Below, one piece after another: positions 1-64,000 of a stretch of 64,000 nt of DNA. The stretch is from Saccharomonospora piscinae (GTDB taxonomy: Bacteria; Actinomycetota; Actinomycetes; Mycobacteriales; Pseudonocardiaceae): the NCBI RefSeq assembly GCF_005862235.1, contig NZ_VCEK01000004.1:447869-511868 (forward strand). The letters run 5' to 3'. The notes below the pieces were generated by a model. It saw nothing but the letters and a program-made list of their open reading frames with translations. It did no database searches and was not told the DNA's origin. Numbering within the stretch: position 1 is the first letter of the stretch; every line of letters starts with the position of its first letter. The position numbers and the translations under genes were made by a program.

Positions 1-218
1 ACCGGGTGCGGGTGTCCCGCAAGGCACAGGAGGACGAATGAGCCAGGCTGGTGGTGGGCTCGTGGAGTCCGACCGGGTGCGGGTGTCCCGCAAGGCACAG
101 GAGGACGAATGAGCCAGGCTGGTGGTGGGCTCGTGGAGTCCGACCGGGTTGGGCCCCCGCTGCGGCACACTGGGCTGCCGCAGCAGGGGAGGGTGTCCCG
201 CAAGGCACAGGAGGACGA
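1..218 (+). repeat. Triplicated pcaG translation-start region
   Basis: The segment GTGTCCCGCAAGGCACAGG followed by GACGAATGAGCCAGGC occurs three times, beginning near positions 10, 81 and 191. The first two copies lie in an exact 71-bp tandem repeat, and the third is 110 bp further on because of an inserted or diverged stretch at 142-190. Each copy carries a complete ribosome site (AGGAGG), an ATG and the codons for Met-Ser-Gln. The first two ATGs (38 and 109) open mini-frames of 24 and 37 codons, each ending in a TGA that overlaps the next ATG as ATGA. The third ATG (219) opens the real pcaG. More copies may lie upstream of the window. Confidence 0.9.
3..41 (+). CDS. Possible 3' end of pcaH (partial)
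   Basis: An open frame enters from the window edge and ends in TGA at 39-41, overlapping the first ATG copy as ATGA. It reads RVRVSRKAQEDE. In pca operons the beta subunit gene pcaH normally sits directly upstream of pcaG and supplies the iron ligands, so this is the expected place for its end. The identical tail recurs in the two following repeat copies, and 12 residues are too few to recognise the family. The call rests on context only. Confidence 0.3.
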   Translation, partial: RVRVSRKAQEDE

Positions 219-767
219 ATGAGCCAGGCGAGGTTCCTCTCGACTCCCTCCCAGACGGTCGGTCCGTACCTGTCCATCGGGCTGCCGTGGGAGGACGGCC
301 CGACGGTGGTGCCGGAGGGCACGGCGGGCGCGGTGTGGCTGCGTGGTGTGGTCACCGACGGCGACGGTGCGCTGGTGCCGGATGCCTTGATCGAGACCTG
401 GCAGGCGGACCCGGAGGGCCGGTTCGATCATCCAGGCGATCCCAGGGGTGCCCGGCCGGGTTTCCGCGGGTTCGGCCGCTGTCCCACGAACGGCGACGGC
501 GAGTACGCGATCCGCACGCTGCTGCCCGGGGCTGTGCCGGGCCAGGCGCCGCACATCGACATGTCGGTGTTCGCGCGCGGGCTGCTGCACCGGGTGGTGA
601 CGCGCGTGTACTTCCCGGACTTCGCCGAGGCGAACGCGGCCGACCCGGTGCTGGCGTCGGTGCCGGAGCGGCGCCGCCACACGCTGCTCGCCCGCCGCGC
701 CGACGACGGCTACCGCTTCGACGTGCGCTTGCAGGGCGACGGCGAGACAGTGTTCTTCGATGTCTGA
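219..767 (+). CDS. pcaG: Protocatechuate 3,4-dioxygenase, alpha subunit
   Basis: The predicted 182-aa protein has the intradiol-dioxygenase alpha-subunit fold: an N-terminal SQTVGPYLSIGL segment, then GDGALVPDALIETWQAD and a C-terminal YRFDVRLQGDGETVFFDV. With PcaH it opens the aromatic ring of protocatechuate between the hydroxyls, giving 3-carboxy-cis,cis-muconate. Alpha subunits lack the iron ligands, so PcaH must lie upstream outside the window. The start at 219 was chosen because an AGGAGG precedes it by six bases and the family N-terminus follows immediately. Earlier in-frame starts run through the repeat region. The gene overlaps pcaB by 8 bp, indicating a co-translated operon. Confidence 0.93.
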   Translation: MSQARFLSTPSQTVGPYLSIGLPWEDGPTVVPEGTAGAVWLRGVVTDGDGALVPDALIETWQADPEGRFDHPGDPRGARPGFRGFGRCPTNGDGEYAIRTLLPGAVPGQAPHIDMSVFARGLLHRVVTRVYFPDFAEANAADPVLASVPERRRHTLLARRADDGYRFDVRLQGDGETVFFDV

Positions 768-2151
768 GCCGCCGTCCGAGCCGCACCCCGAACCGGTCCG
801 CGCGTCGGCGCTGTTCGACCCGCTGGTGGCCGCGGGGCCGGTGGCGCGGCAGGTGGGCGACGACACGTGGCTGCGGGGCATGCTCGACTTCGAGTCGGCG
901 CTCGCGGCGGCGCAGGCCGACGTGGGACTGCTGCCCTGGCACCACGCGCGGCACATCGCCCTGTCCTGCGAGGACGACTACGACCTCGCCGAACTGGGAG
1001 CCGCCGCCGCGAAGTCCGGCAATCCGGCCGCGCCGCTGGTGCGGGCGCTGACCGAGCGGGTCGCCGGTCGTGACCGCGAGGCCGCCCGGCACGTACACCG
1101 GGGCGCGACGAGCCAGGACGTGATGGACACCGCCGCGATGCTGGTGTCGGCGCGGGCGAGGGACCCGCTGCTCGGCGAGCTGCGGGCCACTGCCGACCGG
1201 CTCGCGGTGCTGGCCGCCGAACACGCGGCGACGGTCCAGGTGGGACGGACGTTGTCGCAGTACGCGCTGCCCGTCACGTTCGGGGTGACGGCCGCCGGGT
1301 GGCTCACGTCGCTGGACGCGGCGGCGGAGGAACTGGCCGCGCTCCGGTTCCCGGTGCAGCTCGGGGGAGCGGCGGGCACGCTCGCGTCCCTGGGCGAGCA
1401 CGGCACGGCGGTGCTGAGCGCGCTCGCCGCACGGCTGGGGCTGGCCGAGCCCGCGTTGCCGTGGCACTCGGACCGCACGCCGGTGCTGCGGCTCGTGGGT
1501 GCCCTGGGCGAGGTCGCGGGCGCGATCTCGGGTGTGGCGCGCTCGGTCGTCGCGCTCGCGCAGAGCGACGTCGGTGAGCTCCGCGAGGAGGGCCCGGCCG
1601 GAAGCGGCGGCTCGTCTACCATGCCGCACAAGCGCAACCCGGTGGCGGCGGTGTCGGCGCTGGCGTGTGCCAAGCAGGCGCCGGGGCTGGTGGCCGACCT
1701 GTTCGCCGCGGCGGAACACGAGAACCAGCGCGCGGCGGGGGCGTGGCATGCCGAGTGGTGGCCGCTGATCCAGCTGTGGCGGGTGTGCGGTTCGGCCGCG
1801 CACTGGTTGCGCACCGGCGTCGACCGGCTCGCGGTCGACGCGGGCCGGATGCGCGAGAACCTCGACCGGGGTGGCGGGGTGCTGCTGGCCGAGCGGGTCA
1901 CCACCGAACTCGCGCCCGTGCTGGGGCGGCTCGCGGCCCACGACGCGGTCACGGCGTGCTGTCATCGCGCGCTGGAGCACGGGACGCCGCTGGCCGAGGA
2001 ACTCGCCGCCGACCGGGTGGTGGGTGCCCACCTGTCGCGGGAGGCGGCGCAGCGGCTGCTCGATCCGGCCGGGTATCTGGGCAGCGCGACCGTGTTCGTG
2101 CAGCGGGCACTCGCCCGGCACCGGAGCCGGGAGGACGACCAGTGCGGGTGA
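760..2151 (+). CDS. pcaB: 3-carboxy-cis,cis-muconate cycloisomerase
   Basis: The 463-aa product belongs to the fumarase/aspartase superfamily and converts 3-carboxymuconate to gamma-carboxymuconolactone, the second step after ring cleavage. The superfamily signature GSSTMPHKRNP is at about residues 284-294. HRGATSQDVMDTA near residue 115 matches the second conserved region. Length is typical for bacterial PcaB. It overlaps pcaG (8 bp) and pcaD (10 bp), so all three are probably read from one message. Adenylosuccinate lyase is a relative, but the operon context settles the assignment. Confidence 0.95.
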   Translation: MSEPPSEPHPEPVRASALFDPLVAAGPVARQVGDDTWLRGMLDFESALAAAQADVGLLPWHHARHIALSCEDDYDLAELGAAAAKSGNPAAPLVRALTERVAGRDREAARHVHRGATSQDVMDTAAMLVSARARDPLLGELRATADRLAVLAAEHAATVQVGRTLSQYALPVTFGVTAAGWLTSLDAAAEELAALRFPVQLGGAAGTLASLGEHGTAVLSALAARLGLAEPALPWHSDRTPVLRLVGALGEVAGAISGVARSVVALAQSDVGELREEGPAGSGGSSTMPHKRNPVAAVSALACAKQAPGLVADLFAAAEHENQRAAGAWHAEWWPLIQLWRVCGSAAHWLRTGVDRLAVDAGRMRENLDRGGGVLLAERVTTELAPVLGRLAAHDAVTACCHRALEHGTPLAEELAADRVVGAHLSREAAQRLLDPAGYLGSATVFVQRALARHRSREDDQCG

Positions 2152-2927
2152 ACCACGTGCTCGACGGCCCCGCCGAGGGCGAGGTGGTGGTGCTGTCCGG
2201 CTCCATCGGCAGCGACCTCGGCATGTGGGAGCCGCAGGTGGAGCCGTTGACGTCCCGGGGATTCCGGGTGGTGCGCTACGACCACCGCGGCCACGGCGGG
2301 ACACCGGTGCCCCCCGAGCCGTGTTCGCTGGCCGAACTCGGCGGCGACGTCGTGGAACTGCTGGACGAGCTGGGCGTGGAGCGGGCTCACGTCGTCGGGC
2401 TCTCCCTCGGCGGGATGACGGGGTTGTGGCTGGCGGCCCACCGGCCGGACCGCGTGCGCAGCCTGGTGGCGTGCTGCACGTCCGCCCGGCTCGGCACACC
2501 GGACATGTGGCGGCAGCGCGCGCACACCGCGCGCACCGAGGGGATGGCCGCCATCGCCGACGGCAGCGTGCGGCGCTGGTTCACCCCGGGCTGGCTGGCG
2601 GCCCACCCGGGGCGGGCCCGCGCGTACCACCGGATGACGGCCTCGGTGCCGCCCGAGGGATACGCGGCGTGCTGCGCGGCCATCGGATCGATGGACCTGC
2701 GCCCGGACCTGCCCGCCATCACCGCGCCGACCCTGGTCGTCGCGGGTGCCGACGACCCGGCCACGCCGCCGGCCGAGCACGGCAGGCCGCTGGCCGACGC
2801 CATCCCTGCAGCCCGGTTCGAGGTCGTCGCCGACGCCGCCCATCTCGGCACCGTGGAACAACCCGAGCGGTTCTGCGCGCTCATTCTCGACCACCTCACG
2901 GGAGGCGAACGTGACCGGCACGATTGA
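2142..2927 (+). CDS. pcaD: 3-oxoadipate enol-lactonase
   Basis: This 261-aa alpha/beta hydrolase hydrolyses beta-ketoadipate enol-lactone to beta-ketoadipate. The nucleophile elbow is GLSLGG with Ser88. VVAGADDPATP carries the probable acid and HLGTVEQPERF the catalytic His near the C-terminus. DHRGHGGTPVP near residue 47 is the usual oxyanion region. The GTG start at 2142 overlaps the end of pcaB and has GGAGG eight bases upstream; a second GTG two codons later is possible. Here pcaD and pcaC are separate genes with a 17-bp overlap, whereas many actinobacteria have a fused PcaL. Confidence 0.92.
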   Translation: MRVNHVLDGPAEGEVVVLSGSIGSDLGMWEPQVEPLTSRGFRVVRYDHRGHGGTPVPPEPCSLAELGGDVVELLDELGVERAHVVGLSLGGMTGLWLAAHRPDRVRSLVACCTSARLGTPDMWRQRAHTARTEGMAAIADGSVRRWFTPGWLAAHPGRARAYHRMTASVPPEGYAACCAAIGSMDLRPDLPAITAPTLVVAGADDPATPPAEHGRPLADAIPAARFEVVADAAHLGTVEQPERFCALILDHLTGGERDRHD

Positions 2928-3306
2928 CGGCCCCGATCCCTACGAGTCCGGCATGCGGGTGCGCCGCGAGGTGCTGGGCGACGAGCACGTCGACCGCGCG
3001 GCGGCGGGCACCACGGAGTTCACCCGGCCGTTCCAGGACTACATCACGCGCTCGGCCTGGGGCGCGGTGTGGACGAGGGAGGGGCTGGACCGCAGGACCC
3101 GCAGCTGTGTCACGCTCGCCGTGCTCACCGCGTCGCGGGCCCACAACGAGATCGCCATGCACGTGCGTGCCGCCGTGGGCAACGGCCTCACCCCGGACGA
3201 GATCGCCGAGGTGCTCCTGCACACCGGCGTGTACGCGGGAGTGCCCGCCGCCAACGAGGCGTTCGCCATCGCCCAGCGCACGCTGGCCGAGATGGGCGAG
3301 ATCTGA
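2911..3306 (+). CDS. pcaC: 4-carboxymuconolactone decarboxylase
   Basis: The 131-aa product is a small all-helical AhpD-like decarboxylase that turns gamma-carboxymuconolactone into the enol-lactone used by PcaD. The core RTRSCVTLAVLTASRAHNE, followed by MHVRAAVGNGLTPDEIAEVL, is characteristic of the family. GTG 2911 was chosen as start because GGAGG at 2901-2905 precedes it and the family's YESGMRVRREVLGDEHV segment follows. It is the last gene of the pca run. A palindromic element follows 10 bp after the stop. Confidence 0.93.
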   Translation: MTGTIDGPDPYESGMRVRREVLGDEHVDRAAAGTTEFTRPFQDYITRSAWGAVWTREGLDRRTRSCVTLAVLTASRAHNEIAMHVRAAVGNGLTPDEIAEVLLHTGVYAGVPAANEAFAIAQRTLAEMGEI

Positions 3307-3316
3307 TCACCACGCA

Positions 3317-3484
3317 CTAGGAGCCCCTAACACATTGGTCTGTTCGGCTCGCGACGCCCAGACGACGCCTCGCCGCGCTGGAGGAGGAGCCCACGTACTT
3401 CCAGTACGCGGACGCCCCTCCGCCTTGCGACGCACCGCCTGGCCGCCGCTCCCTGATCGAACGCCAATGTGTTAGAGGCTCTAG
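3317..3484. mobile_element. 168-bp palindromic MITE-like element
   Basis: The ends are near-perfect inverted repeats: CTAGGAGCCCCTAACACATT at 3317 onward, against the complement of a 21-nt copy at 3464-3484, with one gap and one mismatch. The exact centre (3394-3408) is a second perfect inverted repeat, CGTACT-TCC-AGTACG. The arms between are partly complementary, so the whole element can fold into one long hairpin. It encodes nothing. CTAG at both outer ends could be a target duplication or part of the termini. The structure resembles non-autonomous DNA-transposon derivatives; no parent transposase is in the window, so its family is unknown. Confidence 0.7.
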
Positions 3485-3495
3485 GTTGGACGGTC

Positions 3496-4290
3496 ATGGA
3501 AGCAGGCAGCGAACGTCCCGCGCACCACGTGCAGTCGCTCGAACGCGGGCTCGCGGTGATCAAGGCGTTCGGCTCCGGTGCCGCCCGGCTGACGCTCAGT
3601 GACGTGGCGAAGTCGACCGGGCTGACCCGCGCCGCGGCCCGGCGGTTCCTGCTCACGCTGGCCGACCTCGGCTACGTCCGTTCCGACGGGCGGTACTTCA
3701 CGCTCACCGCCAGGGTGCTGGAACTGGGCTACGCCTACCTGTCGAGCCTGTCGCTGTCGGAGGTCGTGCAGCCGCACCTGGAACGGCTGTCGGCGGAGGT
3801 CCACGAGTCGTGCTCGGTGTCGGTGCTCGACGGGACCGACATCGTGTACGTGGCGCGGGTGGCGGTCTCGCGCATCATGACGGTGAGCATCAACGTGGGC
3901 ACCCGGTTCCCCGCGCACGCCACCTCGATGGGTCACATCCTGCTGGCGGGCCTCGACGAGCCCGCGCTGGAGGCCTACCTGCGCGACGCGGAGTTCGAGC
4001 GCCTCACCTCCCACACGCTCACCGCGCCCGAGGCGCTGCGCACCGAACTCGCCGCCGTCCGAGGGCAGGGGTGGGCACTGGTGGACCAGGAGCTGGAGGA
4101 GGGCCTGCGGTCGGTGGCCGCTCCGATCCGCGATCCGCACGGGACTGTGGTGGCGGCCGTGAACATCTCCACCCAGGCCCACCGCACCGGTCAGGACGCG
4201 GTGCGGACCTCCCTGCTGCCGTCGCTGCTGGCGACCGCCGAGCGGATCGAGGCCGATCTGGCGGTCGCACCCTCGGCCCGGGTCTCGTGA
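3496..4290 (+). CDS. pcaR: IclR-family regulator of the pca genes
   Basis: The 264-aa protein has an N-terminal winged helix (VQSLERGLAVIKAF to about residue 70) and a C-terminal IclR ligand domain (GTRFPAHATSMGHILLA, LVDQELEEGLRSVAAPI). Its sequence is of the PcaR/PobR type that responds to beta-ketoadipate-pathway metabolites, and it adjoins the structural genes. ATG 3496 is the likely start. An earlier in-frame ATG at 3469 lies inside the palindromic element, so the insertion may have altered the leader or added nine codons. The stop overlaps the next GTG as GTGA, linking it to the molybdenum cluster. Confidence 0.85.
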   Translation: MEAGSERPAHHVQSLERGLAVIKAFGSGAARLTLSDVAKSTGLTRAAARRFLLTLADLGYVRSDGRYFTLTARVLELGYAYLSSLSLSEVVQPHLERLSAEVHESCSVSVLDGTDIVYVARVAVSRIMTVSINVGTRFPAHATSMGHILLAGLDEPALEAYLRDAEFERLTSHTLTAPEALRTELAAVRGQGWALVDQELEEGLRSVAAPIRDPHGTVVAAVNISTQAHRTGQDAVRTSLLPSLLATAERIEADLAVAPSARVS

Positions 4291-4874
4291 GCACGGCGGG
4301 CCTGCTGCTGGCCGCGGGTGCGGGGCGGCGGTTCGGCAGGCCGAAGGCACTGGTCGAGCTCGGCGGGCAGCCGCTGGCGACCCGCGCGGTGCGCGCGCTG
4401 TCCGACGGCGGGTGTGAGCCCGTGCTCGTGGTGCTGGGTGCGCGGGCCGACGACGTGCGCACCCTGCTGCCCGGGCGGGTCGGCACGGTGGTGGCGCCGG
4501 ACTGGGAGCAGGGCATGAGCGCGTCGTTGCGGGCGGGACTGCACGCGCTCACCGAGCGCTCGCCCGTCCCCGACGCGGTGCTGATCCACCTGGTGGATCT
4601 GCCGGGTGTCGGGCCCGAGGTCGTGCGGCGCCTGCGCTCGCGGACCGGCGTCGACGCGGTGGCGCGAGCGACCTACGGCGGGATGCCGGGGCATCCGGTC
4701 CTGCTCGGCCGCCGGTGGTGGGGCGAGGTCGCCGCCGCCGCGCACGGCGACCGGGGCGCCCGGGAGTGGTTGCGGGGCCGCGACGACGTACGCCTGGTGG
4801 AGTGCGGAGACCTCGCCGAGGGCACCGATGTCGACACACCCGCCGACCTGCCCGGCGACGACTCCCGGCCCTGA
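4287..4874 (+). CDS. MocA/MobA-like nucleotidyltransferase
   Basis: The 195-aa product starts with the nucleotide-binding LLLAAGAGRRFGRPKALVEL and contains HLVDLPGVGPEVV and GMPGHPVLL, features of CTP:molybdopterin cytidylyltransferases (MocA). Such enzymes make the cytosine-dinucleotide cofactor used by CO dehydrogenase/xanthine oxidase-family hydroxylases, which fits the genes that follow. GTG 4287 overlaps the pcaR stop. A MobA-type guanylyltransferase is possible from sequence, but MocA is favoured by context. Confidence 0.8.
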   Translation: MSTAGLLLAAGAGRRFGRPKALVELGGQPLATRAVRALSDGGCEPVLVVLGARADDVRTLLPGRVGTVVAPDWEQGMSASLRAGLHALTERSPVPDAVLIHLVDLPGVGPEVVRRLRSRTGVDAVARATYGGMPGHPVLLGRRWWGEVAAAAHGDRGAREWLRGRDDVRLVECGDLAEGTDVDTPADLPGDDSRP

Positions 4875-4905
4875 CAGGGGGACCGCGGTGGCCGTCGCGG
4901 GCCAG

Positions 4906-4911
4906 TACCCT
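4906..4911 (+). promoter_or_regulatory. Putative -10 box of a leaderless promoter
   Basis: TACCCT fits the actinobacterial TANNNT -10 pattern and lies seven bases before the moxR GTG. No Shine-Dalgarno sequence precedes that GTG, so transcription may start at or next to the start codon. Confidence 0.45.
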
Positions 4912-4918
4912 CGGCCGT

Positions 4919-5836
4919 GTGAGCGCCGACAGCACCGTGAACACCGGCCCCTCCGCCGAGGCGCCGTCACCGGACTCGCCCGACGAACTGGCCAAGGTCC
5001 TGGAACGCGTGGGCTACCTCGCCGACGAGGGAGTGGCCACGGCCGCCTTCCTCGCGCTGCGCATGCGGCGTCCGCTGTTCTGCGAGGGCGAACCGGGCAC
5101 GGGCAAGACGGCGCTGGCCGTCGCCCTCGCCGAGGCGCTGGAGCTGCCGCTGATCCGGTTGCAGTGTCACGAGGGCATCGACGCCGGGCAGGCGCTGTAC
5201 GAGTGGGACTTCCCGCGCCAGCTGCTGCACCTGCGGGCGCTGGAGGCCGCCGAGGGCGGGCGGCTGGACGTGGACACCGCCGAGCAGTCGCTCTACACCG
5301 ACCGGTTCCTGCTCGCCCGGCCGCTGTTGCGGGCGCTCACTTCGGCACCCTGTGTCCTGCTCGTCGACGAGATCGACCGGGCCGACGACGAGTTCGAGGC
5401 GTTCCTGCTCCAGTTGCTCGACGAGAACGCCGTGGCCATCCCCGAGTACGGCGAGGTGCGGGCGCCGACGCCACCGCTGGTGGTGCTCACCTCCAACCGC
5501 ACCCGCGAGGTCCACGACGCGCTGAAGCGGCGCTGCCTCTACCACTGGGTCGAGCATCCCGGGCTGGACCGCGAGATCGCGATCCTGCACCGCAGGGTGC
5601 CCGGCATCGGAGACCGGCTCGCTCGCCAGGTGGCCGAGGCGGTGCAGCGGCTGCGCGCCAGGGAGCTGCTCAAACCACCCGGTGTCGCGGAGGCCCTCGA
5701 CTGGGCACGGGCGCTGCTGGCGCTGGGCCGCGACGAGCTGGACACGGCCGCTGCCGCGGCGACGCTCGGGGCGGTGCTGAAGTACAGCGAGGACACCGAC
5801 CGCGTGCGGGCGACGCTCGACTCGCTACTGTCCTGA
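4919..5836 (+). CDS. MoxR-family AAA+ ATPase (CoxD-like)
   Basis: This 305-aa ATPase has Walker A GEPGTGKT at residues 57-64, Walker B VLLVDEID at about 147-153 and a sensor segment VVLTSNRTREVHDALKRRC. MoxR proteins of the CoxD type act as chaperones that mature the molybdenum/copper site of cox-type hydroxylases, working with a VWA partner. That partner is the next gene. The start is the GTG at 4919 with no ribosome site; the frame is open further upstream inside the previous gene, so a longer start cannot be excluded. Confidence 0.88.
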   Translation: MSADSTVNTGPSAEAPSPDSPDELAKVLERVGYLADEGVATAAFLALRMRRPLFCEGEPGTGKTALAVALAEALELPLIRLQCHEGIDAGQALYEWDFPRQLLHLRALEAAEGGRLDVDTAEQSLYTDRFLLARPLLRALTSAPCVLLVDEIDRADDEFEAFLLQLLDENAVAIPEYGEVRAPTPPLVVLTSNRTREVHDALKRRCLYHWVEHPGLDREIAILHRRVPGIGDRLARQVAEAVQRLRARELLKPPGVAEALDWARALLALGRDELDTAAAAATLGAVLKYSEDTDRVRATLDSLLS

Positions 5837-5860
5837 GCGCGCACGGCGCACAATGGGGAT

Positions 5861-6976
5861 ATGAGCACGTCGTCGGTTCTCGATCCGGTGCCCGGCTTCG
5901 CCGGGTTCGCCGCCGCGCTGCGGGCCGCCGGGCTGCGGGCCGACGCGCACCGCGTGCAGGCCTACCTCGCCGCCGTGGAGTGCGTGGACGTCGGCGATCC
6001 GGGCCAGCTCTACTGGGCGGGCCGGATCGCGCTGTGCTCCGAGCCCGACGACCTGCCGCGCTACGACGAGGCGTTCGCCGCGTGGTTCTCGGGTGAGCCC
6101 CCGGTGCGGCGGCGCGACGCCGTGTCGGTGCCCGTCCAGCCGAGGATCGCGGCGCTGGTGTCCTCGCGGGATGCGAGTGAGGGCGCGGGCGGTGACGAGC
6201 CGCTCAGCGTCGCCGCCAGTGACGCGGAGATCCTTCGCCACCGCGACCTCGCGGAGCTGACGCCTGCCGAGCGCAGGCACCTGCGGGAGCTGTTCGACAC
6301 GCTGCGGCCCGTTCCCGCGCCCCGGCCGTCCGCGCGCTACCACGCCGCACGCCGGGGCAGGCTCGACGCCCGGCGCACCCTGCGCGCCATGCTGGCCGAC
6401 GGCGGGGAGCCGGGCAGGCTCGTGCGCGTCCGCCGCCGCACCCGGCCGAGGCGGACGGTACTGCTGGTGGACGTGTCGGGGTCGATGAAGCCCTACGCCG
6501 ACGCCCTGCTGCGGTTCGCGCACGTCGTGGTGCGGGGCGCGCCCGGCACGGTGGAGGTGTTCACCCTCGGCACCCGGCTCACGCGCGTCACCCGGCAGCT
6601 GCGGCAGCGGGATCCCGAGCGCGCGATGCTCGACGCGGGCGGGGCGGTGGCCGACTTCGCTGGTGGCACGCGGCTGGGCGAGACCCTGCGGGTGTTTCTC
6701 GACCGCTGGGGACAACGCGGACTGGCACGGCGGTCGACCGTCGTGGTCTTCTCCGACGGCTGGGAACGGGGCGACGCGACCCTGCTCGGCGAGCAGTCCG
6801 CGCGGATGCGCAGGCTCGCTCATCGCGTGTTCTGGGTGAACCCCCACGCGGGCCACGAGGGCTACCAGCCGGTGCAGTCCGGTATCGCCGCGGTGCTGCC
6901 GCACGTGGATCACCTGCTCGCGGGACACAGCCTGGCGACGCTGGAACGACTGCTGAGGGAGATGGCGGATGCGTGA
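5861..6976 (+). CDS. coxE: VWA-domain protein, CoxE-like
   Basis: The 371-aa protein has a basic linker (LVRVRRRTRPRRTV) followed by a C-terminal von Willebrand A domain. The metal-ion-dependent adhesion site is intact: DVSGS at residues 204-208, a Thr in GGTRLGETL and an Asp in FSDGWERGD. CoxE proteins pair with MoxR/CoxD ATPases in maturing the active site of cox hydroxylases. It ends inside the start of the next gene (8-bp overlap), supporting an operon. No signal peptide or membrane segment is visible. Confidence 0.88.
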   Translation: MSTSSVLDPVPGFAGFAAALRAAGLRADAHRVQAYLAAVECVDVGDPGQLYWAGRIALCSEPDDLPRYDEAFAAWFSGEPPVRRRDAVSVPVQPRIAALVSSRDASEGAGGDEPLSVAASDAEILRHRDLAELTPAERRHLRELFDTLRPVPAPRPSARYHAARRGRLDARRTLRAMLADGGEPGRLVRVRRRTRPRRTVLLVDVSGSMKPYADALLRFAHVVVRGAPGTVEVFTLGTRLTRVTRQLRQRDPERAMLDAGGAVADFAGGTRLGETLRVFLDRWGQRGLARRSTVVVFSDGWERGDATLLGEQSARMRRLAHRVFWVNPHAGHEGYQPVQSGIAAVLPHVDHLLAGHSLATLERLLREMADA

Positions 6977-8093
6977 CGTGCTGGACGAACTCCACCGTCG
7001 CTGGCAGGCGGGGGAGACGGTCGGGGTCGGAACCGTGGTGGCCACGTTCTCGTCGGCGCCGCGCGCGCCGGGTGCGGCGATGCTCGTCGGCCCGGACGGT
7101 GATGTGGTCGGCAGCGTCTCCGGCGGCTGTGTCGAGGGCGCGGTCTACGAGCTGGCCCAGCAGGTCGTGGCCACCGAGACACCGGTGTTGCAGCGCTACG
7201 GGGTCAGCGACGACGACGCCTTCGCCGTGGGGCTGACCTGCGGTGGGCTCATCGACATCTTCGTGGAGCGGGTGGACCGGGAGTCGATGCCCGAGCTGCC
7301 CGACCTCGTCGCCTCGGTGCGCGAGGGCAGGCCCGTGGCCGTGGCGACGGTGGTCGAGCATCCCGACACCGCCGTGCTCGGCAGGCGCCTGCTCGTGTGG
7401 CGGGACCACACGCGGGGCGGGCTCGGTTCACGGCGCCTCGACGACGCCGTCGCCGACGACGCGCGGGGCCTGCTCGCGGGTGGCCGGTCGGGGACCTTGC
7501 ACTACGGGCCCGAGGGCCAGCGGCGCGGTGAGGGCATGGCGGTGTTCGTCAACGCGTTCGAGCCGCCGCCGAGGATGCTCGTGTTCGGTGCCATCGACTT
7601 CGCCGCCGCGATGGCCCGGCTGGGCGGCTACCTGGGCTACGAGGTGACGGTGTGCGACGCGCGGCCCGTGTTCGCCACCGCGAGCCGTTTCCCGGACGCC
7701 GACGAGGTGATCGTGGACTGGCCGCACCGGTACCTGCGCGCGGAGGCCGAGGCGGGCCGGATCGACGGCAGGACGGTCGTCACCGTGCTCACGCACGACC
7801 CGAAGTTCGACGTGCCGGTGCTGGAGGTGGCGCTGCGGCTCGATGTGGCCTATGTCGGGGCGATGGGGTCGCGACGGACCCACGACGACCGGTCGCGGCG
7901 ACTACGCGAGGCGGGGCTCACGGAGGCGGAGCTGAAACGGCTCGCGTCCCCGATCGGGCTCGATCTCGGGGCCCGCACGCCGGAGGAGACGGCGGTGTCG
8001 ATCGCGGCCGAGATCATCGCGCTGCGCTGGGGTGGCGGCGGGCGGCGACTGTCCGACACCGACGGCCGCATCCACACGGACACGCATCGCTAG
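6969..8093 (+). CDS. XdhC/CoxI family maturation factor
   Basis: The 374-aa product combines the N-terminal XdhC/CoxI domain ([32 protein letters not shown] at about 49-60) with a C-terminal Rossmann domain ([20 protein letters not shown] near 198-217, then [14 protein letters not shown]). XdhC proteins bind molybdenum cofactor and promote its sulfuration and insertion into xanthine-dehydrogenase-family enzymes. ATG 6969 overlaps coxE. The structural subunits follow after a 227-bp gap. Confidence 0.88.
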
Positions 8094-8244
8094 AGTCCCG
8101 GCGCGATGCGTCACCCGTCCAGGTGAGAGCGACCGCGCATCGTGTCGCACCGCCGGAATCGGGTGCTCGATCGAGCGAGAGCGGCGGTGCGCGGGGGCGC
8201 AGGGGTTGTCGCGATCGCGCGGACGTAGCAGGGTTAGCTGTGAG

Positions 8245-8266
8245 GCCGATCACTCGGGTGATCGGC
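8245..8266. promoter_or_regulatory. Palindromic operator candidate upstream of coxS
   Basis: GCCGATCAC-TCGG-GTGATCGGC is a perfect 9-bp inverted repeat in the 227-bp gap between xdhC and coxS, about 55 bp before the coxS start. The position suits a regulator site or a 5'-leader hairpin controlling the S-L-M subunit genes separately from the maturation genes. I see nothing else recognisable in this gap apart from the ribosome site at 8311. Confidence 0.45.
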
Positions 8267-8320
8267 TACGGCCGTTCCACACGGCCCGCCCCGGCGGGCC
8301 GAGCCAGCACAGGAGGCCCC

Positions 8321-8872
8321 ATGCGCATCACCGTCACCGTCGACGGAACCCGCTACACCGACGAGGTCGAGCCGCGCACCCTGCTCGTCCACCACCTGCG
8401 CGAGCGGCTGGGCAAGGTCGGCACCGTGGTGGGGTGCGACACCAGCAACTGTGGTGCCTGCACGGTGCATCTGGACGGGCAGAGCGTCAAGGCGTGCTCG
8501 GTGCTCGCCGTCCAGGCCGACGGCAGCGAGGTCACCACCATCGAAGGGCTCGCCCGCGACGGCGAACTGCACCCGGTGCAGCGCGCGTTCCAGGACAACC
8601 ACGCGCTGCAGTGCGGGTTCTGCACGCCCGGGATGATCATGCAGTCGCTCGATCTGCTGTCCGACAACCCCGACCCGGACGACGAGGCCGTCCGGGAGGG
8701 CCTGGAGGGCAACCTCTGCCGCTGCACCGGGTACCAGAACATCGTCCGCGCAGTCCGTGAGGCCGCCCAGCACATGCGGCCCGGCGCGGGCCCGAAGGCC
8801 GAGCAGCGCGGTGAGAGCACCGCCGCCACGGCGACAGCGCCCTCGCCGAGCACGGCGGGAGGTGTCGAATGA
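8321..8872 (+). CDS. coxS: Cox-type hydroxylase, [2Fe-2S] small subunit
   Basis: The 183-aa protein carries the plant-type ferredoxin cluster motif ([17 protein letters not shown], with a fourth Cys in KACSV) and the C-terminal cluster motif (QCGFCTPGM and [12 protein letters not shown]). It transfers electrons from the molybdenum site to the FAD subunit. ATG 8321 follows AGGAGG at 8311-8316. The last 25 residues are an Ala/Thr/Pro-rich tail not needed for the fold. The stop overlaps the coxL start as ATGA. Confidence 0.93.
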
Positions 8873-11310
8873 CCGCCACGGCCGAACCGGAGATCGGCAG
8901 GGCTCGCCGCCGCAAGGAGGACGCCCGCCTGATCACCGGCCGCACCCGCTGGACCGACAACATCACGCTGCCCGGGATGCTGCACCTCGCCGTCCTGCGC
9001 AGCCCCGTCGCGCACGCGCGGATCACCGGCATCGACACCTCGGCGGCCAAGGAAATGCCGGGCGTGGTCGACGTGTTCACCGCCGAGGACCTCGACCCCG
9101 AGGGCGCCATCGGCATGCCGTGCGCCTGGCCCATCACCCCGGACATGAAGTGGCCCCGCAGGCCCGTTCTCGCCCAGGGGACCGTGAACTACGCGGGCGA
9201 GGGACTCGCCGTGGTGGTCGCCCGCAGCGCGGCGGAGGCCGAGGACGCGCTGGCCGAGATCGACGTCGACTTCGACGAACTGCCGGTCGTGCTGGGGCTG
9301 GACAACGCGCTGGCCGACGACGCCCCGCTGGTACACGACGACCTCGGCACCAATCGCAGTGCCGTGTGGACGTTCGACTCGGCCGAGGCCGGTACCGGTG
9401 AGGACGTCGAGCGGGCCATCACCGGATCGGAGGTCGTCCTGCGCCGCCGGTTCCGGCAGCAGCGGCTCGTGCCCGGGTTCATGGAACCGCGGTCGGTCGT
9501 CGTGGACCCGACCGCCCCGCAGCTCACCATGTGGTCGGCCACCCAGATCCCGCACATCCTCAAGACGATGTCCGCGCTCACACTCGGCATCCCGGAGCAC
9601 CAGCTCCGCGTCATCGCCCCGGACGTCGGGGGAGGGTTCGGCGGCAAGCTCGCGGTCGTTCCCGAGGAGTTCGCCGCCCTGCTGGTGGCCCGCAGGCTCG
9701 GCAGGCCGGTGAAGTGGACCGAGTCCCGCTCGGACACCATGGTCGCGGCCCACCACGGGCGCGACCAGGTTCAGGACATCACCATCTGCGCCACCCGGGA
9801 CGGCACCGTGACCGGGCTCAAGGTCGAGCTGCTCGCCGACATGGGTGCCTACCTGAGCCTCGTGGGGCCGGGGGTGCCCATCCTCGGCGCGTTCATGTTC
9901 AACGCGATCTACAAGTTCCCGGCCTACCACTTCACCTGCACCAACGTGTTCACCAACACCACCGTCACCGACGCCTACCGGGGTGCGGGACGGCCCGAGG
10001 CGACGTTCGCCATCGAGCGGATCATGGACGAGCTCGCGGCCGAGCTCGGGATGGATCCGATGGCGCTGCGGGAGAAGAACTGGATCTCCCACGACGAGTT
10101 CCCCTTCACCACGGTCGCGACGCTGACCTACGACTCGGGCAACTATGAGGCGGCCACCGAGAAGGCCATGCAGCTGTTCGACTACGACGGGCTGCGCCGC
10201 GAGCAGGCCGAACGCCGGGAGCGCGGCGATGCCGTGCAGCTCGGGATCGGCATCTCGACCTTCACGGAGATGTGCGGTCTGGCGCCGTCCCGCGTGCTGG
10301 GCGCACTCGACTACGGCGCGGGCGGCTGGGAGCACGCCGCCGTGCGGATGCTGCCCACGGGCAAGGTCGAGGTCGTCACCGGGGTGTCGGCCCACGGCCA
10401 GGGCCACGAGACGGCGTGGAGCCAGATCGTCGCCGACCAGCTCGGGGTGCCGTTCGAGGACGTCGAGATCCTGCACGGCGACACCCAATCGTCGCACAAG
10501 GGCCTCGACACCTACGGCTCGCGTTCACTGGCCGTCGGCGGCATCGCGGTCGTGAAGGCAGCGGACAAGGTGGTGGCCAAGGCCCGCACGATCGCCGCGC
10601 ACATGATGGAGTGCTCCGAGGACGACCTCGACTTCTCGGGCGGGACGTTCAAGGTCAGGGGCACCGACCGGTCCACCGCCATCCAGGACGTGGCGCTGCG
10701 GGTGTTCGCGGCTCACGACCTTCCCGACGGGGTCGAGCCCTCGCTGGACTCCGAGGCCACGTTCGACCCGGAGAACTTCTCGTTCCCGCACGGCACTCAC
10801 CTCTGCGCCGTCGAGGTGGACACCGAGACCGGGCGGGTGTCGATCCGCTCGTACGTCTGCGTGGATGACGTGGGTGCGGTGGTCAACCCGCTGATCGTCG
10901 AGGGCCAGATCCACGGCGGGCTCGCGCAGGGGATCGCGCAGGCGCTGTTCGAGGAGGCCGTGTTCGACGAGAGCGGCACGCTCATGTCGGGCACGTTCGC
11001 CGACTACCTGCTGCCTTCGGCGGCGGACCTGCCGGAGTTCACCACCGACCGGACCGAGACGCGCTCCACCACCAACCCGCTCGGCGTCAAGGGCGTGGGT
11101 GAGGCCGGCACCATCGCCTCCACTCCCGCCGTGGTGAACGCCGTCGTGGACGCCGTGCGCCACTTCGGTGTCCAGGACATCGAGATGCCGTGTACGCCGA
11201 TGCGGGTGTGGCGTGCCGTGCATGCCGGGGAACAGGCGGCGGGCGGAACGGGCACCGAGGCGGGCGGCGGCCTCGGCTCCATGGACGCGGAACGCGGAGG
11301 TGCGCAGTGA
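8869..11310 (+). CDS. Form II CoxL-like molybdenum hydroxylase, large subunit
   Basis: This 813-aa subunit binds molybdopterin cytosine dinucleotide. The N-terminal domain begins [19 protein letters not shown]. The molybdenum domain has [11 protein letters not shown], and the catalytic Glu is E745 in [13 protein letters not shown]. The active-site loop reads AYRGAGR at residues 369-375. In form I CO dehydrogenases this loop is AYXCSFR, with the Cys that binds copper. This is therefore a form II (CoxL-like) enzyme; whether such enzymes oxidise CO physiologically is unsettled. It is flanked by its small and FAD subunits. Confidence 0.92.
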
Positions 11311-12161
11311 TCCCGGCACAGTTCGAGTACCTTGCTCCGACCACAGTGGACGATGCCGTGCGGGCGCTGACCGAGGCGGGTGAGGACGCCAAGGTCATCG
11401 CGGGCGGGCAGAGCCTGCTGCCGGTGCTGCGGCTGCGCATGGCCGCACCCACGGTGCTGGTGGACCTCGGCCGGATCAGTGCTCTGCGGGGCGTGCGTGA
11501 CGAGGGCGACGCCGTCGTCATCGGGTCGATGACCACCCACCACGAGGTGCTGCGTGATCCGCTGGTGGCGGACCACGCCAGGCTGCTCGCCGAGGCGACC
11601 GCCACGGTGGCCGATCCGCAGGTGCGGCACCGGGGCACGTTCGGCGGCTCGCTGGCCCACGCGGACCCGGCGGGCGACCTGCTGGCTCCGGCGCTCGCGC
11701 TCGACGCGGAACTGGTGGTGCGCGGCATGGACGGCTCCCGCACCGTGCCCGCGGCGGAGTTCTTCGCCGACTTCTTCACCACCGCCCTGCGGCCGAACGA
11801 GATCCTCGTCGAGGTCCGGGTGCCCAAGCACACCGGCTGGCACGCGCGGTACGAGAAGTTCAACCGCGTGGCGCAGGCGTGGTCGATCGTCGCCGTGGCC
11901 GCCACCGTCCGTACCGAGGGCGGCACGATCGCCGAGGCCAGGGTCGGGCTGACCAACATGGCGTCGGTGCCGATGCGGGCGCACGCCGTGGAGTCGGCCC
12001 TGGTCGGGCAACCCGCGACCGCCGAGGTCGTGCGCTCGGCCGCCCAGCACGCTGCGGACGGCACGAGCCCGACGGCCGACGGCAACGCCGACGTCGAGTA
12101 TCGACGGCACCTCGCGCGGGTACTCACGGGCAGGGCGATCACGACCGCCGTCGCGGGCTGA
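11307..12161 (+). CDS. coxM: Cox-type hydroxylase, FAD-binding medium subunit
   Basis: The 284-aa subunit has the two FAD pyrophosphate loops of the family, AGGQSLLP at residues 32-39 and TFGGSLAHADPAGDLL near 110-125, and a C-terminal CO-dehydrogenase flavoprotein domain. It passes electrons from the iron-sulfur subunit to an acceptor. GTG 11307 overlaps the coxL stop as GTGA. The gene order S-L-M differs from the M-S-L order of classical CO dehydrogenase operons. Confidence 0.93.
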   Translation: MIPAQFEYLAPTTVDDAVRALTEAGEDAKVIAGGQSLLPVLRLRMAAPTVLVDLGRISALRGVRDEGDAVVIGSMTTHHEVLRDPLVADHARLLAEATATVADPQVRHRGTFGGSLAHADPAGDLLAPALALDAELVVRGMDGSRTVPAAEFFADFFTTALRPNEILVEVRVPKHTGWHARYEKFNRVAQAWSIVAVAATVRTEGGTIAEARVGLTNMASVPMRAHAVESALVGQPATAEVVRSAAQHAADGTSPTADGNADVEYRRHLARVLTGRAITTAVAG

Positions 12162-12177
12162 GCACCGGCAGGGCCGC

Positions 12178-12229
12178 GTCCCCGAGGACACGCTCCGTAG
12201 CGAAATATGGCTACAGTGGCCTCGGGGAC
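12178..12229 (+). promoter_or_regulatory. Inverted repeat enclosing a putative promoter before coxG
   Basis: GTCCCCGAGG (12178-12187) and CCTCGGGGAC (12220-12229) are perfect 10-bp inverted copies 32 bp apart. A TANNNT -10 box, TACAGT, sits at 12212-12217 between them. The arrangement could be an operator pair or a stem closing the end of the coxM message. A strong ribosome site (AAGGAGG, 12272-12278) follows before coxG. Confidence 0.4.
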
Positions 12230-12285
12230 AGCCATGGCGACCAGGGCCCCGGCACACGAGAAGACCCGAGGAAGGAGGTCGGCCC

Positions 12286-12999
12286 GTGCGGCTCGACCAC
12301 GCATTCACCGTTCCGGCGCCCATCGACGAGGTGTGGCAGGCAGTGCTGGACCCCGAGCGGGTCGCGCCCTGCATGCCCGGGGCCACCCTCACCTCCGTGG
12401 AGGGTGACACGTTCAAGGGCACGGTGAAGGTCAAGCTCGGGCCCGTCTCACTGCTGTACAAGGGCTCGGGCGAGTTTCTCGAGAAGAACGCCGACACGCG
12501 CACCATCGTCATCAAGGCGGCGGGCAAGGACGCGCGCGGTGCCGGGACGGCGTCGGCCACGGTCACCGTCACCCTCACTGCCGAGGGCGGTGCCACCAAG
12601 GGTGCCGTGGGTACCGACCTCAGCGTCACCGGCAAGCCGGCCCAGTTCGGCCGCGGCATGATCTCCGAGGTCGGAGGCAAGATCCTCGACGACTTCGCGG
12701 CCAACCTCGCGCGGACGCTCGGAACACCGGAACCCGAGAAGGGCGAGGACACCACGCCCGGCCGGGCCGAGGCCGAGCCCCCCGCCGCGGCGACGGCCGA
12801 ACAGACCGGAGCCCCCGCGGCGGCCACGGCCGCGCAGGCCGAGAAGCCGACCCTGGAGAGCGTGCCCCGCGACGCGGAGGCTCTGGACCTGTTCGACTAC
12901 GCGGGTGCGTCGGTGGCCCGGCGGCTCGCTCCGGCGCTCGCGGGCCTGGCGGCCGTGGTCGCCTTCCTCGCGGTGCGGCGACTGCTGCGCCGCCGCTGA
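12286..12999 (+). CDS. coxG: CoxG-type SRPBCC protein with C-terminal membrane anchor
   Basis: Residues 1-150 of this 237-aa protein form a CoxG (START/SRPBCC-like) domain, beginning MRLDHAFTVPAPIDEVWQAV and containing PGATLTSVEGD. A charged Ala/Glu-rich linker follows (about 150-200). The C-terminus is one hydrophobic helix, APALAGLAAVVAFLAVRRLL, followed by Arg residues. In Oligotropha, CoxG helps attach CO dehydrogenase to the inner membrane; this tail would suit the same job. GTG 12286 has an AAGGAGG site. The 21-bp repeat array begins two bases after the stop codon. Confidence 0.87.
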   Translation: MRLDHAFTVPAPIDEVWQAVLDPERVAPCMPGATLTSVEGDTFKGTVKVKLGPVSLLYKGSGEFLEKNADTRTIVIKAAGKDARGAGTASATVTVTLTAEGGATKGAVGTDLSVTGKPAQFGRGMISEVGGKILDDFAANLARTLGTPEPEKGEDTTPGRAEAEPPAAATAEQTGAPAAATAAQAEKPTLESVPRDAEALDLFDYAGASVARRLAPALAGLAAVVAFLAVRRLLRRR

Positions 13000-13000
13000 C

Positions 13001-13063
13001 GCCGTGTCCGCAGCCTGCGTAGCCGTGTCCGCAGGCTGCGTAGCCGTGTCCGCGGTCGCGGTA
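13001..13063 (+). repeat. 21-bp repeat array A (three units)
   Basis: Three head-to-tail units of GCCGTGTCCGCAG-N4-CGTA type begin one base after the TGA of coxG (TGA-C-GCC). The third unit has diverged. The variable parts of units 1 and 2, CGCAGCCTGCG and CGCAGGCTGCG, are exact reverse complements, giving a potential 11-bp stem with a 10-nt loop. It probably ends coxG transcription. Confidence 0.85.
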
Positions 13064-13108
13064 GCCGGGCCGGGGAAGCGGGAGGCAACCGTCGGCGTTG
13101 CACCCGGC

Positions 13109-14185
13109 ATGCGGGCTGATCACGAGACCGACGTCGTCGTCATCGGCGCGGGGCAGGCGGGGCTCTCGGCCGCCTACTTCCTGCGCCGAGCCGGGTTGCC
13201 GGCCGACACGGGTTTCGTCGTTCTCGACCACGGCCGACGAGCGGGCGGGGCGTGGCAGCACCGGTGGCCGACGCTGCGCATGGATCGGGTCCACGGCGTG
13301 TACGACCTGCCGGGGGCCCGGCTCGCCGACGCCCCCGGTGGGGGCGATGCGACCCGTCCGGCCGCCGAGGTCATGCCGGAGTACTTCGAGAGCTACGAGC
13401 GCGAGTTCACACTGCCGATACACCGGCCGGTGACCGTGAGTGCGGTGTACCGGGCGCCCGACGGGCGCTTCCGGGTCATGGACACGCGCGGGCGAACCTG
13501 GCTGGCCCGGGGCGTGATCAATGCGACGGGCACGTGGGACAAGCCCTTCTGGCCGCACTATCCCGGCCGGGGTGACTTCCTGGGCAGGCAGCTGCACACA
13601 GCCGACTACCCCGGGCCCGAACCGTTCGCCGACGCGCGGGTCATGGTGGTCGGCGGGGGCACGTCCGCCGTGCAGTTGCTCACCGAGATCGCGGGTGTCG
13701 CCCGGAGCACCACCTGGGTCACCCGGCGTCCGCCCGTCTTCCACGAGGGCGCGTTCACACCGGAGTTCGGGCGGGAGGTCGTGGCGCGGGTGGAGCGAAC
13801 GGTGCGCGAGGGCAGGCCCCCTGACAGTGTCGTCGGTGTCACCGGACTGACGCTCACCCCGGACGTCCGCGCCGCGCGGGACGCCGGGGTGCTGGCGCGG
13901 CGGCCGATGTTCGAGCGCATCACCCCGAGCGGCGTCCGGTGGGCCGATGGCCACGAGATCGACGTCGACGTGATCCTCTGGGCGACCGGATTCCGCGCGG
14001 CGCTCGACCACCTCGCGCCGCTGCGGCTGCGCGAGCCTGGCGGCGGTGTTCGGATGGCGGGTACTCGGGTCGTCGGCCAGCCGCGGCTGCACCTGGTGGG
14101 CTACGGGCCCTCGGCGAGCACGATCGGGGCGAACCGGGCGGGTCGCGCGGCGGTGCGCGAGCTGTTGGCCGAGTTCGACGACTGA
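13109..14185 (+). CDS. Flavin-containing NAD(P)H monooxygenase-like protein
   Basis: The 358-aa protein has a FAD-binding Rossmann motif VIGAGQAGLSAAYFLRR at about residues 12-28 and a second NADPH motif MVVGGGTSAVQLL near 180-192, with VILWATGFRAALDHLAPLR towards the C-terminus. It belongs to the YUC/TrkA-like single-component flavoprotein group that oxygenates small nucleophiles or ketones. The substrate is unknown. It follows coxG in the same direction but behind the repeat array, so co-transcription is doubtful. ATG 13109 is the first start giving the usual short N-terminus; the frame is open upstream through the repeats. Confidence 0.82.
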   Translation: MRADHETDVVVIGAGQAGLSAAYFLRRAGLPADTGFVVLDHGRRAGGAWQHRWPTLRMDRVHGVYDLPGARLADAPGGGDATRPAAEVMPEYFESYEREFTLPIHRPVTVSAVYRAPDGRFRVMDTRGRTWLARGVINATGTWDKPFWPHYPGRGDFLGRQLHTADYPGPEPFADARVMVVGGGTSAVQLLTEIAGVARSTTWVTRRPPVFHEGAFTPEFGREVVARVERTVREGRPPDSVVGVTGLTLTPDVRAARDAGVLARRPMFERITPSGVRWADGHEIDVDVILWATGFRAALDHLAPLRLREPGGGVRMAGTRVVGQPRLHLVGYGPSASTIGANRAGRAAVRELLAEFDD

Positions 14186-14268
14186 CGGGAGCTGCGGACA
14201 CGGCTACGCAGGCTGCGGACACGGCTACGCAGCCTGCGGACACGGCTACGGGAGCTGCGGACACGGCG
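14184..14268 (-). repeat. 21-bp repeat array B (four units)
   Basis: The space between two convergent stop codons is filled by four 21-bp units, read on the minus strand from one base after the TGA of the multicopper oxidase. Units 2 and 3 have CGCAGGCTGCG and CGCAGCCTGCG, exact reverse complements able to form an 11-bp stem with a 10-nt loop in either transcript. The fourth unit reaches the stop codon of the monooxygenase gene. This suits a bidirectional terminator. Confidence 0.87.
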
Positions 14269-15798
14269 TCAGCGGAGGTCGAAGTTCGCCATCATCATCA
14301 TGTCCTCGTGTTCGAGGTTGTGGCAGTGGAAGACGTACCGGCCCGCGTAGGACGGGTCTTCGGGGAACCGCACCAGGAGGTCGGCCTGTCCGCCGCTGTC
14401 GAGGTCGACGGTGTCCTTCCAGCCCGCGGTCGTGGGGCCGCCGTCGAGTACCTGGAACGGAACGAGGTGCAGGTGGACGGGGTGCGCCACGTTCTGCACC
14501 CTGATCCGCCACAGCTCGACGGACCCGGGCCGCACCTCGGCCGCGACGTGGTCGGGGGAGAACGGTTCGCCGTTCACGGTCCACAGGGTCGTCCCGTGGT
14601 GTTCGGCGCCGCCCCGCGCGAACACGAAGTCGCGCTCCACCCGCGCCTGGTCCCGGGAGAGCGGCTCCAGCTCCGCGAGCCGCGAGGGCACGCGACTGTC
14701 GTCGCGCCCGCGGCGGGTGACGACGAAGCGCAGGACGTCGCGGGTACCGCCGCGCCCCAGCGTGTTGATCAACGTGACCTCCTGGCCGGGCCGGTAGGCC
14801 GAGAAGTCGACCACCACGTCGAAACGTTCGGCCTGGGCGATCGGCAGCCGCTCGTGTTCGACCGGCGCGGCGAGGAGCCCCTGGTCGCCACCCACCTGCG
14901 TGAACGCCACTCCGCCGGGCGGCGGTGGGTCGAGTGCGAGGTGGTACCGGCGTGCGTTTGATCCGTTGAGCAGGCGGAACCGGTACCGCGCTCCCTCGAC
15001 CTCCAGCACCGGCCACGGAACACCGTTGACCAGTACGCAGTCACCCAGCACACCGCTCATGAAGTCGTCCGTCACACCCGGTTCGCCTCGCAGTGACGGG
15101 TCGCGGGAGGGGTAGCGAAAGGAACCGTCCTCGTGGAACGCGCGATCGGTGATCAGTAGTGGAATATCGCGGTCACCCGAGGGCAGTCCGAGCCGGTCTT
15201 CCTCGTCGTCGTGAACCAGGTGAAAGCCCGCCAGCCCGCGGTAGACCTGCGGACCGGTGAAGTCCATCCGGTGGTCGTGGTACCAGAGCGTGGCCGCGGG
15301 CTGGTCCAGCGGGTACACGTACTCCCGTCGCGCTCCGGGCTGAACGAGGTCGGTGGGATAACCGTCGTGTTCGGCCGGGGTCTTGCCGCCGTGGAGGTGT
15401 ACCACGGTGGGCACCGGCAGCGCGTTGTGGTGGCGCACCACGGTCTGGCGTCCGCGACGGGACACCAGCGTCGGCCCGGGGAAGCGGCCTTCGTAGCCCC
15501 ACACTGCCGTCTTGAGGCCGGGCAGGATCTCCTGCCGCTCCTCGCGTTGGGTGATGTCGCAGTAATCGGTGCCGTCGTGGGTCGAGGTGGGCCGCAGCAC
15601 GTCGGGGATGCGCAGGGGAAGCGTGAACGGCCGGGGGAGTGGCGCCGCCGAGCGGAGGACCGCGCCTGCGCTGCCCTGTGTCTCGACGTTGCCCCCGCCG
15701 CGGACTGCCAGTTCCGAACACGCCGATGCCAGCGGAATCGTGGCCAGACCGCCCGCCGCGAGTCGCAGGGCGGTACGCCGGTTCATCGGGGCGGCCAT
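14269..15798 (-). CDS. Tat-exported multicopper oxidase
   Basis: The product (about 509 aa) begins with a twin-arginine signal, NRRTALRLAAGGLATIPLASACS, whose LASAC could also be a lipobox. All four copper-ligand motifs are present: HLHGG (134-138), HDH (174-176), HPVHLHLV (near 440) and HCHNLEHEDM (about 491-500), with Met as the type-1 axial ligand. It resembles CotA, bilirubin-oxidase and phenoxazinone-synthase-type oxidases. ATG 15798 overlaps the upstream gene's stop as TGATG. Four Met residues run directly after the last ligand motif, a possible extra copper site. Confidence 0.9.
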   Translation of the reverse strand: MAAPMNRRTALRLAAGGLATIPLASACSELAVRGGGNVETQGSAGAVLRSAAPLPRPFTLPLRIPDVLRPTSTHDGTDYCDITQREERQEILPGLKTAVWGYEGRFPGPTLVSRRGRQTVVRHHNALPVPTVVHLHGGKTPAEHDGYPTDLVQPGARREYVYPLDQPAATLWYHDHRMDFTGPQVYRGLAGFHLVHDDEEDRLGLPSGDRDIPLLITDRAFHEDGSFRYPSRDPSLRGEPGVTDDFMSGVLGDCVLVNGVPWPVLEVEGARYRFRLLNGSNARRYHLALDPPPPGGVAFTQVGGDQGLLAAPVEHERLPIAQAERFDVVVDFSAYRPGQEVTLINTLGRGGTRDVLRFVVTRRGRDDSRVPSRLAELEPLSRDQARVERDFVFARGGAEHHGTTLWTVNGEPFSPDHVAAEVRPGSVELWRIRVQNVAHPVHLHLVPFQVLDGGPTTAGWKDTVDLDSGGQADLLVRFPEDPSYAGRYVFHCHNLEHEDMMMMANFDLR

Positions 15799-16019
15799 CA
15801 CTGCCGCTCCTGGCGACGGCGCACCCGATTGTCGATCACCACGGCGAGGATGCCGCCGACGACCGCGGTCAGTTGCGGGCCGAAGCCGATGACGAATGTC
15901 CAGGGCGCTTCCACCTCGCCGTTGTCGACCACCAGCCGTCCGAGTAGTTCGCTGAATACTGTGAATCCGACCGCGAGCCCGGCGAAGATTCCGAGCACGG
16001 CCACTCCGAGAGTGCGCAT
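15798..16019 (-). CDS. Small two-helix membrane protein
   Basis: The 73-aa product starts MRTLGVAVLGIFAGLAVGF and has two hydrophobic segments (about residues 5-25 and 45-65) ending in a basic RVRRRQERQ tail. It is translationally coupled to the multicopper oxidase through TGATG and may help its export or anchoring. I do not recognise a family. The start was placed at the ATG immediately before the first hydrophobic segment; the frame continues 15 codons upstream. Confidence 0.65.
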   Translation of the reverse strand: MRTLGVAVLGIFAGLAVGFTVFSELLGRLVVDNGEVEAPWTFVIGFGPQLTAVVGGILAVVIDNRVRRRQERQ

Positions 16020-16158
16020 GACGGTGACGCTAGGTCGGCACGCCGCCGTCGTCGCCCGTCTCAACTCGGCTTTCCCGGTCGTGGGATGTCGTCGTCAGGC
16101 GACACCACATCGTCCGGAGACTCGACTGCGGACGACATCGCCAGGCGGGTACCCCCGC

Positions 16159-16164
16159 TACGCT
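16159..16164 (+). promoter_or_regulatory. Putative -10 box of a leaderless promoter
   Basis: TACGCT lies seven bases before the GTG of the histidine kinase gene, and no ribosome site precedes that GTG. The same hexamer occurs at nearly the same distance before the O-methyltransferase gene (40262-40267). Confidence 0.5.
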
Positions 16165-16171
16165 CGACGGC

Positions 16172-17299
16172 GTGCGCACGTACGGACGCCTCAGCGGACG
16201 CGTCGTCGACGCGTTGCTGGCGGCGACGGTGTTCGGGGTGGTGGCAATGGCCATCGCGGCGGATCTCGGGGGTACGCGGGGACCCGAACCCGCCGCGTTC
16301 CTGTTCGCGGGCGGCCTCGGTGCCCTGATGTTCGTGCGCCGCGCCCACCCGGTGTTGACGCTGGCGGCCACGGTGGCCGGGATCATCGCCTACTACATGG
16401 CCGACTATCCGCCGATCGGGCTCGCGGTCCCGGTGGCCGCCGCGTTGTACTCGACGGCGGAGGCGGGGCGGGCGCGGGTGGCGTTGCTGGTCGCGGCCGC
16501 TCTGCTGGTGGTGACCACGTCCTTCCGGCTCGCCGAGGGCGACGATCCGGCGTATCTGTTCGGGTTCGAGTTCGCCACCACGATCGGGCTGATGGCGGCG
16601 GCGATCGCGTTGGGCGACGGTGTGCGGTCCCGTGCCCTGCTCGCGGTGGAGCAGGAGGCACGGGCAAGGCGGCGCATGGAGCAGGAGCGGTTGCGCATCG
16701 CGAGGGAGGTTCACGACGTGCTGGGCCACACCGTCGCCGTCATCTCGGTGCAGGCGAGCGTCGCGGCCGAGGCGGTGGACGACGACCCCGAGGTGGTGCG
16801 GTCGGCGCTCGGGGTCATCCGGGAGTCGGCGGACGGAGCGGTGCGGGAGCTGCGCGCGACGGTGGGTTTGCTGCGCTCGCCCGCCGACCAGGGCGAGTCC
16901 CGCGCGCCCGCAGGCAGCCTGAGGCAGCTGCCGTCTCTGGTCGAAGCGACGTCCGAGAGCGGCCTGCCGGTGACGATCGAGACGGAGGGGACCGCGGTGC
17001 CCCTGCCGTCCGCGGTGGACACCAGTGCCTACCGGATCGTGCAGGAGGCTCTGGCGAACAGCCTGCGGCATGCGAACGCGACGTGGGCGAAGGTGGTGTT
17101 GCGCTACGGCGGCGACACGGTCACCGTGAGCGTGTCGGACGACGGGCGCGGTTGGGACGCCGCGACGGCCGACGCCGCAGGTGCGGGACTGCGCGGGATG
17201 CGGGAGCGCGCCGAGTTGCTGGGAGGTTCCGTGTCGGTCGCGTCGCCACCCGGTGCGGGGTTCCGGGTGGACGCCGTGTTTCCCGTGGAGTTGCGATGA
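16172..17299 (+). CDS. NarL-type sensor histidine kinase
   Basis: The 375-aa protein has about five membrane helices in residues 10-150, then a HisKA_3 dimerisation domain with phospho-acceptor His181 in REVHDVLGHTV, then a HATPase domain (YRIVQEALANSLRHANA, DDGRGW, GLRGMRERAELLGG). No extracellular sensor domain is evident, so the signal is probably sensed in or at the membrane. It overlaps its response regulator by four bases. The divergent neighbour is the multicopper oxidase operon, a possible target. Confidence 0.92.
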   Translation: MRTYGRLSGRVVDALLAATVFGVVAMAIAADLGGTRGPEPAAFLFAGGLGALMFVRRAHPVLTLAATVAGIIAYYMADYPPIGLAVPVAAALYSTAEAGRARVALLVAAALLVVTTSFRLAEGDDPAYLFGFEFATTIGLMAAAIALGDGVRSRALLAVEQEARARRRMEQERLRIAREVHDVLGHTVAVISVQASVAAEAVDDDPEVVRSALGVIRESADGAVRELRATVGLLRSPADQGESRAPAGSLRQLPSLVEATSESGLPVTIETEGTAVPLPSAVDTSAYRIVQEALANSLRHANATWAKVVLRYGGDTVTVSVSDDGRGWDAATADAAGAGLRGMRERAELLGGSVSVASPPGAGFRVDAVFPVELR

Positions 17300-17967
17300 T
17301 CGCAGTGGTGGTGGCCGACGACCAGCAGCTCGTGCGTGCGGGGTTGTGTTCCCTGCTGGAGCGCGCCGAGGACATCACGGTGGTCGGGGAGGCGTCCGAC
17401 GGCGCGAGCGCGCTGGCGGCGGTGCGCTCGCTGCGGCCGGACGTGGTGCTCATGGACATCCGCATGCCCGGAATGGACGGCATCGAAGCGACGCGCCGGA
17501 TCACGGCCGACGACGCACTGCGTGACGTGCGCGTGGTCGTGTTGACGACGTTCGACACCGACGAGCACATCGTGGACGCGGTGCGGGCGGGTGCGGCGGG
17601 GTTTCTGCTGAAGAACACCGCTCCCGACGAACTGCGGGCGGCCGTGCGGACGGTCGTGGAAGGGGAGGCCCTGCTGTCGCCGTCGGTGACGCGCCGGGTG
17701 ATGGCCGTGGTGGCGGCCGATCGCGGTGTGGTGGAGCCCCGGCTGCTCGCTGACCTGACCGTCAGGGAGCGGGAGGTGCTGGCCGAGATCGCCGCTGGGC
17801 TGTCGAACACCGAGATCGGGTCGGCGCTGTTCATCAGTCCCGCGACCGCACGCACCTATGTCAGCAGGCTGCTCAGCAAGCTCGGCGCGCGCGACCGTGC
17901 TCAGCTCGTGCATCTCGCGTACGAGGCGGGGCTGGTGCGGCCTGGTTCGCGTCAGCGGTCCCGGTGA
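17296..17967 (+). CDS. LuxR/NarL-family response regulator
   Basis: The 223-aa regulator has a receiver domain with phospho-acceptor Asp54 (VVLMDIRMPGMDG), Thr in VVLTTFDTDE and Lys in GFLLKNTAPDEL. A GerE helix-turn-helix follows (LTVREREVLAEIAAGLSNTE, SPATARTYVSRLLSKLGARD). It forms a two-component system with the preceding kinase. Its 3' end overlaps the convergent gene by 16 bp. Confidence 0.93.
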   Translation: MIAVVVADDQQLVRAGLCSLLERAEDITVVGEASDGASALAAVRSLRPDVVLMDIRMPGMDGIEATRRITADDALRDVRVVVLTTFDTDEHIVDAVRAGAAGFLLKNTAPDELRAAVRTVVEGEALLSPSVTRRVMAVVAADRGVVEPRLLADLTVREREVLAEIAAGLSNTEIGSALFISPATARTYVSRLLSKLGARDRAQLVHLAYEAGLVRPGSRQRSR

Positions 17968-18377
17968 GTGGCCGCTCCGGCGTTCAGTCGCTCCGTGTAG
18001 CGCGCGCGTGCCTCGTCGAGCAGCTCCGGGTCGAGCCACGCGACCGGGCGGATGTCGACGAGCAGCGGCTCGTTGTCGGGACCGACATCCACCTGACGAC
18101 CGGACAACACCCACGGCCGTGCGCCCTCGTCGAGTTCGTGGAGGTACTGGCACACCCGCCGGGCCAGCCAGTCCTCCAACGGCAGGGTCCACCAGGCCGG
18201 GGGCGCGAGCGGGTTCGCCGACAGGCCCGGCAGTGCCAGCCCGCTCTCGTGGTCGGTGCTGGAGTGCCGCGCGTCCGACGCCGGTCCGGGTGAGTACCGC
18301 AGGTACGGCGCCCGGCCGGACCGAGTGATCTCCGCCAGCTCCGCCAGCGTGCGCACCGTGACCATGTCCGCTGCCAT
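17952..18377 (-). CDS. DUF6098-like hypothetical protein
   Basis: The 141-aa soluble protein contains SGRAPYLRYSPGPASD, SGLALPGLSANPL, LEDWLARRVCQYLHEL and VLSGRQVDVGPDNEPLL. This pattern matches, from memory, actinobacterial proteins labelled DUF6098, whose function is unknown. It has no signal peptide or membrane segment. ATG 18377 is taken as start; GTG 18380 and ATG 18365 are also possible. It overlaps the response regulator gene tail to tail. Confidence 0.7.
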   Translation of the reverse strand: MAADMVTVRTLAELAEITRSGRAPYLRYSPGPASDARHSSTDHESGLALPGLSANPLAPPAWWTLPLEDWLARRVCQYLHELDEGARPWVLSGRQVDVGPDNEPLLVDIRPVAWLDPELLDEARARYTERLNAGAATHRDR

Positions 18378-18621
18378 CACCCACAGCGGTACCCGGGCTG
18401 GCGCCCGGTCAATCGCTCTTGGTCGCGCTGCCGTTCCGTCGCGAGTGGACGGATCTGGCGACTGACGGTGGGCGGTTCGTCACTCACGCGGATGGAACGC
18501 GCGGCGGAAAGGATTGGCGACCTCCGCTGCTGCGCACACTGTAGCCATACGGGCGCGGAGCGTACTGGGTAGCGCACCGTTGTTCTGATCCGAATACGGC
18601 AACCCGAGGAGTAGTTACACC

Positions 18622-19092
18622 ATGGCAATTCGCAGAGCTGCTGTCGTCGTCGCCATCGCGGCGGGTGCCGCGCTGGCCGTTGCGGGCACCACGAACGCCT
18701 CGACCGAGGACGACTGCGCCACTACCGGTACGTCCGTGCAGTCGTGGTCGGACGCCGAGTGCTCCGACTACGAGTTCGCCCGCAGCGGCCAGGACCACGA
18801 CGAGAAGGACTGGGACCACGGCGACAAGGACCACCGCGACAAGGACCACGGCGACAAGCACCACGACAAGGACTGGGACAAGGACAAGGACTGGGACAAG
18901 GACCACGGCGACAAGCACGGGGACAAGCACCACGACAAGGACTGGGACCACAAGCACGGCGACAAGCACCACGACAAGGACCACAAGCACCACGACAAGG
19001 ACAAGAAGCACAAGCACCACAAGAAGCAGGTGCACAAGAAGCCGCACGGTGGTGTCGAGACCGGTGACGGGTCGCTGGCGGCCTTGCTCTGA
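18622..19092 (+). CDS. Secreted Asp/His/Lys-repeat protein
   Basis: The 156-aa product has a Sec signal peptide (basic AIRRA, hydrophobic core, cleavage near TTNA|STED) and two Cys (32, 47). Residues 58-140 consist almost only of Asp, His and Lys with a few Trp and Gly, in units such as DHGDKHHDKDW. The composition shifts from Asp-rich to Lys/His-rich along the chain. It ends GGVETGDGSLAALL. Such a protein should bind divalent metals strongly; the function is unknown. A sortase-like lipoprotein gene follows 11 bp later. GAGGAG lies ten bases before the ATG. Confidence 0.8.
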   Translation: MAIRRAAVVVAIAAGAALAVAGTTNASTEDDCATTGTSVQSWSDAECSDYEFARSGQDHDEKDWDHGDKDHRDKDHGDKHHDKDWDKDKDWDKDHGDKHGDKHHDKDWDHKHGDKHHDKDHKHHDKDKKHKHHKKQVHKKPHGGVETGDGSLAALL

Positions 19093-19103
19093 GTCGGTTT
19101 CCC

Positions 19104-19733
19104 ATGCGTGATGTGACACGCGGCCGTCCCCGCCTCCCGGTCCGCCGGTGGGCGGGGACGGCGGCGTTGGCCTTTCTCCTGCTGCTCACCGGCTGCGGCG
19201 GCACCGACCGGTCGATCGCCGGGCACGCCGAGGCCGGTGCCGTGCCGCAGGCCGACGACGTCCGGACCGTGCTGGGGCCTTCCCCGGCGACGCGGCTGCG
19301 CATCCCGGAGATCGGGGTGGACACCGGCACCTTCGTGGACCTCGGGCTGAAACCGGACAACACGATGGAGGTCCCCGAGGGAGCCGAGACCGTGGGGTGG
19401 TACGACGCCTCGCCGACTCCGGGTGAGCGGGGGCCGTCCATCCTGGCGGCACACGTCGACTGGCAGAACCAGAAGGGCGTGTTCTTCGACCTGCGCACGT
19501 TGCGGTCCGGTGCCGACGTGCTCGTGGACCGGGCCGACGGCACCGAGGTGCGCTTCGAGGTGACCGAGGTGGAGCAGTACTCGAAGGACGACTTCCCCAC
19601 GGAGAAGGTGTACGGCGATGTGAGCGGAGCCGAGCTCCGTCTCATCACGTGCGGCGGTGACTTCGACCGCGGCGCGCAGAGCTACCGCGACAACGTCGTC
19701 GCCTACGCGACGATGATCTCTTCCGACGGGTAG
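19104..19733 (+). CDS. Class F-type sortase, predicted lipoprotein
   Basis: The 209-aa protein has a lipoprotein signal with lipobox LLTGC (Cys31) and a sortase domain with all catalytic residues: His117 (AAHVDW), Cys183 (LITCGGDFD) and Arg195 (SYRDNVVAYA). The compact size and TCGGDFD match class F sortases of actinobacteria. Its partner may be the preceding Asp/His/Lys-repeat protein, but no LPXTG-type signal occurs there. Lipid anchoring would place the enzyme on the outer face of the membrane. Its last 31 bp overlap the convergent ABC-transporter gene. Confidence 0.85.
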   Translation: MRDVTRGRPRLPVRRWAGTAALAFLLLLTGCGGTDRSIAGHAEAGAVPQADDVRTVLGPSPATRLRIPEIGVDTGTFVDLGLKPDNTMEVPEGAETVGWYDASPTPGERGPSILAAHVDWQNQKGVFFDLRTLRSGADVLVDRADGTEVRFEVTEVEQYSKDDFPTEKVYGDVSGAELRLITCGGDFDRGAQSYRDNVVAYATMISSDG

Positions 19734-20675
19734 TGGCAGGCCACCGGGTGATCGGTGCCGCGGTGGACGAGTTCCGGCTCGTCGCCCCGGCACCGATCCC
19801 GTGCCTTCCAGCACCGGGTGTGGAAGCGGCACCCGGAGGGCGGATCGAGCGGCGACGGCGGGTCACCGCGCAGCACGATCTCCTCCCGGTCGTCGCCGCG
19901 CCAGTCGTCGAGACTGGGAGCCGCCGACAGCAGCGCCTGCGTGTAGGGGTGTGCCGGGCGCTCGTAGATCTGTTCGGTGTCGCCGGTCTCCACGACGGTG
20001 CCGAGGTGCATCACCGCGACGCGGTCGGCGAAGTGCCGGACGACGCCGAGGTCGTGGGTAATGAACAGGTACGCCACGCCCAACTCGTCCTGCAACCGCT
20101 TGAGCAGGGCGAGGATCTGTGCCTGGATGGACACGTCGAGCGCCGACACCGCCTCGTCGCAGACGATGAGCCGGGGTCGTACGGACAGCGCCCTGGCGAT
20201 CGAGATGCGCTGCCGCTGCCCGCCGGAGAACTGGTGCGGGTAGCGCGAGGCATGGCCCGGGTTCAGCCCGACCCGCTCCAGCAGGGCCGCGACCTCGGAG
20301 TCCCACCGGTCGCGCTCGACGATGCCGGGGTGGATGCGCCAGGCCTCGCTGACCAGGTCGTGGACGGTCATGGTCGGGTTGAGCGAGGCGTACGGGTCCT
20401 GGAAGACCAGCTGGATCTGCCGGCGAAGCGCCTTGCGCTCCGGGCGGGTCAGTGTGGTGAGGGCCCTTCCGTCGAAGCGTACCTCGCCCGACAGGGGCGT
20501 CAGCAGGTCGAGCACCGTTCTGGCCACGGTGGACTTACCGCATCCGGACTCGCCGACCAGGCAGACCGTCTGCCCGGCATGCACGGTCAGGTTCACGCCC
20601 GCGACGGCTCGCACGTCTCGCCGCCTGCCCAGCAGGCCCTGCCGCGACCGGTAACCCGCGACAAGATCGACGAGC

Positions 20676-21661
<986 letters not shown>

Positions 21662-21665
<4 letters not shown>

Positions 21666-22513
21666 CGGACCACCGCCGTCGTCGACTGCCGGTTCTTGGT
21701 GTGGGGGTCGGAACGGTCGCGGAACGCGTCTCCGAGCACGCCGACGCAGATCACCACGAGGGTGAGCGCGATCCCGGGCACGGCCGCGATCCACCACGCG
21801 GAGTCCAGGTAGTCGCGTCCGTTGGAGATCGTCGAACCCCACGACGCCTGGTCCAGCGGGACGCCCAGCCCCAGAAAGGACAGCGCGGCCTCGGCCACCA
21901 TCGTGAGCCCGACCTGCATGGTGGCGGCCACCACCAGCGGCTGCACGCACGACGGGAAGATGTAGCGGGTCATGATCCGGACGTCACTCGCGCCCATCAC
22001 CCTGGCCGAGTCGACGAACTCGCGGTTGCGGGCCGCCAGCGCGGACCCCCGTACCACCCTGGCGAAGATCACCCACCGGGTGACGGCCAGCGCGATGATC
22101 ACGTTGAGCAGGCTCGGGCCGAGCACGCCCGCGAGCAGGATCGCCAGCAGGATGCTCGGAAACGCCAGCTGCATGTCGCCGACGCGTGAGATGAGCGAGT
22201 CGACCCAGCCGCCGTAGTACCCGGCGAGCAGTCCGAGTGCCAGGCCGGCGAGCCCGCCCACGGCGACCACCGCGAGCGCCACCAGCAGCGAGACCCGTGA
22301 ACCCGCGATGAACTGGGCGAGCACGTCCCTGCCGTCCTGGTCGGTCCCCAGCAGTGCGAGAGCGCCGTCCGAGGTCGTGCTGCCGGGCGGCAGCAACCGG
22401 TCGGCGACGCGCGTGGCGACGCTGTCGTAGGGCACCAGCCACGGTCCGAACACCGCGACGAGCGCGAACAGGGCCAGCACCGTGAGCGCGATCTTGGCTG
22501 CCGTGGACCTCAT
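21662..22513 (-). CDS. ABC transporter permease (OppC/DppC-like)
   Basis: The 283-aa permease begins with a hydrophobic helix (IALTVLALFALVAVFGPWL) and has GTDQDGRDVLAQFIAGSRVS and the EAALSFLGLGV segment typical of DppC. The coupling EAA loop is at about residues 165-190 (REFVDSARVMGASDVRI). About six helices are visible. It overlaps the preceding permease gene by 4 bp. Confidence 0.92.
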
Positions 22514-23436
22514 ACGGTCTCCAGGGTGATTCTCGGGTCGAGTGCGAAGTACAGCATGTCGACCAGCAAGTTCAGTCCGATGTAGAAGACGGCGATGAGC
22601 ACGATCGCCGCTTCGGCGACGGCATAGTCGCGGTGCACGATCGAGTCGATCATCAGTGTGCCGATGCCCTGCCAGGCGAAGACCTGCTCGATGATCACCG
22701 CGTCGGCGATGAAGTTGCCGAGCACGAGGCCGAGCACCGTCACCACCGGGGTGAGCGTGTTGCGCAGGACGTGGACTCCGAACACGGCTCGTTCGGTCAG
22801 CCCCTTCGACCGCGCGGTGCGGACGTAGTCCCGGCCCAGTTCCTCCAGCGTGCCGTTGCGCACCAGCCGCGCGAGCCAGCCCAGAAACGGCAGCGCGAGC
22901 GTGAACGCGGGCAGGATCAGTGACGCGGGGGTGCCGTCCGCGGTGCCGGGCAGCACGCCCAGCGTTCTGGCGAAGATCAGCACGAGCATGATGCCGACCC
23001 AGAAGGACGGCAGCGCCTGACCTGCCAGCGACAGTGACGACACCAGCCGGTCCACGAGCTTGCCCGTGTTCCGTGCGGCGTGGATGCCCAGCGGGAAGCC
23101 GATCACGATCGTGAGCAGCAGCGCGTAGCCCGCCAGCGTCAGGGTGGCGGGCAGCCGCTCCAGCACGTTGGCCAGCGCGTCACCGCCGAGCCGCCAGGAC
23201 TCGCCGAAGTCCAGTGTCACCACGTCGCCCAGGTGGCGTACGTACTGTTCCCACAAAGGATCGTTGAGGCCGAGTTGCTCCCGGGCCGTGGCCAGCTCGG
23301 CCTCGGTGGCCTGCGCGCCCAGCATCAGCGTGGCCGGGTCGCCGGAGATGACCCGCAGCACCAGGAACACGATGGTGATCGCGCCGAAGACCAGGAACAC
23401 CGACTGGCCGAGTCTGCGCGCGAGATAGGTGATCAT
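22510..23436 (-). CDS. ABC transporter permease (OppB/DppB-like)
   Basis: The 308-aa permease starts MITYLARRLGQSVFLVFGAI, contains LGLNDPLWEQYVRHLGDVVTL, and has the EAA loop RDYVRTARSKGLTERAV. About six membrane helices fit the DppB family. Its ATG overlaps the stop of the LacI regulator as ATGA, so transporter and regulator share one message. Confidence 0.92.
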   Translation of the reverse strand: MITYLARRLGQSVFLVFGAITIVFLVLRVISGDPATLMLGAQATEAELATAREQLGLNDPLWEQYVRHLGDVVTLDFGESWRLGGDALANVLERLPATLTLAGYALLLTIVIGFPLGIHAARNTGKLVDRLVSSLSLAGQALPSFWVGIMLVLIFARTLGVLPGTADGTPASLILPAFTLALPFLGWLARLVRNGTLEELGRDYVRTARSKGLTERAVFGVHVLRNTLTPVVTVLGLVLGNFIADAVIIEQVFAWQGIGTLMIDSIVHRDYAVAEAAIVLIAVFYIGLNLLVDMLYFALDPRITLETV

Positions 23437-24509
23437 GTCGAGTTGCCCTCACTGGTGTGCTCGAGGACGCGGCTGGACGCCCGAACCACGAGGTCACACC
23501 GTTCGTGCCGCTTCTCGGCCTCGGTCCCGGTTTCGTCGCCGTGAATCCGCCGTAGCAGCACGTCGACGGCGGTGGCGCCGATCTCCGCTGCGGGCAGCCG
23601 GACCGTGGTCAGCGCGGGGCTGAGATACGGGGCGAACGGGTGGTCGCCGAAGCCACCGACCAGCACGTCGTCGCCGACGCGCAGGCCAGCCTCGGCGAGT
23701 GCCCGGTACACGCCCAGCGCGAAGTAGTCGTTGCCGACCATGATGGCGTCCGGAAGGTCGTCGCCCCGGACGATGTCCTGTGCGAGCCGGTAGGCGTCGG
23801 CGGGTTCCCACGGCAGGGCGAGTGACTCCCTGCGCCGGGTGGGGACCGAGAGCACCGGGTCACGGCGCGTCTCGGCACCCGAGTCGGCCAGTGCCCGCTG
23901 GAAGCCGGCCGTCCGGTCCGCCACGGGCGAGATCGGCAGGTCCTCCTCCAGCAGGCACAGCGACCGCGCCCCCTGTTCGACCAGGTGGCGGGTGGCCTCG
24001 TAGGCGCCGTGTTCGTAGTCGACGCCCACGAAGTCCAGTTCCAGCGAGGGAAAGTCACGGTTGAGGCACACCAGCGGGACACCGGACTCGTCGAGCCGTT
24101 CCCAGTGCTCGCCGTCGCCCTGCACGGGCACCACGAGTGCGCCGTCGACGCCCCAGCGCAGGAGCGTCTCCGCCGCGTCGCGGTCGAGGCCCTGGCTCTC
24201 CTCCGTGACCAGCAGCATGAGCGAGTAGCCGTGGATCCGGCCGCGTTGCTCGACGGTGCTGATCAGCCGCGAGTAGAACGGGTTCGACGGGTTGGTGATC
24301 ACCAGGCCCAGCGTCATCGCCGAGCCGAGCACGAGGGACCGCGCCATCGAGTTCGGCACGTACCCGAGGCGGGTGGCCTCGGCCTTGATGCGTGCCCGCG
24401 TCCGCTCCCCGACGCTGTCCTTGTCGGACAGCGCCCGGGAGACCGTGTTGACGGACACTCCGAGCGACTTCGCGATGTCCTTCAGAGTCACCCGCCGTGA
24501 CTCACCCAT
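23433..24509 (-). CDS. LacI-family transcriptional regulator
   Basis: The 358-aa protein has the LacI helix-turn-helix (VTLKDIAKSLGVSVNTVSRAL) and hinge (GYVPNSMARSL), then a periplasmic-binding-protein-like effector domain (LGLVITNPSNPFYSRLISTV, DAIMVGNDYFALGVYRAL). It sits inside the transporter operon between the binding-protein and permease genes and probably represses its own operon. LacI regulators usually sense sugars, so the ABC system may carry an oligosaccharide or glycoside although it is peptide-type in sequence. The twin boxes at 27403 and 27525 are its likely operators. Confidence 0.92.
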   Translation of the reverse strand: MGESRRVTLKDIAKSLGVSVNTVSRALSDKDSVGERTRARIKAEATRLGYVPNSMARSLVLGSAMTLGLVITNPSNPFYSRLISTVEQRGRIHGYSLMLLVTEESQGLDRDAAETLLRWGVDGALVVPVQGDGEHWERLDESGVPLVCLNRDFPSLELDFVGVDYEHGAYEATRHLVEQGARSLCLLEEDLPISPVADRTAGFQRALADSGAETRRDPVLSVPTRRRESLALPWEPADAYRLAQDIVRGDDLPDAIMVGNDYFALGVYRALAEAGLRVGDDVLVGGFGDHPFAPYLSPALTTVRLPAAEIGATAVDVLLRRIHGDETGTEAEKRHERCDLVVRASSRVLEHTSEGNST

Positions 24510-24519
24510 GTGCTTCCCC

Positions 24520-26037
24520 TCAGGTTTCGAGCGTCACGCCGCGCAGGTCCGGCTGGTTACTCGGGACGGGTTCGAACCCCTTGACCGAACTGCGCAGCCC
24601 GTAGGTACTGATCAACGCGGCCGGGAAGATCCCGACGGCGTCGTCCCAGATGATCCTGCACGCGTCGGCGTACAGCTCACCGCGCCGGTCCTGGTCCGAC
24701 ACCGAGTGGGCCTCCCGCAGGATCGTGTCCAGTTCGGGGTTGGCGTAGCCCATCCGGTCGGCCGCGGAGTCGTAGAGCCTGCCGAGCGTGAAGTCGGCGT
24801 CGCCGGTGGTGACCGTGTTGATCTGCAGCTCCAGATCGAAGTCCTTCGCGTTGAGCCGCTGCAGCCACTCCGCCTTCTCGATGTTCTGCGGCTCCACCGT
24901 GATCCCGACCTTCGCCCAGTCGGAGATCATCGCCTGGGCGAGCCCGTCGGCGAGGGGCCCGGTGCCGGAGAACCACATCAGCGACGTGCGGAGACCGTCC
25001 CCGAACCCGGCCTCGGCCAGGTCCCGCCGGGCCGCGTCGGGGTCGTAGGCGTAGGGCTCCTGTTCGGCGTGCCCGAACACGGTCGACGGAATCGGTGCGG
25101 TCATCCGCTCCGCGCCGTCACCGAACAGGTTCTTCACGATCGTGGCGATGTCGACGGCCCGCCACATCGCCCTGCGTACGCGGGGGTCGGTGAACGGCTC
25201 ACGCCCGCAGTTGAACCACGTGAAGTAGTACGCGTAGCTCGGAACGGTCTCCAGCCGCACACCGTCGGCGCCCTCCAGTTCCCGCACCTGGTCCGGCGGC
25301 ACGGGCCACAGCACGCTGAGGTCGCCGGTGCGCAGCGCGGTGATCTGGCTGGAGGTCTCCGGCAGGTAGGGCAGCGTGGCCTTCGGCAGTGCGGGCTTGC
25401 CCGACCAGTGCTCGGTCGCCACCAGTTCGAGCACGTCGGAGGGAGTGAAGGACTCCACGGCGAACGGTCCGCTGCCGACGGGTTTGCGGAAGAAGCCGTC
25501 GGCGTTCATCTTGTCGGCGGGCAGGATGAACAGCAGCGTGAGGTTCACGGGGACGGTGCCGAGCGGCTCGTCGGTGACCAGGCGCAGTTCGTGGTCGCCG
25601 GTGACCTCGACGTCGGTGACGGACGTCCACAGCGCGGACTGCGCCGTGCCCGCGTCCCGCACCCGCTCCAGCGACGCCTTGACGTCCCGCGCGGTGAGCG
25701 GGGTTCCGTCGTGGAAGGTGACGTCGTCGCGCAACGTGAGGACCCACGTGGTCGGCTCGGATTGCTCCCAGGCCGTCGCGACGCTCGGCACCAGCCGGTC
25801 GCCGTCGCGCCGGACCAGGGTGTCGTAGATGAGCCTGCCCGCCAGCAGCGTGCTCTCGTCCACACTGCTCGGTCCGTGCGGATCGAGGTCGTTGATGGGC
25901 TGGCTGAACGCCGCCCGCAGGGCTTGTTCGGCCTCGCTCTGCCCGCCGCCTCCGACGCTGCACGACGCGAGATAGGCACCCGCGAGGCTCATGCTGCTGA
26001 TTCTGAGGAAGTTACGCCGGGTGAAGGTGCTCGCCAT
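24520..26037 (-). CDS. Family 5 extracellular solute-binding lipoprotein
   Basis: The product (505 aa) has a twin-arginine-like start (FTRRNFLRIS), a lipobox LASCS and the SBP_bac_5 fold: RLIYDTLVRRDGDRLVP, EPTTWVLTLRDDVTFHDGTPLTA and DPRVRRAMWRAVDI. It captures the substrate of the ABC transporter outside the membrane. ATG 26037 is preceded by GGAG seven bases upstream; a TTG four codons earlier is possible. Family 5 proteins bind peptides, nickel or oligosaccharides, so specificity is open. Confidence 0.92.
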   Translation of the reverse strand: MASTFTRRNFLRISSMSLAGAYLASCSVGGGGQSEAEQALRAAFSQPINDLDPHGPSSVDESTLLAGRLIYDTLVRRDGDRLVPSVATAWEQSEPTTWVLTLRDDVTFHDGTPLTARDVKASLERVRDAGTAQSALWTSVTDVEVTGDHELRLVTDEPLGTVPVNLTLLFILPADKMNADGFFRKPVGSGPFAVESFTPSDVLELVATEHWSGKPALPKATLPYLPETSSQITALRTGDLSVLWPVPPDQVRELEGADGVRLETVPSYAYYFTWFNCGREPFTDPRVRRAMWRAVDIATIVKNLFGDGAERMTAPIPSTVFGHAEQEPYAYDPDAARRDLAEAGFGDGLRTSLMWFSGTGPLADGLAQAMISDWAKVGITVEPQNIEKAEWLQRLNAKDFDLELQINTVTTGDADFTLGRLYDSAADRMGYANPELDTILREAHSVSDQDRRGELYADACRIIWDDAVGIFPAALISTYGLRSSVKGFEPVPSNQPDLRGVTLET

Positions 26038-26052
26038 GATGGTCTCCAATGC

Positions 26053-26385
26053 TCATTCTTTGAGCGTGAGATAGATCTGGACCTTGGCCGATCCCTCGTC
26101 TTCGACGGTCCCCCTGATCCGGAGCCACTGCCCGAACTCCCGGACGGGCCAGGTGAGGATCGTCGTGCCCTCGGCCACCTGGGTCTCGACCTCCGCGTCG
26201 CACCAGTGCAGTCCGTCGGGGGACAGCTGCGTGGTGACGACCAGCCTGGTCGAGGGCTGAGAGGTCTCCAGTACCTGGACGAACCAGCGGGCCTCGCCAG
26301 CCCATCCCGCTTCGAACGGCTCGGTGGTGAAGTCGCCCCGCAGGACCCGGTAACGTTCGAGTACCGCTGCCTGTGACTGTCGCAT
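26053..26385 (-). CDS. Unassigned 110-aa beta-rich protein
   Basis: The 110-aa soluble protein, beginning MRQSQAAVLERYRVLRGDF, is rich in predicted strands (ARWFVQVLETSQPSTRLVVT, TTILTWPVREFGQWLRIRGT). I do not recognise the family. It lies 6 bp after the 320-aa gene and 15 bp before the binding-protein gene, so it belongs to the same operon. With no signal peptide it should be cytoplasmic. The alternating strands resemble small carbohydrate-binding or jelly-roll folds; that is an inference. Confidence 0.65.
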   Translation of the reverse strand: MRQSQAAVLERYRVLRGDFTTEPFEAGWAGEARWFVQVLETSQPSTRLVVTTQLSPDGLHWCDAEVETQVAEGTTILTWPVREFGQWLRIRGTVEDEGSAKVQIYLTLKE

Positions 26386-26391
26386 GAGGAC

Positions 26392-27354
26392 CTACCAATC
26401 CACCGAGATCAGAACGGAGTCCAGGAACAGGAAGTTCCGGACGTTCGTGTGGGTACGGGCGCTGACGTAGAAGTTGAGCAGGTTGTCCAGCGAGTCGTAG
26501 GTGTCCTCGTACGCGGGCACCGGAACGTCGCGCAGGTCGTAGACCCGGTCGTTGACCTGCAACTCGACGTTGCGCTGTGTCTCGGTGTCGAGCTGCCAGC
26601 GCAGGTAGTGCCAGTTGACCTTGGTGGGAACCTCGTTGTAGCAGAACGACTGCGGCTCCCCGACGGACTGCCAGTCCTCGGGGTTCGGCGCGGTGAAGTC
26701 GGCGGTCGGGCCGAGTTTCACCTTGCCCTCCAGGTGCTCCCGGGGCGTTGGCTCGGGCACTACCGGGTACATCCAGCGCCGCGTGAACTGGTTGTCCAGA
26801 TCGGTGTTCTGGTAGCGCATCACGGTGTGGTAGCGCACGCCCCGGTCGTCGCAGATGTCGGTGGCCACGGTGAACGCGCCGAACTGCTGCTCGGACGGGT
26901 GGATGTTGCCGTCCCACTCACCGGAGCCTGCCTGGCTCGACGCCTGGTTCTCCTCGGACGACGCCTCGGCCTTGTAGGTGAAGTACGTTTCGAACTGGAC
27001 GCGGCCCTTCTTGGCCATGGTGAGCCTGCGGATCGCGACCCCGGTGTGCCCGGTGACCGGCCGGGTGGACACCTTGAGCGCGTAGGTTCCCGTCATGGCG
27101 CCGTGCGTGCCGACGTCGAAGAACGTGCACGAGCTGAGCTGCGGTGGGCGGAAGTCGCGCATGTGGTCGTCGACGGTGTCGAGGTTGCTCTCGCCGTCGT
27201 GGTTGCCGATCAGTTCGGTCCAGCCGTGGGTGCCGGTGTTGAACTGGTCGAACACGAGGATGCGGGACAGCGGGTTGTAGCGCGACAACGCCGGGTCGGC
27301 GTCGAGCAGGGCCCGCCGCAGCGATGCGGACAGGTCCGGATCTGTGGTGTGCAA
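26392..27354 (-). CDS. Unassigned lectin-like protein heading the transporter operon
   Basis: The 320-aa protein starts from a TTG with AGGAGC ten bases upstream. It contains SRILVFDQFNTGTHGWTELI, GTYALKVSTRP, GRVQFETYFTYKAEA, WHYLRWQLDTETQRNVELQV and a C-terminal LFLDSVLISVDW. The strand pattern recalls concanavalin-like or polysaccharide-binding jelly rolls. It may belong to a named DUF family (DUF6772 from memory, unverified). No signal peptide is visible. As first gene of a LacI-controlled transporter operon it may handle the imported compound. Confidence 0.68.
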   Translation of the reverse strand: MHTTDPDLSASLRRALLDADPALSRYNPLSRILVFDQFNTGTHGWTELIGNHDGESNLDTVDDHMRDFRPPQLSSCTFFDVGTHGAMTGTYALKVSTRPVTGHTGVAIRRLTMAKKGRVQFETYFTYKAEASSEENQASSQAGSGEWDGNIHPSEQQFGAFTVATDICDDRGVRYHTVMRYQNTDLDNQFTRRWMYPVVPEPTPREHLEGKVKLGPTADFTAPNPEDWQSVGEPQSFCYNEVPTKVNWHYLRWQLDTETQRNVELQVNDRVYDLRDVPVPAYEDTYDSLDNLLNFYVSARTHTNVRNFLFLDSVLISVDW

Positions 27355-27402
27355 GGTGTGTCAGCTCCTGGGGACGGAGGGGACAGCGCTCAGTAGTGAG
27401 GA

Positions 27403-27424
27403 TGAACGTTAACGTGAGCGCTCA
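27403..27424 (+). promoter_or_regulatory. LacI-type double operator, transporter side
   Basis: The 22-bp box holds two CG-centred palindrome cores, TGAACGTTAA and TGAGCGCTCA, with centres 12 bp apart. The GAGCGCTC core is that of many actinobacterial LacI-family operators such as CebR boxes. It is 49 bp upstream of the first gene of the transporter operon. Confidence 0.6.
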
Positions 27425-27524
27425 TTCGGGGTGATGCAGGGAAGTTAACCCGTCGTTCCCGCCGAGTCAACGGGTTCGCTGCGTGAAACGACAAGGTTGA
27501 CGGTCGTGGTGCGGACCTCTAGCG

Positions 27525-27546
27525 TGAGCGCTCCCGTTAACGTTCA
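27525..27546 (-). promoter_or_regulatory. LacI-type double operator, phospholipase side
   Basis: Read on the minus strand this box matches the one at 27403-27424 in 21 of 22 positions (one G for T), in opposite orientation. The pair, 122 bp apart, points one copy toward each divergent gene and could also allow DNA looping. Confidence 0.6.
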
Positions 27547-27687
27547 TGTTTCGGTGACACCGTCGGGCCACCCGCGTTCGCCCACTGCCAGGGCGGCGTT
27601 GCCCGAGTTCGCGTTTCTCGCTCCACGTCGGCACCACCCGCCATTCCCGGGCAGTGGCCCGGGTGCGACCCCTCACCAAGGAGAGCC

Positions 27688-28854
27688 ATGCGTGTCAGAG
27701 CAGTACTCGCCGCCGCCGTGGTCACGGCGGCGCTCAGCGCGTCAGTCCCGGCCGCCGCGGCGGCGCCGGAGGCCAGGCCGTGCCGCGACGCCCCCACCGC
27801 GCCGGTGACCACGGGCGCGGCGTTCAACGATCCGGCAGGCGGTGATCCCACCGGTGTCGTCCGGCAGATCTGCTCGCTCGTGAAGCAGGCCGAGCCGGGA
27901 TCGAGTATCCGCCTCGCCCACTTCGTCATCTCGGGCGAGGCTGGCGCGGACTTCGCGGGGGAGCTGGTCGCCGCACACCGCCGTGGCGTCGACGTGCGGA
28001 TCGTCCTCGACGGGTGGCAGGTGGACAACCCCGCGGTGGACGCCCTGCGTGCCGAGATCGGCACCGATCCCGCACGAGACTCCTGGCTGCACGTCTGCGG
28101 AAACCGCTCGCCGGAAGGCAACACGTCGTCGTGCATCGGCACCAAGGGCCAGCACAACAAGTTCTACCTGTTCTCCCGCACCGGCGGGCGCTCCGACGTC
28201 GTGGTGCAGTCCTCGGCGAACTTCACCGACCTCAACTCGGCCACATACTGGAACAACGCGACCACCCTCGTCGGAAACTCGCGCCTCTACGAGGCTTACG
28301 ATTCGTACTTCGCGGATCTCGCGGCCGAACAGCAGGACGCCGACTACGACCGCACCGTGACCACGGGCATGCCGGGCGGCACGGTGCGAGCACACTTCTT
28401 TCCCCGCGCGACCGGCGATCCCATCGTGGAGTACCTCTCCGGTGTCGGATGTTCGGAGGACACGACCATCCGCATCGGAATGTCCGAGTGGGACAGCTAC
28501 CGGATCGGGATCGCCGAGCGGATCGTCCAGCTCGCCGACCGGGGATGCGAGGTCCGCATCGTGGGCGGTGTGCTGGACGACGAGGTCGCCGCGCTGCTGA
28601 CGGGCCACGAGAACATCGCCGTGCGCACCCTGGCCGACGCGGACGAGCTGCCCGGCCGCGTGCACTCCAAGTACCTGCTCGTGGAGGGTGAGGTCGACGG
28701 GGACACCGACGCGCGGTGGGTGCTCACCGGAAGCCCCAACTTCAACCACACCTCGTTGCGCCGCAACGACGAGGCGATGATCCGCACCAACCTCGGCGGG
28801 TTGTACGAGCAGTACCGCGACAACTTCGAGCGGATGTACGCGGCCGCGCTGTGA
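27688..28854 (+). CDS. Secreted phospholipase D-like protein
   Basis: The 388-aa product has a Sec signal peptide (VRAVLAAAVVTAALSASVPAAAAA) and two HKD-type catalytic motifs. The first is QHNKFYLFS near residue 153, followed by VVVQSSANF. The second is VHSKYLLVE near residue 324, followed by WVLTGSPNF. This marks an exported phospholipase D/nuclease-superfamily enzyme; lipid or nucleic acid could be the substrate. It is divergent from the LacI transporter operon and shares its operator pair. A 16-bp hairpin follows the stop. Confidence 0.88.
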   Translation: MRVRAVLAAAVVTAALSASVPAAAAAPEARPCRDAPTAPVTTGAAFNDPAGGDPTGVVRQICSLVKQAEPGSSIRLAHFVISGEAGADFAGELVAAHRRGVDVRIVLDGWQVDNPAVDALRAEIGTDPARDSWLHVCGNRSPEGNTSSCIGTKGQHNKFYLFSRTGGRSDVVVQSSANFTDLNSATYWNNATTLVGNSRLYEAYDSYFADLAAEQQDADYDRTVTTGMPGGTVRAHFFPRATGDPIVEYLSGVGCSEDTTIRIGMSEWDSYRIGIAERIVQLADRGCEVRIVGGVLDDEVAALLTGHENIAVRTLADADELPGRVHSKYLLVEGEVDGDTDARWVLTGSPNFNHTSLRRNDEAMIRTNLGGLYEQYRDNFERMYAAAL

Positions 28855-28856
28855 CG

Positions 28857-28894
28857 GGTCGGGGCCGGGCGCGGGTCAGCGCCCGGCCCCGACC
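28857..28894. terminator. Bidirectional hairpin terminator
   Basis: GGTCGGGGCCGGGCGC and GCGCCCGGCCCCGACC form a perfect 16-bp stem around a 6-nt loop, two bases after the phospholipase stop. The right arm lies inside the last codons of the convergent phosphatase gene, whose stop is in the loop. There is no U-tract, as is usual for actinobacterial hairpin terminators. Confidence 0.75.
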
Positions 28895-29502
28895 GGTTCC
28901 GGCGGGATGTTGTACTCCAGCAGCGCCGCCGCCCCGGTCCCGTTCCAGCGCACCGTCGTGATCGCGCAGTTGCGGAACACCGGGAAGGTACGGCGGTAGC
29001 CGCTCAGCGGGAGCCCCAGCAGGTGACACAGCAGCAGCCGGTGCGCGGTCGAGTGCCCGACGAGCAGGACCCGGCCCTCGGGGTGTGCCCGCACGACGTC
29101 GCTGGCGCAGCGCAGCATGCGGTCGGTGGCGGCCACCGGGTCCTCGCCGCCGGGCAGCGGGTGGGCGACCGGGTCGTCGGCGAACGCCGCCCTCGCCTCG
29201 GGAAACGCCCGGTTCATCTCCTCGGCGGTCAGTCCCTCGCCCTTGCCGAAGTCCAGTTCGACGAGCCGGTCGTCCATTCGCGCGGTCAGGCCGGTGGCCT
29301 CGGTGACGGCGGCGGCGGTGTCGCGGGCGCGCGACAGCGTCGAGGCCCACAGCGCGTCCGGTCTCGCGTGCCGCGCCCACCGGCCGAGCGCGCCGGCCTG
29401 GTCGCGGCCGTGGTCGGTCAGTGGCACGTCGGTGCGGCCGGTGTAGCGGTTGCCGTCGTGCCAGACGGTCTGTCCGTGCCGGACGAGGACGAGTTCGGTC
29501 AA
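28876..29502 (-). CDS. Histidine phosphatase (phosphoglycerate-mutase-like)
   Basis: The 208-aa enzyme has the catalytic LVLVRHGQT at residues 4-12 and the second His in LLVGHSTAHRLL, with the acid in ELDFGKGEG. It starts at a TTG that overlaps the preceding kinase stop as TTGA, with GGAG seven bases upstream. It lies at the end of the two-kinase operon, so it may dephosphorylate a sugar phosphate related to the kinase products. Confidence 0.88.
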   Translation of the reverse strand: MTELVLVRHGQTVWHDGNRYTGRTDVPLTDHGRDQAGALGRWARHARPDALWASTLSRARDTAAAVTEATGLTARMDDRLVELDFGKGEGLTAEEMNRAFPEARAAFADDPVAHPLPGGEDPVAATDRMLRCASDVVRAHPEGRVLLVGHSTAHRLLLCHLLGLPLSGYRRTFPVFRNCAITTVRWNGTGAAALLEYNIPPEPVGAGR

Positions 29503-30983
29503 CGGGTGCTCCTCTCCCGCGCGTGCGCGGCCAGTTCGGTGGGCAGCCAGCCCCGGTCGTGCCAGGCGTCGACCAGGGCCAGGTAGCCCTCGGTCAGCAC
29601 GTCCGCGGCGTCGGGGTCCGGGTCGACGACGTGCGCGTCCCGCGCCGTCCGCGCGGCGGCGTCGGCGAGCGAGGACTCGTGGGCGCGCGCGAGCAACGCC
29701 ATTCCCGCGGCCGGGTCGGCGTCGTGCGGCACGGTGACGGGCCTGCCGAGCAGTGTGGCCCGCAGCCGGGTCCAGTAGGTGTTGCGGGCTCCGCCACCGG
29801 TGGTCGTGAGGGTTCCCCCGGTCGGTGCGCCGAGCAGGTCGAGGTAGTCGAAGCAGAGCCGCTCCACGCACGCGACACCGCGCAGCAGGGCGGCGTAGGC
29901 GTCGACGTCGTCGGCGGGCGTGCCGAGCGTGAAGCGTTCGGCCTCCGGCGCGACGAACGGGAACCGCTCGCCGCGCGAGAACAGCGGGTACGTCACGACG
30001 GGGCGGTGCGGCCTGGCCTCGGCCAGCGTCGTGAGCCGGTCGAGGTCGGCGAGACCGCCGAGTTCGCTCAGCACGCCGGCGCCCGAGCTGGAGGCGCCGC
30101 CGGGCAGCCAGTTGCCGTCGGGCGCGCGGTGGGAGTAGACGACGCCGAGCGGGTCGTGCAGCCGGTGGTCCGTGACGCCCTTGAGCACGAGCGTCGTGCC
30201 GAGCACGCTGTTCCACGAGCCGACCGCGAACGTGCCCGAGCCGAGCACCGACGCGCAGCCGTCGGTCATCCCCGCGATGATCGGAGTGCCCGCCGGGATG
30301 CCGGTCTCGGTGGCCGCGTCGGGGCCCACCTCCGCGATCGCCGTGCCGGGGCGGACGACGTCGGGCAGGACGGCGGCGGGGATGCCGAGCGCGTCGGTGA
30401 CGTCCCACGGCCAGTGCTCGGTATCGAGGTCGTAGCCCGCCTTGAGCGCGTGGCTGGAGTCCACGGCCGTCGGCGTCCCGGCGAGCCTGCCGGTGAGGTA
30501 GTCGGCCTGATGCACCAGCCGCACACCGTCACCGTCACCGTCACCGTGGCGGTCGAGCAGCCACAGCAGCGTGGGCAGCGCCCACGACGCCTGCGGCCGG
30601 TACCCGAGCCTGGCCCACAGCCGCTCACCCGCGTCGGCCACCCGCCGCGCCTCGTCCGCCGCCCGGGCGTCGTCGTACATCAGACCCGGAGTCACCGGTC
30701 TCAGCCCGGAATCGGTGAGCAGGATCGTGCCGGACGTCGCGCACAGCGCGAGGCCCCGCACCGGCCGGGTGCCCACGCCCGACATGGCGGAGCGGCAGGC
30801 CGAGGACAGCGCGGTCCACCACTGCCGGGGGTCCTGCTCGTGCCGGACGCCGTCGCGGGTACCGCGCAGCGGGTGCGCCCCGCTCGCGACGGTGCCGCCC
30901 GTACGGTCCGTGGCCACGCAGCGAACCCCTTGTGTGCCGACGTCGAGCCCGAGCCACACCGGCTCGGCTGTGCGTGGTGTCAT
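29499..30983 (-). CDS. FGGY carbohydrate kinase 1 (downstream)
   Basis: The 494-aa kinase has the FGGY N-terminal ATPase fold (VWLGLDVGTQGVRCVATD), MYDDARA, a central GSWNSVLGTTLVLKG, and the C-terminal TTGGGARNTYWTRLRATL. It resembles xylulokinase and related pentose or polyol kinases. ATG 30983 overlaps the upstream kinase stop as ATGA. The substrate cannot be assigned. Two adjacent FGGY kinases suggest either sequential substrates or a heteromeric pair. Confidence 0.87.
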   Translation of the reverse strand: MTPRTAEPVWLGLDVGTQGVRCVATDRTGGTVASGAHPLRGTRDGVRHEQDPRQWWTALSSACRSAMSGVGTRPVRGLALCATSGTILLTDSGLRPVTPGLMYDDARAADEARRVADAGERLWARLGYRPQASWALPTLLWLLDRHGDGDGDGVRLVHQADYLTGRLAGTPTAVDSSHALKAGYDLDTEHWPWDVTDALGIPAAVLPDVVRPGTAIAEVGPDAATETGIPAGTPIIAGMTDGCASVLGSGTFAVGSWNSVLGTTLVLKGVTDHRLHDPLGVVYSHRAPDGNWLPGGASSSGAGVLSELGGLADLDRLTTLAEARPHRPVVTYPLFSRGERFPFVAPEAERFTLGTPADDVDAYAALLRGVACVERLCFDYLDLLGAPTGGTLTTTGGGARNTYWTRLRATLLGRPVTVPHDADPAAGMALLARAHESSLADAAARTARDAHVVDPDPDAADVLTEGYLALVDAWHDRGWLPTELAAHARERSTR

Positions 30984-32512
30984 CCGGCGTCCTTTCGTCC
31001 GTCGACGCGCTCGCGTCGGGGTGTCGCGATGTGCCATCCCGTCGCCGCGACGTCGCGCAGGGCGAGAAACCGGGCGTAGCCGTCGGCGTAGTGCCGCCGG
31101 AGCTCCGGCGTGGGTTCGTCGGTGCGGTCCACGCGGACGTGTCGTCGCGCGGCCTCGGCCACGGTCGGTTCGGCGCCGGTCGCCACGAGTCCCGTCAGGA
31201 ACGCGCCCTTCGCGCCGACCTCCGTGTCGGTGGGACGCACCACCGGCACGCCCACGACGTCCGCGATGAGCCCGCACCACAGTGCGCTGTTCGCGCCGCC
31301 GCCGCACACCCGTAGCTCCGTCAGGGGCGAGGCCGTCCCGGAGCCCGTGGTCGCGGCCCGGACACAGTCCTCGATCACCATCGTGAGTCCTTCGAGGACG
31401 GCCCGCGCCACGGCTTCCCTGCCGTGTTCCAGGCTCAGGCCCCAGAAGGTGCCCCTGGCCTTCGTGTCGAGGAACGGTACCCGTTCCCCGGCGGGGGACA
31501 GGTAGGGCAGGAACACCAGACCGTCGGCGCCGGGACGGGCACGGGCCGCCAGGTCGCTGAGATCGGCCACCCGCCGCATCCCACGCAGCCCCAGCAGTTC
31601 GCTCGCCCAGCTCAGCACCTCGGTCCCCGCCAGCGTCGGGAACGCGCGCAGGTATCCGGGGCCGGAGCCGGGGACCAGCGTGAGCCCGGCCGCCGCACCG
31701 GTGGTGTCGACCGTCGGCCGGACCACCGTGGTACACAGCGTGGTGCCGAGGATCGTGCATGCCTGTCCCGGGTCGGTGGCGCCGGCTCCGCGTGCCGTGG
31801 CGGCCACGTCGTAGGGCGCGAGGACGACGGGGGTGCCCTCGGGCAGACCCAGCTCCTCGGCGGCACGCCGGGTCAGCGGCGCCGTGGTGTCGGCTCCGCC
31901 CAGCACCTCGGGCAGCAGGTGCCGTGCCCACTCCAGGCCGAACAGGGACAGCAATTCCGGCGAGTACTCCCGGGTCCGGGGATCGAGCAGCGGCACGGAG
32001 GCGTCGGAGAGTTCCGCGCCGAGAACGCCGGTGAGGCGGGAGAAGACCCAGCCACCGCAGGTCAGGGCCGTTGCCGAGTGCGCGAGGCGGTCGGGGTCGT
32101 GCTCGCGCAGCCAGGTCAGCACGGCGTGCGGCAGTCCGGCGAAGCCGAGCGAGCCGTTGATGCGGAAGGCGTCCTCCGCGACGCCGTTGCGCCACCACGT
32201 GTCCACCAGGGACGCGGCGCGGCCGTCCGACCACAGCACGGCGGGGCCGGTCGGCTCACCCCGCTCGTCGACGAGCCAGCAGCCGTCGCCCTGCGCGGTC
32301 AGGGCCAGGAAGCGCACGCCGTCCGGCGGCAGCACGTCGCGGACCGCGGCGGTCACCGCGTCCCAGACCGCCGCCATGTCCTGCTCGGCCCAGCCTGCCC
32401 GGGGCCGGTGGACCTCGGCCGCACGGCGCGCCACGGCGACCTCGCGGCCGGAGTCGTCGAACACGACAGCCTTGATCACCGACGTTCCGGCGTCCACCGC
32501 GATCGCCGACAT
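30980..32512 (-). CDS. FGGY carbohydrate kinase 2 (upstream, EryA-like)
   Basis: The 510-aa kinase begins MSAIAVDAGTSVIKAVVFDD. It has LWSDGRAASLVDTW, the phosphate-binding CTILGTTLCTT and RVCGGGANSALWCGLIADV. Of the two neighbours it looks closer to erythritol- and xylulose-type kinases. It is the first gene of a three-gene operon divergent from a DeoR regulator. No transporter or dehydrogenase gene is adjacent. Confidence 0.86.
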   Translation of the reverse strand: MSAIAVDAGTSVIKAVVFDDSGREVAVARRAAEVHRPRAGWAEQDMAAVWDAVTAAVRDVLPPDGVRFLALTAQGDGCWLVDERGEPTGPAVLWSDGRAASLVDTWWRNGVAEDAFRINGSLGFAGLPHAVLTWLREHDPDRLAHSATALTCGGWVFSRLTGVLGAELSDASVPLLDPRTREYSPELLSLFGLEWARHLLPEVLGGADTTAPLTRRAAEELGLPEGTPVVLAPYDVAATARGAGATDPGQACTILGTTLCTTVVRPTVDTTGAAAGLTLVPGSGPGYLRAFPTLAGTEVLSWASELLGLRGMRRVADLSDLAARARPGADGLVFLPYLSPAGERVPFLDTKARGTFWGLSLEHGREAVARAVLEGLTMVIEDCVRAATTGSGTASPLTELRVCGGGANSALWCGLIADVVGVPVVRPTDTEVGAKGAFLTGLVATGAEPTVAEAARRHVRVDRTDEPTPELRRHYADGYARFLALRDVAATGWHIATPRRERVDGRKDAG

Positions 32513-32615
32513 GCCTGCCTCCTCGCCTGCGTCCTGCTCCGCCTCTCAAGCACAGCCTCGGGAGCGGTGCCGGGCAATGGCCCCCGGGAAGCACACGGCG
32601 GTCTGTGTGGTCGTC

Positions 32616-32707
32616 GTGTGAAGAGTGCGCCACCGGAGCAGCTGTTGCCGCTGGTAGAGTGCGTGACGCCCGGCCCGTCCCGGCGGGTAGTTCACATTTC
32701 TTCACAC
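32616..32707. promoter_or_regulatory. DeoR-type operator candidates in the divergent promoter
   Basis: GTGTGAAGA (32616-32624) and TCTTCACAC (32699-32707) are exact inverted copies. The right copy overlaps a direct repeat TTCACA-TTTC-TTCACA (32691-32706) with a 10-bp period. DeoR regulators commonly bind such phased repeats. The pair lies between the kinase operon and the DeoR gene. Confidence 0.45.
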
Positions 32708-32718
32708 CGGGAGTCGCC

Positions 32719-33498
32719 ATGGACGGCACCATCCGGTCGCGGCGGAGGGCGCTGATCCGCGACCGAGTGCGCGCCGACGGTGCCGTCCGCGCCTCGGCGC
32801 TGGCCGCCGAGTTCGGCGTCAGCGTGATGACCGTGCACCGCGACCTGGACGCGCTCCAGGCACAGGGGTGGCTCGTGCGCGTTCGCGGCGGAGCCACCGC
32901 GGCACCCTCGCCCGCGTTCCACGGCGACATCGCCCAGCGCAGGGCGACGATGGTGCAGGCGAAGCGCGCACTGGCCCGCGCGGCGCTCGAGCTGGTGCGT
33001 CCCGGCGACACGGTGATGCTCGACGAGAGCACCACCTGCCTGGCACTGGCAGAGCGGCTGGCGGAACGGACGCCGCTGACCGTCATCACCTACTTCCAGC
33101 CGGTCGTCACTCTGCTGGCCGGAATGCCCGGGATCACGCTCATCTCGCTCGGTGGCGAGTACTTCCCCGCCTACGACGCCTTCCTCGGCCTCTACACCGC
33201 CGAGGGCGTGGCCAAGGTGCGAGCCGACACCGTCTTCGTGTCCACCACGGCCGTGGCCCACGGGCGCTGCTACCACCACTCGCAGGCAACGGTGCAGGTC
33301 AAGCGCGCGATGCTGGCGTCGGCGTCGCGGCGGGTGCTGGTGGTCGACCACACCAAGTTCGCCCGCCAGGGGCTCTACGCACTGGCCCCGTTGACGGACT
33401 TCGACCTCGTGCTCGCCGACGACGGCCTGCCCGCCGCCGAGCGGCGTGCGGTGCGCGACGGTGGTGCCACGCTGCGGGTCGTCCCGGAGCGCCCGTGA
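32719..33498 (+). CDS. DeoR-family regulator
   Basis: The 259-aa protein has a DeoR helix-turn-helix (RSRRRALIRDRVRADGAVR, SVMTVHRDLDALQAQGWLVR) and the sugar-phosphate-sensing DeoR C-terminal domain (VMLDESTTCLALAERL, LVVDHTKFARQGLYAL). It probably controls the divergent kinase operon and responds to a phosphorylated sugar. ATG 32719 lies 12 bp after the TTCACA repeats, which suggests autoregulation. Confidence 0.88.
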   Translation: MDGTIRSRRRALIRDRVRADGAVRASALAAEFGVSVMTVHRDLDALQAQGWLVRVRGGATAAPSPAFHGDIAQRRATMVQAKRALARAALELVRPGDTVMLDESTTCLALAERLAERTPLTVITYFQPVVTLLAGMPGITLISLGGEYFPAYDAFLGLYTAEGVAKVRADTVFVSTTAVAHGRCYHHSQATVQVKRAMLASASRRVLVVDHTKFARQGLYALAPLTDFDLVLADDGLPAAERRAVRDGGATLRVVPERP

Positions 33499-33842
33499 GC
33501 ACGATCTCCGTCACCGTTGCGCCGCACGCTGTGGACGCCCCGGGCCGGGGTGGGTACGGTCAGCTTCCGACAACAGAAACACACAACCGGATATCGCGGC
33601 TGATCGAGCCGGAGCGGGAGAGCCCCCGTGTTGGCGGCGGGGCACCGAAGGAGTAAACACCCCACAATCTCTCAGGTACCGCTACCGCTTACGGCGAGGC
33701 CACTCTGGAAAGCAGGCCCTCGGGCCTCACCCAAGGTGTAAGCCGTGCCTCGCGCGCGGTGAAACTCTCAGGTGCCCATGACAGAGGGGGAGTTCCCAGC
33801 ACAGGGCGGGTATGCCTTGTGGTACGGCGAGAAGGAGCTCCC
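33499..33842 (+). promoter_or_regulatory. 344-bp gcvP leader region
   Basis: The region contains a promoter candidate (TACGGT at about 33555), the tandem glycine riboswitch at 33611-33790 and the gcvP ribosome site AAGGAG just before 33843. I see no other feature. Confidence 0.55.
33611..33790 (+). ncRNA. Tandem glycine riboswitch
   Basis: Two glycine-aptamer cores lie in series. The first has GCGGGAGAGCC, GGCACCGAAGGAGTAAACAC and ATCTCTCAGGTACC. The second has CCACTCTGGAAAGC, CACCCAAGGTG and AAACTCTCAGGTGCCCATGA followed by CAGAGGGGG. These are the conserved elements of the tandem gcvT-motif RNA, placed directly before glycine cleavage genes. In this context glycine binding normally switches expression on so that excess glycine is degraded. 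Confidence 0.93.
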
Positions 33843-36721
<2,879 letters not shown>

Positions 36722-36725
<4 letters not shown>

Positions 36726-37840
36726 CCAAGACGACCCCGCTGCACGACGTCCACGCCGAACTCGGCGCGTCGTTCACCGACTTCGCGGGCTGGACGATGC
36801 CCGTGCGCTACACGAGCGAGCTCGCCGAGCACCGCGCCGTGCGCGAGGCCGCGGGCCAGTTCGACCTCTCGCACATGGGCGAGATCGAGGTGAGCGGACC
36901 CGAGGCGGGCGACGCGCTGGACTACGCGCTGGTCGGCAAGCTCTCGGCGGTGAAGGTGGGCCGGGCGCGCTACACGATGCTGTGTGACGAGCACGGCGGC
37001 GTGCTCGACGACCTCGTCGTCTACCGGCCCGGCGAGCAGCGCTACCTCGTCGTCGCCAACGCGGGCAACGCCGACGTCGTGGCCGCCGCCCTGCGCGAGC
37101 GGGTCGAGGGCTTCGACGCGCGGGCCACCGACATCGGCGAGCGCACCGCGCTCATCGCCGTGCAGGGCCCCACCTCGGCGGCGATCGTGGCCGAGGCGAC
37201 GGACGCGGAGCTCGACGGTCTCCGCTACTACGCGAGCATGCCCGCCGTCGTCAGCGGTGTCCCCGGCGCCGAGATCCTGCTCGCCCGCACCGGCTACACG
37301 GGCGAGGACGGCTTCGAGTTGTTCGTCGACGCCGACGTGGCTGTGGCCGTGTGGCGGCGCCTCGCCGCCGTCGGCGAGGCCCACGGTCTGCGCCCGGCCG
37401 GGCTCGCGTGCCGCGACACCCTGCGGCTGGAGGCGGGGATGCCGCTCTACGGCAACGAACTCGGCACCGGCCTGACCCCGCACCAGGCGGGACTCGGCCG
37501 GGTCGTGAAGCTCGACAAGCCCGGCGACTTCGTGGGCCGTGCCGCGCTGGAGAAGGCGGCTCTGGTCGCACAGCCCGAGCGGGTGCTGGTCGGGCTGCGT
37601 GGCGAGGGCCGCCGCGCCCCCCGCCACGGCTACCGTGTCCTCGACGGCGAGCGTGAGGTCGGCGAGATCACCAGCGGCGCGCTCTCGCCCACACTCGGAT
37701 ACCCCATCGCGATGGCCTACGTCGCTCCCGACGTCGCCGAGCCCGGCACCGCCCTCTCGGTGGACGTCCGGGGCCGCCCCACTCCTGCCGAAGTCGTCTC
37801 CCCGCCGTTCTACCAGCGCCCCTCCACCACGAAAGGCTGA
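36722..37840 (+). CDS. gcvT: Aminomethyltransferase, T-protein
   Basis: The 372-aa protein transfers the methylene group from the aminomethyl-lipoyl arm to tetrahydrofolate and releases ammonia. It contains [18 protein letters not shown], the folate-binding [12 protein letters not shown] and [16 protein letters not shown] 36722 overlaps gcvP. The length is typical for the family. Confidence 0.96.
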
Positions 37841-37843
37841 GAC

Positions 37844-38230
37844 TTGTCGACGAACATCCCCCAGGACCTCCGCTACACCGCCGAGCACGAATGGGTGCGC
37901 GCGGGTGACGCCGACGGTGTCGTGACCGTGGGTGTCACCGACTTCGCCGCCGAGTCGCTCGGTGACGTGGTCTTCGTCCAGCTCCCCGAGGCGGGTAGTA
38001 CCGTCACAGCGGGTGAGGTGTGCGGCGAGATCGAGTCGACCAAGTCCGTCAGCGAGCTGTACTCGCCGGTGAGCGGGGAGGTCGTCGAGCTCAACGAATC
38101 CGTCGTGGATTCGCCCGAGACCGTCAACTCCGATCCCTACGACGGGGGCTGGCTTTTCCGGATCCGCACCGACTCGGTGCCGGAGCTGCTGGACGCCGAC
38201 GCCTATGCCGCACTGATTCGAAAGGGCTGA
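37844..38230 (+). CDS. gcvH: Glycine cleavage H-protein
   Basis: The 128-aa lipoyl carrier has its lipoylation lysine at K67 in [14 protein letters not shown] and conserved RYTAEHEWV and YDGGWLFRI segments. It shuttles the aminomethyl group between GcvP, GcvT and the lipoamide dehydrogenase. The start is a TTG three bases after the gcvT stop, with GAAAGG seven bases upstream. Confidence 0.96.
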
Positions 38231-38231
38231 C

Positions 38232-39503
38232 ATGAACTCGTTCGACGCCGACCTTTCCACTGTGGACCCCGAGGTCGCCGACGCGGTCGCAGCCGAGCTG
38301 CACCGGCAGCAGTCGACGCTGGAGATGATCGCGTCGGAGAACTTCGCGCCTGCGGGTGTGCTCGAGGCACAGGGATCGGTGCTGACCAACAAGTACGCCG
38401 AGGGCTACCCCGGCAGGCGGTACTACGGCGGCTGCGAGCACGTGGACGTCGTCGAGAACCTGGCCATCGAGCGGGCCAAATCGCTCTTCGGCGCCGAGCA
38501 CGCCAACGTGCAGCCGCACTCGGGCGCGCAGGCCAACGCCGCCGCGATGGTCGCGCTGCTGGAGCCCGGTGACACCATCCTGGGTCTCGACCTGGCCCAC
38601 GGCGGGCACCTGACCCACGGCATGAAGCTCAACTTCTCGGGCAAGCTCTACAACGTCGTCGCCTACCACGTCGACCGCGACACCGGCCTGCTCGACATGG
38701 CCGAGGTCGAGCGTCTCGCCGCGGAGCACAAGCCGAAGCTGATCATCGCGGGCTGGTCGGCGTATCCCCGGCAGCTCGACTTCGCCGAGTTCCGGCGCAT
38801 CGCCGACACCGTCGGCGCCAAGCTGATGGTCGACATGGCGCACTTCGCGGGGCTCGTGGCCGCGGGCCTGCACCCGAACCCGGTGCCGCACGCCGACGTC
38901 GTCACCACCACCACGCACAAGACGCTGGGTGGCCCGCGTGGCGGCATCGTCCTGTCGCGGCAGGAGTACGCCAAGAAGATCAATTCGGCGGTGTTCCCCG
39001 GTCAGCAGGGCGGGCCGCTGGAGCACGTCATCGCGGGCAAGGCGGTGGCGCTGCGGATCGCCGCGAGCGACGAGTTCCGCGAGCGGCAGCAGCGCGTGCT
39101 CGACGGCGCGCGGATTCTGGCCGAGCGGCTGTCGGCCGCCGACTGCGCCGCGGCGGGCGTGCGCGTGCTGACCGGCGGCACCGACGTGCATCTGGTGCTG
39201 GTGGACCTGGTGAACTCGGAGCTCGACGGCAAGCAGGCCGAGGACCGGTTGCACGAGATCGGCATCACGGTCAACCGCAACGCGGTGCCGTTCGACCCGC
39301 GCCCTCCGATGGTGACCTCGGGCCTGCGCATCGGCACCCCGGCCCTGGCCACCCGTGGCTTCGGCTCCGACGACTTCGCCGAGGTCGCCGACGTCATCGC
39401 GAGCGCGTTGCGGGCGGACTTCGACGACGCCACGCGGCGGGAACTGCGCTCCCGCGTGACGGTGCTGGCGGAGAAGCACCCGCTCTACGCCGAGCGTTCC
39501 TGA
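38232..39503 (+). CDS. glyA: Serine hydroxymethyltransferase
   Basis: The 423-aa PLP enzyme interconverts serine and glycine, using the methylene-tetrahydrofolate made by the cleavage system. K230 in [14 protein letters not shown] is the PLP lysine; [10 protein letters not shown] and [15 protein letters not shown] are conserved near the N-terminus. It starts one base after the gcvH stop, so it is the last gene of the riboswitch operon. A strong 12-bp hairpin built partly from a 21-bp repeat unit follows. Confidence 0.96.
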
Positions 39504-39510
39504 CGGCCGC

Positions 39511-39542
39511 CGCCAGGTGCGGCGCCGTGTCCGCACCTGGCG
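39511..39542 (+). terminator. glyA terminator hairpin incorporating a repeat unit
   Basis: CGCCAGGTGCGG and CCGCACCTGGCG form a perfect 12-bp stem with loop CGCCGTGT. The right arm is the variable part of the first 21-bp unit of array C, which here differs from other units exactly so as to pair with the sequence before it. Confidence 0.8.
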
Positions 39543-39573
39543 TAGCCGTGTCCGTAGTTCCCGTAGCCGTGTC
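39524..39573 (+). repeat. 21-bp repeat array C (about 2.4 units)
   Basis: Two full units (39524-39544, 39545-39565) and the first eight bases of a third (GCCGTGTC) lie between convergent glyA and the O-methyltransferase gene. The truncated unit runs into the stop codon of the latter. Unlike the other arrays it starts 20 bp after the stop, behind the extra hairpin arm. Confidence 0.8.
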
Positions 39574-40255
39574 AGGGCGTCACGACGAGGGCGACCGCGA
39601 GGCCGTCGTAGCCCTTCGTCCCCACCGTCTGGATCGCGGTGGCGTCCAGGCGGGGCTCGGTGCGCAGCAGGTCGAGCATCTCGCGTGTGCCCCGTACCGA
39701 GGGATCGTCGCTGTCGGCGTCGGCGACCGCGCCGCCGCGCACGACGTTGTCGACCACGATGACCGTGCCGGGCCTGCCGAGCTCCAGTGCCCAGCGCACG
39801 TAGTGCGGGTTGTTCACCTTGTCCGCGTCGATGAACGCGAAGTCGAACGGTGCGGCACCGGCATCGCGTTGCTCGTCGCGCAGCGCGGGCAGCACGTCGA
39901 GCGCCCGTCCCACCCGGACGTCGACGACCTCGGCCAGTCCCGCGCGGTCGAGGTTGTCGCGCGCGATCTCCGCGTGCGCGGGCTCGGCCTCCAGCGTGGT
40001 CAGCCTCCCGCCGGGGAGCAGGGCTCGGGCGAGCCAGATCGTGGAGTACCCGCCGAGCGTGCCGATCTCCAGAATGCGCCGGGCACCGGCCAGCCGGGCG
40101 AGCAGCTGCAGGAACTTGCCCTGGTTGGCGGCCACCGCGATGTCGGGCAGGCCCGCCTGCGCACTCGCCCGCAGCGCATGGTCGAGCGCGTCGTCGTGCG
40201 GGGCGAGTTGCCGGTCGAGGTAGTCGTCGACGGTGCTCCACTGCTCCTGGTTCAT
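39572..40255 (-). CDS. SAM-dependent O-methyltransferase (family 3)
   Basis: The 227-aa enzyme has the SAM-binding ILEIGTLGGYSTIWLARAL, the acidic LTTLEAEPAHAEIARDNL and the metal-binding FIDADKVNNPHYVRWAL with VVDNVVRGGAV. These match class I catechol/caffeoyl-CoA-type O-methyltransferases. The natural substrate is unknown. ATG 40255 lies six bases downstream of a TACGCT box, so the message may be leaderless. Confidence 0.9.
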   Translation of the reverse strand: MNQEQWSTVDDYLDRQLAPHDDALDHALRASAQAGLPDIAVAANQGKFLQLLARLAGARRILEIGTLGGYSTIWLARALLPGGRLTTLEAEPAHAEIARDNLDRAGLAEVVDVRVGRALDVLPALRDEQRDAGAAPFDFAFIDADKVNNPHYVRWALELGRPGTVIVVDNVVRGGAVADADSDDPSVRGTREMLDLLRTEPRLDATAIQTVGTKGYDGLAVALVVTP

Positions 40256-40261
40256 GCCCGG

Positions 40262-40267
40262 AGCGTA
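40262..40267 (-). promoter_or_regulatory. Putative -10 box of a leaderless promoter
   Basis: TACGCT on the minus strand is six bases before the O-methyltransferase ATG, and there is no Shine-Dalgarno sequence. The -35 region would fall at the edge of repeat array D. Confidence 0.5.
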
Positions 40268-40281
40268 GGCCAGCATCGTGC

Positions 40282-40365
40282 TACGCGAAGTGCGAACACG
40301 GCTACGCAGCCTGCGGACACGGCTACACAGGTTGCGGACACGGCTACCGGAGCTGCGGACACGGT
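40282..40365 (-). repeat. 21-bp repeat array D (four units)
   Basis: Four units run on the minus strand between the 75-aa gene (stop at 40371) and the O-methyltransferase. Units 2 and 3 can pair in 9 of 11 positions plus one G-U. The outer units have diverged (CACTTCGCG, CAGCTCCGG). This array separates two genes of the same direction and adjoins the promoter of the second. Confidence 0.83.
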
Positions 40366-40370
40366 TGCGT

Positions 40371-40598
40371 TCAGTCGGTGAGGCCGGGATCGGGGTCCTC
40401 GTCGGGCAGGTCACCGGCGCTCATCACGGCGTCGCGCAGCGCCGAGCGGAGCCTGCCGACGTCCAGTGAGGTGAGCACCGCCGTCTCGCCCGGCGGTGCG
40501 ATGAGCACGACCCGTCCCGCGTTGACGAACACGGTCAGGTCGCGGCGCCGTCCGGCCAGGTCCCGGCAGGGGACGGCCCACTCGTCTCGTGCGCTCAC
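40371..40598 (-). CDS. Hypothetical 75-aa protein
   Basis: The small soluble protein starts at a GTG (VSARDEWAVPCRDLAGRRRD) and contains LTVFVNAGRVVLIAPPGETA and LDVGRLRSALRDAVMSAGDL. I do not recognise the family. A TANNNT box (TACAGT) is about 30 bp upstream and a purine-rich GGAAGGGGG precedes the start. It stands alone; array D follows its stop. Confidence 0.6.
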   Translation of the reverse strand: MSARDEWAVPCRDLAGRRRDLTVFVNAGRVVLIAPPGETAVLTSLDVGRLRSALRDAVMSAGDLPDEDPDPGLTD

Positions 40599-40696
40599 GA
40601 TCCCCCTTCCTCGCGTGAGACAGACTGTAGCGCTCACACGGGCGCGAGGTGATCGATTCGGGCGAATTCGACCCCTCTGCCGGGCGGAGGGTTCCG

Positions 40697-40999
40697 TCAG
40701 AAGTCCCGCGCGGTCTCGGCGGGCGCCGACGGGCCGAAGCGGCGCAGGTGCACGCGCCGCCGCAACCGGATGGCGGGCCGGCCCGCGAGCTGGAGGCTGC
40801 CGAGCACGAACAGCCAGGTCCCGGCGGTGGCGGTGCTCTCCCAGAAGAACAGCACGCTGCCCGCCAGGAACCAGAGCGCGATGAGCAGGTCGTTGCCGAT
40901 GCTGAGGACCTCGTAACGGTGCCGGACGACCAGTTCCTCGCGGCCGAGCGTGAGCACCAGCGTGCCGGGGCGGTCCTCGGGCTCGTCGATCCGTGGCAT
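40697..40999 (-). CDS. YrhK-like small membrane protein
   Basis: The 100-aa protein has a YrhK-type domain: RHRYEVLSIGNDLLIALWFL, a second helix (STATAGTWLFVLGSLQLAG), and the basic RPAIRLRRRVHLRRF. Two membrane helices are predicted. ATG 40999 overlaps the stop of the MFS exporter gene as TGATG, so the two are translationally coupled. Its function is unknown. Confidence 0.75.
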   Translation of the reverse strand: MPRIDEPEDRPGTLVLTLGREELVVRHRYEVLSIGNDLLIALWFLAGSVLFFWESTATAGTWLFVLGSLQLAGRPAIRLRRRVHLRRFGPSAPAETARDF

Positions 41000-42261
41000 C
41001 ACTCCACGGTGTCAGCCCGCACGGACCTCCGCAGTGTCGCGCGGGTCAGCACGGTGAACGTGGCCAGCGCCGCCGTGGTGCCCGTCGCCATGACGAGCGC
41101 CATCGGCAGGGCCGCGCCCCCGCCGCCGAGCAGCCCGACGAGGGGCGACGTGCCGCCGCCGACGAGGAACTGGATCAGCCCCAGCAGCGCCGACGCCGAA
41201 CCGGCGGTGCGCGGGTGATCGGCCAGGGCGAGTGTCGTGGTGTTCGGCGCGATCATCCCGACCGAGGACACGGTGACGAACAGCGGGACGAGCAACACGG
41301 GCAGCGCGACCTCGGCCGTGGCGGCGGCCACGAGCACCGCCGCGCCGCCGACGGCGATGAACAGGCCCGTGCGCAGCAGGGTCCGGGGCGCGAAGTGGCT
41401 CACGAGCCTGCCGTTGAGCTGGCCGACGGCCACCAGCCCCACGCCGTTGAGCGCGAACACCATGCCGTACTCGGTGGGGGAGAGCCCGTAGGTGTGCTGG
41501 AGCACGAACGACGAGCCGGAGATGTAGCTGAACATCGCCGAGAACGCCAGACCGAGGGTCAGCGCGTAGCCCACGAACACCCGGTTGCGCAGCAGCCCGG
41601 CGTAGGTGCGGGCGATGCCGCGTGGCCCGGCGGGCCTGCGGCGGTGCGCGGGCAGGGTCTCCGGGAGGGCGAGCGCGGCGACACCGAGCAGCACGACGCC
41701 GAACGCGCTGAGCACCACGAAGATCCCCCGCCAGGAGGTCCACTGCAACAGCTGCCCGCCGATCATCGGCGCGAGCACGGGGGCGACGCCGGTCACGAGC
41801 ATGAGGGTGGAGAAGAACCGCGCCATGGCGACCCCGGAGAACAGGTCGCGGACCGCGGCGCGGGCGACCACCATGCCGGTGGCCGCGCCCAGCGCCTGTA
41901 CCCCGCGTGCCGCGATGAGCACCTCGATGGTGGGGCTGAGCGCGGCGGCGGCCGAGGCGAGCGCGAACACCACGACGCCGACGAGCATCGGAGTCCGCCT
42001 GCCGAACGCGTCGGACAGCGGGCCCGCCACCAGCTGCCCGACGCCGAGCCCGACGAGGAACACCGCGAGCGTCAGCTGGAGCTGCGCGTCCGTCGAGCCG
42101 AGGTCGCCCGCCATGACCGGCAGCGCGGGCAGGTACATGTCGATCGACAGCGGGCCGAACGCCGTCAGCCCGCCGAGGAGCAGCGCGTACCGGGCGGTGC
42201 GGTGTCGCCGGGGCACGGCCCCGACGGTGGTCCCGGCCACGGACATGCTCGCGGTGGTCAC
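40999..42261 (-). CDS. Bcr/CflA-type multidrug MFS exporter
   Basis: The 420-aa transporter has 12 predicted helices and the Bcr/CflA pattern (LTAFGPLSIDMYLPALPVMA, GPLSDAFGRRTPMLVG, QALGAATGMVVARAAVRD). Members export drugs such as chloramphenicol or bicyclomycin, or small peptides. The start is a GTG with AGGAGG four bases upstream; an ATG five codons later is also possible. A hairpin and a TTAG-N5-CTAA palindrome lie just upstream. Confidence 0.88.
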   Translation of the reverse strand: MTTASMSVAGTTVGAVPRRHRTARYALLLGGLTAFGPLSIDMYLPALPVMAGDLGSTDAQLQLTLAVFLVGLGVGQLVAGPLSDAFGRRTPMLVGVVVFALASAAAALSPTIEVLIAARGVQALGAATGMVVARAAVRDLFSGVAMARFFSTLMLVTGVAPVLAPMIGGQLLQWTSWRGIFVVLSAFGVVLLGVAALALPETLPAHRRRPAGPRGIARTYAGLLRNRVFVGYALTLGLAFSAMFSYISGSSFVLQHTYGLSPTEYGMVFALNGVGLVAVGQLNGRLVSHFAPRTLLRTGLFIAVGGAAVLVAAATAEVALPVLLVPLFVTVSSVGMIAPNTTTLALADHPRTAGSASALLGLIQFLVGGGTSPLVGLLGGGGAALPMALVMATGTTAALATFTVLTRATLRRSVRADTVE

Positions 42262-42270
42262 ACAACCTCC

Positions 42271-42319
42271 TCTGGGTGGTCCCTGGTCCCGACCACCCAG
42301 AACTGCTTAGGAGGGCTAA
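42271..42319 (-). promoter_or_regulatory. Hairpin and palindrome before the MFS gene
   Basis: TCTGGGTGGTC (42271-42281) and GACCACCCAGA (42291-42301) form a perfect 11-bp stem with a 9-nt loop. Next to it, TTAG-GAGGG-CTAA (42307-42319) is a short palindrome overlapping the stop of the upstream gene. Together they could be a terminator or attenuator and an operator for the exporter. Confidence 0.45.
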
Positions 42320-43011
42320 ATATTCCGGCGGTCGGGTGACGTGTGATCTCGTCGAGAACCGGGCGAACCCGACAACACGTCGATGGCGTCCTCAAGCTGC
42401 TCGCGCGCCGGGTCGGACAGCCGGGCCTCGGCGTGCAGTTGCCGTGCGGCCAGTGCCAGCCGTTCGTGATCGGCGGCGGTGCCGACGTGACCGACGTACG
42501 CGGGAAGTAGCAGCGCGAGCGATCGGAGGTCCCGGCAGTCGCAGAGCTGTGCCAGCACGGCGGCGACCCGGTGTTCGCCGGTGGTGCGCACCACCGCGCC
42601 CGTGTCGCGCAGACCTTCGGCGACAGCATAACGCAGCCAGTCGGCGTACGGGCCGGGTGGCAGTGTGGCGAGGTGCTCGGCGGCGAGGCGGAAGTGCCGG
42701 GCCGCGCTGGTGTCGTCGCCCAGTTCGCGGTGGCACCGGCCGAGGTTCGCGTGCAGGGACGGGTAGAACGCGGCCACGCGCTCGTCGCCCACGGCGTCCG
42801 CGCGGTCGAGGCAGACGCTGTTCCAGTGCAGGCGGTCTCGCGGGGTCGGCTGGTGCCGGGCGAGGTAGTGGGCCGCGACACACGCCTCGTAGTCGTCGTT
42901 CGCGCGTTGCCAGGCCTGGTCGAACAGGCGCACCGCCCGCTCGGTCTCGCCCGCGGCCTCGGCGCTCATGCCGTCGGCGCACAGACGGATGACGGGGTTC
43001 TCGGTATCCAT
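42316..43011 (-). CDS. TPR-like helical protein
   Basis: The 231-aa protein is largely alpha-helical with repeat-like units (GETERAVRLFDQAWQRANDD, LHANLGRCHRELGDDTSAAR, HFRLAAEHLATLPPGPYADW). It resembles small tetratricopeptide proteins, and the C-terminus is hydrophilic. It starts 11 bp after the MerR-clamp gene and is probably co-transcribed with it. The partner is unknown. Confidence 0.7.
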   Translation of the reverse strand: MDTENPVIRLCADGMSAEAAGETERAVRLFDQAWQRANDDYEACVAAHYLARHQPTPRDRLHWNSVCLDRADAVGDERVAAFYPSLHANLGRCHRELGDDTSAARHFRLAAEHLATLPPGPYADWLRYAVAEGLRDTGAVVRTTGEHRVAAVLAQLCDCRDLRSLALLLPAYVGHVGTAADHERLALAARQLHAEARLSDPAREQLEDAIDVLSGSPGSRRDHTSPDRRNI

Positions 43012-43022
43012 GGCTCTGCCCC

Positions 43023-44057
43023 TCAGTCGCTTTCCGCGTGGACCGGCATCACGAGCGTGGTGAAACTGCCCTGGTCGGCGGAGCGCACGACCACGGGCCG
43101 GTCGGGTGCGGTGATCTCCAGCAGCACGTCGGGCCCGACACCGGCCGCCACCACGGGCGCGAGTACGGCCGGGTCGAAGGCCAGCCGGATCGGCTCGGAA
43201 CACACGGCGGGCACCACCACGTCACCGACGTGCAGCGTGTCCCGCCCGGTTGTCACCACCACGGTGCCGTCGGCGGCGCTGAGCGCGTCGTACAGGGCGG
43301 TCCGGTCGGTCACGACCCGGCTGCGCGCGTCGCCGAGCGCGTCGAGCACCGCCCGGTAGTCGGGGTAGTCGTCGTCGCACACGGGGAGGTCCACCACGTC
43401 GTCCGCCGCCCGGGCCTCGCCCGCGAGCAGGCGGAGGCCCTCGTCGCCGGCCACCAGCCGTACCACCGGGTGCCGCACCGCCCACCCCGCGGCCTCCACC
43501 AGCGGCGCGACCGGGACGAGGACGTGGGCCGGGGTGCCGACGACGGCCTGCGGCACCAGGTCGCGCACCGCCAGCCGGTAGCGGTCGGTGGCCGCGAGCC
43601 GCACGGCCTCGGGTGAACACTCGATGAGGACGCACCCCAGCGCGGCCACGGTGCCGGAGCGTGCCGCCGCGGGGTGGACCTGCCGGATGGCGCTGGCCAG
43701 CTCGGCGCCGCCGATGGTCACCTCCACGTGACGTTCGCCGCTGACCAGCCGCAATGCCGCGCGCACGGCGGTGTGGGCGGCCTCCGCCCGGTCGCGTAAC
43801 CGGTGGGCGTGGGCGGTGAGCGCGTCGCGGGCCTGCGACGCCGGGCCGGTGAGCACCGAGGGGACGTCGGCGAGCGGGAACTCGGCCTCCCGCAGGGTGC
43901 GCAACAGCGCGGCGTCCCGTTCCTGCTCGGAGCTGTAGTAGCGGTAGCCCGAGCCGGGATCGACCCTGGCGGGGCGCAGCACCCCGCAGTCGTCGTAGAA
44001 GCGCAGTGCGCTCGGGGTGAGGCCCACTCTCCGGGCGAACGTGCTGATCGTGTCCAT
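43023..44057 (-). CDS. MerR regulator fused to DNA polymerase beta-clamp-like domains
   Basis: Residues 1-70 form a MerR helix-turn-helix (TISTFARRVGLTPSALRFYD, GYRYYSSEQERDAALLRTL), followed by a short helical linker. From about residue 125 the protein looks like sliding-clamp domains: GGAELASAIRQVHPAAARSG, LAATDRYRLAVRDL, DDDYPDYRAVLDAL, SRVVTDRTALYDALSAA, IRLAFDPAVLAPVVAAG and the DnaN-like end VVVRSADQGSFTTLVMPV. Total length is 344 aa, enough for about two clamp domains. Similar proteins occur in actinobacteria; their role is unknown. It heads an operon with the TPR-like gene. Confidence 0.83.
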   Translation of the reverse strand: MDTISTFARRVGLTPSALRFYDDCGVLRPARVDPGSGYRYYSSEQERDAALLRTLREAEFPLADVPSVLTGPASQARDALTAHAHRLRDRAEAAHTAVRAALRLVSGERHVEVTIGGAELASAIRQVHPAAARSGTVAALGCVLIECSPEAVRLAATDRYRLAVRDLVPQAVVGTPAHVLVPVAPLVEAAGWAVRHPVVRLVAGDEGLRLLAGEARAADDVVDLPVCDDDYPDYRAVLDALGDARSRVVTDRTALYDALSAADGTVVVTTGRDTLHVGDVVVPAVCSEPIRLAFDPAVLAPVVAAGVGPDVLLEITAPDRPVVVRSADQGSFTTLVMPVHAESD

Positions 44058-44149
44058 GGCCGGAGAGTCTGGAGGTTCGAGCGGCACGAAGGTCAACCGT
44101 AGGATGCCGGGCACGGCCGTCGGACGGCGACACGGTGCGGGAGGCGCGG

Positions 44150-45319
44150 ATGAACGAGCGGTTCGGTTCCTACCAGAGCGAGATCTACCTGCAGGGTTAC
44201 GGCGGCACCAGCCCGGCCTTCACGACCGACCTCACCCGCGTGGAGGCCGCGGCCGAGCAGGTGCTGGAGCCGGGCCCGTTCTCCTACGTCGCGGGCGGCG
44301 CGGGCTCGGGCTCCACGGCCCGCGCGAACCGCGAGGCGTTCGACCGCTGGCGGATCGTGCCGCGCATGCTCACCGGCGCCACCGAGCGCGACACCTCCGT
44401 CACGGTGCTGGGCGAGACGTTGCCCGCGCCGGTGGCGCTCGCGCCCGTCGGAGTGCAGTCCATCGTGCATGCCGACGCCGAAGCCGCCACCGCGCGGGCC
44501 GCCGCGGGACTGCGACTGCCGATGGTGCTGTCCACCGCGTCGTCGACCAGCATCGAGGAGGTCGCCGCCGAGTCGGGTGCCGGTCCCCGCTGGTTCCAGT
44601 TGTACTGGCCGAACGATCCGGACGTGTGCGGCAGCATCCTCGCGCGGGCCCGTGCGGCGGGCTACTCGGTGCTGGTGGTCACACTCGACACCTGGTCGCT
44701 GGGCTGGCGACCGTGCGACCTCGACAACGGGTATCTCCCCTTCCTGCGGGGCGAGGGCACCGCCGTGCCGTTCAGCGACCCGGTGTTCCGCTCCCGGCTC
44801 GACGCCGCACCGGAGGACGACCTGCCGATGGCGGTGCTCCGGTGGATCTCGATGATCACAGGCACGGACCGGGACTGGGACGCGCTGCCGTTCCTGCGGG
44901 AGCACTGGGACGGGCCGATCGTGCTCAAGGGCATCCAGCACGTGGACGACGCGCGCCGCGCGGCGCGGGCGGGCGTGGACGGCATCGTGGTGTCCAACCA
45001 CGGCGGGCGGCAGGTGGACGGCGCGGTCGCGGCGCTGGACGTGCTGCCCGAGATCGCCGCCGCGGTCGGCGACCGCCTGGACGTGCTGTTCGACTCCGGG
45101 GTGCGGACCGGGGCCGACGTGGTCAAGGCGCTGGCTCTCGGTGCCAAGGCGGTGCTGCTCGGGCGTCCCTGGGTCTACGGGCTGGCCCTGGGCGGCGAGG
45201 ACGGCGTGCGCCACGTGCTGCGCGGGCTGCTCGCCGACCTCGACCTCACCCTGGGGCTCGCGGGCCACCGCTCCGTCACCGGCCTCACCCCGGCGGCGCT
45301 CACCCGCGCCGGGCGTTAA
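44150..45319 (+). CDS. Lactate 2-monooxygenase-like FMN enzyme
   Basis: The 389-aa flavoenzyme belongs to the FMN alpha-hydroxy-acid family: YVAGGAGSGSTARANREAF, LAPVGVQSIVHADAE, the catalytic VVSNHGGRQVDGAVAALDVL and DSGVRTGADVVKALALGA. DTWSLGWRPCDLDNGYLPF is the segment typical of lactate 2-monooxygenase, which turns lactate and oxygen into acetate, CO2 and water. ATG 44150 has GGGAGG five bases upstream. It is divergent from the MerR-clamp gene. Confidence 0.9.
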   Translation: MNERFGSYQSEIYLQGYGGTSPAFTTDLTRVEAAAEQVLEPGPFSYVAGGAGSGSTARANREAFDRWRIVPRMLTGATERDTSVTVLGETLPAPVALAPVGVQSIVHADAEAATARAAAGLRLPMVLSTASSTSIEEVAAESGAGPRWFQLYWPNDPDVCGSILARARAAGYSVLVVTLDTWSLGWRPCDLDNGYLPFLRGEGTAVPFSDPVFRSRLDAAPEDDLPMAVLRWISMITGTDRDWDALPFLREHWDGPIVLKGIQHVDDARRAARAGVDGIVVSNHGGRQVDGAVAALDVLPEIAAAVGDRLDVLFDSGVRTGADVVKALALGAKAVLLGRPWVYGLALGGEDGVRHVLRGLLADLDLTLGLAGHRSVTGLTPAALTRAGR

Positions 45320-46017
45320 GTGGGAGGCAGTCCCGGACCGCGCCGGGGGCCGACGAGAGTACCCACGAGCACCGCGACCGATCCGCCGAGGACGACCCAC
45401 GGCCCCGCTCCCGCTATGCTCCAGTGCCGTGCGAACAGGCTCTCGATGCCCTGTACGTGAAGGATCAGCCCGCCGAGGCCGGTCGAGCCGAACAGCAGGC
45501 GGTATCGCCACATCCGGGCGCGCGTGAGCCTGCTGCCGGGCAGGCTCGTCGCCCACCGCACCATGCGCTGCGAGCGCACCCCGCCCAGCGTCCAGAGCAG
45601 GCCGTAGAGCGACGTGAGCGCCACGGCGACGAACGCGAGGAACACCACGTAGAGCTGGGGCAGCAGGAAGCCCTCATACTCCGTGACCTCCCAGATGTCG
45701 AGGAAGCTCGCCTGCCGGTTCTCGCCGCTCAGCCACGGCAGCGCGAACAGGCCGATCACGGTCGCGAGCACCCCCGGCACGGCGAACAGCGCGCCCCAGC
45801 CGGGCAGCGTGAGTGGCCCCGTCGGGGCGGCCTGCGGCGGCCCCCACTGCTGCCCCGGTGGTGGCCCCCACTGCGCCCCTGGTGGTGGTCCCCACTGTGC
45901 TTCCGGTGGTGGTCCGGTGTGGGGCTGGGCGGGATACGGTCCTGCGGGGTACGGCGCACTCGGCTGGTTCGGCGGGTACGGCGAGCCTCCCGGAGGCGGC
46001 TGCCAGGGTTGGTTCAT
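45316..46017 (-). CDS. Proline-rich membrane protein
   Basis: The 233-aa protein has an N-terminal Pro/Gly/Gln/Tyr-rich region (about residues 1-65) with repeated GPPPGAQW units, then four hydrophobic helices. The disordered cytoplasmic N-terminus followed by a small membrane domain is common among actinobacterial proteins of unknown role. Its TAA stop overlaps the TAA of the convergent lactate monooxygenase gene, both read from TTAA. Confidence 0.7.
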   Translation of the reverse strand: MNQPWQPPPGGSPYPPNQPSAPYPAGPYPAQPHTGPPPEAQWGPPPGAQWGPPPGQQWGPPQAAPTGPLTLPGWGALFAVPGVLATVIGLFALPWLSGENRQASFLDIWEVTEYEGFLLPQLYVVFLAFVAVALTSLYGLLWTLGGVRSQRMVRWATSLPGSRLTRARMWRYRLLFGSTGLGGLILHVQGIESLFARHWSIAGAGPWVVLGGSVAVLVGTLVGPRRGPGLPPT

Positions 46018-46099
46018 GGCGACGCACGGTACCGCTCGCGGCCCCCCGGTGTGATCGAGTCGGGTGAAAACAGGTGGCCACCGCCGGGAGCCTCGCGGT

Positions 46100-46105
46100 T
46101 AAGCT
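46100..46105 (+). promoter_or_regulatory. Putative -10 box before hrpA
   Basis: TAAGCT lies nine bases before the hrpA ATG. No ribosome site is present in the GGGGCCCGT between them, so a leaderless or nearly leaderless message is likely. Confidence 0.4.
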
Positions 46106-46114
46106 GGGGCCCGT

Positions 46115-49100
46115 ATGTCCTCTTCCCGTCCTTCCTCGCCTGTCGACGAGCTGCGCTCGCGCCTGCCCGGCCTCATGCTGCGCGACGAGCACCGGCTGCG
46201 CCGCAGGCTCGACGGGCTGAGCCGGTCCCGCCGGTCCGGCTCCCCGAAGCCGGGGATCGTCGACCGGATCGCCGCCGACGTGGCGCGGGCGGAGGAACGG
46301 GTCCGGCGCCGCCGGGAGTCGCTGCCGACGCTGACCTATCCGGACGAGCTGCCCGTCAGCAGGAGCAGGGACGAGCTCGCCGAGGCGATCCGCGAGCACC
46401 AGGTCGTGATCGTCGCGGGGGAGACGGGGTCGGGCAAGACCACCCAGCTTCCCAAGATCTGCCTCGAACTGGGGCTCGGGGTGCGGGGCCAGATCGGACA
46501 CACCCAGCCCCGCAGGATCGCCGCCAGGACGGTGGCCGAGCGCATCGCGAGCGAACTCGGCACCGAGCCCGGCACCACGGTCGGCTACAAGGTGCGCTTC
46601 ACCGACACCTCGGGCGACGACACGCTGGTCAAGCTGATGACCGACGGCATCCTGCTCGCGGAGATGCAGCACGACCGGCTGCTGCGGCAGTACGACACGA
46701 TCATCATCGACGAGGCGCACGAGCGCAGCCTCAACATCGACTTCCTGCTCGGGTATCTCAAGCGCATCCTGCCCCGCAGGCCCGATCTCAAGGTCGTCAT
46801 CACCTCGGCCACCATCGACCCCGAGCGGTTCTCGCGGCACTTCGACGACGCGCCCATCGTGGAGGTCTCCGGGCGCACCTACCCCGTCGAGGTGCGGTAC
46901 CGGCCGGTCGTCGACCCGGACGACCCCGACGCCGACCCGGAACGCGACCAGGTCCAGGCCATCTGCGACGCCGTCACGGAGCTGACGCGGGAGGGGCCGG
47001 GCGACGTGCTCGTCTTCCTCTCGGGCGAGCGGGAGATCCGCGACACCGACGAGGCGCTGACGGCGCTCGACCTGCCCGGGACCGAGATCCTTCCGCTGTA
47101 CGCGCGGCTGTCGGCCGCCGACCAGCACCGGGTGTTCCGCCCGCACCGGGGGCGCCGGATCGTGCTCGCCACCAACGTCGCGGAGACCTCGCTCACCGTG
47201 CCCGGCATCAAGTACGTCATCGATCCGGGCACCGCCCGCATCTCGCGCTACAGCCACCGCACGAAGGTGCAGCGACTGCCCATCGAGCCCGTCTCGCAGG
47301 CGTCGGCGAACCAGCGCAAGGGCCGTTGTGGTCGCACGTCCGACGGCATCTGCGTGCGGCTGTACTCGGAGGACGACTTCGACGCCCGGCCCGAGTTCAC
47401 CGACCCGGAGATCCTGCGCACCAACCTCGCGTCGGTCATCCTGCAGATGATCTCGCTGGGACTCGGTGACATCGGGGCGTTCCCGTTCGTGGACCCGCCG
47501 GACCGCAGGCAGATCACGGCGGGGCTCCAGCTGCTGACCGAACTCGGTGCCCTCGACGGCAGCGGTGGGGCGCTGACCGACGTCGGGAAGCGGCTGGCGC
47601 AGCTGCCCGTCGATCCCCGGCTGGGGCGCATGATCGTCGAGGCCGCCGCCAACGGCTGCGTGCGCGAGGTCATGATCATCGCGTCCGCTCTGTCCATCCA
47701 GGACCCACGGGAGCGGCCCGCCGAGAACAGGCAGCACGCGGACCAGCTGCACGCGCGCTTCGCGGACCCGAACTCCGACTTCCTCGCCTACCTCAACCTC
47801 TGGGAGCACGTGCGGGAGCAGCAGCGGGCGCTGTCGAACAACCAGTTCCGCAAGCTCTGCCGTGCCGAGTACCTCAACTACCTGCGCATCCGCGAGTGGC
47901 AGGACGTCCACGGCCAGCTTCGCCAGCTCGCGAAGCCGCTCGGCATCACGCTGAACAGCGTGCCCGCCGACCCACAGCGGATTCACACCGCACTGCTGGC
48001 AGGCCTGCTGTCGCACATCGGGTTGAAGGACCCGGCCAAGGGCGACTACCTGGGAGCCAGGGGAGCGCGCTTCGCCGTGTTCCCCGGCTCGTCGCTGTTC
48101 AAGAAGCAACCACGCTGGATCGCCTCGGCCGAGCTGGTGGAGACCTCGCGCCTGTGGGCACGGGTCAACGCCAGGGTGGAGCCCGAGTGGATCGAGCCCC
48201 TGGCGCAGCACCTCGTCAAGCGCCAGTACTCGGAGCCGCACTGGGAACGCAGGCGCGGTGCGGTGATGGCGGTCGAGCGGGTCACGCTCTACGGCGTTCC
48301 GCTGGTGGTCGACCGTAAGGTCAACTACGGGCGCATCGACCCGGAGACGTCGCGGGAGCTGTTCATCCGGCACGCCCTCGTGGAGGGCGACTGGCAGACC
48401 GGCCACCGGTTCTTCCACGACAACCGCGCGTTGCTGGAGGAGGTCGCCGACCTGGAGAACCGGGCGCGCCGGCGCGACATCCTCACCGACGACGAGACCC
48501 TGTTCGATTTCTACGACCAGCGCGTCGGCGCGGAGGTCGTGTCGGCCCGCCACTTCGACACCTGGTGGAAGCGCACTCGTCGGGAGCAGCCGGACCTGCT
48601 CAACTTCGAGAAGGCCATGCTCGTCAACGCGGGCGCCGACGAGGTGAGCGAGAGCGACTATCCCGACACCTGGCAGCAGGGTGGTCTGCGGTTCCCGCTG
48701 ACCTACCAGTTCGAGCCCGGCACCGACGCCGACGGTGTGACCGTGCGGATTCCGCTGGCCGTGCTCAACCAGGTCAGCGGTCACGAGTTCGCCTGGCAGG
48801 TTCCCGGCCTCCGGCAGGACCTCGTCACGGCCCTGATCAAGTCGCTGCCGAAGCCGCTGCGGCGCTCGCTGGTGCCCGCGCCGGACACCGCCGCGCAGGT
48901 CCTGGCCGCCGTGAGCCCGGCCGACGGGCCCCTGCTCCCCGTGCTCGGTCGCGAGCTGGCGGCGCTGCGGGGAGTGGACGTCCCGGACGAGGCGTGGCAG
49001 TGGCAGGCCGTGCCGGATCACCTCAGGGTCACCTTCCGGATCGTCGACGAGCGCGACCGTCCCCTCGGCGAGGGCAAGGACCTGGAGGCACTGCGGGAGC

Positions 49101-50017
49101 GCCTCGGCGACCGGCTGCGTGAGACGATCTCCGAAGCGGCCGACGAACTGGAACGCTCCGGCCTGCGCTCGCCCGAGTTCGGTTCCCTGCCCCGCGAGTT
49201 CTCGGCGCGGCGACGCGGGCACGAGGTGAAGGCGTATCCGGCGCTGGTCGACGAGCGCGACAGCGTGGCCGTGCGCATGCTCGACACGCCGGGACAGCAG
49301 CGCGCGGCGATGTGGCGGGGCACGCGCCGCCTGCTGCGGCTCAACGTCCCGTCGCCCGCGAAGTACGTCAACCGGCACCTCGGCAACCAGTCGAAGCTGG
49401 TGCTCACGCGCAACCCGCACGGTGGGGTGGCCGCGCTGGTGGACGACTGTGTGGACTGCGCGGTGGACAAGCTCATGGCGCTCGCGGGGGGACCGGCCTG
49501 GGACGACACCGGTTTCGCCGCACTGCTGGAGCGCGTGCGGGCAGGGTTGAACGGCACCGCGCTCAACGCGCTGCGGGCCGTGGAGGACGTGCTGCGGGCG
49601 GCGCACGACGTGGAGGCGCGGCTGGAGTCCGTGCGGGGCGACGCGCTGGCGGAGTCGCTGACCGACGCACGGGCGCACCTCAAAAGCCTGGTTCATGCCG
49701 GGTTCGTGACCGAGTCCGGGTACGACCGGCTTGGCGACCTCGAACGGTACGTGCGCGGTATCGGCCGCAGGCTCGACAAGCTGCCCAGCGACCCGGCGCG
49801 CGACCGCGAGCGGCTGCGCGACGTGGCGTGGCTGCGCGGGGAGTACCACAGCGCCCTGGCTGCGTTGCCGCCCCGGACCGATCCGAGCCCGGAGCTGGCC
49901 GAGATCCCGTGGATGATCGAGGAACTGCGGGTGAGCCTGTTCGCGCAGACCCTGGGCACCGCCTACCCGGTCTCGGTGAAACGAGTCCTCAAAGCACTGG
50001 ACGCCGCGTCCCCCTGA
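46115..50017 (+). CDS. hrpA: ATP-dependent RNA helicase HrpA
   Basis: The 1300-aa DEAH helicase has Walker A GETGSGKT (102-109), DEAH (199-202), TSATID, and motif VI QASANQRKGRCGRTSDG. A ratchet/OB region and the long bacterial HrpA C-terminal domain follow. Bacterial HrpA unwinds structured RNA and has been linked to rescue of stalled ribosomes and mRNA processing. The protein is full length. It is monocistronic, with repeat array E directly after the stop. Confidence 0.95.
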   Translation: MSSSRPSSPVDELRSRLPGLMLRDEHRLRRRLDGLSRSRRSGSPKPGIVDRIAADVARAEERVRRRRESLPTLTYPDELPVSRSRDELAEAIREHQVVIVAGETGSGKTTQLPKICLELGLGVRGQIGHTQPRRIAARTVAERIASELGTEPGTTVGYKVRFTDTSGDDTLVKLMTDGILLAEMQHDRLLRQYDTIIIDEAHERSLNIDFLLGYLKRILPRRPDLKVVITSATIDPERFSRHFDDAPIVEVSGRTYPVEVRYRPVVDPDDPDADPERDQVQAICDAVTELTREGPGDVLVFLSGEREIRDTDEALTALDLPGTEILPLYARLSAADQHRVFRPHRGRRIVLATNVAETSLTVPGIKYVIDPGTARISRYSHRTKVQRLPIEPVSQASANQRKGRCGRTSDGICVRLYSEDDFDARPEFTDPEILRTNLASVILQMISLGLGDIGAFPFVDPPDRRQITAGLQLLTELGALDGSGGALTDVGKRLAQLPVDPRLGRMIVEAAANGCVREVMIIASALSIQDPRERPAENRQHADQLHARFADPNSDFLAYLNLWEHVREQQRALSNNQFRKLCRAEYLNYLRIREWQDVHGQLRQLAKPLGITLNSVPADPQRIHTALLAGLLSHIGLKDPAKGDYLGARGARFAVFPGSSLFKKQPRWIASAELVETSRLWARVNARVEPEWIEPLAQHLVKRQYSEPHWERRRGAVMAVERVTLYGVPLVVDRKVNYGRIDPETSRELFIRHALVEGDWQTGHRFFHDNRALLEEVADLENRARRRDILTDDETLFDFYDQRVGAEVVSARHFDTWWKRTRREQPDLLNFEKAMLVNAGADEVSESDYPDTWQQGGLRFPLTYQFEPGTDADGVTVRIPLAVLNQVSGHEFAWQVPGLRQDLVTALIKSLPKPLRRSLVPAPDTAAQVLAAVSPADGPLLPVLGRELAALRGVDVPDEAWQWQAVPDHLRVTFRIVDERDRPLGEGKDLEALRERLGDRLRETISEAADELERSGLRSPEFGSLPREFSARRRGHEVKAYPALVDERDSVAVRMLDTPGQQRAAMWRGTRRLLRLNVPSPAKYVNRHLGNQSKLVLTRNPHGGVAALVDDCVDCAVDKLMALAGGPAWDDTGFAALLERVRAGLNGTALNALRAVEDVLRAAHDVEARLESVRGDALAESLTDARAHLKSLVHAGFVTESGYDRLGDLERYVRGIGRRLDKLPSDPARDRERLRDVAWLRGEYHSALAALPPRTDPSPELAEIPWMIEELRVSLFAQTLGTAYPVSVKRVLKALDAASP

Positions 50018-50018
50018 C

Positions 50019-50102
50019 GCCGTGTCCGCAGCCCACGTAGCCGTGTCCGCAGTCTGTGTAGCTGTGTCCGCAGCCCACGTAGCCGTGTCCGCACCTCACG
50101 AC
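50019..50102 (+). repeat. 21-bp repeat array E (four units)
   Basis: Four units begin one base after the hrpA TGA (TGA-C-GCC). The variable parts are CAGCCCACG, CAGTCTGTG, CAGCCCACG and CACCTCACG, so pairing between neighbours is weaker than in arrays A and B. The conserved GCCGTGTCCGCA core is kept, with one C-to-T change in unit 3. Confidence 0.85.
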
Positions 50103-50109
50103 GGATCGC

Positions 50110-50140
50110 TTGACCTCGACCTTACTTGAGGTTGCACGCT
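50110..50140 (+). promoter_or_regulatory. MerR-type promoter with a 19-bp spacer
   Basis: TTGACC (50110-50115) and CACGCT (50135-50140) are separated by 19 bp. The spacer holds the inverted repeat ACCTCGA-CCTTAC-TTGAGGT (50113-50132), close to the classical ACCTCAA/TTGAGGT MerR operator. The over-long spacer with an operator between -35 and -10 is the hallmark of MerR-activated promoters. It drives the imine-reductase-like gene. Confidence 0.65.
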
Positions 50141-50173
50141 GACCATGGACGATGAACGAGTGGTCAGGGGAAG

Positions 50174-51064
50174 ATGATGACGACAACCGGCGGCACACCG
50201 GGCGCTGGCTCGGTGACCGTAATCGGTCTCGGCGACATGGGATCGGCGATCGCCAGGACGTTCGTGGACCGTGGCTTTCGCACGACGGTATGGAACCGGA
50301 CCGCGAGCAAGACCCGGCCGCTGGTCGACGCCGGCGCCACGGCTGCCGCGACGGCGGCGGAGGCGGTGGCGGCAAGCCCGCTCGTCGTGGTCTGCCTGCT
50401 CGACAGCACGGCGGTGGACGAGGTGCTGGGTACCGTCGACACCGCGGTCGCGGGCACGGTGCTGGTGAACGTGACGAGTGGTTCGCCCAGCCAGGCACGG
50501 TCGAACGAGCGCTGGGCTCATGAGCGTGGCGCCGAATACCTCGACGGCAAAATCATGGGAGATCCGCCGTACGTGGGTACGCCGGACATCATGTTCCCGT
50601 TCAGCGGCTCCCGCGGTGCGTTCGACGCGCACGAGTCAACCCTTCGGGTTCTGGGCGGTATCGAGTACCACGGCGAGGACGCCGGCGGGGCAGCCGTGGA
50701 GTTCATGGCCCAGGTCGCTGTGTCCTACGAACTGCTGATCGGGTACCTGCACACGCTCAGGCTGGTTCAGGCGGAAGGGTTCGATCTGGTGAAGTTCACC
50801 GAGCGCGTCGCAGGCTCGATAGCCGCGCATCCGCCGCTGCTGACCTCGATGGCAAAGGCGGTCAAGAGCGGCGAATACGGGCCCGATCTCGGTTCGCTCG
50901 ACGTCCAGGCCGCGCTGATGGACGACATGATCAGCCACCGGGAATCTCTCGGTGTGGAAGCCGTGCGCATGCGGGAGGTCAAGAAGCTGATGGATCGCCG
51001 GATTGCCGACGGCCACGGGGATCAGGGCTTCTCGAGCCTGTTCGAGCTGCTGAAGACGCAATGA
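50174..51064 (+). CDS. NAD(P)-dependent oxidoreductase, imine-reductase-like
   Basis: The 296-aa protein has an N-terminal Rossmann domain (VTVIGLGDMGSAIARTF, VWNRTASKTRPLVDAGA) and the helical C-terminal dimerisation domain of the 6-phosphogluconate/beta-hydroxyacid dehydrogenase superfamily. GKIMGDPPYVGTPDIMFPF and the sequence around VAVSYELLIGYLHTLRL fit the imine-reductase branch. WNR suggests NADPH. The substrate is unknown. The start is ATG 50174 or 50177, after GGGGAAG. Confidence 0.82.
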   Translation: MMTTTGGTPGAGSVTVIGLGDMGSAIARTFVDRGFRTTVWNRTASKTRPLVDAGATAAATAAEAVAASPLVVVCLLDSTAVDEVLGTVDTAVAGTVLVNVTSGSPSQARSNERWAHERGAEYLDGKIMGDPPYVGTPDIMFPFSGSRGAFDAHESTLRVLGGIEYHGEDAGGAAVEFMAQVAVSYELLIGYLHTLRLVQAEGFDLVKFTERVAGSIAAHPPLLTSMAKAVKSGEYGPDLGSLDVQAALMDDMISHRESLGVEAVRMREVKKLMDRRIADGHGDQGFSSLFELLKTQ

Positions 51065-51065
51065 C

Positions 51066-51128
51066 GCCGTGTCCGCAGCTCCCGTAGCCGTGTCCGCAGC
51101 CTGCGTAGCGGTGTCCGCAGCTCACGAT
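51066..51128 (+). repeat. 21-bp repeat array F (three units)
   Basis: Three units start one base after the TGA of the oxidoreductase gene and run to the stop codon (51122-51124) of the convergent polymerase-like gene, which lies within the third unit. As in array B, the intergenic space between convergent stops consists only of repeat. Confidence 0.85.
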
Positions 51129-52783
51129 GTGTCGCCGTAGACCTCGACCGCGTTGGCGGGCATCGGGAACCGCACCGGGCACGACGGCCCGAACACCAGC
51201 GCGGTGGTCTCCCGTACCGCCTCGGCCAGCTCCGCCACTACGCGATCCGCCAGCTCGGCGGGACAGTGGACGAGCACCTCGTCGTGCTGGAAGAACACCA
51301 GGTGGGCGGGCGGGGGAAGGCGCAGGCGCAGGGTCGCGAGCAGCACGGCCGTCCAGTCGGCGGCGCTGGCCTGCACCACGAAGTTCCGCGTGAAGCGGCC
51401 CCAGTCCCGGGCGGCCCGGCGGGCGCCCTCACCGTCGGCCCCGCCGGTGAGGGCGCGCCACGCCTCGGACGGTGGCGGCGAGGTACGGCCCAGCCGGGAG
51501 CGGACCACCTCGCCGCGCTCACCGGCGTGGGCGGCCTGCTCCACAGTAGACACCGCGCGCGGGAAACGCCGCCGCAGCAGTGACAGCAGCGCGGTCGCCT
51601 CGCCCGCCGTGCCGCCGTACATCGCGGACAGCATCGCGATCTTGGCCCGAGCCCGGTCGTCGTCCGACGGCTGCCGTCCCAGCAGTTCGCGCGCGAGGCT
51701 GGTGTAGAGGTCGCGTTCGGACGTCAGCGCGGCGAGTTCCCGGTCGCCCGAGAGCGCGGCCAGGACGCGCGGTTCGAGCGCCGCGGCGTCGGCCACCACG
51801 AGCCGCCACCCGGAGTCGGCTCGCACGCACCGGCGCAGCACCTTGGGAATCTGCAGTGCCGCGCCGCCCCGGCTGGCCCACCGGCCCGACACCACCCCGC
51901 CCACGACGTACACGGGACGGAACCGGTCGTCGCGGACCCACTGGTCGAGCCAGGACCAGCCGTGCGCGGAGTGCAGCCGGGCGAGTTCCTTGTACTCCAG
52001 CAGCGGCGCCACCGCGGGGTGGTCGAGGCGACGCAGTACGTGCGCCCGCGCGGAGTCCACGGCCACGCCCGCGTGGCGCAGGGCCCGCACGATGCTGCCG
52101 GGATGGTCGGGGTTCACTTCCGTGCCGCCGAACGCGTCGGTGATCCGCTCGGCGAGCTCGGCCAGTTTGCGGGGCCGCTGGCCCGGGGCCACCCGGTCTC
52201 CGAGCAACTCGGCCAGCAGAGCGCGGTGGACGTCGGCGCGCCACGGCAGGCCGTCGGCGGACATCTCGGCCGCGGCGAGTGCGCTGGCCGACTCCGCGGC
52301 GGTGAGCAGGCGCAGCCGCTCCGGGTGAGGCACCGTCCGCAGCCGTCGCTCCTGGTCGTCGGCGACCGCCTCGGCCGCCTCCCCGGCATCGACCTCCGGT
52401 GGCAGTCCCGAGTCGTGCAGTTCGAACAGCGTGGGTGCGTCGTCGGCCTCGGCCGGGTCGCCGACCTCGGCCGGAGGCGGCAGACCCCGCGTCCGCGCGT
52501 ACGCCGCCGCGAGGTGACGGGGCTCGCCGTGCCTGCCCTGCTGGGCCAGCAGCAGCCCCTCGGTGAGCGCGAGGTCGAGACAGCGGCGGACCCGCACACC
52601 GTGGGCGAGCAGGGCCGGATAGTCGTGCCGCACGGAGGCGAAGATCCAGCGCGGCGCCAGCGCGTGCTCCTTCTCGCGCACCAGCTCGGCCGCCCGATGC
52701 GCGGACAGATCCGCGACGGCCCCGGACCCGGGCTCGCGGATCAGGTACCGGCCGTCGGGCTGCCGTGCCACGATGATGCGCAC
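51122..52783 (-). CDS. PolA-type 3'-5' exonuclease/DNA polymerase-like protein
   Basis: The 553-aa protein is related to family A DNA polymerases but lacks the 5' nuclease. The N-terminal third corresponds to a degenerate exonuclease domain. In the polymerase domain, motif A reads VVADAAALEPRVLAAL in place of DYSQIELR, motif B is DRARAKIAMLSAMYGG, and motif C has HDE (FFQHDEVLVHCP). Both metal-binding Asp positions are kept. Actinobacteria often carry this extra Pol I-like gene; its role is unclear. The start is GTG 52783. Confidence 0.85.
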   Translation of the reverse strand: MRIIVARQPDGRYLIREPGSGAVADLSAHRAAELVREKEHALAPRWIFASVRHDYPALLAHGVRVRRCLDLALTEGLLLAQQGRHGEPRHLAAAYARTRGLPPPAEVGDPAEADDAPTLFELHDSGLPPEVDAGEAAEAVADDQERRLRTVPHPERLRLLTAAESASALAAAEMSADGLPWRADVHRALLAELLGDRVAPGQRPRKLAELAERITDAFGGTEVNPDHPGSIVRALRHAGVAVDSARAHVLRRLDHPAVAPLLEYKELARLHSAHGWSWLDQWVRDDRFRPVYVVGGVVSGRWASRGGAALQIPKVLRRCVRADSGWRLVVADAAALEPRVLAALSGDRELAALTSERDLYTSLARELLGRQPSDDDRARAKIAMLSAMYGGTAGEATALLSLLRRRFPRAVSTVEQAAHAGERGEVVRSRLGRTSPPPSEAWRALTGGADGEGARRAARDWGRFTRNFVVQASAADWTAVLLATLRLRLPPPAHLVFFQHDEVLVHCPAELADRVVAELAEAVRETTALVFGPSCPVRFPMPANAVEVYGDTS

Positions 52784-52830
52784 AGGACACAGTCTGGTGC
52801 CGAGCACCGACGTTCCCGACTCGACGCCGT

Positions 52831-52850
52831 AACCTACTTGCGGGTAGGTT
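52831..52850. promoter_or_regulatory. Palindromic operator before the acyl-CoA ligase gene
   Basis: AACCTAC-TTGCGG-GTAGGTT is a perfect 7-6-7 palindrome of TetR-operator size, centred 38 bp before the ligase ATG and 57 bp before the divergent polymerase GTG. No regulator gene adjoins it; a TetR gene lies at 57770-58405. Confidence 0.55.
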
Positions 52851-52877
52851 TAGTTCGACGCGGACGAGGAGGTGCCG

Positions 52878-54506
52878 ATGGGACGGCCGACTGTGGCGAG
52901 TGTCGTGAACCGCGTGGCCCAGCGAGCGCGTGGCCTCATGGTCCTCTACCGCGCCGGATTGGCGCCCGTGCCCCGACTGGACGAGGGAATCCGCTCGCTG
53001 ATCGCGACCCGGCGTTACGGCCCGCTGGCCGGTTCGGTGCGGATCGCCGCGCGGCGGGACCCGCAGGCCGTCGGCCTGGTCGACGAGACCGGCCCGCTGA
53101 CGTTCACCCAGCTCGACCTGCGTTCCAACGCACTGGCCCGCGCGTGGTCCGCTCGTGGAGTGCGCTCCGGTGACACCGTGGCCGTCCTGTGCCGCGATCA
53201 TCGCAACCTCGTGCTCACCCTGCTCGCCGCGGGCAAGCTCGGCGCTCCCGTGCTGCTGCTCAACACGGGTTTCGCCAAACCGCAGCTCACCGACGTCGCC
53301 GTGCGGGAGCGGGTGCGGGTGCTGGTGCACGACGACGAGTTCACCGACCTGCTCGGCGACATCACCGGCGTCGACCGGTACCGCGCGTGGCAGGAACCCG
53401 GCAGGCCCGACCCGCAGCCGGACACGCCGACGCTCGAGGACGTGATCGCGGGAAGCGACGACCATCCGCTGCCCGCGCCGCCGAAGCCGGGAGGGCTGGT
53501 CCTGCTCACCAGCGGGACCACCGGTACGCCGAAAGGAGCGCCGCGCCCGGCCATCTCACCGTTGGACTCCGCCCAGTTCCTTGACCGCATCCCGTTGCGG
53601 GTCGGCGAGGCGACGTTCCTGGGCGCGCCCCTGTTCCACGCCACGGGGCTGTCCCAGTTCATCCTGTCGTGCGCGCTCGGCTGCACCGTGGTGGTGCGCC
53701 GCAAGTTCGATCCGGAGGAAACCCTGCGCGGCGTGGCCGAGCACCGCTGCACCGCGCTGGTACTGGTGCCCACCATGCTGGAGCGGGTGCTCGACCTCGA
53801 CCCGGAGGTGCGGGCCCGCTACGACACGTCGAGCCTGCGCATCCTGTTCCTCGCGGGCTCGGCGCTCTCGCCCGAGGTCGGCAACCGCGCCACCGAGGTC
53901 TTCGGCGACGTCGTCCACAACCTGTACGGCTCCACGGAGGTCGCGGTCGCGACAGTGGCGACACCCGAGGACTGGCGCCGCGCGCCGGGCACCGTGGGGC
54001 GTCCGCCGGTCGGCTGCCGCGTGGAGCTGTACGACGACGAGGGGCGGCGCATCACGGCACCCGACGTCACGGGGCGGGTGTTCGTCGGCAGCGGGCTGGC
54101 GTTCACCGGATACACCGACGGCAGGAGCAGGGACACCATCGACGGCCTGATCGCGACCGGCGACGTCGGTCACCGCGACGCCGACGGGCTGTTGTTCATC
54201 GACGGCAGGGACGACGAGATGATCGTCTCCGGCGGGGAGAACGTGTATCCCGTCGAGGTGGAGAACGTGCTCGTGGAGCATCCCGAGGTGCGGGAGGCGG
54301 CGGTCATCGGGGTGCCGGACGAGCGGTTCGGGCAGCGGTTGAAGGCGTTCGTGGTGCTGCGGCCGGGATCGGTGCTGGACGCGGAGGCCGTGCGGGAACA
54401 CGTCCGGGGCACGCTGGCGCGGTACAAGGTGCCGCGTGACGTCGAGTTCCTCGACCTCCTTCCGCGCAACGCCACGGGCAAGGTCCTGCGCCACACGCTC
54501 GCCTGA
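52878..54506 (+). CDS. AMP-forming acyl-CoA ligase (FadD-like)
   Basis: The 542-aa protein has the ANL-superfamily P-loop LLTSGTTGTPKGA at about 209-221, the motif NLYGSTEVAVATVA, the hinge GRDDEMIVSGGENVYPVEV and the catalytic Lys near the C-terminus in LPRNATGKVLRHTL. It activates a carboxylic acid, probably a fatty or aromatic acid, as the acyl-CoA. ATG 52878 has AGGAGG five bases upstream. The palindrome at 52831 probably regulates it. Confidence 0.9.
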   Translation: MGRPTVASVVNRVAQRARGLMVLYRAGLAPVPRLDEGIRSLIATRRYGPLAGSVRIAARRDPQAVGLVDETGPLTFTQLDLRSNALARAWSARGVRSGDTVAVLCRDHRNLVLTLLAAGKLGAPVLLLNTGFAKPQLTDVAVRERVRVLVHDDEFTDLLGDITGVDRYRAWQEPGRPDPQPDTPTLEDVIAGSDDHPLPAPPKPGGLVLLTSGTTGTPKGAPRPAISPLDSAQFLDRIPLRVGEATFLGAPLFHATGLSQFILSCALGCTVVVRRKFDPEETLRGVAEHRCTALVLVPTMLERVLDLDPEVRARYDTSSLRILFLAGSALSPEVGNRATEVFGDVVHNLYGSTEVAVATVATPEDWRRAPGTVGRPPVGCRVELYDDEGRRITAPDVTGRVFVGSGLAFTGYTDGRSRDTIDGLIATGDVGHRDADGLLFIDGRDDEMIVSGGENVYPVEVENVLVEHPEVREAAVIGVPDERFGQRLKAFVVLRPGSVLDAEAVREHVRGTLARYKVPRDVEFLDLLPRNATGKVLRHTLA

Positions 54507-54520
54507 CGCGGTGTCAGCAG
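54504..54520 (+). repeat. Degenerate single copy of the 21-bp repeat
   Basis: Directly at the ligase stop the sequence reads TGACGCGGTGTCAGCAG, two changes from the TGACGCCGTGTCCGCAG found at four other gene ends. It overlaps the last codons of the convergent XRE-like gene. It may be a decayed array or an ancestral single unit. Confidence 0.5.
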
Positions 54521-54795
54521 ACCTCGCGGCGGGAGGCGATGCCGCGCGGGCGCGGGGGTGGCAGCAGGCTGAGCAGGGAGCCGGTGGGCACGTCCAGGAT
54601 CTGTTCCAGTGCGAGAACCGCGTGCAGTGACCGCTGCCGTTCGGGCTGCCGCTTGCCGGACTGCCAGTAGCTGAGCGCCGTGACGCTCACCGGGACGCCG
54701 CGTTCCTGGAGCCGCACCTGGATCCGGTCCAGGCTGAGCCCGCTCGTGAAGATCGCCGACCGGAGCGTGTCGGCGAACACCGTCGCGCTACTCAT
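54514..54795 (-). CDS. Truncated XRE-like helix-turn-helix protein
   Basis: The 93-aa protein (MSSATVFADTLRSAIFTSGL) contains an XRE-like helix-turn-helix with VSVTALSYWQSGKRQPERQR, then ALEQILDVPTGSLLSLLPPP, and stops soon after at RPRGIASRREVC. From memory, actinobacterial proteins with this N-terminus usually continue for several hundred residues. The stop here coincides with the degenerate repeat, so it may be a truncated gene or a short functional regulator. It is divergent from the subtilase gene. Confidence 0.65.
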   Translation of the reverse strand: MSSATVFADTLRSAIFTSGLSLDRIQVRLQERGVPVSVTALSYWQSGKRQPERQRSLHAVLALEQILDVPTGSLLSLLPPPRPRGIASRREVC

Positions 54796-55009
54796 AGTAT
54801 CCCCTCGCCTGCGTTGCATAACGATCTGGGCACACGTTAGCAGCATGTGTAACGCCTGGTGAGGAAGTCGCGCGGCTCGTTGTAGGCCGAACGGGCTATC
54901 GGTCGCTCGGCCGGATGGTTCAGAACTGGTAAATGTGAATCATTGCCCAACTTCCACGGCCGACGTTTCGATGTTCACACCACGTTGTCGGGGACAGGGA
55001 AGGAATCCG

Positions 55010-56215
<1,206 letters not shown>

Positions 56216-56258
56216 GCCGCGCGGCGGCGATCGCCCGTCAAACACACTCCTCCTCCGG

Positions 56259-56287
56259 CCGGCCCGGCGCACAGTGCGCTGGGCCGG
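56259..56287 (+). terminator. Hairpin terminator after the subtilase gene
   Basis: A 13-bp stem (one G-U pair) with a 3-nt loop forms from CCGGCCCGGCGCA and TGCGCTGGGCCGG, followed by TCTTGTT. It ends 39 bp before the SDR start. Confidence 0.78.
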
Positions 56288-56314
56288 TCTTGTTACTGCT
56301 GGGTAAGTAGCGGG

Positions 56315-56320
56315 TAGGGT
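56315..56320 (+). promoter_or_regulatory. Putative -10 box of a leaderless promoter
   Basis: TAGGGT lies six bases before the ATG of the SDR gene, with TTGTTA (56290-56295) upstream as a possible -35 at a 19-bp spacing. No ribosome site is present. Confidence 0.5.
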
Positions 56321-56326
56321 CGCGGC

Positions 56327-57082
56327 ATGCCCGTACGGAAGAACATCGTGATCACCGGAGCCAGCTCGGGGCTCGGCGAAGGCATGGCGCGCAGGTTCGC
56401 CGCGCGGGGCCACGACCTCGCCCTCTGCGCCCGCCGCCGCGACCGGCTCGACGCGCTGGCGGCCGAACTCACCGCGCGCCATCCCGGAATCCGGGTGTCG
56501 GTCCGCGAGCTCGACGTCAACGATCACGACCGGGTGTTCACCGTCTTCGAGGAACTGAGCACGGAACTCGGCTCGCTCGATCGCGTCATCGTCAACGCCG
56601 GACTGGGCAAGGGACAGCCCGTCGGCACCGGTCACTTCACCGCCAACCTGCAGACCGTGCGGACCAACTTCGTCGCGGGCCTGGCCCAGTGTGAGGCGGC
56701 GGTCGCTCACTTCCGCGAGCGCGGCGCGGGGCACCTCGTGGTGGTGTCGTCGTTCAGCGCGCTGCGCGGACTGCCCCGCAACCTCACCTCCTACGCGGCG
56801 TCCAAGGCCGGCATCTCCGCGCTCGCCGACGGAATCCGCGCCGACCTGCTGGACACGCCCATCCGCGTCACCACACTGCTGCCCGGCTACATCGAGTCGG
56901 AGATGACGGGCCGGGCGTCAGGGCGCAAACCGCTGCTGGCCGGTGCCGACTCCGGGGCCCGCGCCCTGGTGAAGGCCATCGAGCGGGAACCGGCCCGCGC
57001 CTACGTCCCGTCCTGGCCGTGGACACCGCTGAGCGTGCTCATGCGCGTCCTGCCCATGCGGCTGTTGCGCCGGTTCAGCTGA
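56327..57082 (+). CDS. Short-chain dehydrogenase/reductase
   Basis: The 251-aa SDR has the cofactor motif TGASSGLGEGMARRFA, NAG (VNAGLGKGQ), the catalytic Ser in VVVSSFSALRG and YAASK in the usual spacing. ARRRDR after the second strand suggests NADPH. The hydrophobic C-terminus (PLSVLMRVLPMRLLRRFS) may touch membrane. The substrate is unknown. The phosphatase gene follows after 12 bp, so the pair is likely an operon. Confidence 0.88.
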   Translation: MPVRKNIVITGASSGLGEGMARRFAARGHDLALCARRRDRLDALAAELTARHPGIRVSVRELDVNDHDRVFTVFEELSTELGSLDRVIVNAGLGKGQPVGTGHFTANLQTVRTNFVAGLAQCEAAVAHFRERGAGHLVVVSSFSALRGLPRNLTSYAASKAGISALADGIRADLLDTPIRVTTLLPGYIESEMTGRASGRKPLLAGADSGARALVKAIEREPARAYVPSWPWTPLSVLMRVLPMRLLRRFS

Positions 57083-57094
57083 GAGGACGACGCG

Positions 57095-57757
57095 ATGGGG
57101 GCCATCTACTTCGTGCGCCACGGGCAGGCGTCGTTCGGCGCCGCCGACTACGACGTGCTCTCGGAACTGGGGCGTGCGCAGGCCGGGCACGCGGGACGAG
57201 AGCTGCGGCGCCGCGCCGTCGAGGCGACGCACGCGCGGTGCGGCACGCTGTCCCGGCAGCGGGCGACGGCCGAGCTGGCGCTGGCCGAAGCGGCACCCGG
57301 CCTGGCGGCGAGCGCCGACGTGCGCTGGAACGAGTACGACCACGTGGACATCGCCGCCCACCACGGCGGAGGCGCCGCGCAGAACAGCGCCGATCCGCGG
57401 GCCTACCAGCACGCGCTGGAGAACGCCCTGGCCGCCTGGATCGAGGCGGGTGCGGCGGGCGGGTGCGCGGAGACGTGGCCGGATTTCCTGGCGCGGGTGC
57501 GCGCGGCGCTGGCCGAGCTCGTGGCCGAGCTGGGCAAGGGCGAGCAGGCCGTGGTGTTCACCTCCGGCGGCGTGATCGCGACGCTCTGCGGTGACCTGCT
57601 CGGAGACGCCGCGGGCGGCCTGCTGTCGCTCAACCGCGTCGCGGTGAACGCCGGGGTGAGCAAGGTGGTGACCGGCCGTTCGGGCACCACGCTGCTGTCG
57701 TTCAACGAACACGGGCACTTCGACGGAGCGGCGGCCGGACTGCTGACCTACCGCTGA
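57095..57757 (+). CDS. Histidine-phosphatase-family protein
   Basis: The 220-aa protein has the phosphoglycerate-mutase-like RHG motif (IYFVRHGQASFG) at the N-terminus. The second conserved motif reads VVFTSGGVIATL, so the usual His (SHGG) is Gly. This variant recurs in a subset of the family, and activity is uncertain. It is co-oriented with the SDR gene. The stop lies in an 11-bp tandem repeat shared with the convergent TetR gene. Confidence 0.82.
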   Translation: MGAIYFVRHGQASFGAADYDVLSELGRAQAGHAGRELRRRAVEATHARCGTLSRQRATAELALAEAAPGLAASADVRWNEYDHVDIAAHHGGGAAQNSADPRAYQHALENALAAWIEAGAAGGCAETWPDFLARVRAALAELVAELGKGEQAVVFTSGGVIATLCGDLLGDAAGGLLSLNRVAVNAGVSKVVTGRSGTTLLSFNEHGHFDGAAAGLLTYR

Positions 57758-57775
57758 CCTACCGTTGACCTAGCG
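57743..57775. repeat. 11-bp tandem repeat at convergent gene ends
   Basis: Three copies of CTGACCTACCG (the third TTGACCTAGCG) span the last codons of the phosphatase gene, the 12-bp gap and the stop of the TetR gene. It is unrelated to the 21-bp family. Confidence 0.7.
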
Positions 57776-58405
57776 CTGGCCACCGACCGGCGCGGCGGAC
57801 AGCGTGGGCAGAAACTCGGTCAGCGACAGCAGGACGTGGCTGAGCAGGCCGTGGACCTGTTCGCGGTTCAGCGACTCGCGGACCAGCCACTCCCGGCCCG
57901 TGGCCTTGGCCAGCCCGCCGAACGCCCGGAGCGCGGCGTTCCACTCCTCCCAGCGCGGGTCGTCGGGGGAGAAGCCCATCGCCTCCAGCACGCGGTCGGA
58001 GGCGTTGCGGTCGGCGTCGTAGAGGATGCGCTCGACCTCGGGATCGCGGCCGATGCCCTCGGGGGCGATGGCGGCGAGCCACATCTTCTCCTGCTGGGAG
58101 ATCATGTCGAGGAACCAGTCGACCGCGGCGGTGACACGGTCCTCGATGGGGCCGGGGGGCAGGCGCGCGAGCACGCCGTAGGGCACGTCGAGCGCTCGGC
58201 GCACCACCGCGAGGTAGAGCTCGCGTTTGGTGCCGAAGTAGTGGTTGATGAGTCCCCGTGCCACACCGGCCCGCGTGGCGATGTCCGAGGTGGACACGTC
58301 CGTGTACGGTCGCTCGCCGAACAGCTCCGCCGCGCAGCCGAAGATCTGCTTGCGGCGTTCGTCCGGCTCCAACCGTCTCCACTTCGGTGTGGATTCCGTC
58401 GTCAT
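57770..58405 (-). CDS. TetR-family regulator
   Basis: The 211-aa protein has an N-terminal TetR helix-turn-helix (RRKQIFGCAAELFGERPYTD, VSTSDIATRAGVARGLINHY) and a helical ligand domain with WFLDMISQQEKMWLAAIAPE. ATG 58405 gives the usual short N-terminus. Its target is unknown; the ligase promoter palindrome at 52831 and the neighbouring SDR operon are candidates. Confidence 0.88.
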   Translation of the reverse strand: MTTESTPKWRRLEPDERRKQIFGCAAELFGERPYTDVSTSDIATRAGVARGLINHYFGTKRELYLAVVRRALDVPYGVLARLPPGPIEDRVTAAVDWFLDMISQQEKMWLAAIAPEGIGRDPEVERILYDADRNASDRVLEAMGFSPDDPRWEEWNAALRAFGGLAKATGREWLVRESLNREQVHGLLSHVLLSLTEFLPTLSAAPVGGQR

Positions 58406-58595
58406 GCGCCGCAGTCTGGCACGGCGACCCGTGCTCTGCCGCCAAATCAGGCAGGTGACGGGCGCATGGCGGTGCGTTCCGCACGATCGGGTGATACGCG
58501 GGGCGGCATGCGGTGATCCCGCCGGTTGCGCTGGTGATCGTTGGCAATCGGGCAAGAACGGGACGACATGGTTCGCCGCGCTCTGGTCCGTTAGG

Positions 58596-58614
58596 GTGAG
58601 TTAGGTCAACCTAA
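58596..58614. promoter_or_regulatory. Iron box (IdeR/DtxR type)
   Basis: The 19-bp site ending TTAGGTCAACCTAA matches 14 of 19 positions of the DtxR/IdeR consensus and contains its symmetrical TTAGGT/ACCTAA core. A further TTAGGGT precedes it at 58591. It lies 33-51 bp before the siderophore-interacting protein start, so iron repression is expected. Confidence 0.75.
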
Positions 58615-58646
58615 GAACACGTCTCGTGACAGAAGCGGGGACAAGC

Positions 58647-59450
58647 ATGGCGGACCGGAGCCGGAAGAACGCCGCACCCACCATCCGGGCGCGGGTCGCG
58701 CGCACCGAGCGCCTGACGCCGCACATGATCAGAGTGGTCTGCGGTGGCCCCGCTGTGTCGGACTTCCGGCACAACGGCTTCACCGACTGCTACGTCAAGG
58801 TGCTCTTTCCCGTGCCCGGGGTGCGCTATCCCGAGCCGTTCGACCTCGATGCCGTCAAGGAGTCGCTGCCGCGCGAGCAGTGGCCGCGCCTGCGTAGCTA
58901 CACCGTCCGGCAGCACGACCCCGCGGCGGGAGAGCTGACACTCGACGTCGTGGTCCACGGTGACGTGGGCCTCGGCGGCCCGTGGGCGGCGGGAGCCCGG
59001 CCCGGCGACGAGGTGCTCCTGCGCGGACCCGGCGGGTCGTACGCACCGCGCGCCGACGTCGACCACCACCTGCTGGCCGGTGACGAGTCGGCGCTGCCGG
59101 CGATCGCGGCGTCGCTGGAGGCGCTGCCCGCCGGCGCGCGCGCCACCGTGTGCCTGCTCGTCCACGACCGTGCCGAGCACCAGGCGCTGCCCACGAAGGG
59201 CTCCGTGGATCTGCGGTGGCTGCACCGCGCGGAGGGCGACGACCTGGTCGCCGACGTGCGCTCCCTCGACCTCGGTGAGGGCACCGTGCAGGCGTTCGTC
59301 CACGGTGAGGCCGGTGCGGTGCGCGATCTGCGGGGGCATCTGCTGGCCGAACGCGGGCTCGACCGCGACCTGCTCTCGATTTCCGGCTACTGGCGGCGCG
59401 GGCGTACGGACGAGGTCTGGCGGGCGGAGAAGCGCACCTTCATGGAGTGA
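58647..59450 (+). CDS. Siderophore-interacting FAD protein
   Basis: The 267-aa flavoprotein has the FAD-binding RLRSYTVR, a GPGGSYAPRADVDHHLLAGDE segment split across the NAD-binding domain, and the family C-terminus ISGYWRRGRTDEVWRAEK. Such ViuB/FscN-like reductases release iron from ferric siderophores in the cytoplasm. ATG 58647 was chosen; a GTG at 58626 in frame is an alternative. The iron box upstream supports regulation by an IdeR/DtxR protein. Confidence 0.9.
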   Translation: MADRSRKNAAPTIRARVARTERLTPHMIRVVCGGPAVSDFRHNGFTDCYVKVLFPVPGVRYPEPFDLDAVKESLPREQWPRLRSYTVRQHDPAAGELTLDVVVHGDVGLGGPWAAGARPGDEVLLRGPGGSYAPRADVDHHLLAGDESALPAIAASLEALPAGARATVCLLVHDRAEHQALPTKGSVDLRWLHRAEGDDLVADVRSLDLGEGTVQAFVHGEAGAVRDLRGHLLAERGLDRDLLSISGYWRRGRTDEVWRAEKRTFME

Positions 59451-59516
59451 GCCGCGGCCGGGTGAACCCGCCACTGGGTCCACTGTGTCCGTAGCGGAGT
59501 CACCCGGCCGTGCGGC
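59451..59516. terminator. Long-stem terminator between convergent genes
   Basis: CGGCCGGGTGA (59455-59465) and TCACCCGGCCG (59500-59510) are perfect inverted copies. They are extended by GCCG/CGGC beyond a one-base bulge, with a 34-nt loop. It sits between the convergent siderophore-interacting protein and inhibitor genes. Confidence 0.6.
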
Positions 59517-59528
59517 GTGATCCGGCGG

Positions 59529-59903
59529 TCAGAAGGCGAAAACGCCGCCCGAGTGGGCGTCGGCGACGCAGCGGTTGGAGTACTCCGTGGTGAACTCGAC
59601 GGGCTCGCCGTGCCAGTGCCCGCGGGCCTGCGCCTCGACCGGCGAGTGGATCATCGTGCAGAGCTGGTTCTTCATCGGAAGGCGGCTGAAGTCCCCGTCG
59701 GCGCGCTCCAGTGCGGAGCACGCCGCGTCGACCTGCGGGTGGTTGCCCTGCGCGGGCCCGCACTGCAGGCGGACGGACGAGCTGGCTCCGCGCGTGTCGG
59801 TGAGGCTCAGCTCGAACGAGGACTGGGGAGCCGGGGCGGGGCCGCCGGTACACAGCGCCGCGACCGTGCAGGCGGCGAGGGAGGTGGAAGCGAACATGGG
59901 CAT
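59529..59903 (-). CDS. Subtilisin-inhibitor-like (SSI family) secreted protein
   Basis: The precursor (about 124 aa) has a signal peptide and an SSI-type domain: FELSLTDTRGASSSVRLQCG, DAACSALERADGDFSRL and the C-terminal YSNRCVADAHSGGVFAF, with four Cys in the family's positions. The reactive-site loop reads CTMIHSPV, so P1 is Met, as in Streptomyces subtilisin inhibitor (CPMVYDPV). It should inhibit subtilisin-like proteases, perhaps the subtilase at 55010. The start is ATG 59903; 59897 and 59942 are alternatives. Confidence 0.85.
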   Translation of the reverse strand: MPMFASTSLAACTVAALCTGGPAPAPQSSFELSLTDTRGASSSVRLQCGPAQGNHPQVDAACSALERADGDFSRLPMKNQLCTMIHSPVEAQARGHWHGEPVEFTTEYSNRCVADAHSGGVFAF

Positions 59904-60148
59904 GTCTGGACTATCGGCCGACGCTCCGGCGGACCTGTTCACTGGATCGGCTGATCATCGTGACGGGCTCTCACTCGGACAGGTGAGTCGCGAGTCGGCG
60001 TCCGCTCACGGGTTGTGCTCAAGATCACTTCCGGTGGGGCGCGGGCGCTCCGTGCCTCCCGGCGCGGCCCCGTGTCGCGTGGGCGGTCGGATCACCGGCA
60101 GCCCGCACGTAAACTCGTCGTCAAGCAGGGCGACGAGAGGAGGTGCCG

Positions 60149-61174
60149 GTGGCCAGTGCGGATGAGCGTCGGTTCGAGGTCCTGCGCGCCATCGTGGCCG
60201 ACTACGTGTCGAACCAGGAGCCGGTGGGGTCGAAGGCCCTCGTCGACCGGCACAACCTCGGGGTATCCAGCGCCACCGTGCGCAACGACATGGCGGCGCT
60301 GGAGGAGGACGGCTACATCACCCAGCCGCACACCTCGGCGGGACGGATTCCCACCGACAAGGGATACCGGCTGTTCGTCGACCGGCTCTCCCAGATCAAA
60401 CCGCTGTCGGCCGCCGAACGGCGGGCGATCGTGCAGTTTCTTGAGGGCGCCGTCGACCTCGACGACGTGCTGCGGCGGTCGGTGCGGCTGCTGGCTCAGC
60501 TGACCCAGCAGGTCGCGGTCGTGCAGTACCCCACGCTGACCAACTCGACCGTGCGGCACGTCGAGGTCGTCGCGCTCACCTCGGCGCGGCTGCTCATCGT
60601 CCTGATCACCGACACCGGGCGGGTCGACCAGCGCTCGGTGGATCTCGGCGACGTCATCGGCGAGGAGTCGGTGGCGCGGCTGCGGGACGTGCTCAACGGC
60701 ACGCTGTCCGGCCGCAGGCTGCCCGACGCGGCGGCGAAGGTCTCGGAGCTGCCGGAACAGGCGCCCCCCGAACTGCGCGACGTGTTGCTGCGGGTGTCCA
60801 CGGCACTGGTGGAGTCGCTGGTGGAGCACCCCGAGGAACGGCTCGTGCTCGGCGGCACCCCCAACCTCACCCGCAACGTCGCGGACTTCCCCGGCTCGCT
60901 GCGCCAGGTGCTCGAAGCCCTGGAGGAACAGGTCGTCGTGCTGAAGCTGCTCGCCGCGGCGCGCAACCCCGGTGCCGTCACCGTGCGGATCGGGGAGGAA
61001 AATGAGGACGAGCAGATGCGGAGCACGTCGGTCGTGTCGATCGGATACGGCTCGAACGAGGTGCTGCTGGGGGGCATGGGCGTGGTCGGCCCCACCCGGA
61101 TGGACTACCCCGGGACGATCGCGGCGGTGCGCGCGGTCGCCACGTACGTGGGTCGGATTCTGTCCGGCGACTAG
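60149..61174 (+). CDS. hrcA: Heat-shock repressor HrcA
   Basis: The 341-aa protein has a winged-helix N-terminus ([58 protein letters not shown]) and the HrcA C-terminal domain. It represses chaperonin genes through CIRCE sites; none occurs in this window. GTG 60149 has an AGAGGAGG site five bases upstream. dnaJ follows after 34 bp, but has its own -10 box. Confidence 0.95.
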
Positions 61175-61177
61175 ACT
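61172..61177 (+). promoter_or_regulatory. Putative -10 box before dnaJ
   Basis: TAGACT begins at the hrcA TAG stop codon and lies 31 bp before the dnaJ GTG, so dnaJ may be transcribed independently as well as with hrcA. Confidence 0.4.
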
Positions 61178-61208
61178 CGTGCAGGCTTTCTAGGAGGACG
61201 GCAAGACG

Positions 61209-62366
61209 GTGGCCAAGGACTACTACGGCATCCTCGGCGTGTCGAAGAACGCGACCGACCAGGAGATCAAGCGCGCCTATCGCAAACTCGCGCGTGAACT
61301 GCACCCCGACGTCAACCCGTCCGAGGACGCGCAGCTCAAGTTCGGCGAGGTCACGAGCGCCTACGAGGTGCTCTCGGACCCGCAGAAGCGCAAGATCGTC
61401 GACCTCGGCGGCGACCCGCTGGACACCGGGGCCGGTGCCGGAGGGCGCGACCCGTTCTCCGGGTTCGGCGGCCTCGGCGACATCATGGACGCCTTCTTCG
61501 GCGCCGCCGCCGGTGGCGCACGGGGCAGGGGTCCGCGCAGCCGGGTGCAGCCGGGGTCGGACGCGCTGCTGCGACTCAAGCTGACGCTGGAGGAGTGCGC
61601 GACCGGGATCAACAAACAGATCACGGTCGACACCGCGATCCTGTGCGACGTCTGCCGGGGAGCCGGCACGGCGAACGGCGGTAGCGTCGTCACCTGCGAC
61701 ACCTGCGGTGGCCAGGGCGAGGTGCAGTCGGTCCAGCGGTCGTTCCTCGGCCAGGTCGTCACGGCGCGGCCGTGCCCGACGTGCCGCGGCTACGGCGAGG
61801 TCATCAGCGACCCGTGCCAGCAGTGCAGCGGCGACGGCCGCGTGCGCGCCCGGCGCGACGTCACGGCGAAGATCCCGCCCGGCGTCGGTGACGGGATGCG
61901 CATCCGGTTGTCGGGGCAGGGCGAGGTCGGTCCCGGTGGCGGTCCGGCGGGCGACCTGTACGTCGAGGTGGACGAGGCGCCGCACGAGGACTTCGAGCGG
62001 CAGGGCAACGACCTGCACTGCCGCATCCGCGTCCCGGTGACCACGGCCGCGCTCGGCGCGACCATCCCGATGGACACCCTCGTCGACGGCGAGACCGAGG
62101 TGGAGATCGAACCGGGAACCCAGCCGAACACCGAACTGGTGATGCCGGGTCTGGGCATGCCCCGGCTGCGGTCCTCGGGCCGGGTGGACGGCCGGGGCGA
62201 CCTCCACGTCCACATCGACGTGGTGGTGCCCACCAAACTCGACGACGAGCAGACCGAACTGCTGCGCGAGTTCGCCACGCTGCGGGGTGAGGAGGCACCG
62301 ACACTCGGTGGCAACGGCCACAAGCCGGGCGGTCTCTTCTCCAAGCTGCGCGCCAAGAGCCGCTGA
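61209..62366 (+). CDS. dnaJ: Chaperone DnaJ (DnaJ2 type)
   Basis: The 385-aa cochaperone has a J domain with HPD at residues 32-34 and a Gly/Phe stretch ([20 protein letters not shown]). A zinc region has four CXXCXGXG repeats ([32 protein letters not shown]), followed by the substrate-binding C-terminal domain. It stimulates DnaK ATPase. The order hrcA-dnaJ is standard for the second actinobacterial DnaJ. AGGAGG lies about ten bases before GTG 61209. Confidence 0.95.
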
Positions 62367-62375
62367 CAGCACACC

Positions 62376-63146
62376 GTGGGCGACACGACACCTCCCGTGT
62401 TCCTCGTCCCGTCGCTGCCCGACGTCTCCGACGCCTCAGACGCAGCCACCACGGTGCTCGACGGGGAGGAGGCACACCACGCGGTCACCGTGCGGCGGCT
62501 GCGTGCGGGTGAGCGGCTGGCGCTGAGCGACGGCCGGGGCACGCTGGCCGACTGCGTGGTGGCGGCGGTGCGGCCCGGTCGCAGGCCGGCCGTGGACGTG
62601 CGGATCGAGGCCGTGCACACCGTGTCGGCCCCACCGCTGCGGGTGACGGTGGCGCAGGCCCTGGCGAAGGGCGATCGCGGCGAGCTGGCGGTGGAACTGG
62701 CGACCGAGGCCGGTGCGGACGCGGTCGTGCCGTGGCGCGCCGCCCGCAGCGTGGCCCGCTGGGACGACGGCCCCCGTGGTGAGAAGGCGCTGGCGAAGTG
62801 GCGCGCCGCCGCGCGCGCCGCGGCCAAGCAGGCGCGCCGCGCATGGGTTCCCGACGTGCCGGAGCCGGTGACCACCTCGCAGCTCGCCGAGGTGCTGGGC
62901 CGGGCCGATCTCGCGCTCGTGCTCGACGGCGGCGCGTCCCGCGCGCTGCCGGAGGTTCCGCTCCCGGCCGAGGGCGAGATCGTGCTCGTCGTCGGCCCCG
63001 AGGGCGGGGTGTCGCCCGAGGAACGTGACGCCTTCGCGGAGGCGGGGGCGCGCGGTGTCCGGTTGGGACCGACGGTGTTGCGCACCTCCACGGCGGCGGC
63101 GGTCGCGCTGGGGGCGCTGGGTGCGCTGACCGGCCGGTGGCGATAG
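62376..63146 (+). CDS. rsmE: 16S rRNA m3U1498 methyltransferase
   Basis: The 256-aa protein is an RsmE-family SPOUT methyltransferase. It has an N-terminal PUA-like domain (LDGEEAHHAVTVRRLRAGER) and the knotted C-terminus with VLVVGPEGGVSPEERDAF and LGPTVLRTSTAAAVAL. It methylates U1498 in the 30S decoding region. GTG 62376 lies 9 bp after dnaJ, as in other actinobacteria. Confidence 0.94.
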   Translation: MGDTTPPVFLVPSLPDVSDASDAATTVLDGEEAHHAVTVRRLRAGERLALSDGRGTLADCVVAAVRPGRRPAVDVRIEAVHTVSAPPLRVTVAQALAKGDRGELAVELATEAGADAVVPWRAARSVARWDDGPRGEKALAKWRAAARAAAKQARRAWVPDVPEPVTTSQLAEVLGRADLALVLDGGASRALPEVPLPAEGEIVLVVGPEGGVSPEERDAFAEAGARGVRLGPTVLRTSTAAAVALGALGALTGRWR

Positions 63147-63431
63147 GCCGAACGGCGGTCGCGACTGGCGCGAGCGGCACAAAGCCCGGATTTTCTGGCG
63201 ACTTCGGCCCCGTCGCGGCCTCGGCGCGCTCTACCCTGTGGCACAGCCTGCGCGGGTGTGCGACCGACGTGCGGGCGATGACCCGCCGGACGTCTCCCCC
63301 CTCGGTCCGGCGGAGCCGCGGTGGCGAGTGGAGCGACCCCCAGGCTGCACCGCCCCGCGGCGCCCCACCGGCCGCGTGGGTGATGATGGACGTCGAGAGA
63401 CCACAGGCCGGCGTGGGACACAGGAGGTGCC

Positions 63432-63815
63432 GTGAGCGAGCGCAGCGACCAGGACGACTCCGAGGCGGGCGAGGGCGCCGCGACACTGTTCGAGCGGATC
63501 ATCGCCAGGGAGCTTCCCGCCGAGATCGTCCACGAGACCGCGACCACGATCGCGTTCCGCGACATCAGTCCGCAGGCCGCGACACACGTGCTGGTGGTGC
63601 CCAAGACCCGCTACCGCGACGTGGCCGAGCTGGCCGCCGCCGATCCCGCGTTGCTGGCCGACGTCGTGGCCACGGCGGCGGAGGTCGCGGCGCGGGAGGG
63701 GCTGACGGACGGTTACCGCGTGGTGTTCAACACGGGCGCCGACGCAGGACAGACGGTGTTCCACGTCCACGCCCACGTCCTCGGCGGGGAACAGCTCGGC
63801 CGGTTCGGACGTTGA
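63432..63815 (+). CDS. HIT-family nucleotide-binding protein
   Basis: The 127-aa HINT-like protein has the histidine triad HVHAHV at residues 111-116 and the segments IIARELPAEIVHETATTIAF and ATHVLVVPKTRYRDV. These proteins hydrolyse nucleoside phosphoramidates or adenylylated compounds. GTG 63432 has AGGAGG upstream. The 285 bp before it contain no recognisable gene. Confidence 0.93.
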   Translation: MSERSDQDDSEAGEGAATLFERIIARELPAEIVHETATTIAFRDISPQAATHVLVVPKTRYRDVAELAAADPALLADVVATAAEVAAREGLTDGYRVVFNTGADAGQTVFHVHAHVLGGEQLGRFGR

Positions 63816-63824
63816 ACCAAGCCC

Positions 63825-63842
63825 GCAGGTAAACTCACCTGC
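63825..63842. promoter_or_regulatory. Inverted repeat with -10-like box after the HIT gene
   Basis: GCAGGT-AAACTC-ACCTGC is a perfect 6-bp inverted repeat starting 10 bp after the HIT stop. It includes TAAACT (63830-63835), and AGCCCGCAGGTAAACTC resembles the sequence upstream of hrcA (60100-60116). It may be a promoter with an operator, or a weak terminator. Confidence 0.35.
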
Positions 63843-63928
63843 CCCGACAGGGCGGATGCCGCTAGCATTGACCTGTCAAGCCCGTCGTCGACCAGCACGG
63901 AACGTGCAGAAAGCAGGCCAGAGGCCAC

Positions 63929-64000
63929 GTGGCCGGAACCGAACCGCTGCAACCCGCCAAAGCCACCGTCGCCCAGGAGCGCTCGGCGCAGTCGAAGTTC
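63929..64000 (+). CDS. phoH: PhoH-like protein, N-terminus (partial)
   Basis: A GTG opens a frame of 24 codons to the window edge (VAGTEPLQPAKATVAQERSA, then QSKF). QSKF near residue 21 is the usual start of the conserved part of actinobacterial PhoH-like ATPases, and phoH normally follows the HIT gene in the hrcA-dnaJ-rsmE block. The diagnostic ATPase motifs lie outside the window, so the call depends on order and this short segment. Confidence 0.65.
   Translation, partial: MAGTEPLQPAKATVAQERSAQSKF

Follow-up and report, generated by a model that had tools for sequence, protein, structure and literature searches.

A MerR-type regulator with a sliding-clamp module as its proposed ligand domain, and its predicted regulon in Actinomycetota

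The window, a 64,000-nucleotide stretch of the Saccharomonospora piscinae genome, encodes a regulator in which a MerR head is joined to part of a replication clamp. The features of the locus are as follows:

43023-44057, minus strand: MerR-clamp regulator, 344 aa (MerR head at residues 3-66, long helix at 73-106, clamp domains II and III at 109-342, pocket subsite I retained)
44066-44096, minus strand: predicted MerR-type promoter/operator (-35 TTGACC, 19-bp spacer, -10 CAGACT), 8 nt 5' of the ATG at 44057 (near-leaderless)
42316-43011, minus strand: TPR-like partner, 231 aa, predicted to belong to the regulon family-wide, whether in cis or in trans
40999-42261, minus strand: Bcr/CflA MFS efflux transporter, 420 aa, 54 nt past the TPR gene
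44135-45319, plus strand: FMN-dependent alpha-hydroxy-acid dehydrogenase, divergent, sharing its intergenic region with the regulator

The TPR-like gene begins 11 nt 3' of the MerR-clamp gene, and the MFS gene is probably the third gene of the operon; the original prediction had placed an efflux gene at this point, and the Bcr/CflA transporter is that gene. A 101-aa ORF at 40697-41002 (minus strand), which resembles a YrhK-type membrane protein, has a 4-nt overlap with the end of the MFS gene. The partner protein had been called TPR-like, and this holds: although it lies below Pfam cutoffs, its predicted fold consists of helical hairpins (pLDDT 93.4), and its best PDB matches are TPR proteins, if weak ones (best E value 1.1e-3, none below 0.001). 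No clamp-binding motif was seen by eye in an alignment of 27 of about 45 TPR proteins. In 44 of 80 relatives, the ORF that directly follows the regulator is recognized by a profile of the TPR partner, and the codon-usage gene caller from which operon gene order in relatives was taken placed the TPR gene first in the operon in 41 of the 80. A relative of the FMN-dependent dehydrogenase stands near the regulator in only two of the 80 loci (L038 and L046). In Gordonia asplenii (L061), a 967-aa ORF with many hydrophobic stretches and only a weak Patatin match lies 3' of the regulator at 9067-11967 on the plus strand. An anti-phage role was considered and rejected, PADLOC having returned only a weak match, at 20 bits, between the MerR head and mad1.

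Architecture and distribution of the MerR-clamp family

The fusion of a MerR head to sliding-clamp domains is real, as the original prediction had it. The head matches MerR_1 (PF13411) at residues 3-66 with 48.3 bits against a cutoff of 21.6 and PF00376 with 38.7 bits against 28.2. Behind it, DNA_pol3_beta_2 matches residues 117-223 above its cutoff (41.5 versus 27 bits) and DNA_pol3_beta_3 matches residues 279-339 below it (13.3 versus 27 bits). The alignment to the DnaN model TIGR00663 covers model positions 122 to 366, and because it starts only at position 122, clamp domain I is missing; of the three domains that a DnaN chain carries, only II and III are present. With 51.6 bits, far under the equivalog cutoff of 137.65, the protein is not a DnaN by this model. 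The same genome encodes an ordinary DnaN elsewhere, with 33% identity over regulator residues 115-331.

The predicted structure agrees with the domain matches. An AlphaFold model built on a 29-sequence alignment (29 of the 30 family proteins then collected, L030 being left out) has a mean pLDDT of 94.0, and residues 109-342, for which a clamp fold had been claimed, superpose on solved sliding clamps with a Z score of 28.3 (1.8 A over 226 residues; VIA). Foldseek matches the model to mycobacterial clamps at an E value of 3.3e-18; in the superposition, identity to mycobacterial clamps is 26-31% over about 225 residues. The long helix at residues 73-106 would fit an ordinary MerR dimer.

Among 200 genomes of the order, including the source genome, at least 43 other genomes have a match spanning at least 250 residues, which rules out a chance fusion. 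In each of the best 80 loci of a scan of genome contigs, the match covers most of the protein, and every one of these loci belongs to the Actinomycetota. Across 296 genomes drawn from the phylum, nine (the source genome included) match over the full or nearly the full length; the nine belong to one and the same class, and the weaker matches printed were DnaN-only or MerR-only. In a tree of 110 proteins, clade A (76 rows, the window protein among them) separates from clade B (34 rows) with support of 100/100. Full-length members are also found on Streptomyces and Kitasatospora plasmids (records NZ_CP107984, NZ_CP115452, and NZ_CP033583). In the plasmid collection, seven of the nine matching records carry the label "MerR family transcriptional regulator" for this gene; of the other two, one lacks a feature at that position and one is unannotated.

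Ring features and the clamp pocket

Pocket residues were taken from the extract of PMC11139829 and mapped onto the family through E. coli DnaN, and conservation was compared over 110 family members and 56 DnaNs, setting aside positions with more than half gaps. The ring-interface residues Ile272 and Leu273 are gapped in 109 of the 110 members, and Glu304, also at the interface and Glu in 56 of 56 DnaNs, is not kept. At the channel residue Lys198, all 56 DnaNs have Arg or Lys, whereas 81 of the 110 members have Asp, Ala, or Pro. At the position equivalent to Gln149, which contacts DNA in E. coli, all 56 DnaNs have Asp, and 59 of the 110 members retain it; drift is therefore not universal among DNA-facing positions.

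These losses bear on one idea of the original prediction, namely, ring closure by the clamp domains or their loading onto DNA at the operator. Two genuine clamp domains are present, as such a model would have it, but domain I is absent, the interface residues are gapped, and Glu304 and Lys198 are gone, and we regard ring closure or loading as very improbable. The related puzzle of how a two-domain chain needing a trimer could be reconciled with a dimeric MerR head does not arise, since domain I is absent and the ring residues are not kept.

The clamp-binding pocket has fared differently in its two halves. In subsite I, the equivalents of Pro242 and Met362 are kept in all 110 members, followed by those of Thr172 (107/110), Arg176 (105/110), Leu155 (102/110), and Leu177 (93/110). 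The median entropy of this subsite is 0.62, against 2.42 elsewhere (p = 7e-5). As a set, the residues of subsite II (Asn320, Tyr323, Val344, Pro363, Met364, and Arg365) are not conserved (median entropy of 2.41 versus 2.42; p = 0.34), with Pro363 alone kept in 110 of 110 members; the window protein has His at the position of Arg365, the residue that would hydrogen-bond mycoplanecin. On balance, the family has given up the ring and retained the main half of the pocket that binds peptides and drugs. Subsite I is the conserved surface, which lends support to the earlier suggestion that the protein senses clamp-binding proteins or small ligands.

A clamp half could also have been reused simply as a scaffold, sensing a metabolite or small molecule unrelated to clamp biology, with the pocket kept for folding. 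Such reuse would sit well with an unconserved subsite II, a domain III under its Pfam cutoff, and the lack of a known ligand. We nevertheless find it improbable: subsite I is kept while other positions conserved in DnaN diverge (median entropy of 0.35 versus 2.11; p = 0.003), and in one genus the predicted targets include dnaN itself, as described below.

Promoter and predicted regulon

The motif TTGAC[CT][CT]T[CT] is present in 80 of 81 regions upstream of the regulator, the sole miss being L049, and all 80 motif-bearing regions have a -10 element of the form nAnnnT (A2/T6) at a 19-bp spacing. An inverted repeat lies inside the spacer, and the start codon follows 6-8 nt further on in the printed examples. 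By these features, the regulator promoter is predicted to be of the MerR type, having the overlong spacer (about 19 bp between -35 and -10) of that family, and near-leaderless. The motif is rare, with 90 occurrences in 2.65 million positions across 80 loci, 79 of them regulator promoters. In the source genome, the only zero-mismatch match to the operator pattern is that at 44066-44096 (minus strand); four sites with three mismatches lie 5' of none of the gene kinds tested, and a looser pattern gives four matches, three of them unrelated to predicted regulon genes. A shared operator predicts binding by the regulator, though these sites could also serve a different MerR protein.

Using the operator as a gene-blind probe, we obtained a compact predicted regulon consisting of the regulator itself, the TPR gene (in cis or unlinked), YunG, an MFS transporter, and dnaN. 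The exact pattern gave 22 matches in 22 of 81 genomes of a "Micromonospora-like" genus (the name is inferred from Micromonospora lutea, L102, in the same clade of the tree), against 0 for the reversed control. The best protein match at these sites was the regulator at 7, YunG at 10 (2 partial), dnaN at 4, and TPR at 1 (partial). The pattern is strict, leaving 59 of the 81 genomes without a match and missing many sites. A second pattern, applied to 48 named genomes (47 of clade A plus L108 of clade B), gave 34 matches in 33 genomes and was also strict (15 of 48 without a match); of the 31 matches examined, 29 were own promoters and 2 preceded unlinked TPR genes, in Nocardioides luteus and Kribbella catacumbae, where the regulators adjoin an MFS gene instead. 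In a further scan, most of whose listed sites have three mismatches, 30 of the loci listed were examined; 23 of them match a gene of one of the five kinds and 7 match none. A separate scan of 18 loci found 9 own promoters, 4 unlinked TPR genes, and 5 loci with no regulon match.

For the 18 named clade-B genomes, the operator stands 5' of the regulator in 18 of 18 and of YunG in 1, and there are two unexplained two-mismatch sites. As the clade-B operator occurs almost solely at the regulator, an output gene was not found for most of this clade. Two clade-B genomes (L192 and L194) have in common a two-mismatch operator-like site, CTGACCCTGGACCATGTCGAGGG, apparently inside a coding region.

TPR genes under the operator, with no regulator within the 3-kb locus, were found at 10 loci (L135, L142, L150, L162, L164, L166, L168, L257, L294, and L305). 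At two of these, from two genomes of one genus (L166 and L168), a perfect operator stands 5' of the TPR gene near 1200-1500, and the reading frame is apparently broken. YunG-family genes with the operator occur in the Micromonospora-like genus at L154 (1045-1485, minus strand), L193 (1572-1970), L255, L259-L261, L266, L269, L272, and L273, mostly with the operator preceding a near-leaderless start; both of the YunG genes scanned (L154 and L193) match PF24585.

Efflux genes come in two types. The Bcr/CflA type of the window, whose MFS gene lies in the operon or directly downstream of it, is placed likewise in L011, and another type takes this place in L019, L051, L062, and L088; in L134, an MFS gene lies under an unlinked operator. 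Most family members have no MFS gene beside them, and the five cis MFS relatives call for at least three label changes on the tree, with partner labels assigned by hand. The efflux gene was rejected as a universal partner: the MFS type of the window (59-64% identity) is near the regulator in 2 of 80 loci, outside the operon, and L011, the third locus with this type, comes from the 200-genome order set.

For dnaN, a matrix built from 13 autoregulatory sites was run over the 1,500 nt upstream of the gene. An operator was found in 21 of 22 Micromonospora-like genomes, all of which have the regulator and which, being of one genus, are not independent. It lies about 690 nt upstream (-688 to -704 from the start of the dnaN match), with scores of 24-51 against a maximum of 2.3 in the shuffled null; the reverse strand peaked at 16.9 in one genome (L206), which we put down to the palindrome of the operator itself. 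Across the 21 genomes, the operator is 81% identical, whereas the 31 nt on its upstream side reach 34% and the 31 nt on its downstream side 52%, the comparison being ungapped, which lowers the flanking values. In the remaining genome (G015, L212), the site is missing about -690 from dnaN and DnaA-box-like repeats are present. The operator is absent at dnaN in all four genomes from other genera of the family without a full-length regulator, one of which (G063) was classed on its best E value of 2.1e-12 alone. In the loci printed, the site follows dnaA and immediately precedes DnaA-box-like repeats, beside oriC, so that transcription from the predicted promoter would run across the origin region in the direction of dnaN. 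As a universal target, dnaN was rejected, since none of 29 distinct genomes outside the genus, the source genome among them, has the operator in the 1,500 nt upstream. These genomes were chosen by us, from 30 handles reduced to 29 because the G194 and G208 loci are identical; the score of 10.9 for L231, where the null reached at most 8.7, was treated as chance.

Such sites could instead belong to an internal sensor of replication state, a reading that we consider unlikely but that deserves to be weighed. The pocket would sample free clamp-binding proteins (polymerases, ImuB-like translesion factors, and clamp-loader delta), and once these exceeded the clamps, dnaN and helper genes would be activated, with no antibiotic involved. 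Subsite I, the half that is kept, is described in the extract of PMC11139829 as the seat of the LF end of clamp-binding motifs, which speaks for this reading, as do the dnaN operators beside oriC in 21 of 22 genomes and the wide presence of the regulator in Actinomycetes. Left unexplained, however, are the MFS genes of two kinds at seven places, whether within the operon, next to it, or preceded by the operator. The system is also patchy, as the nine full-length matches in 296 phylum genomes indicate, and dnaN is no target in any of the 29 genomes outside the genus.

Proposed function and significance

We favor, with some reserve, the reading that the protein is an autoregulated MerR-type factor in which a de-ringed clamp decoy senses a ligand of the clamp pocket, most likely a clamp-targeting antibiotic. 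In the proposed mechanism, a dimer would occupy the 19-bp spacer in the regulator's promoter, with clamp domains II and III, devoid of the features needed to encircle DNA, as its ligand-binding half. The ligand would fill the hydrophobic subsite I, seat of clamp-binding peptides and of griselimycin-like antibiotics, and the ligand-bound regulator would re-shape the overlong spacer as other MerR activators do. This would turn on the operon along with a small number of unlinked genes that share its operator: TPR, in some lineages an MFS pump, and in the Micromonospora-like genus YunG and dnaN. Since the sensing end is clamp derived and the gene set of some relatives includes the clamp gene, the regulator probably detects clamp-blocking molecules; were the ligand a clamp-targeting antibiotic, the response would be export plus extra target.

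The likeliest ligand would be a griselimycin-like antibiotic. According to the extract of PMC5694481, griselimycin binds between domains II and III of the clamp, and resistance arises through amplification of the dnaN/ori region. A response of efflux with extra dnaN would fit antibiotics that bind at this site. The extract of PMC10817943 describes mycoplanecins as binding the same pocket and their cluster as carrying a second DnaN gene. By the same source, griselimycin and mycoplanecin fill subsite II as well, and the poor conservation of that subsite counts against the drug reading.

MerR regulators with a ligand domain are a known kind. BmrR and TipA are MerR family activators with drug-binding C-terminal domains of the GyrI-like or TipAS kind. 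The MerR-clamp protein has in common with them the MerR head, the long dimer helix, the predicted 19-bp spacer promoter, and a nearby efflux gene, but its effector domain has a replication-clamp fold. BlaR1 and MecR1 sense beta-lactams through a sensor domain resembling the drug target and signal by a membrane protease; the proteins are unrelated, yet the proposal made here follows the same logic of sensing a drug with a copy of the target fold. Compared with DnaN, the MerR-clamp protein is without domain I, the ring interface, and the Lys198 charge and is fused to a DNA-binding head. GriR and MypR, second DnaN copies in the griselimycin and mycoplanecin clusters, are likewise pocket-bearing, clamp-derived proteins outside replication proper, described in the extract of PMC10817943 as DnaN genes for self-resistance, whereas the MerR-clamp protein would be a regulator. 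Among the open-licence PMC matches listed, we found no MerR-clamp fusion in titles or abstracts and met no sliding-clamp sensor with dnaN in its predicted regulon.

More tentatively, these proteins may be widespread actinobacterial factors that sense occupancy of the clamp pocket via a decoy clamp, with the Micromonospora-like genus firing a promoter in the dnaA-oriC region towards dnaN as a regulatory counterpart of the dnaN/ori amplification of griselimycin-resistant strains. If the replication-state alternative were true instead, the family would represent a transcription factor reading the replisome's own hub. If pocket occupancy by antibiotics is what is sensed, clamp-targeting natural products would be far commoner in soil than the few known. 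The family would then offer a genetically encoded sensor for ligands of the clamp pocket, an attractive antibacterial target, and a genomic marker of organisms exposed to clamp-targeting antibiotics. It also suggests a possible defence consisting of export and, in one genus, raised dnaN expression from a promoter adjoining the replication origin.
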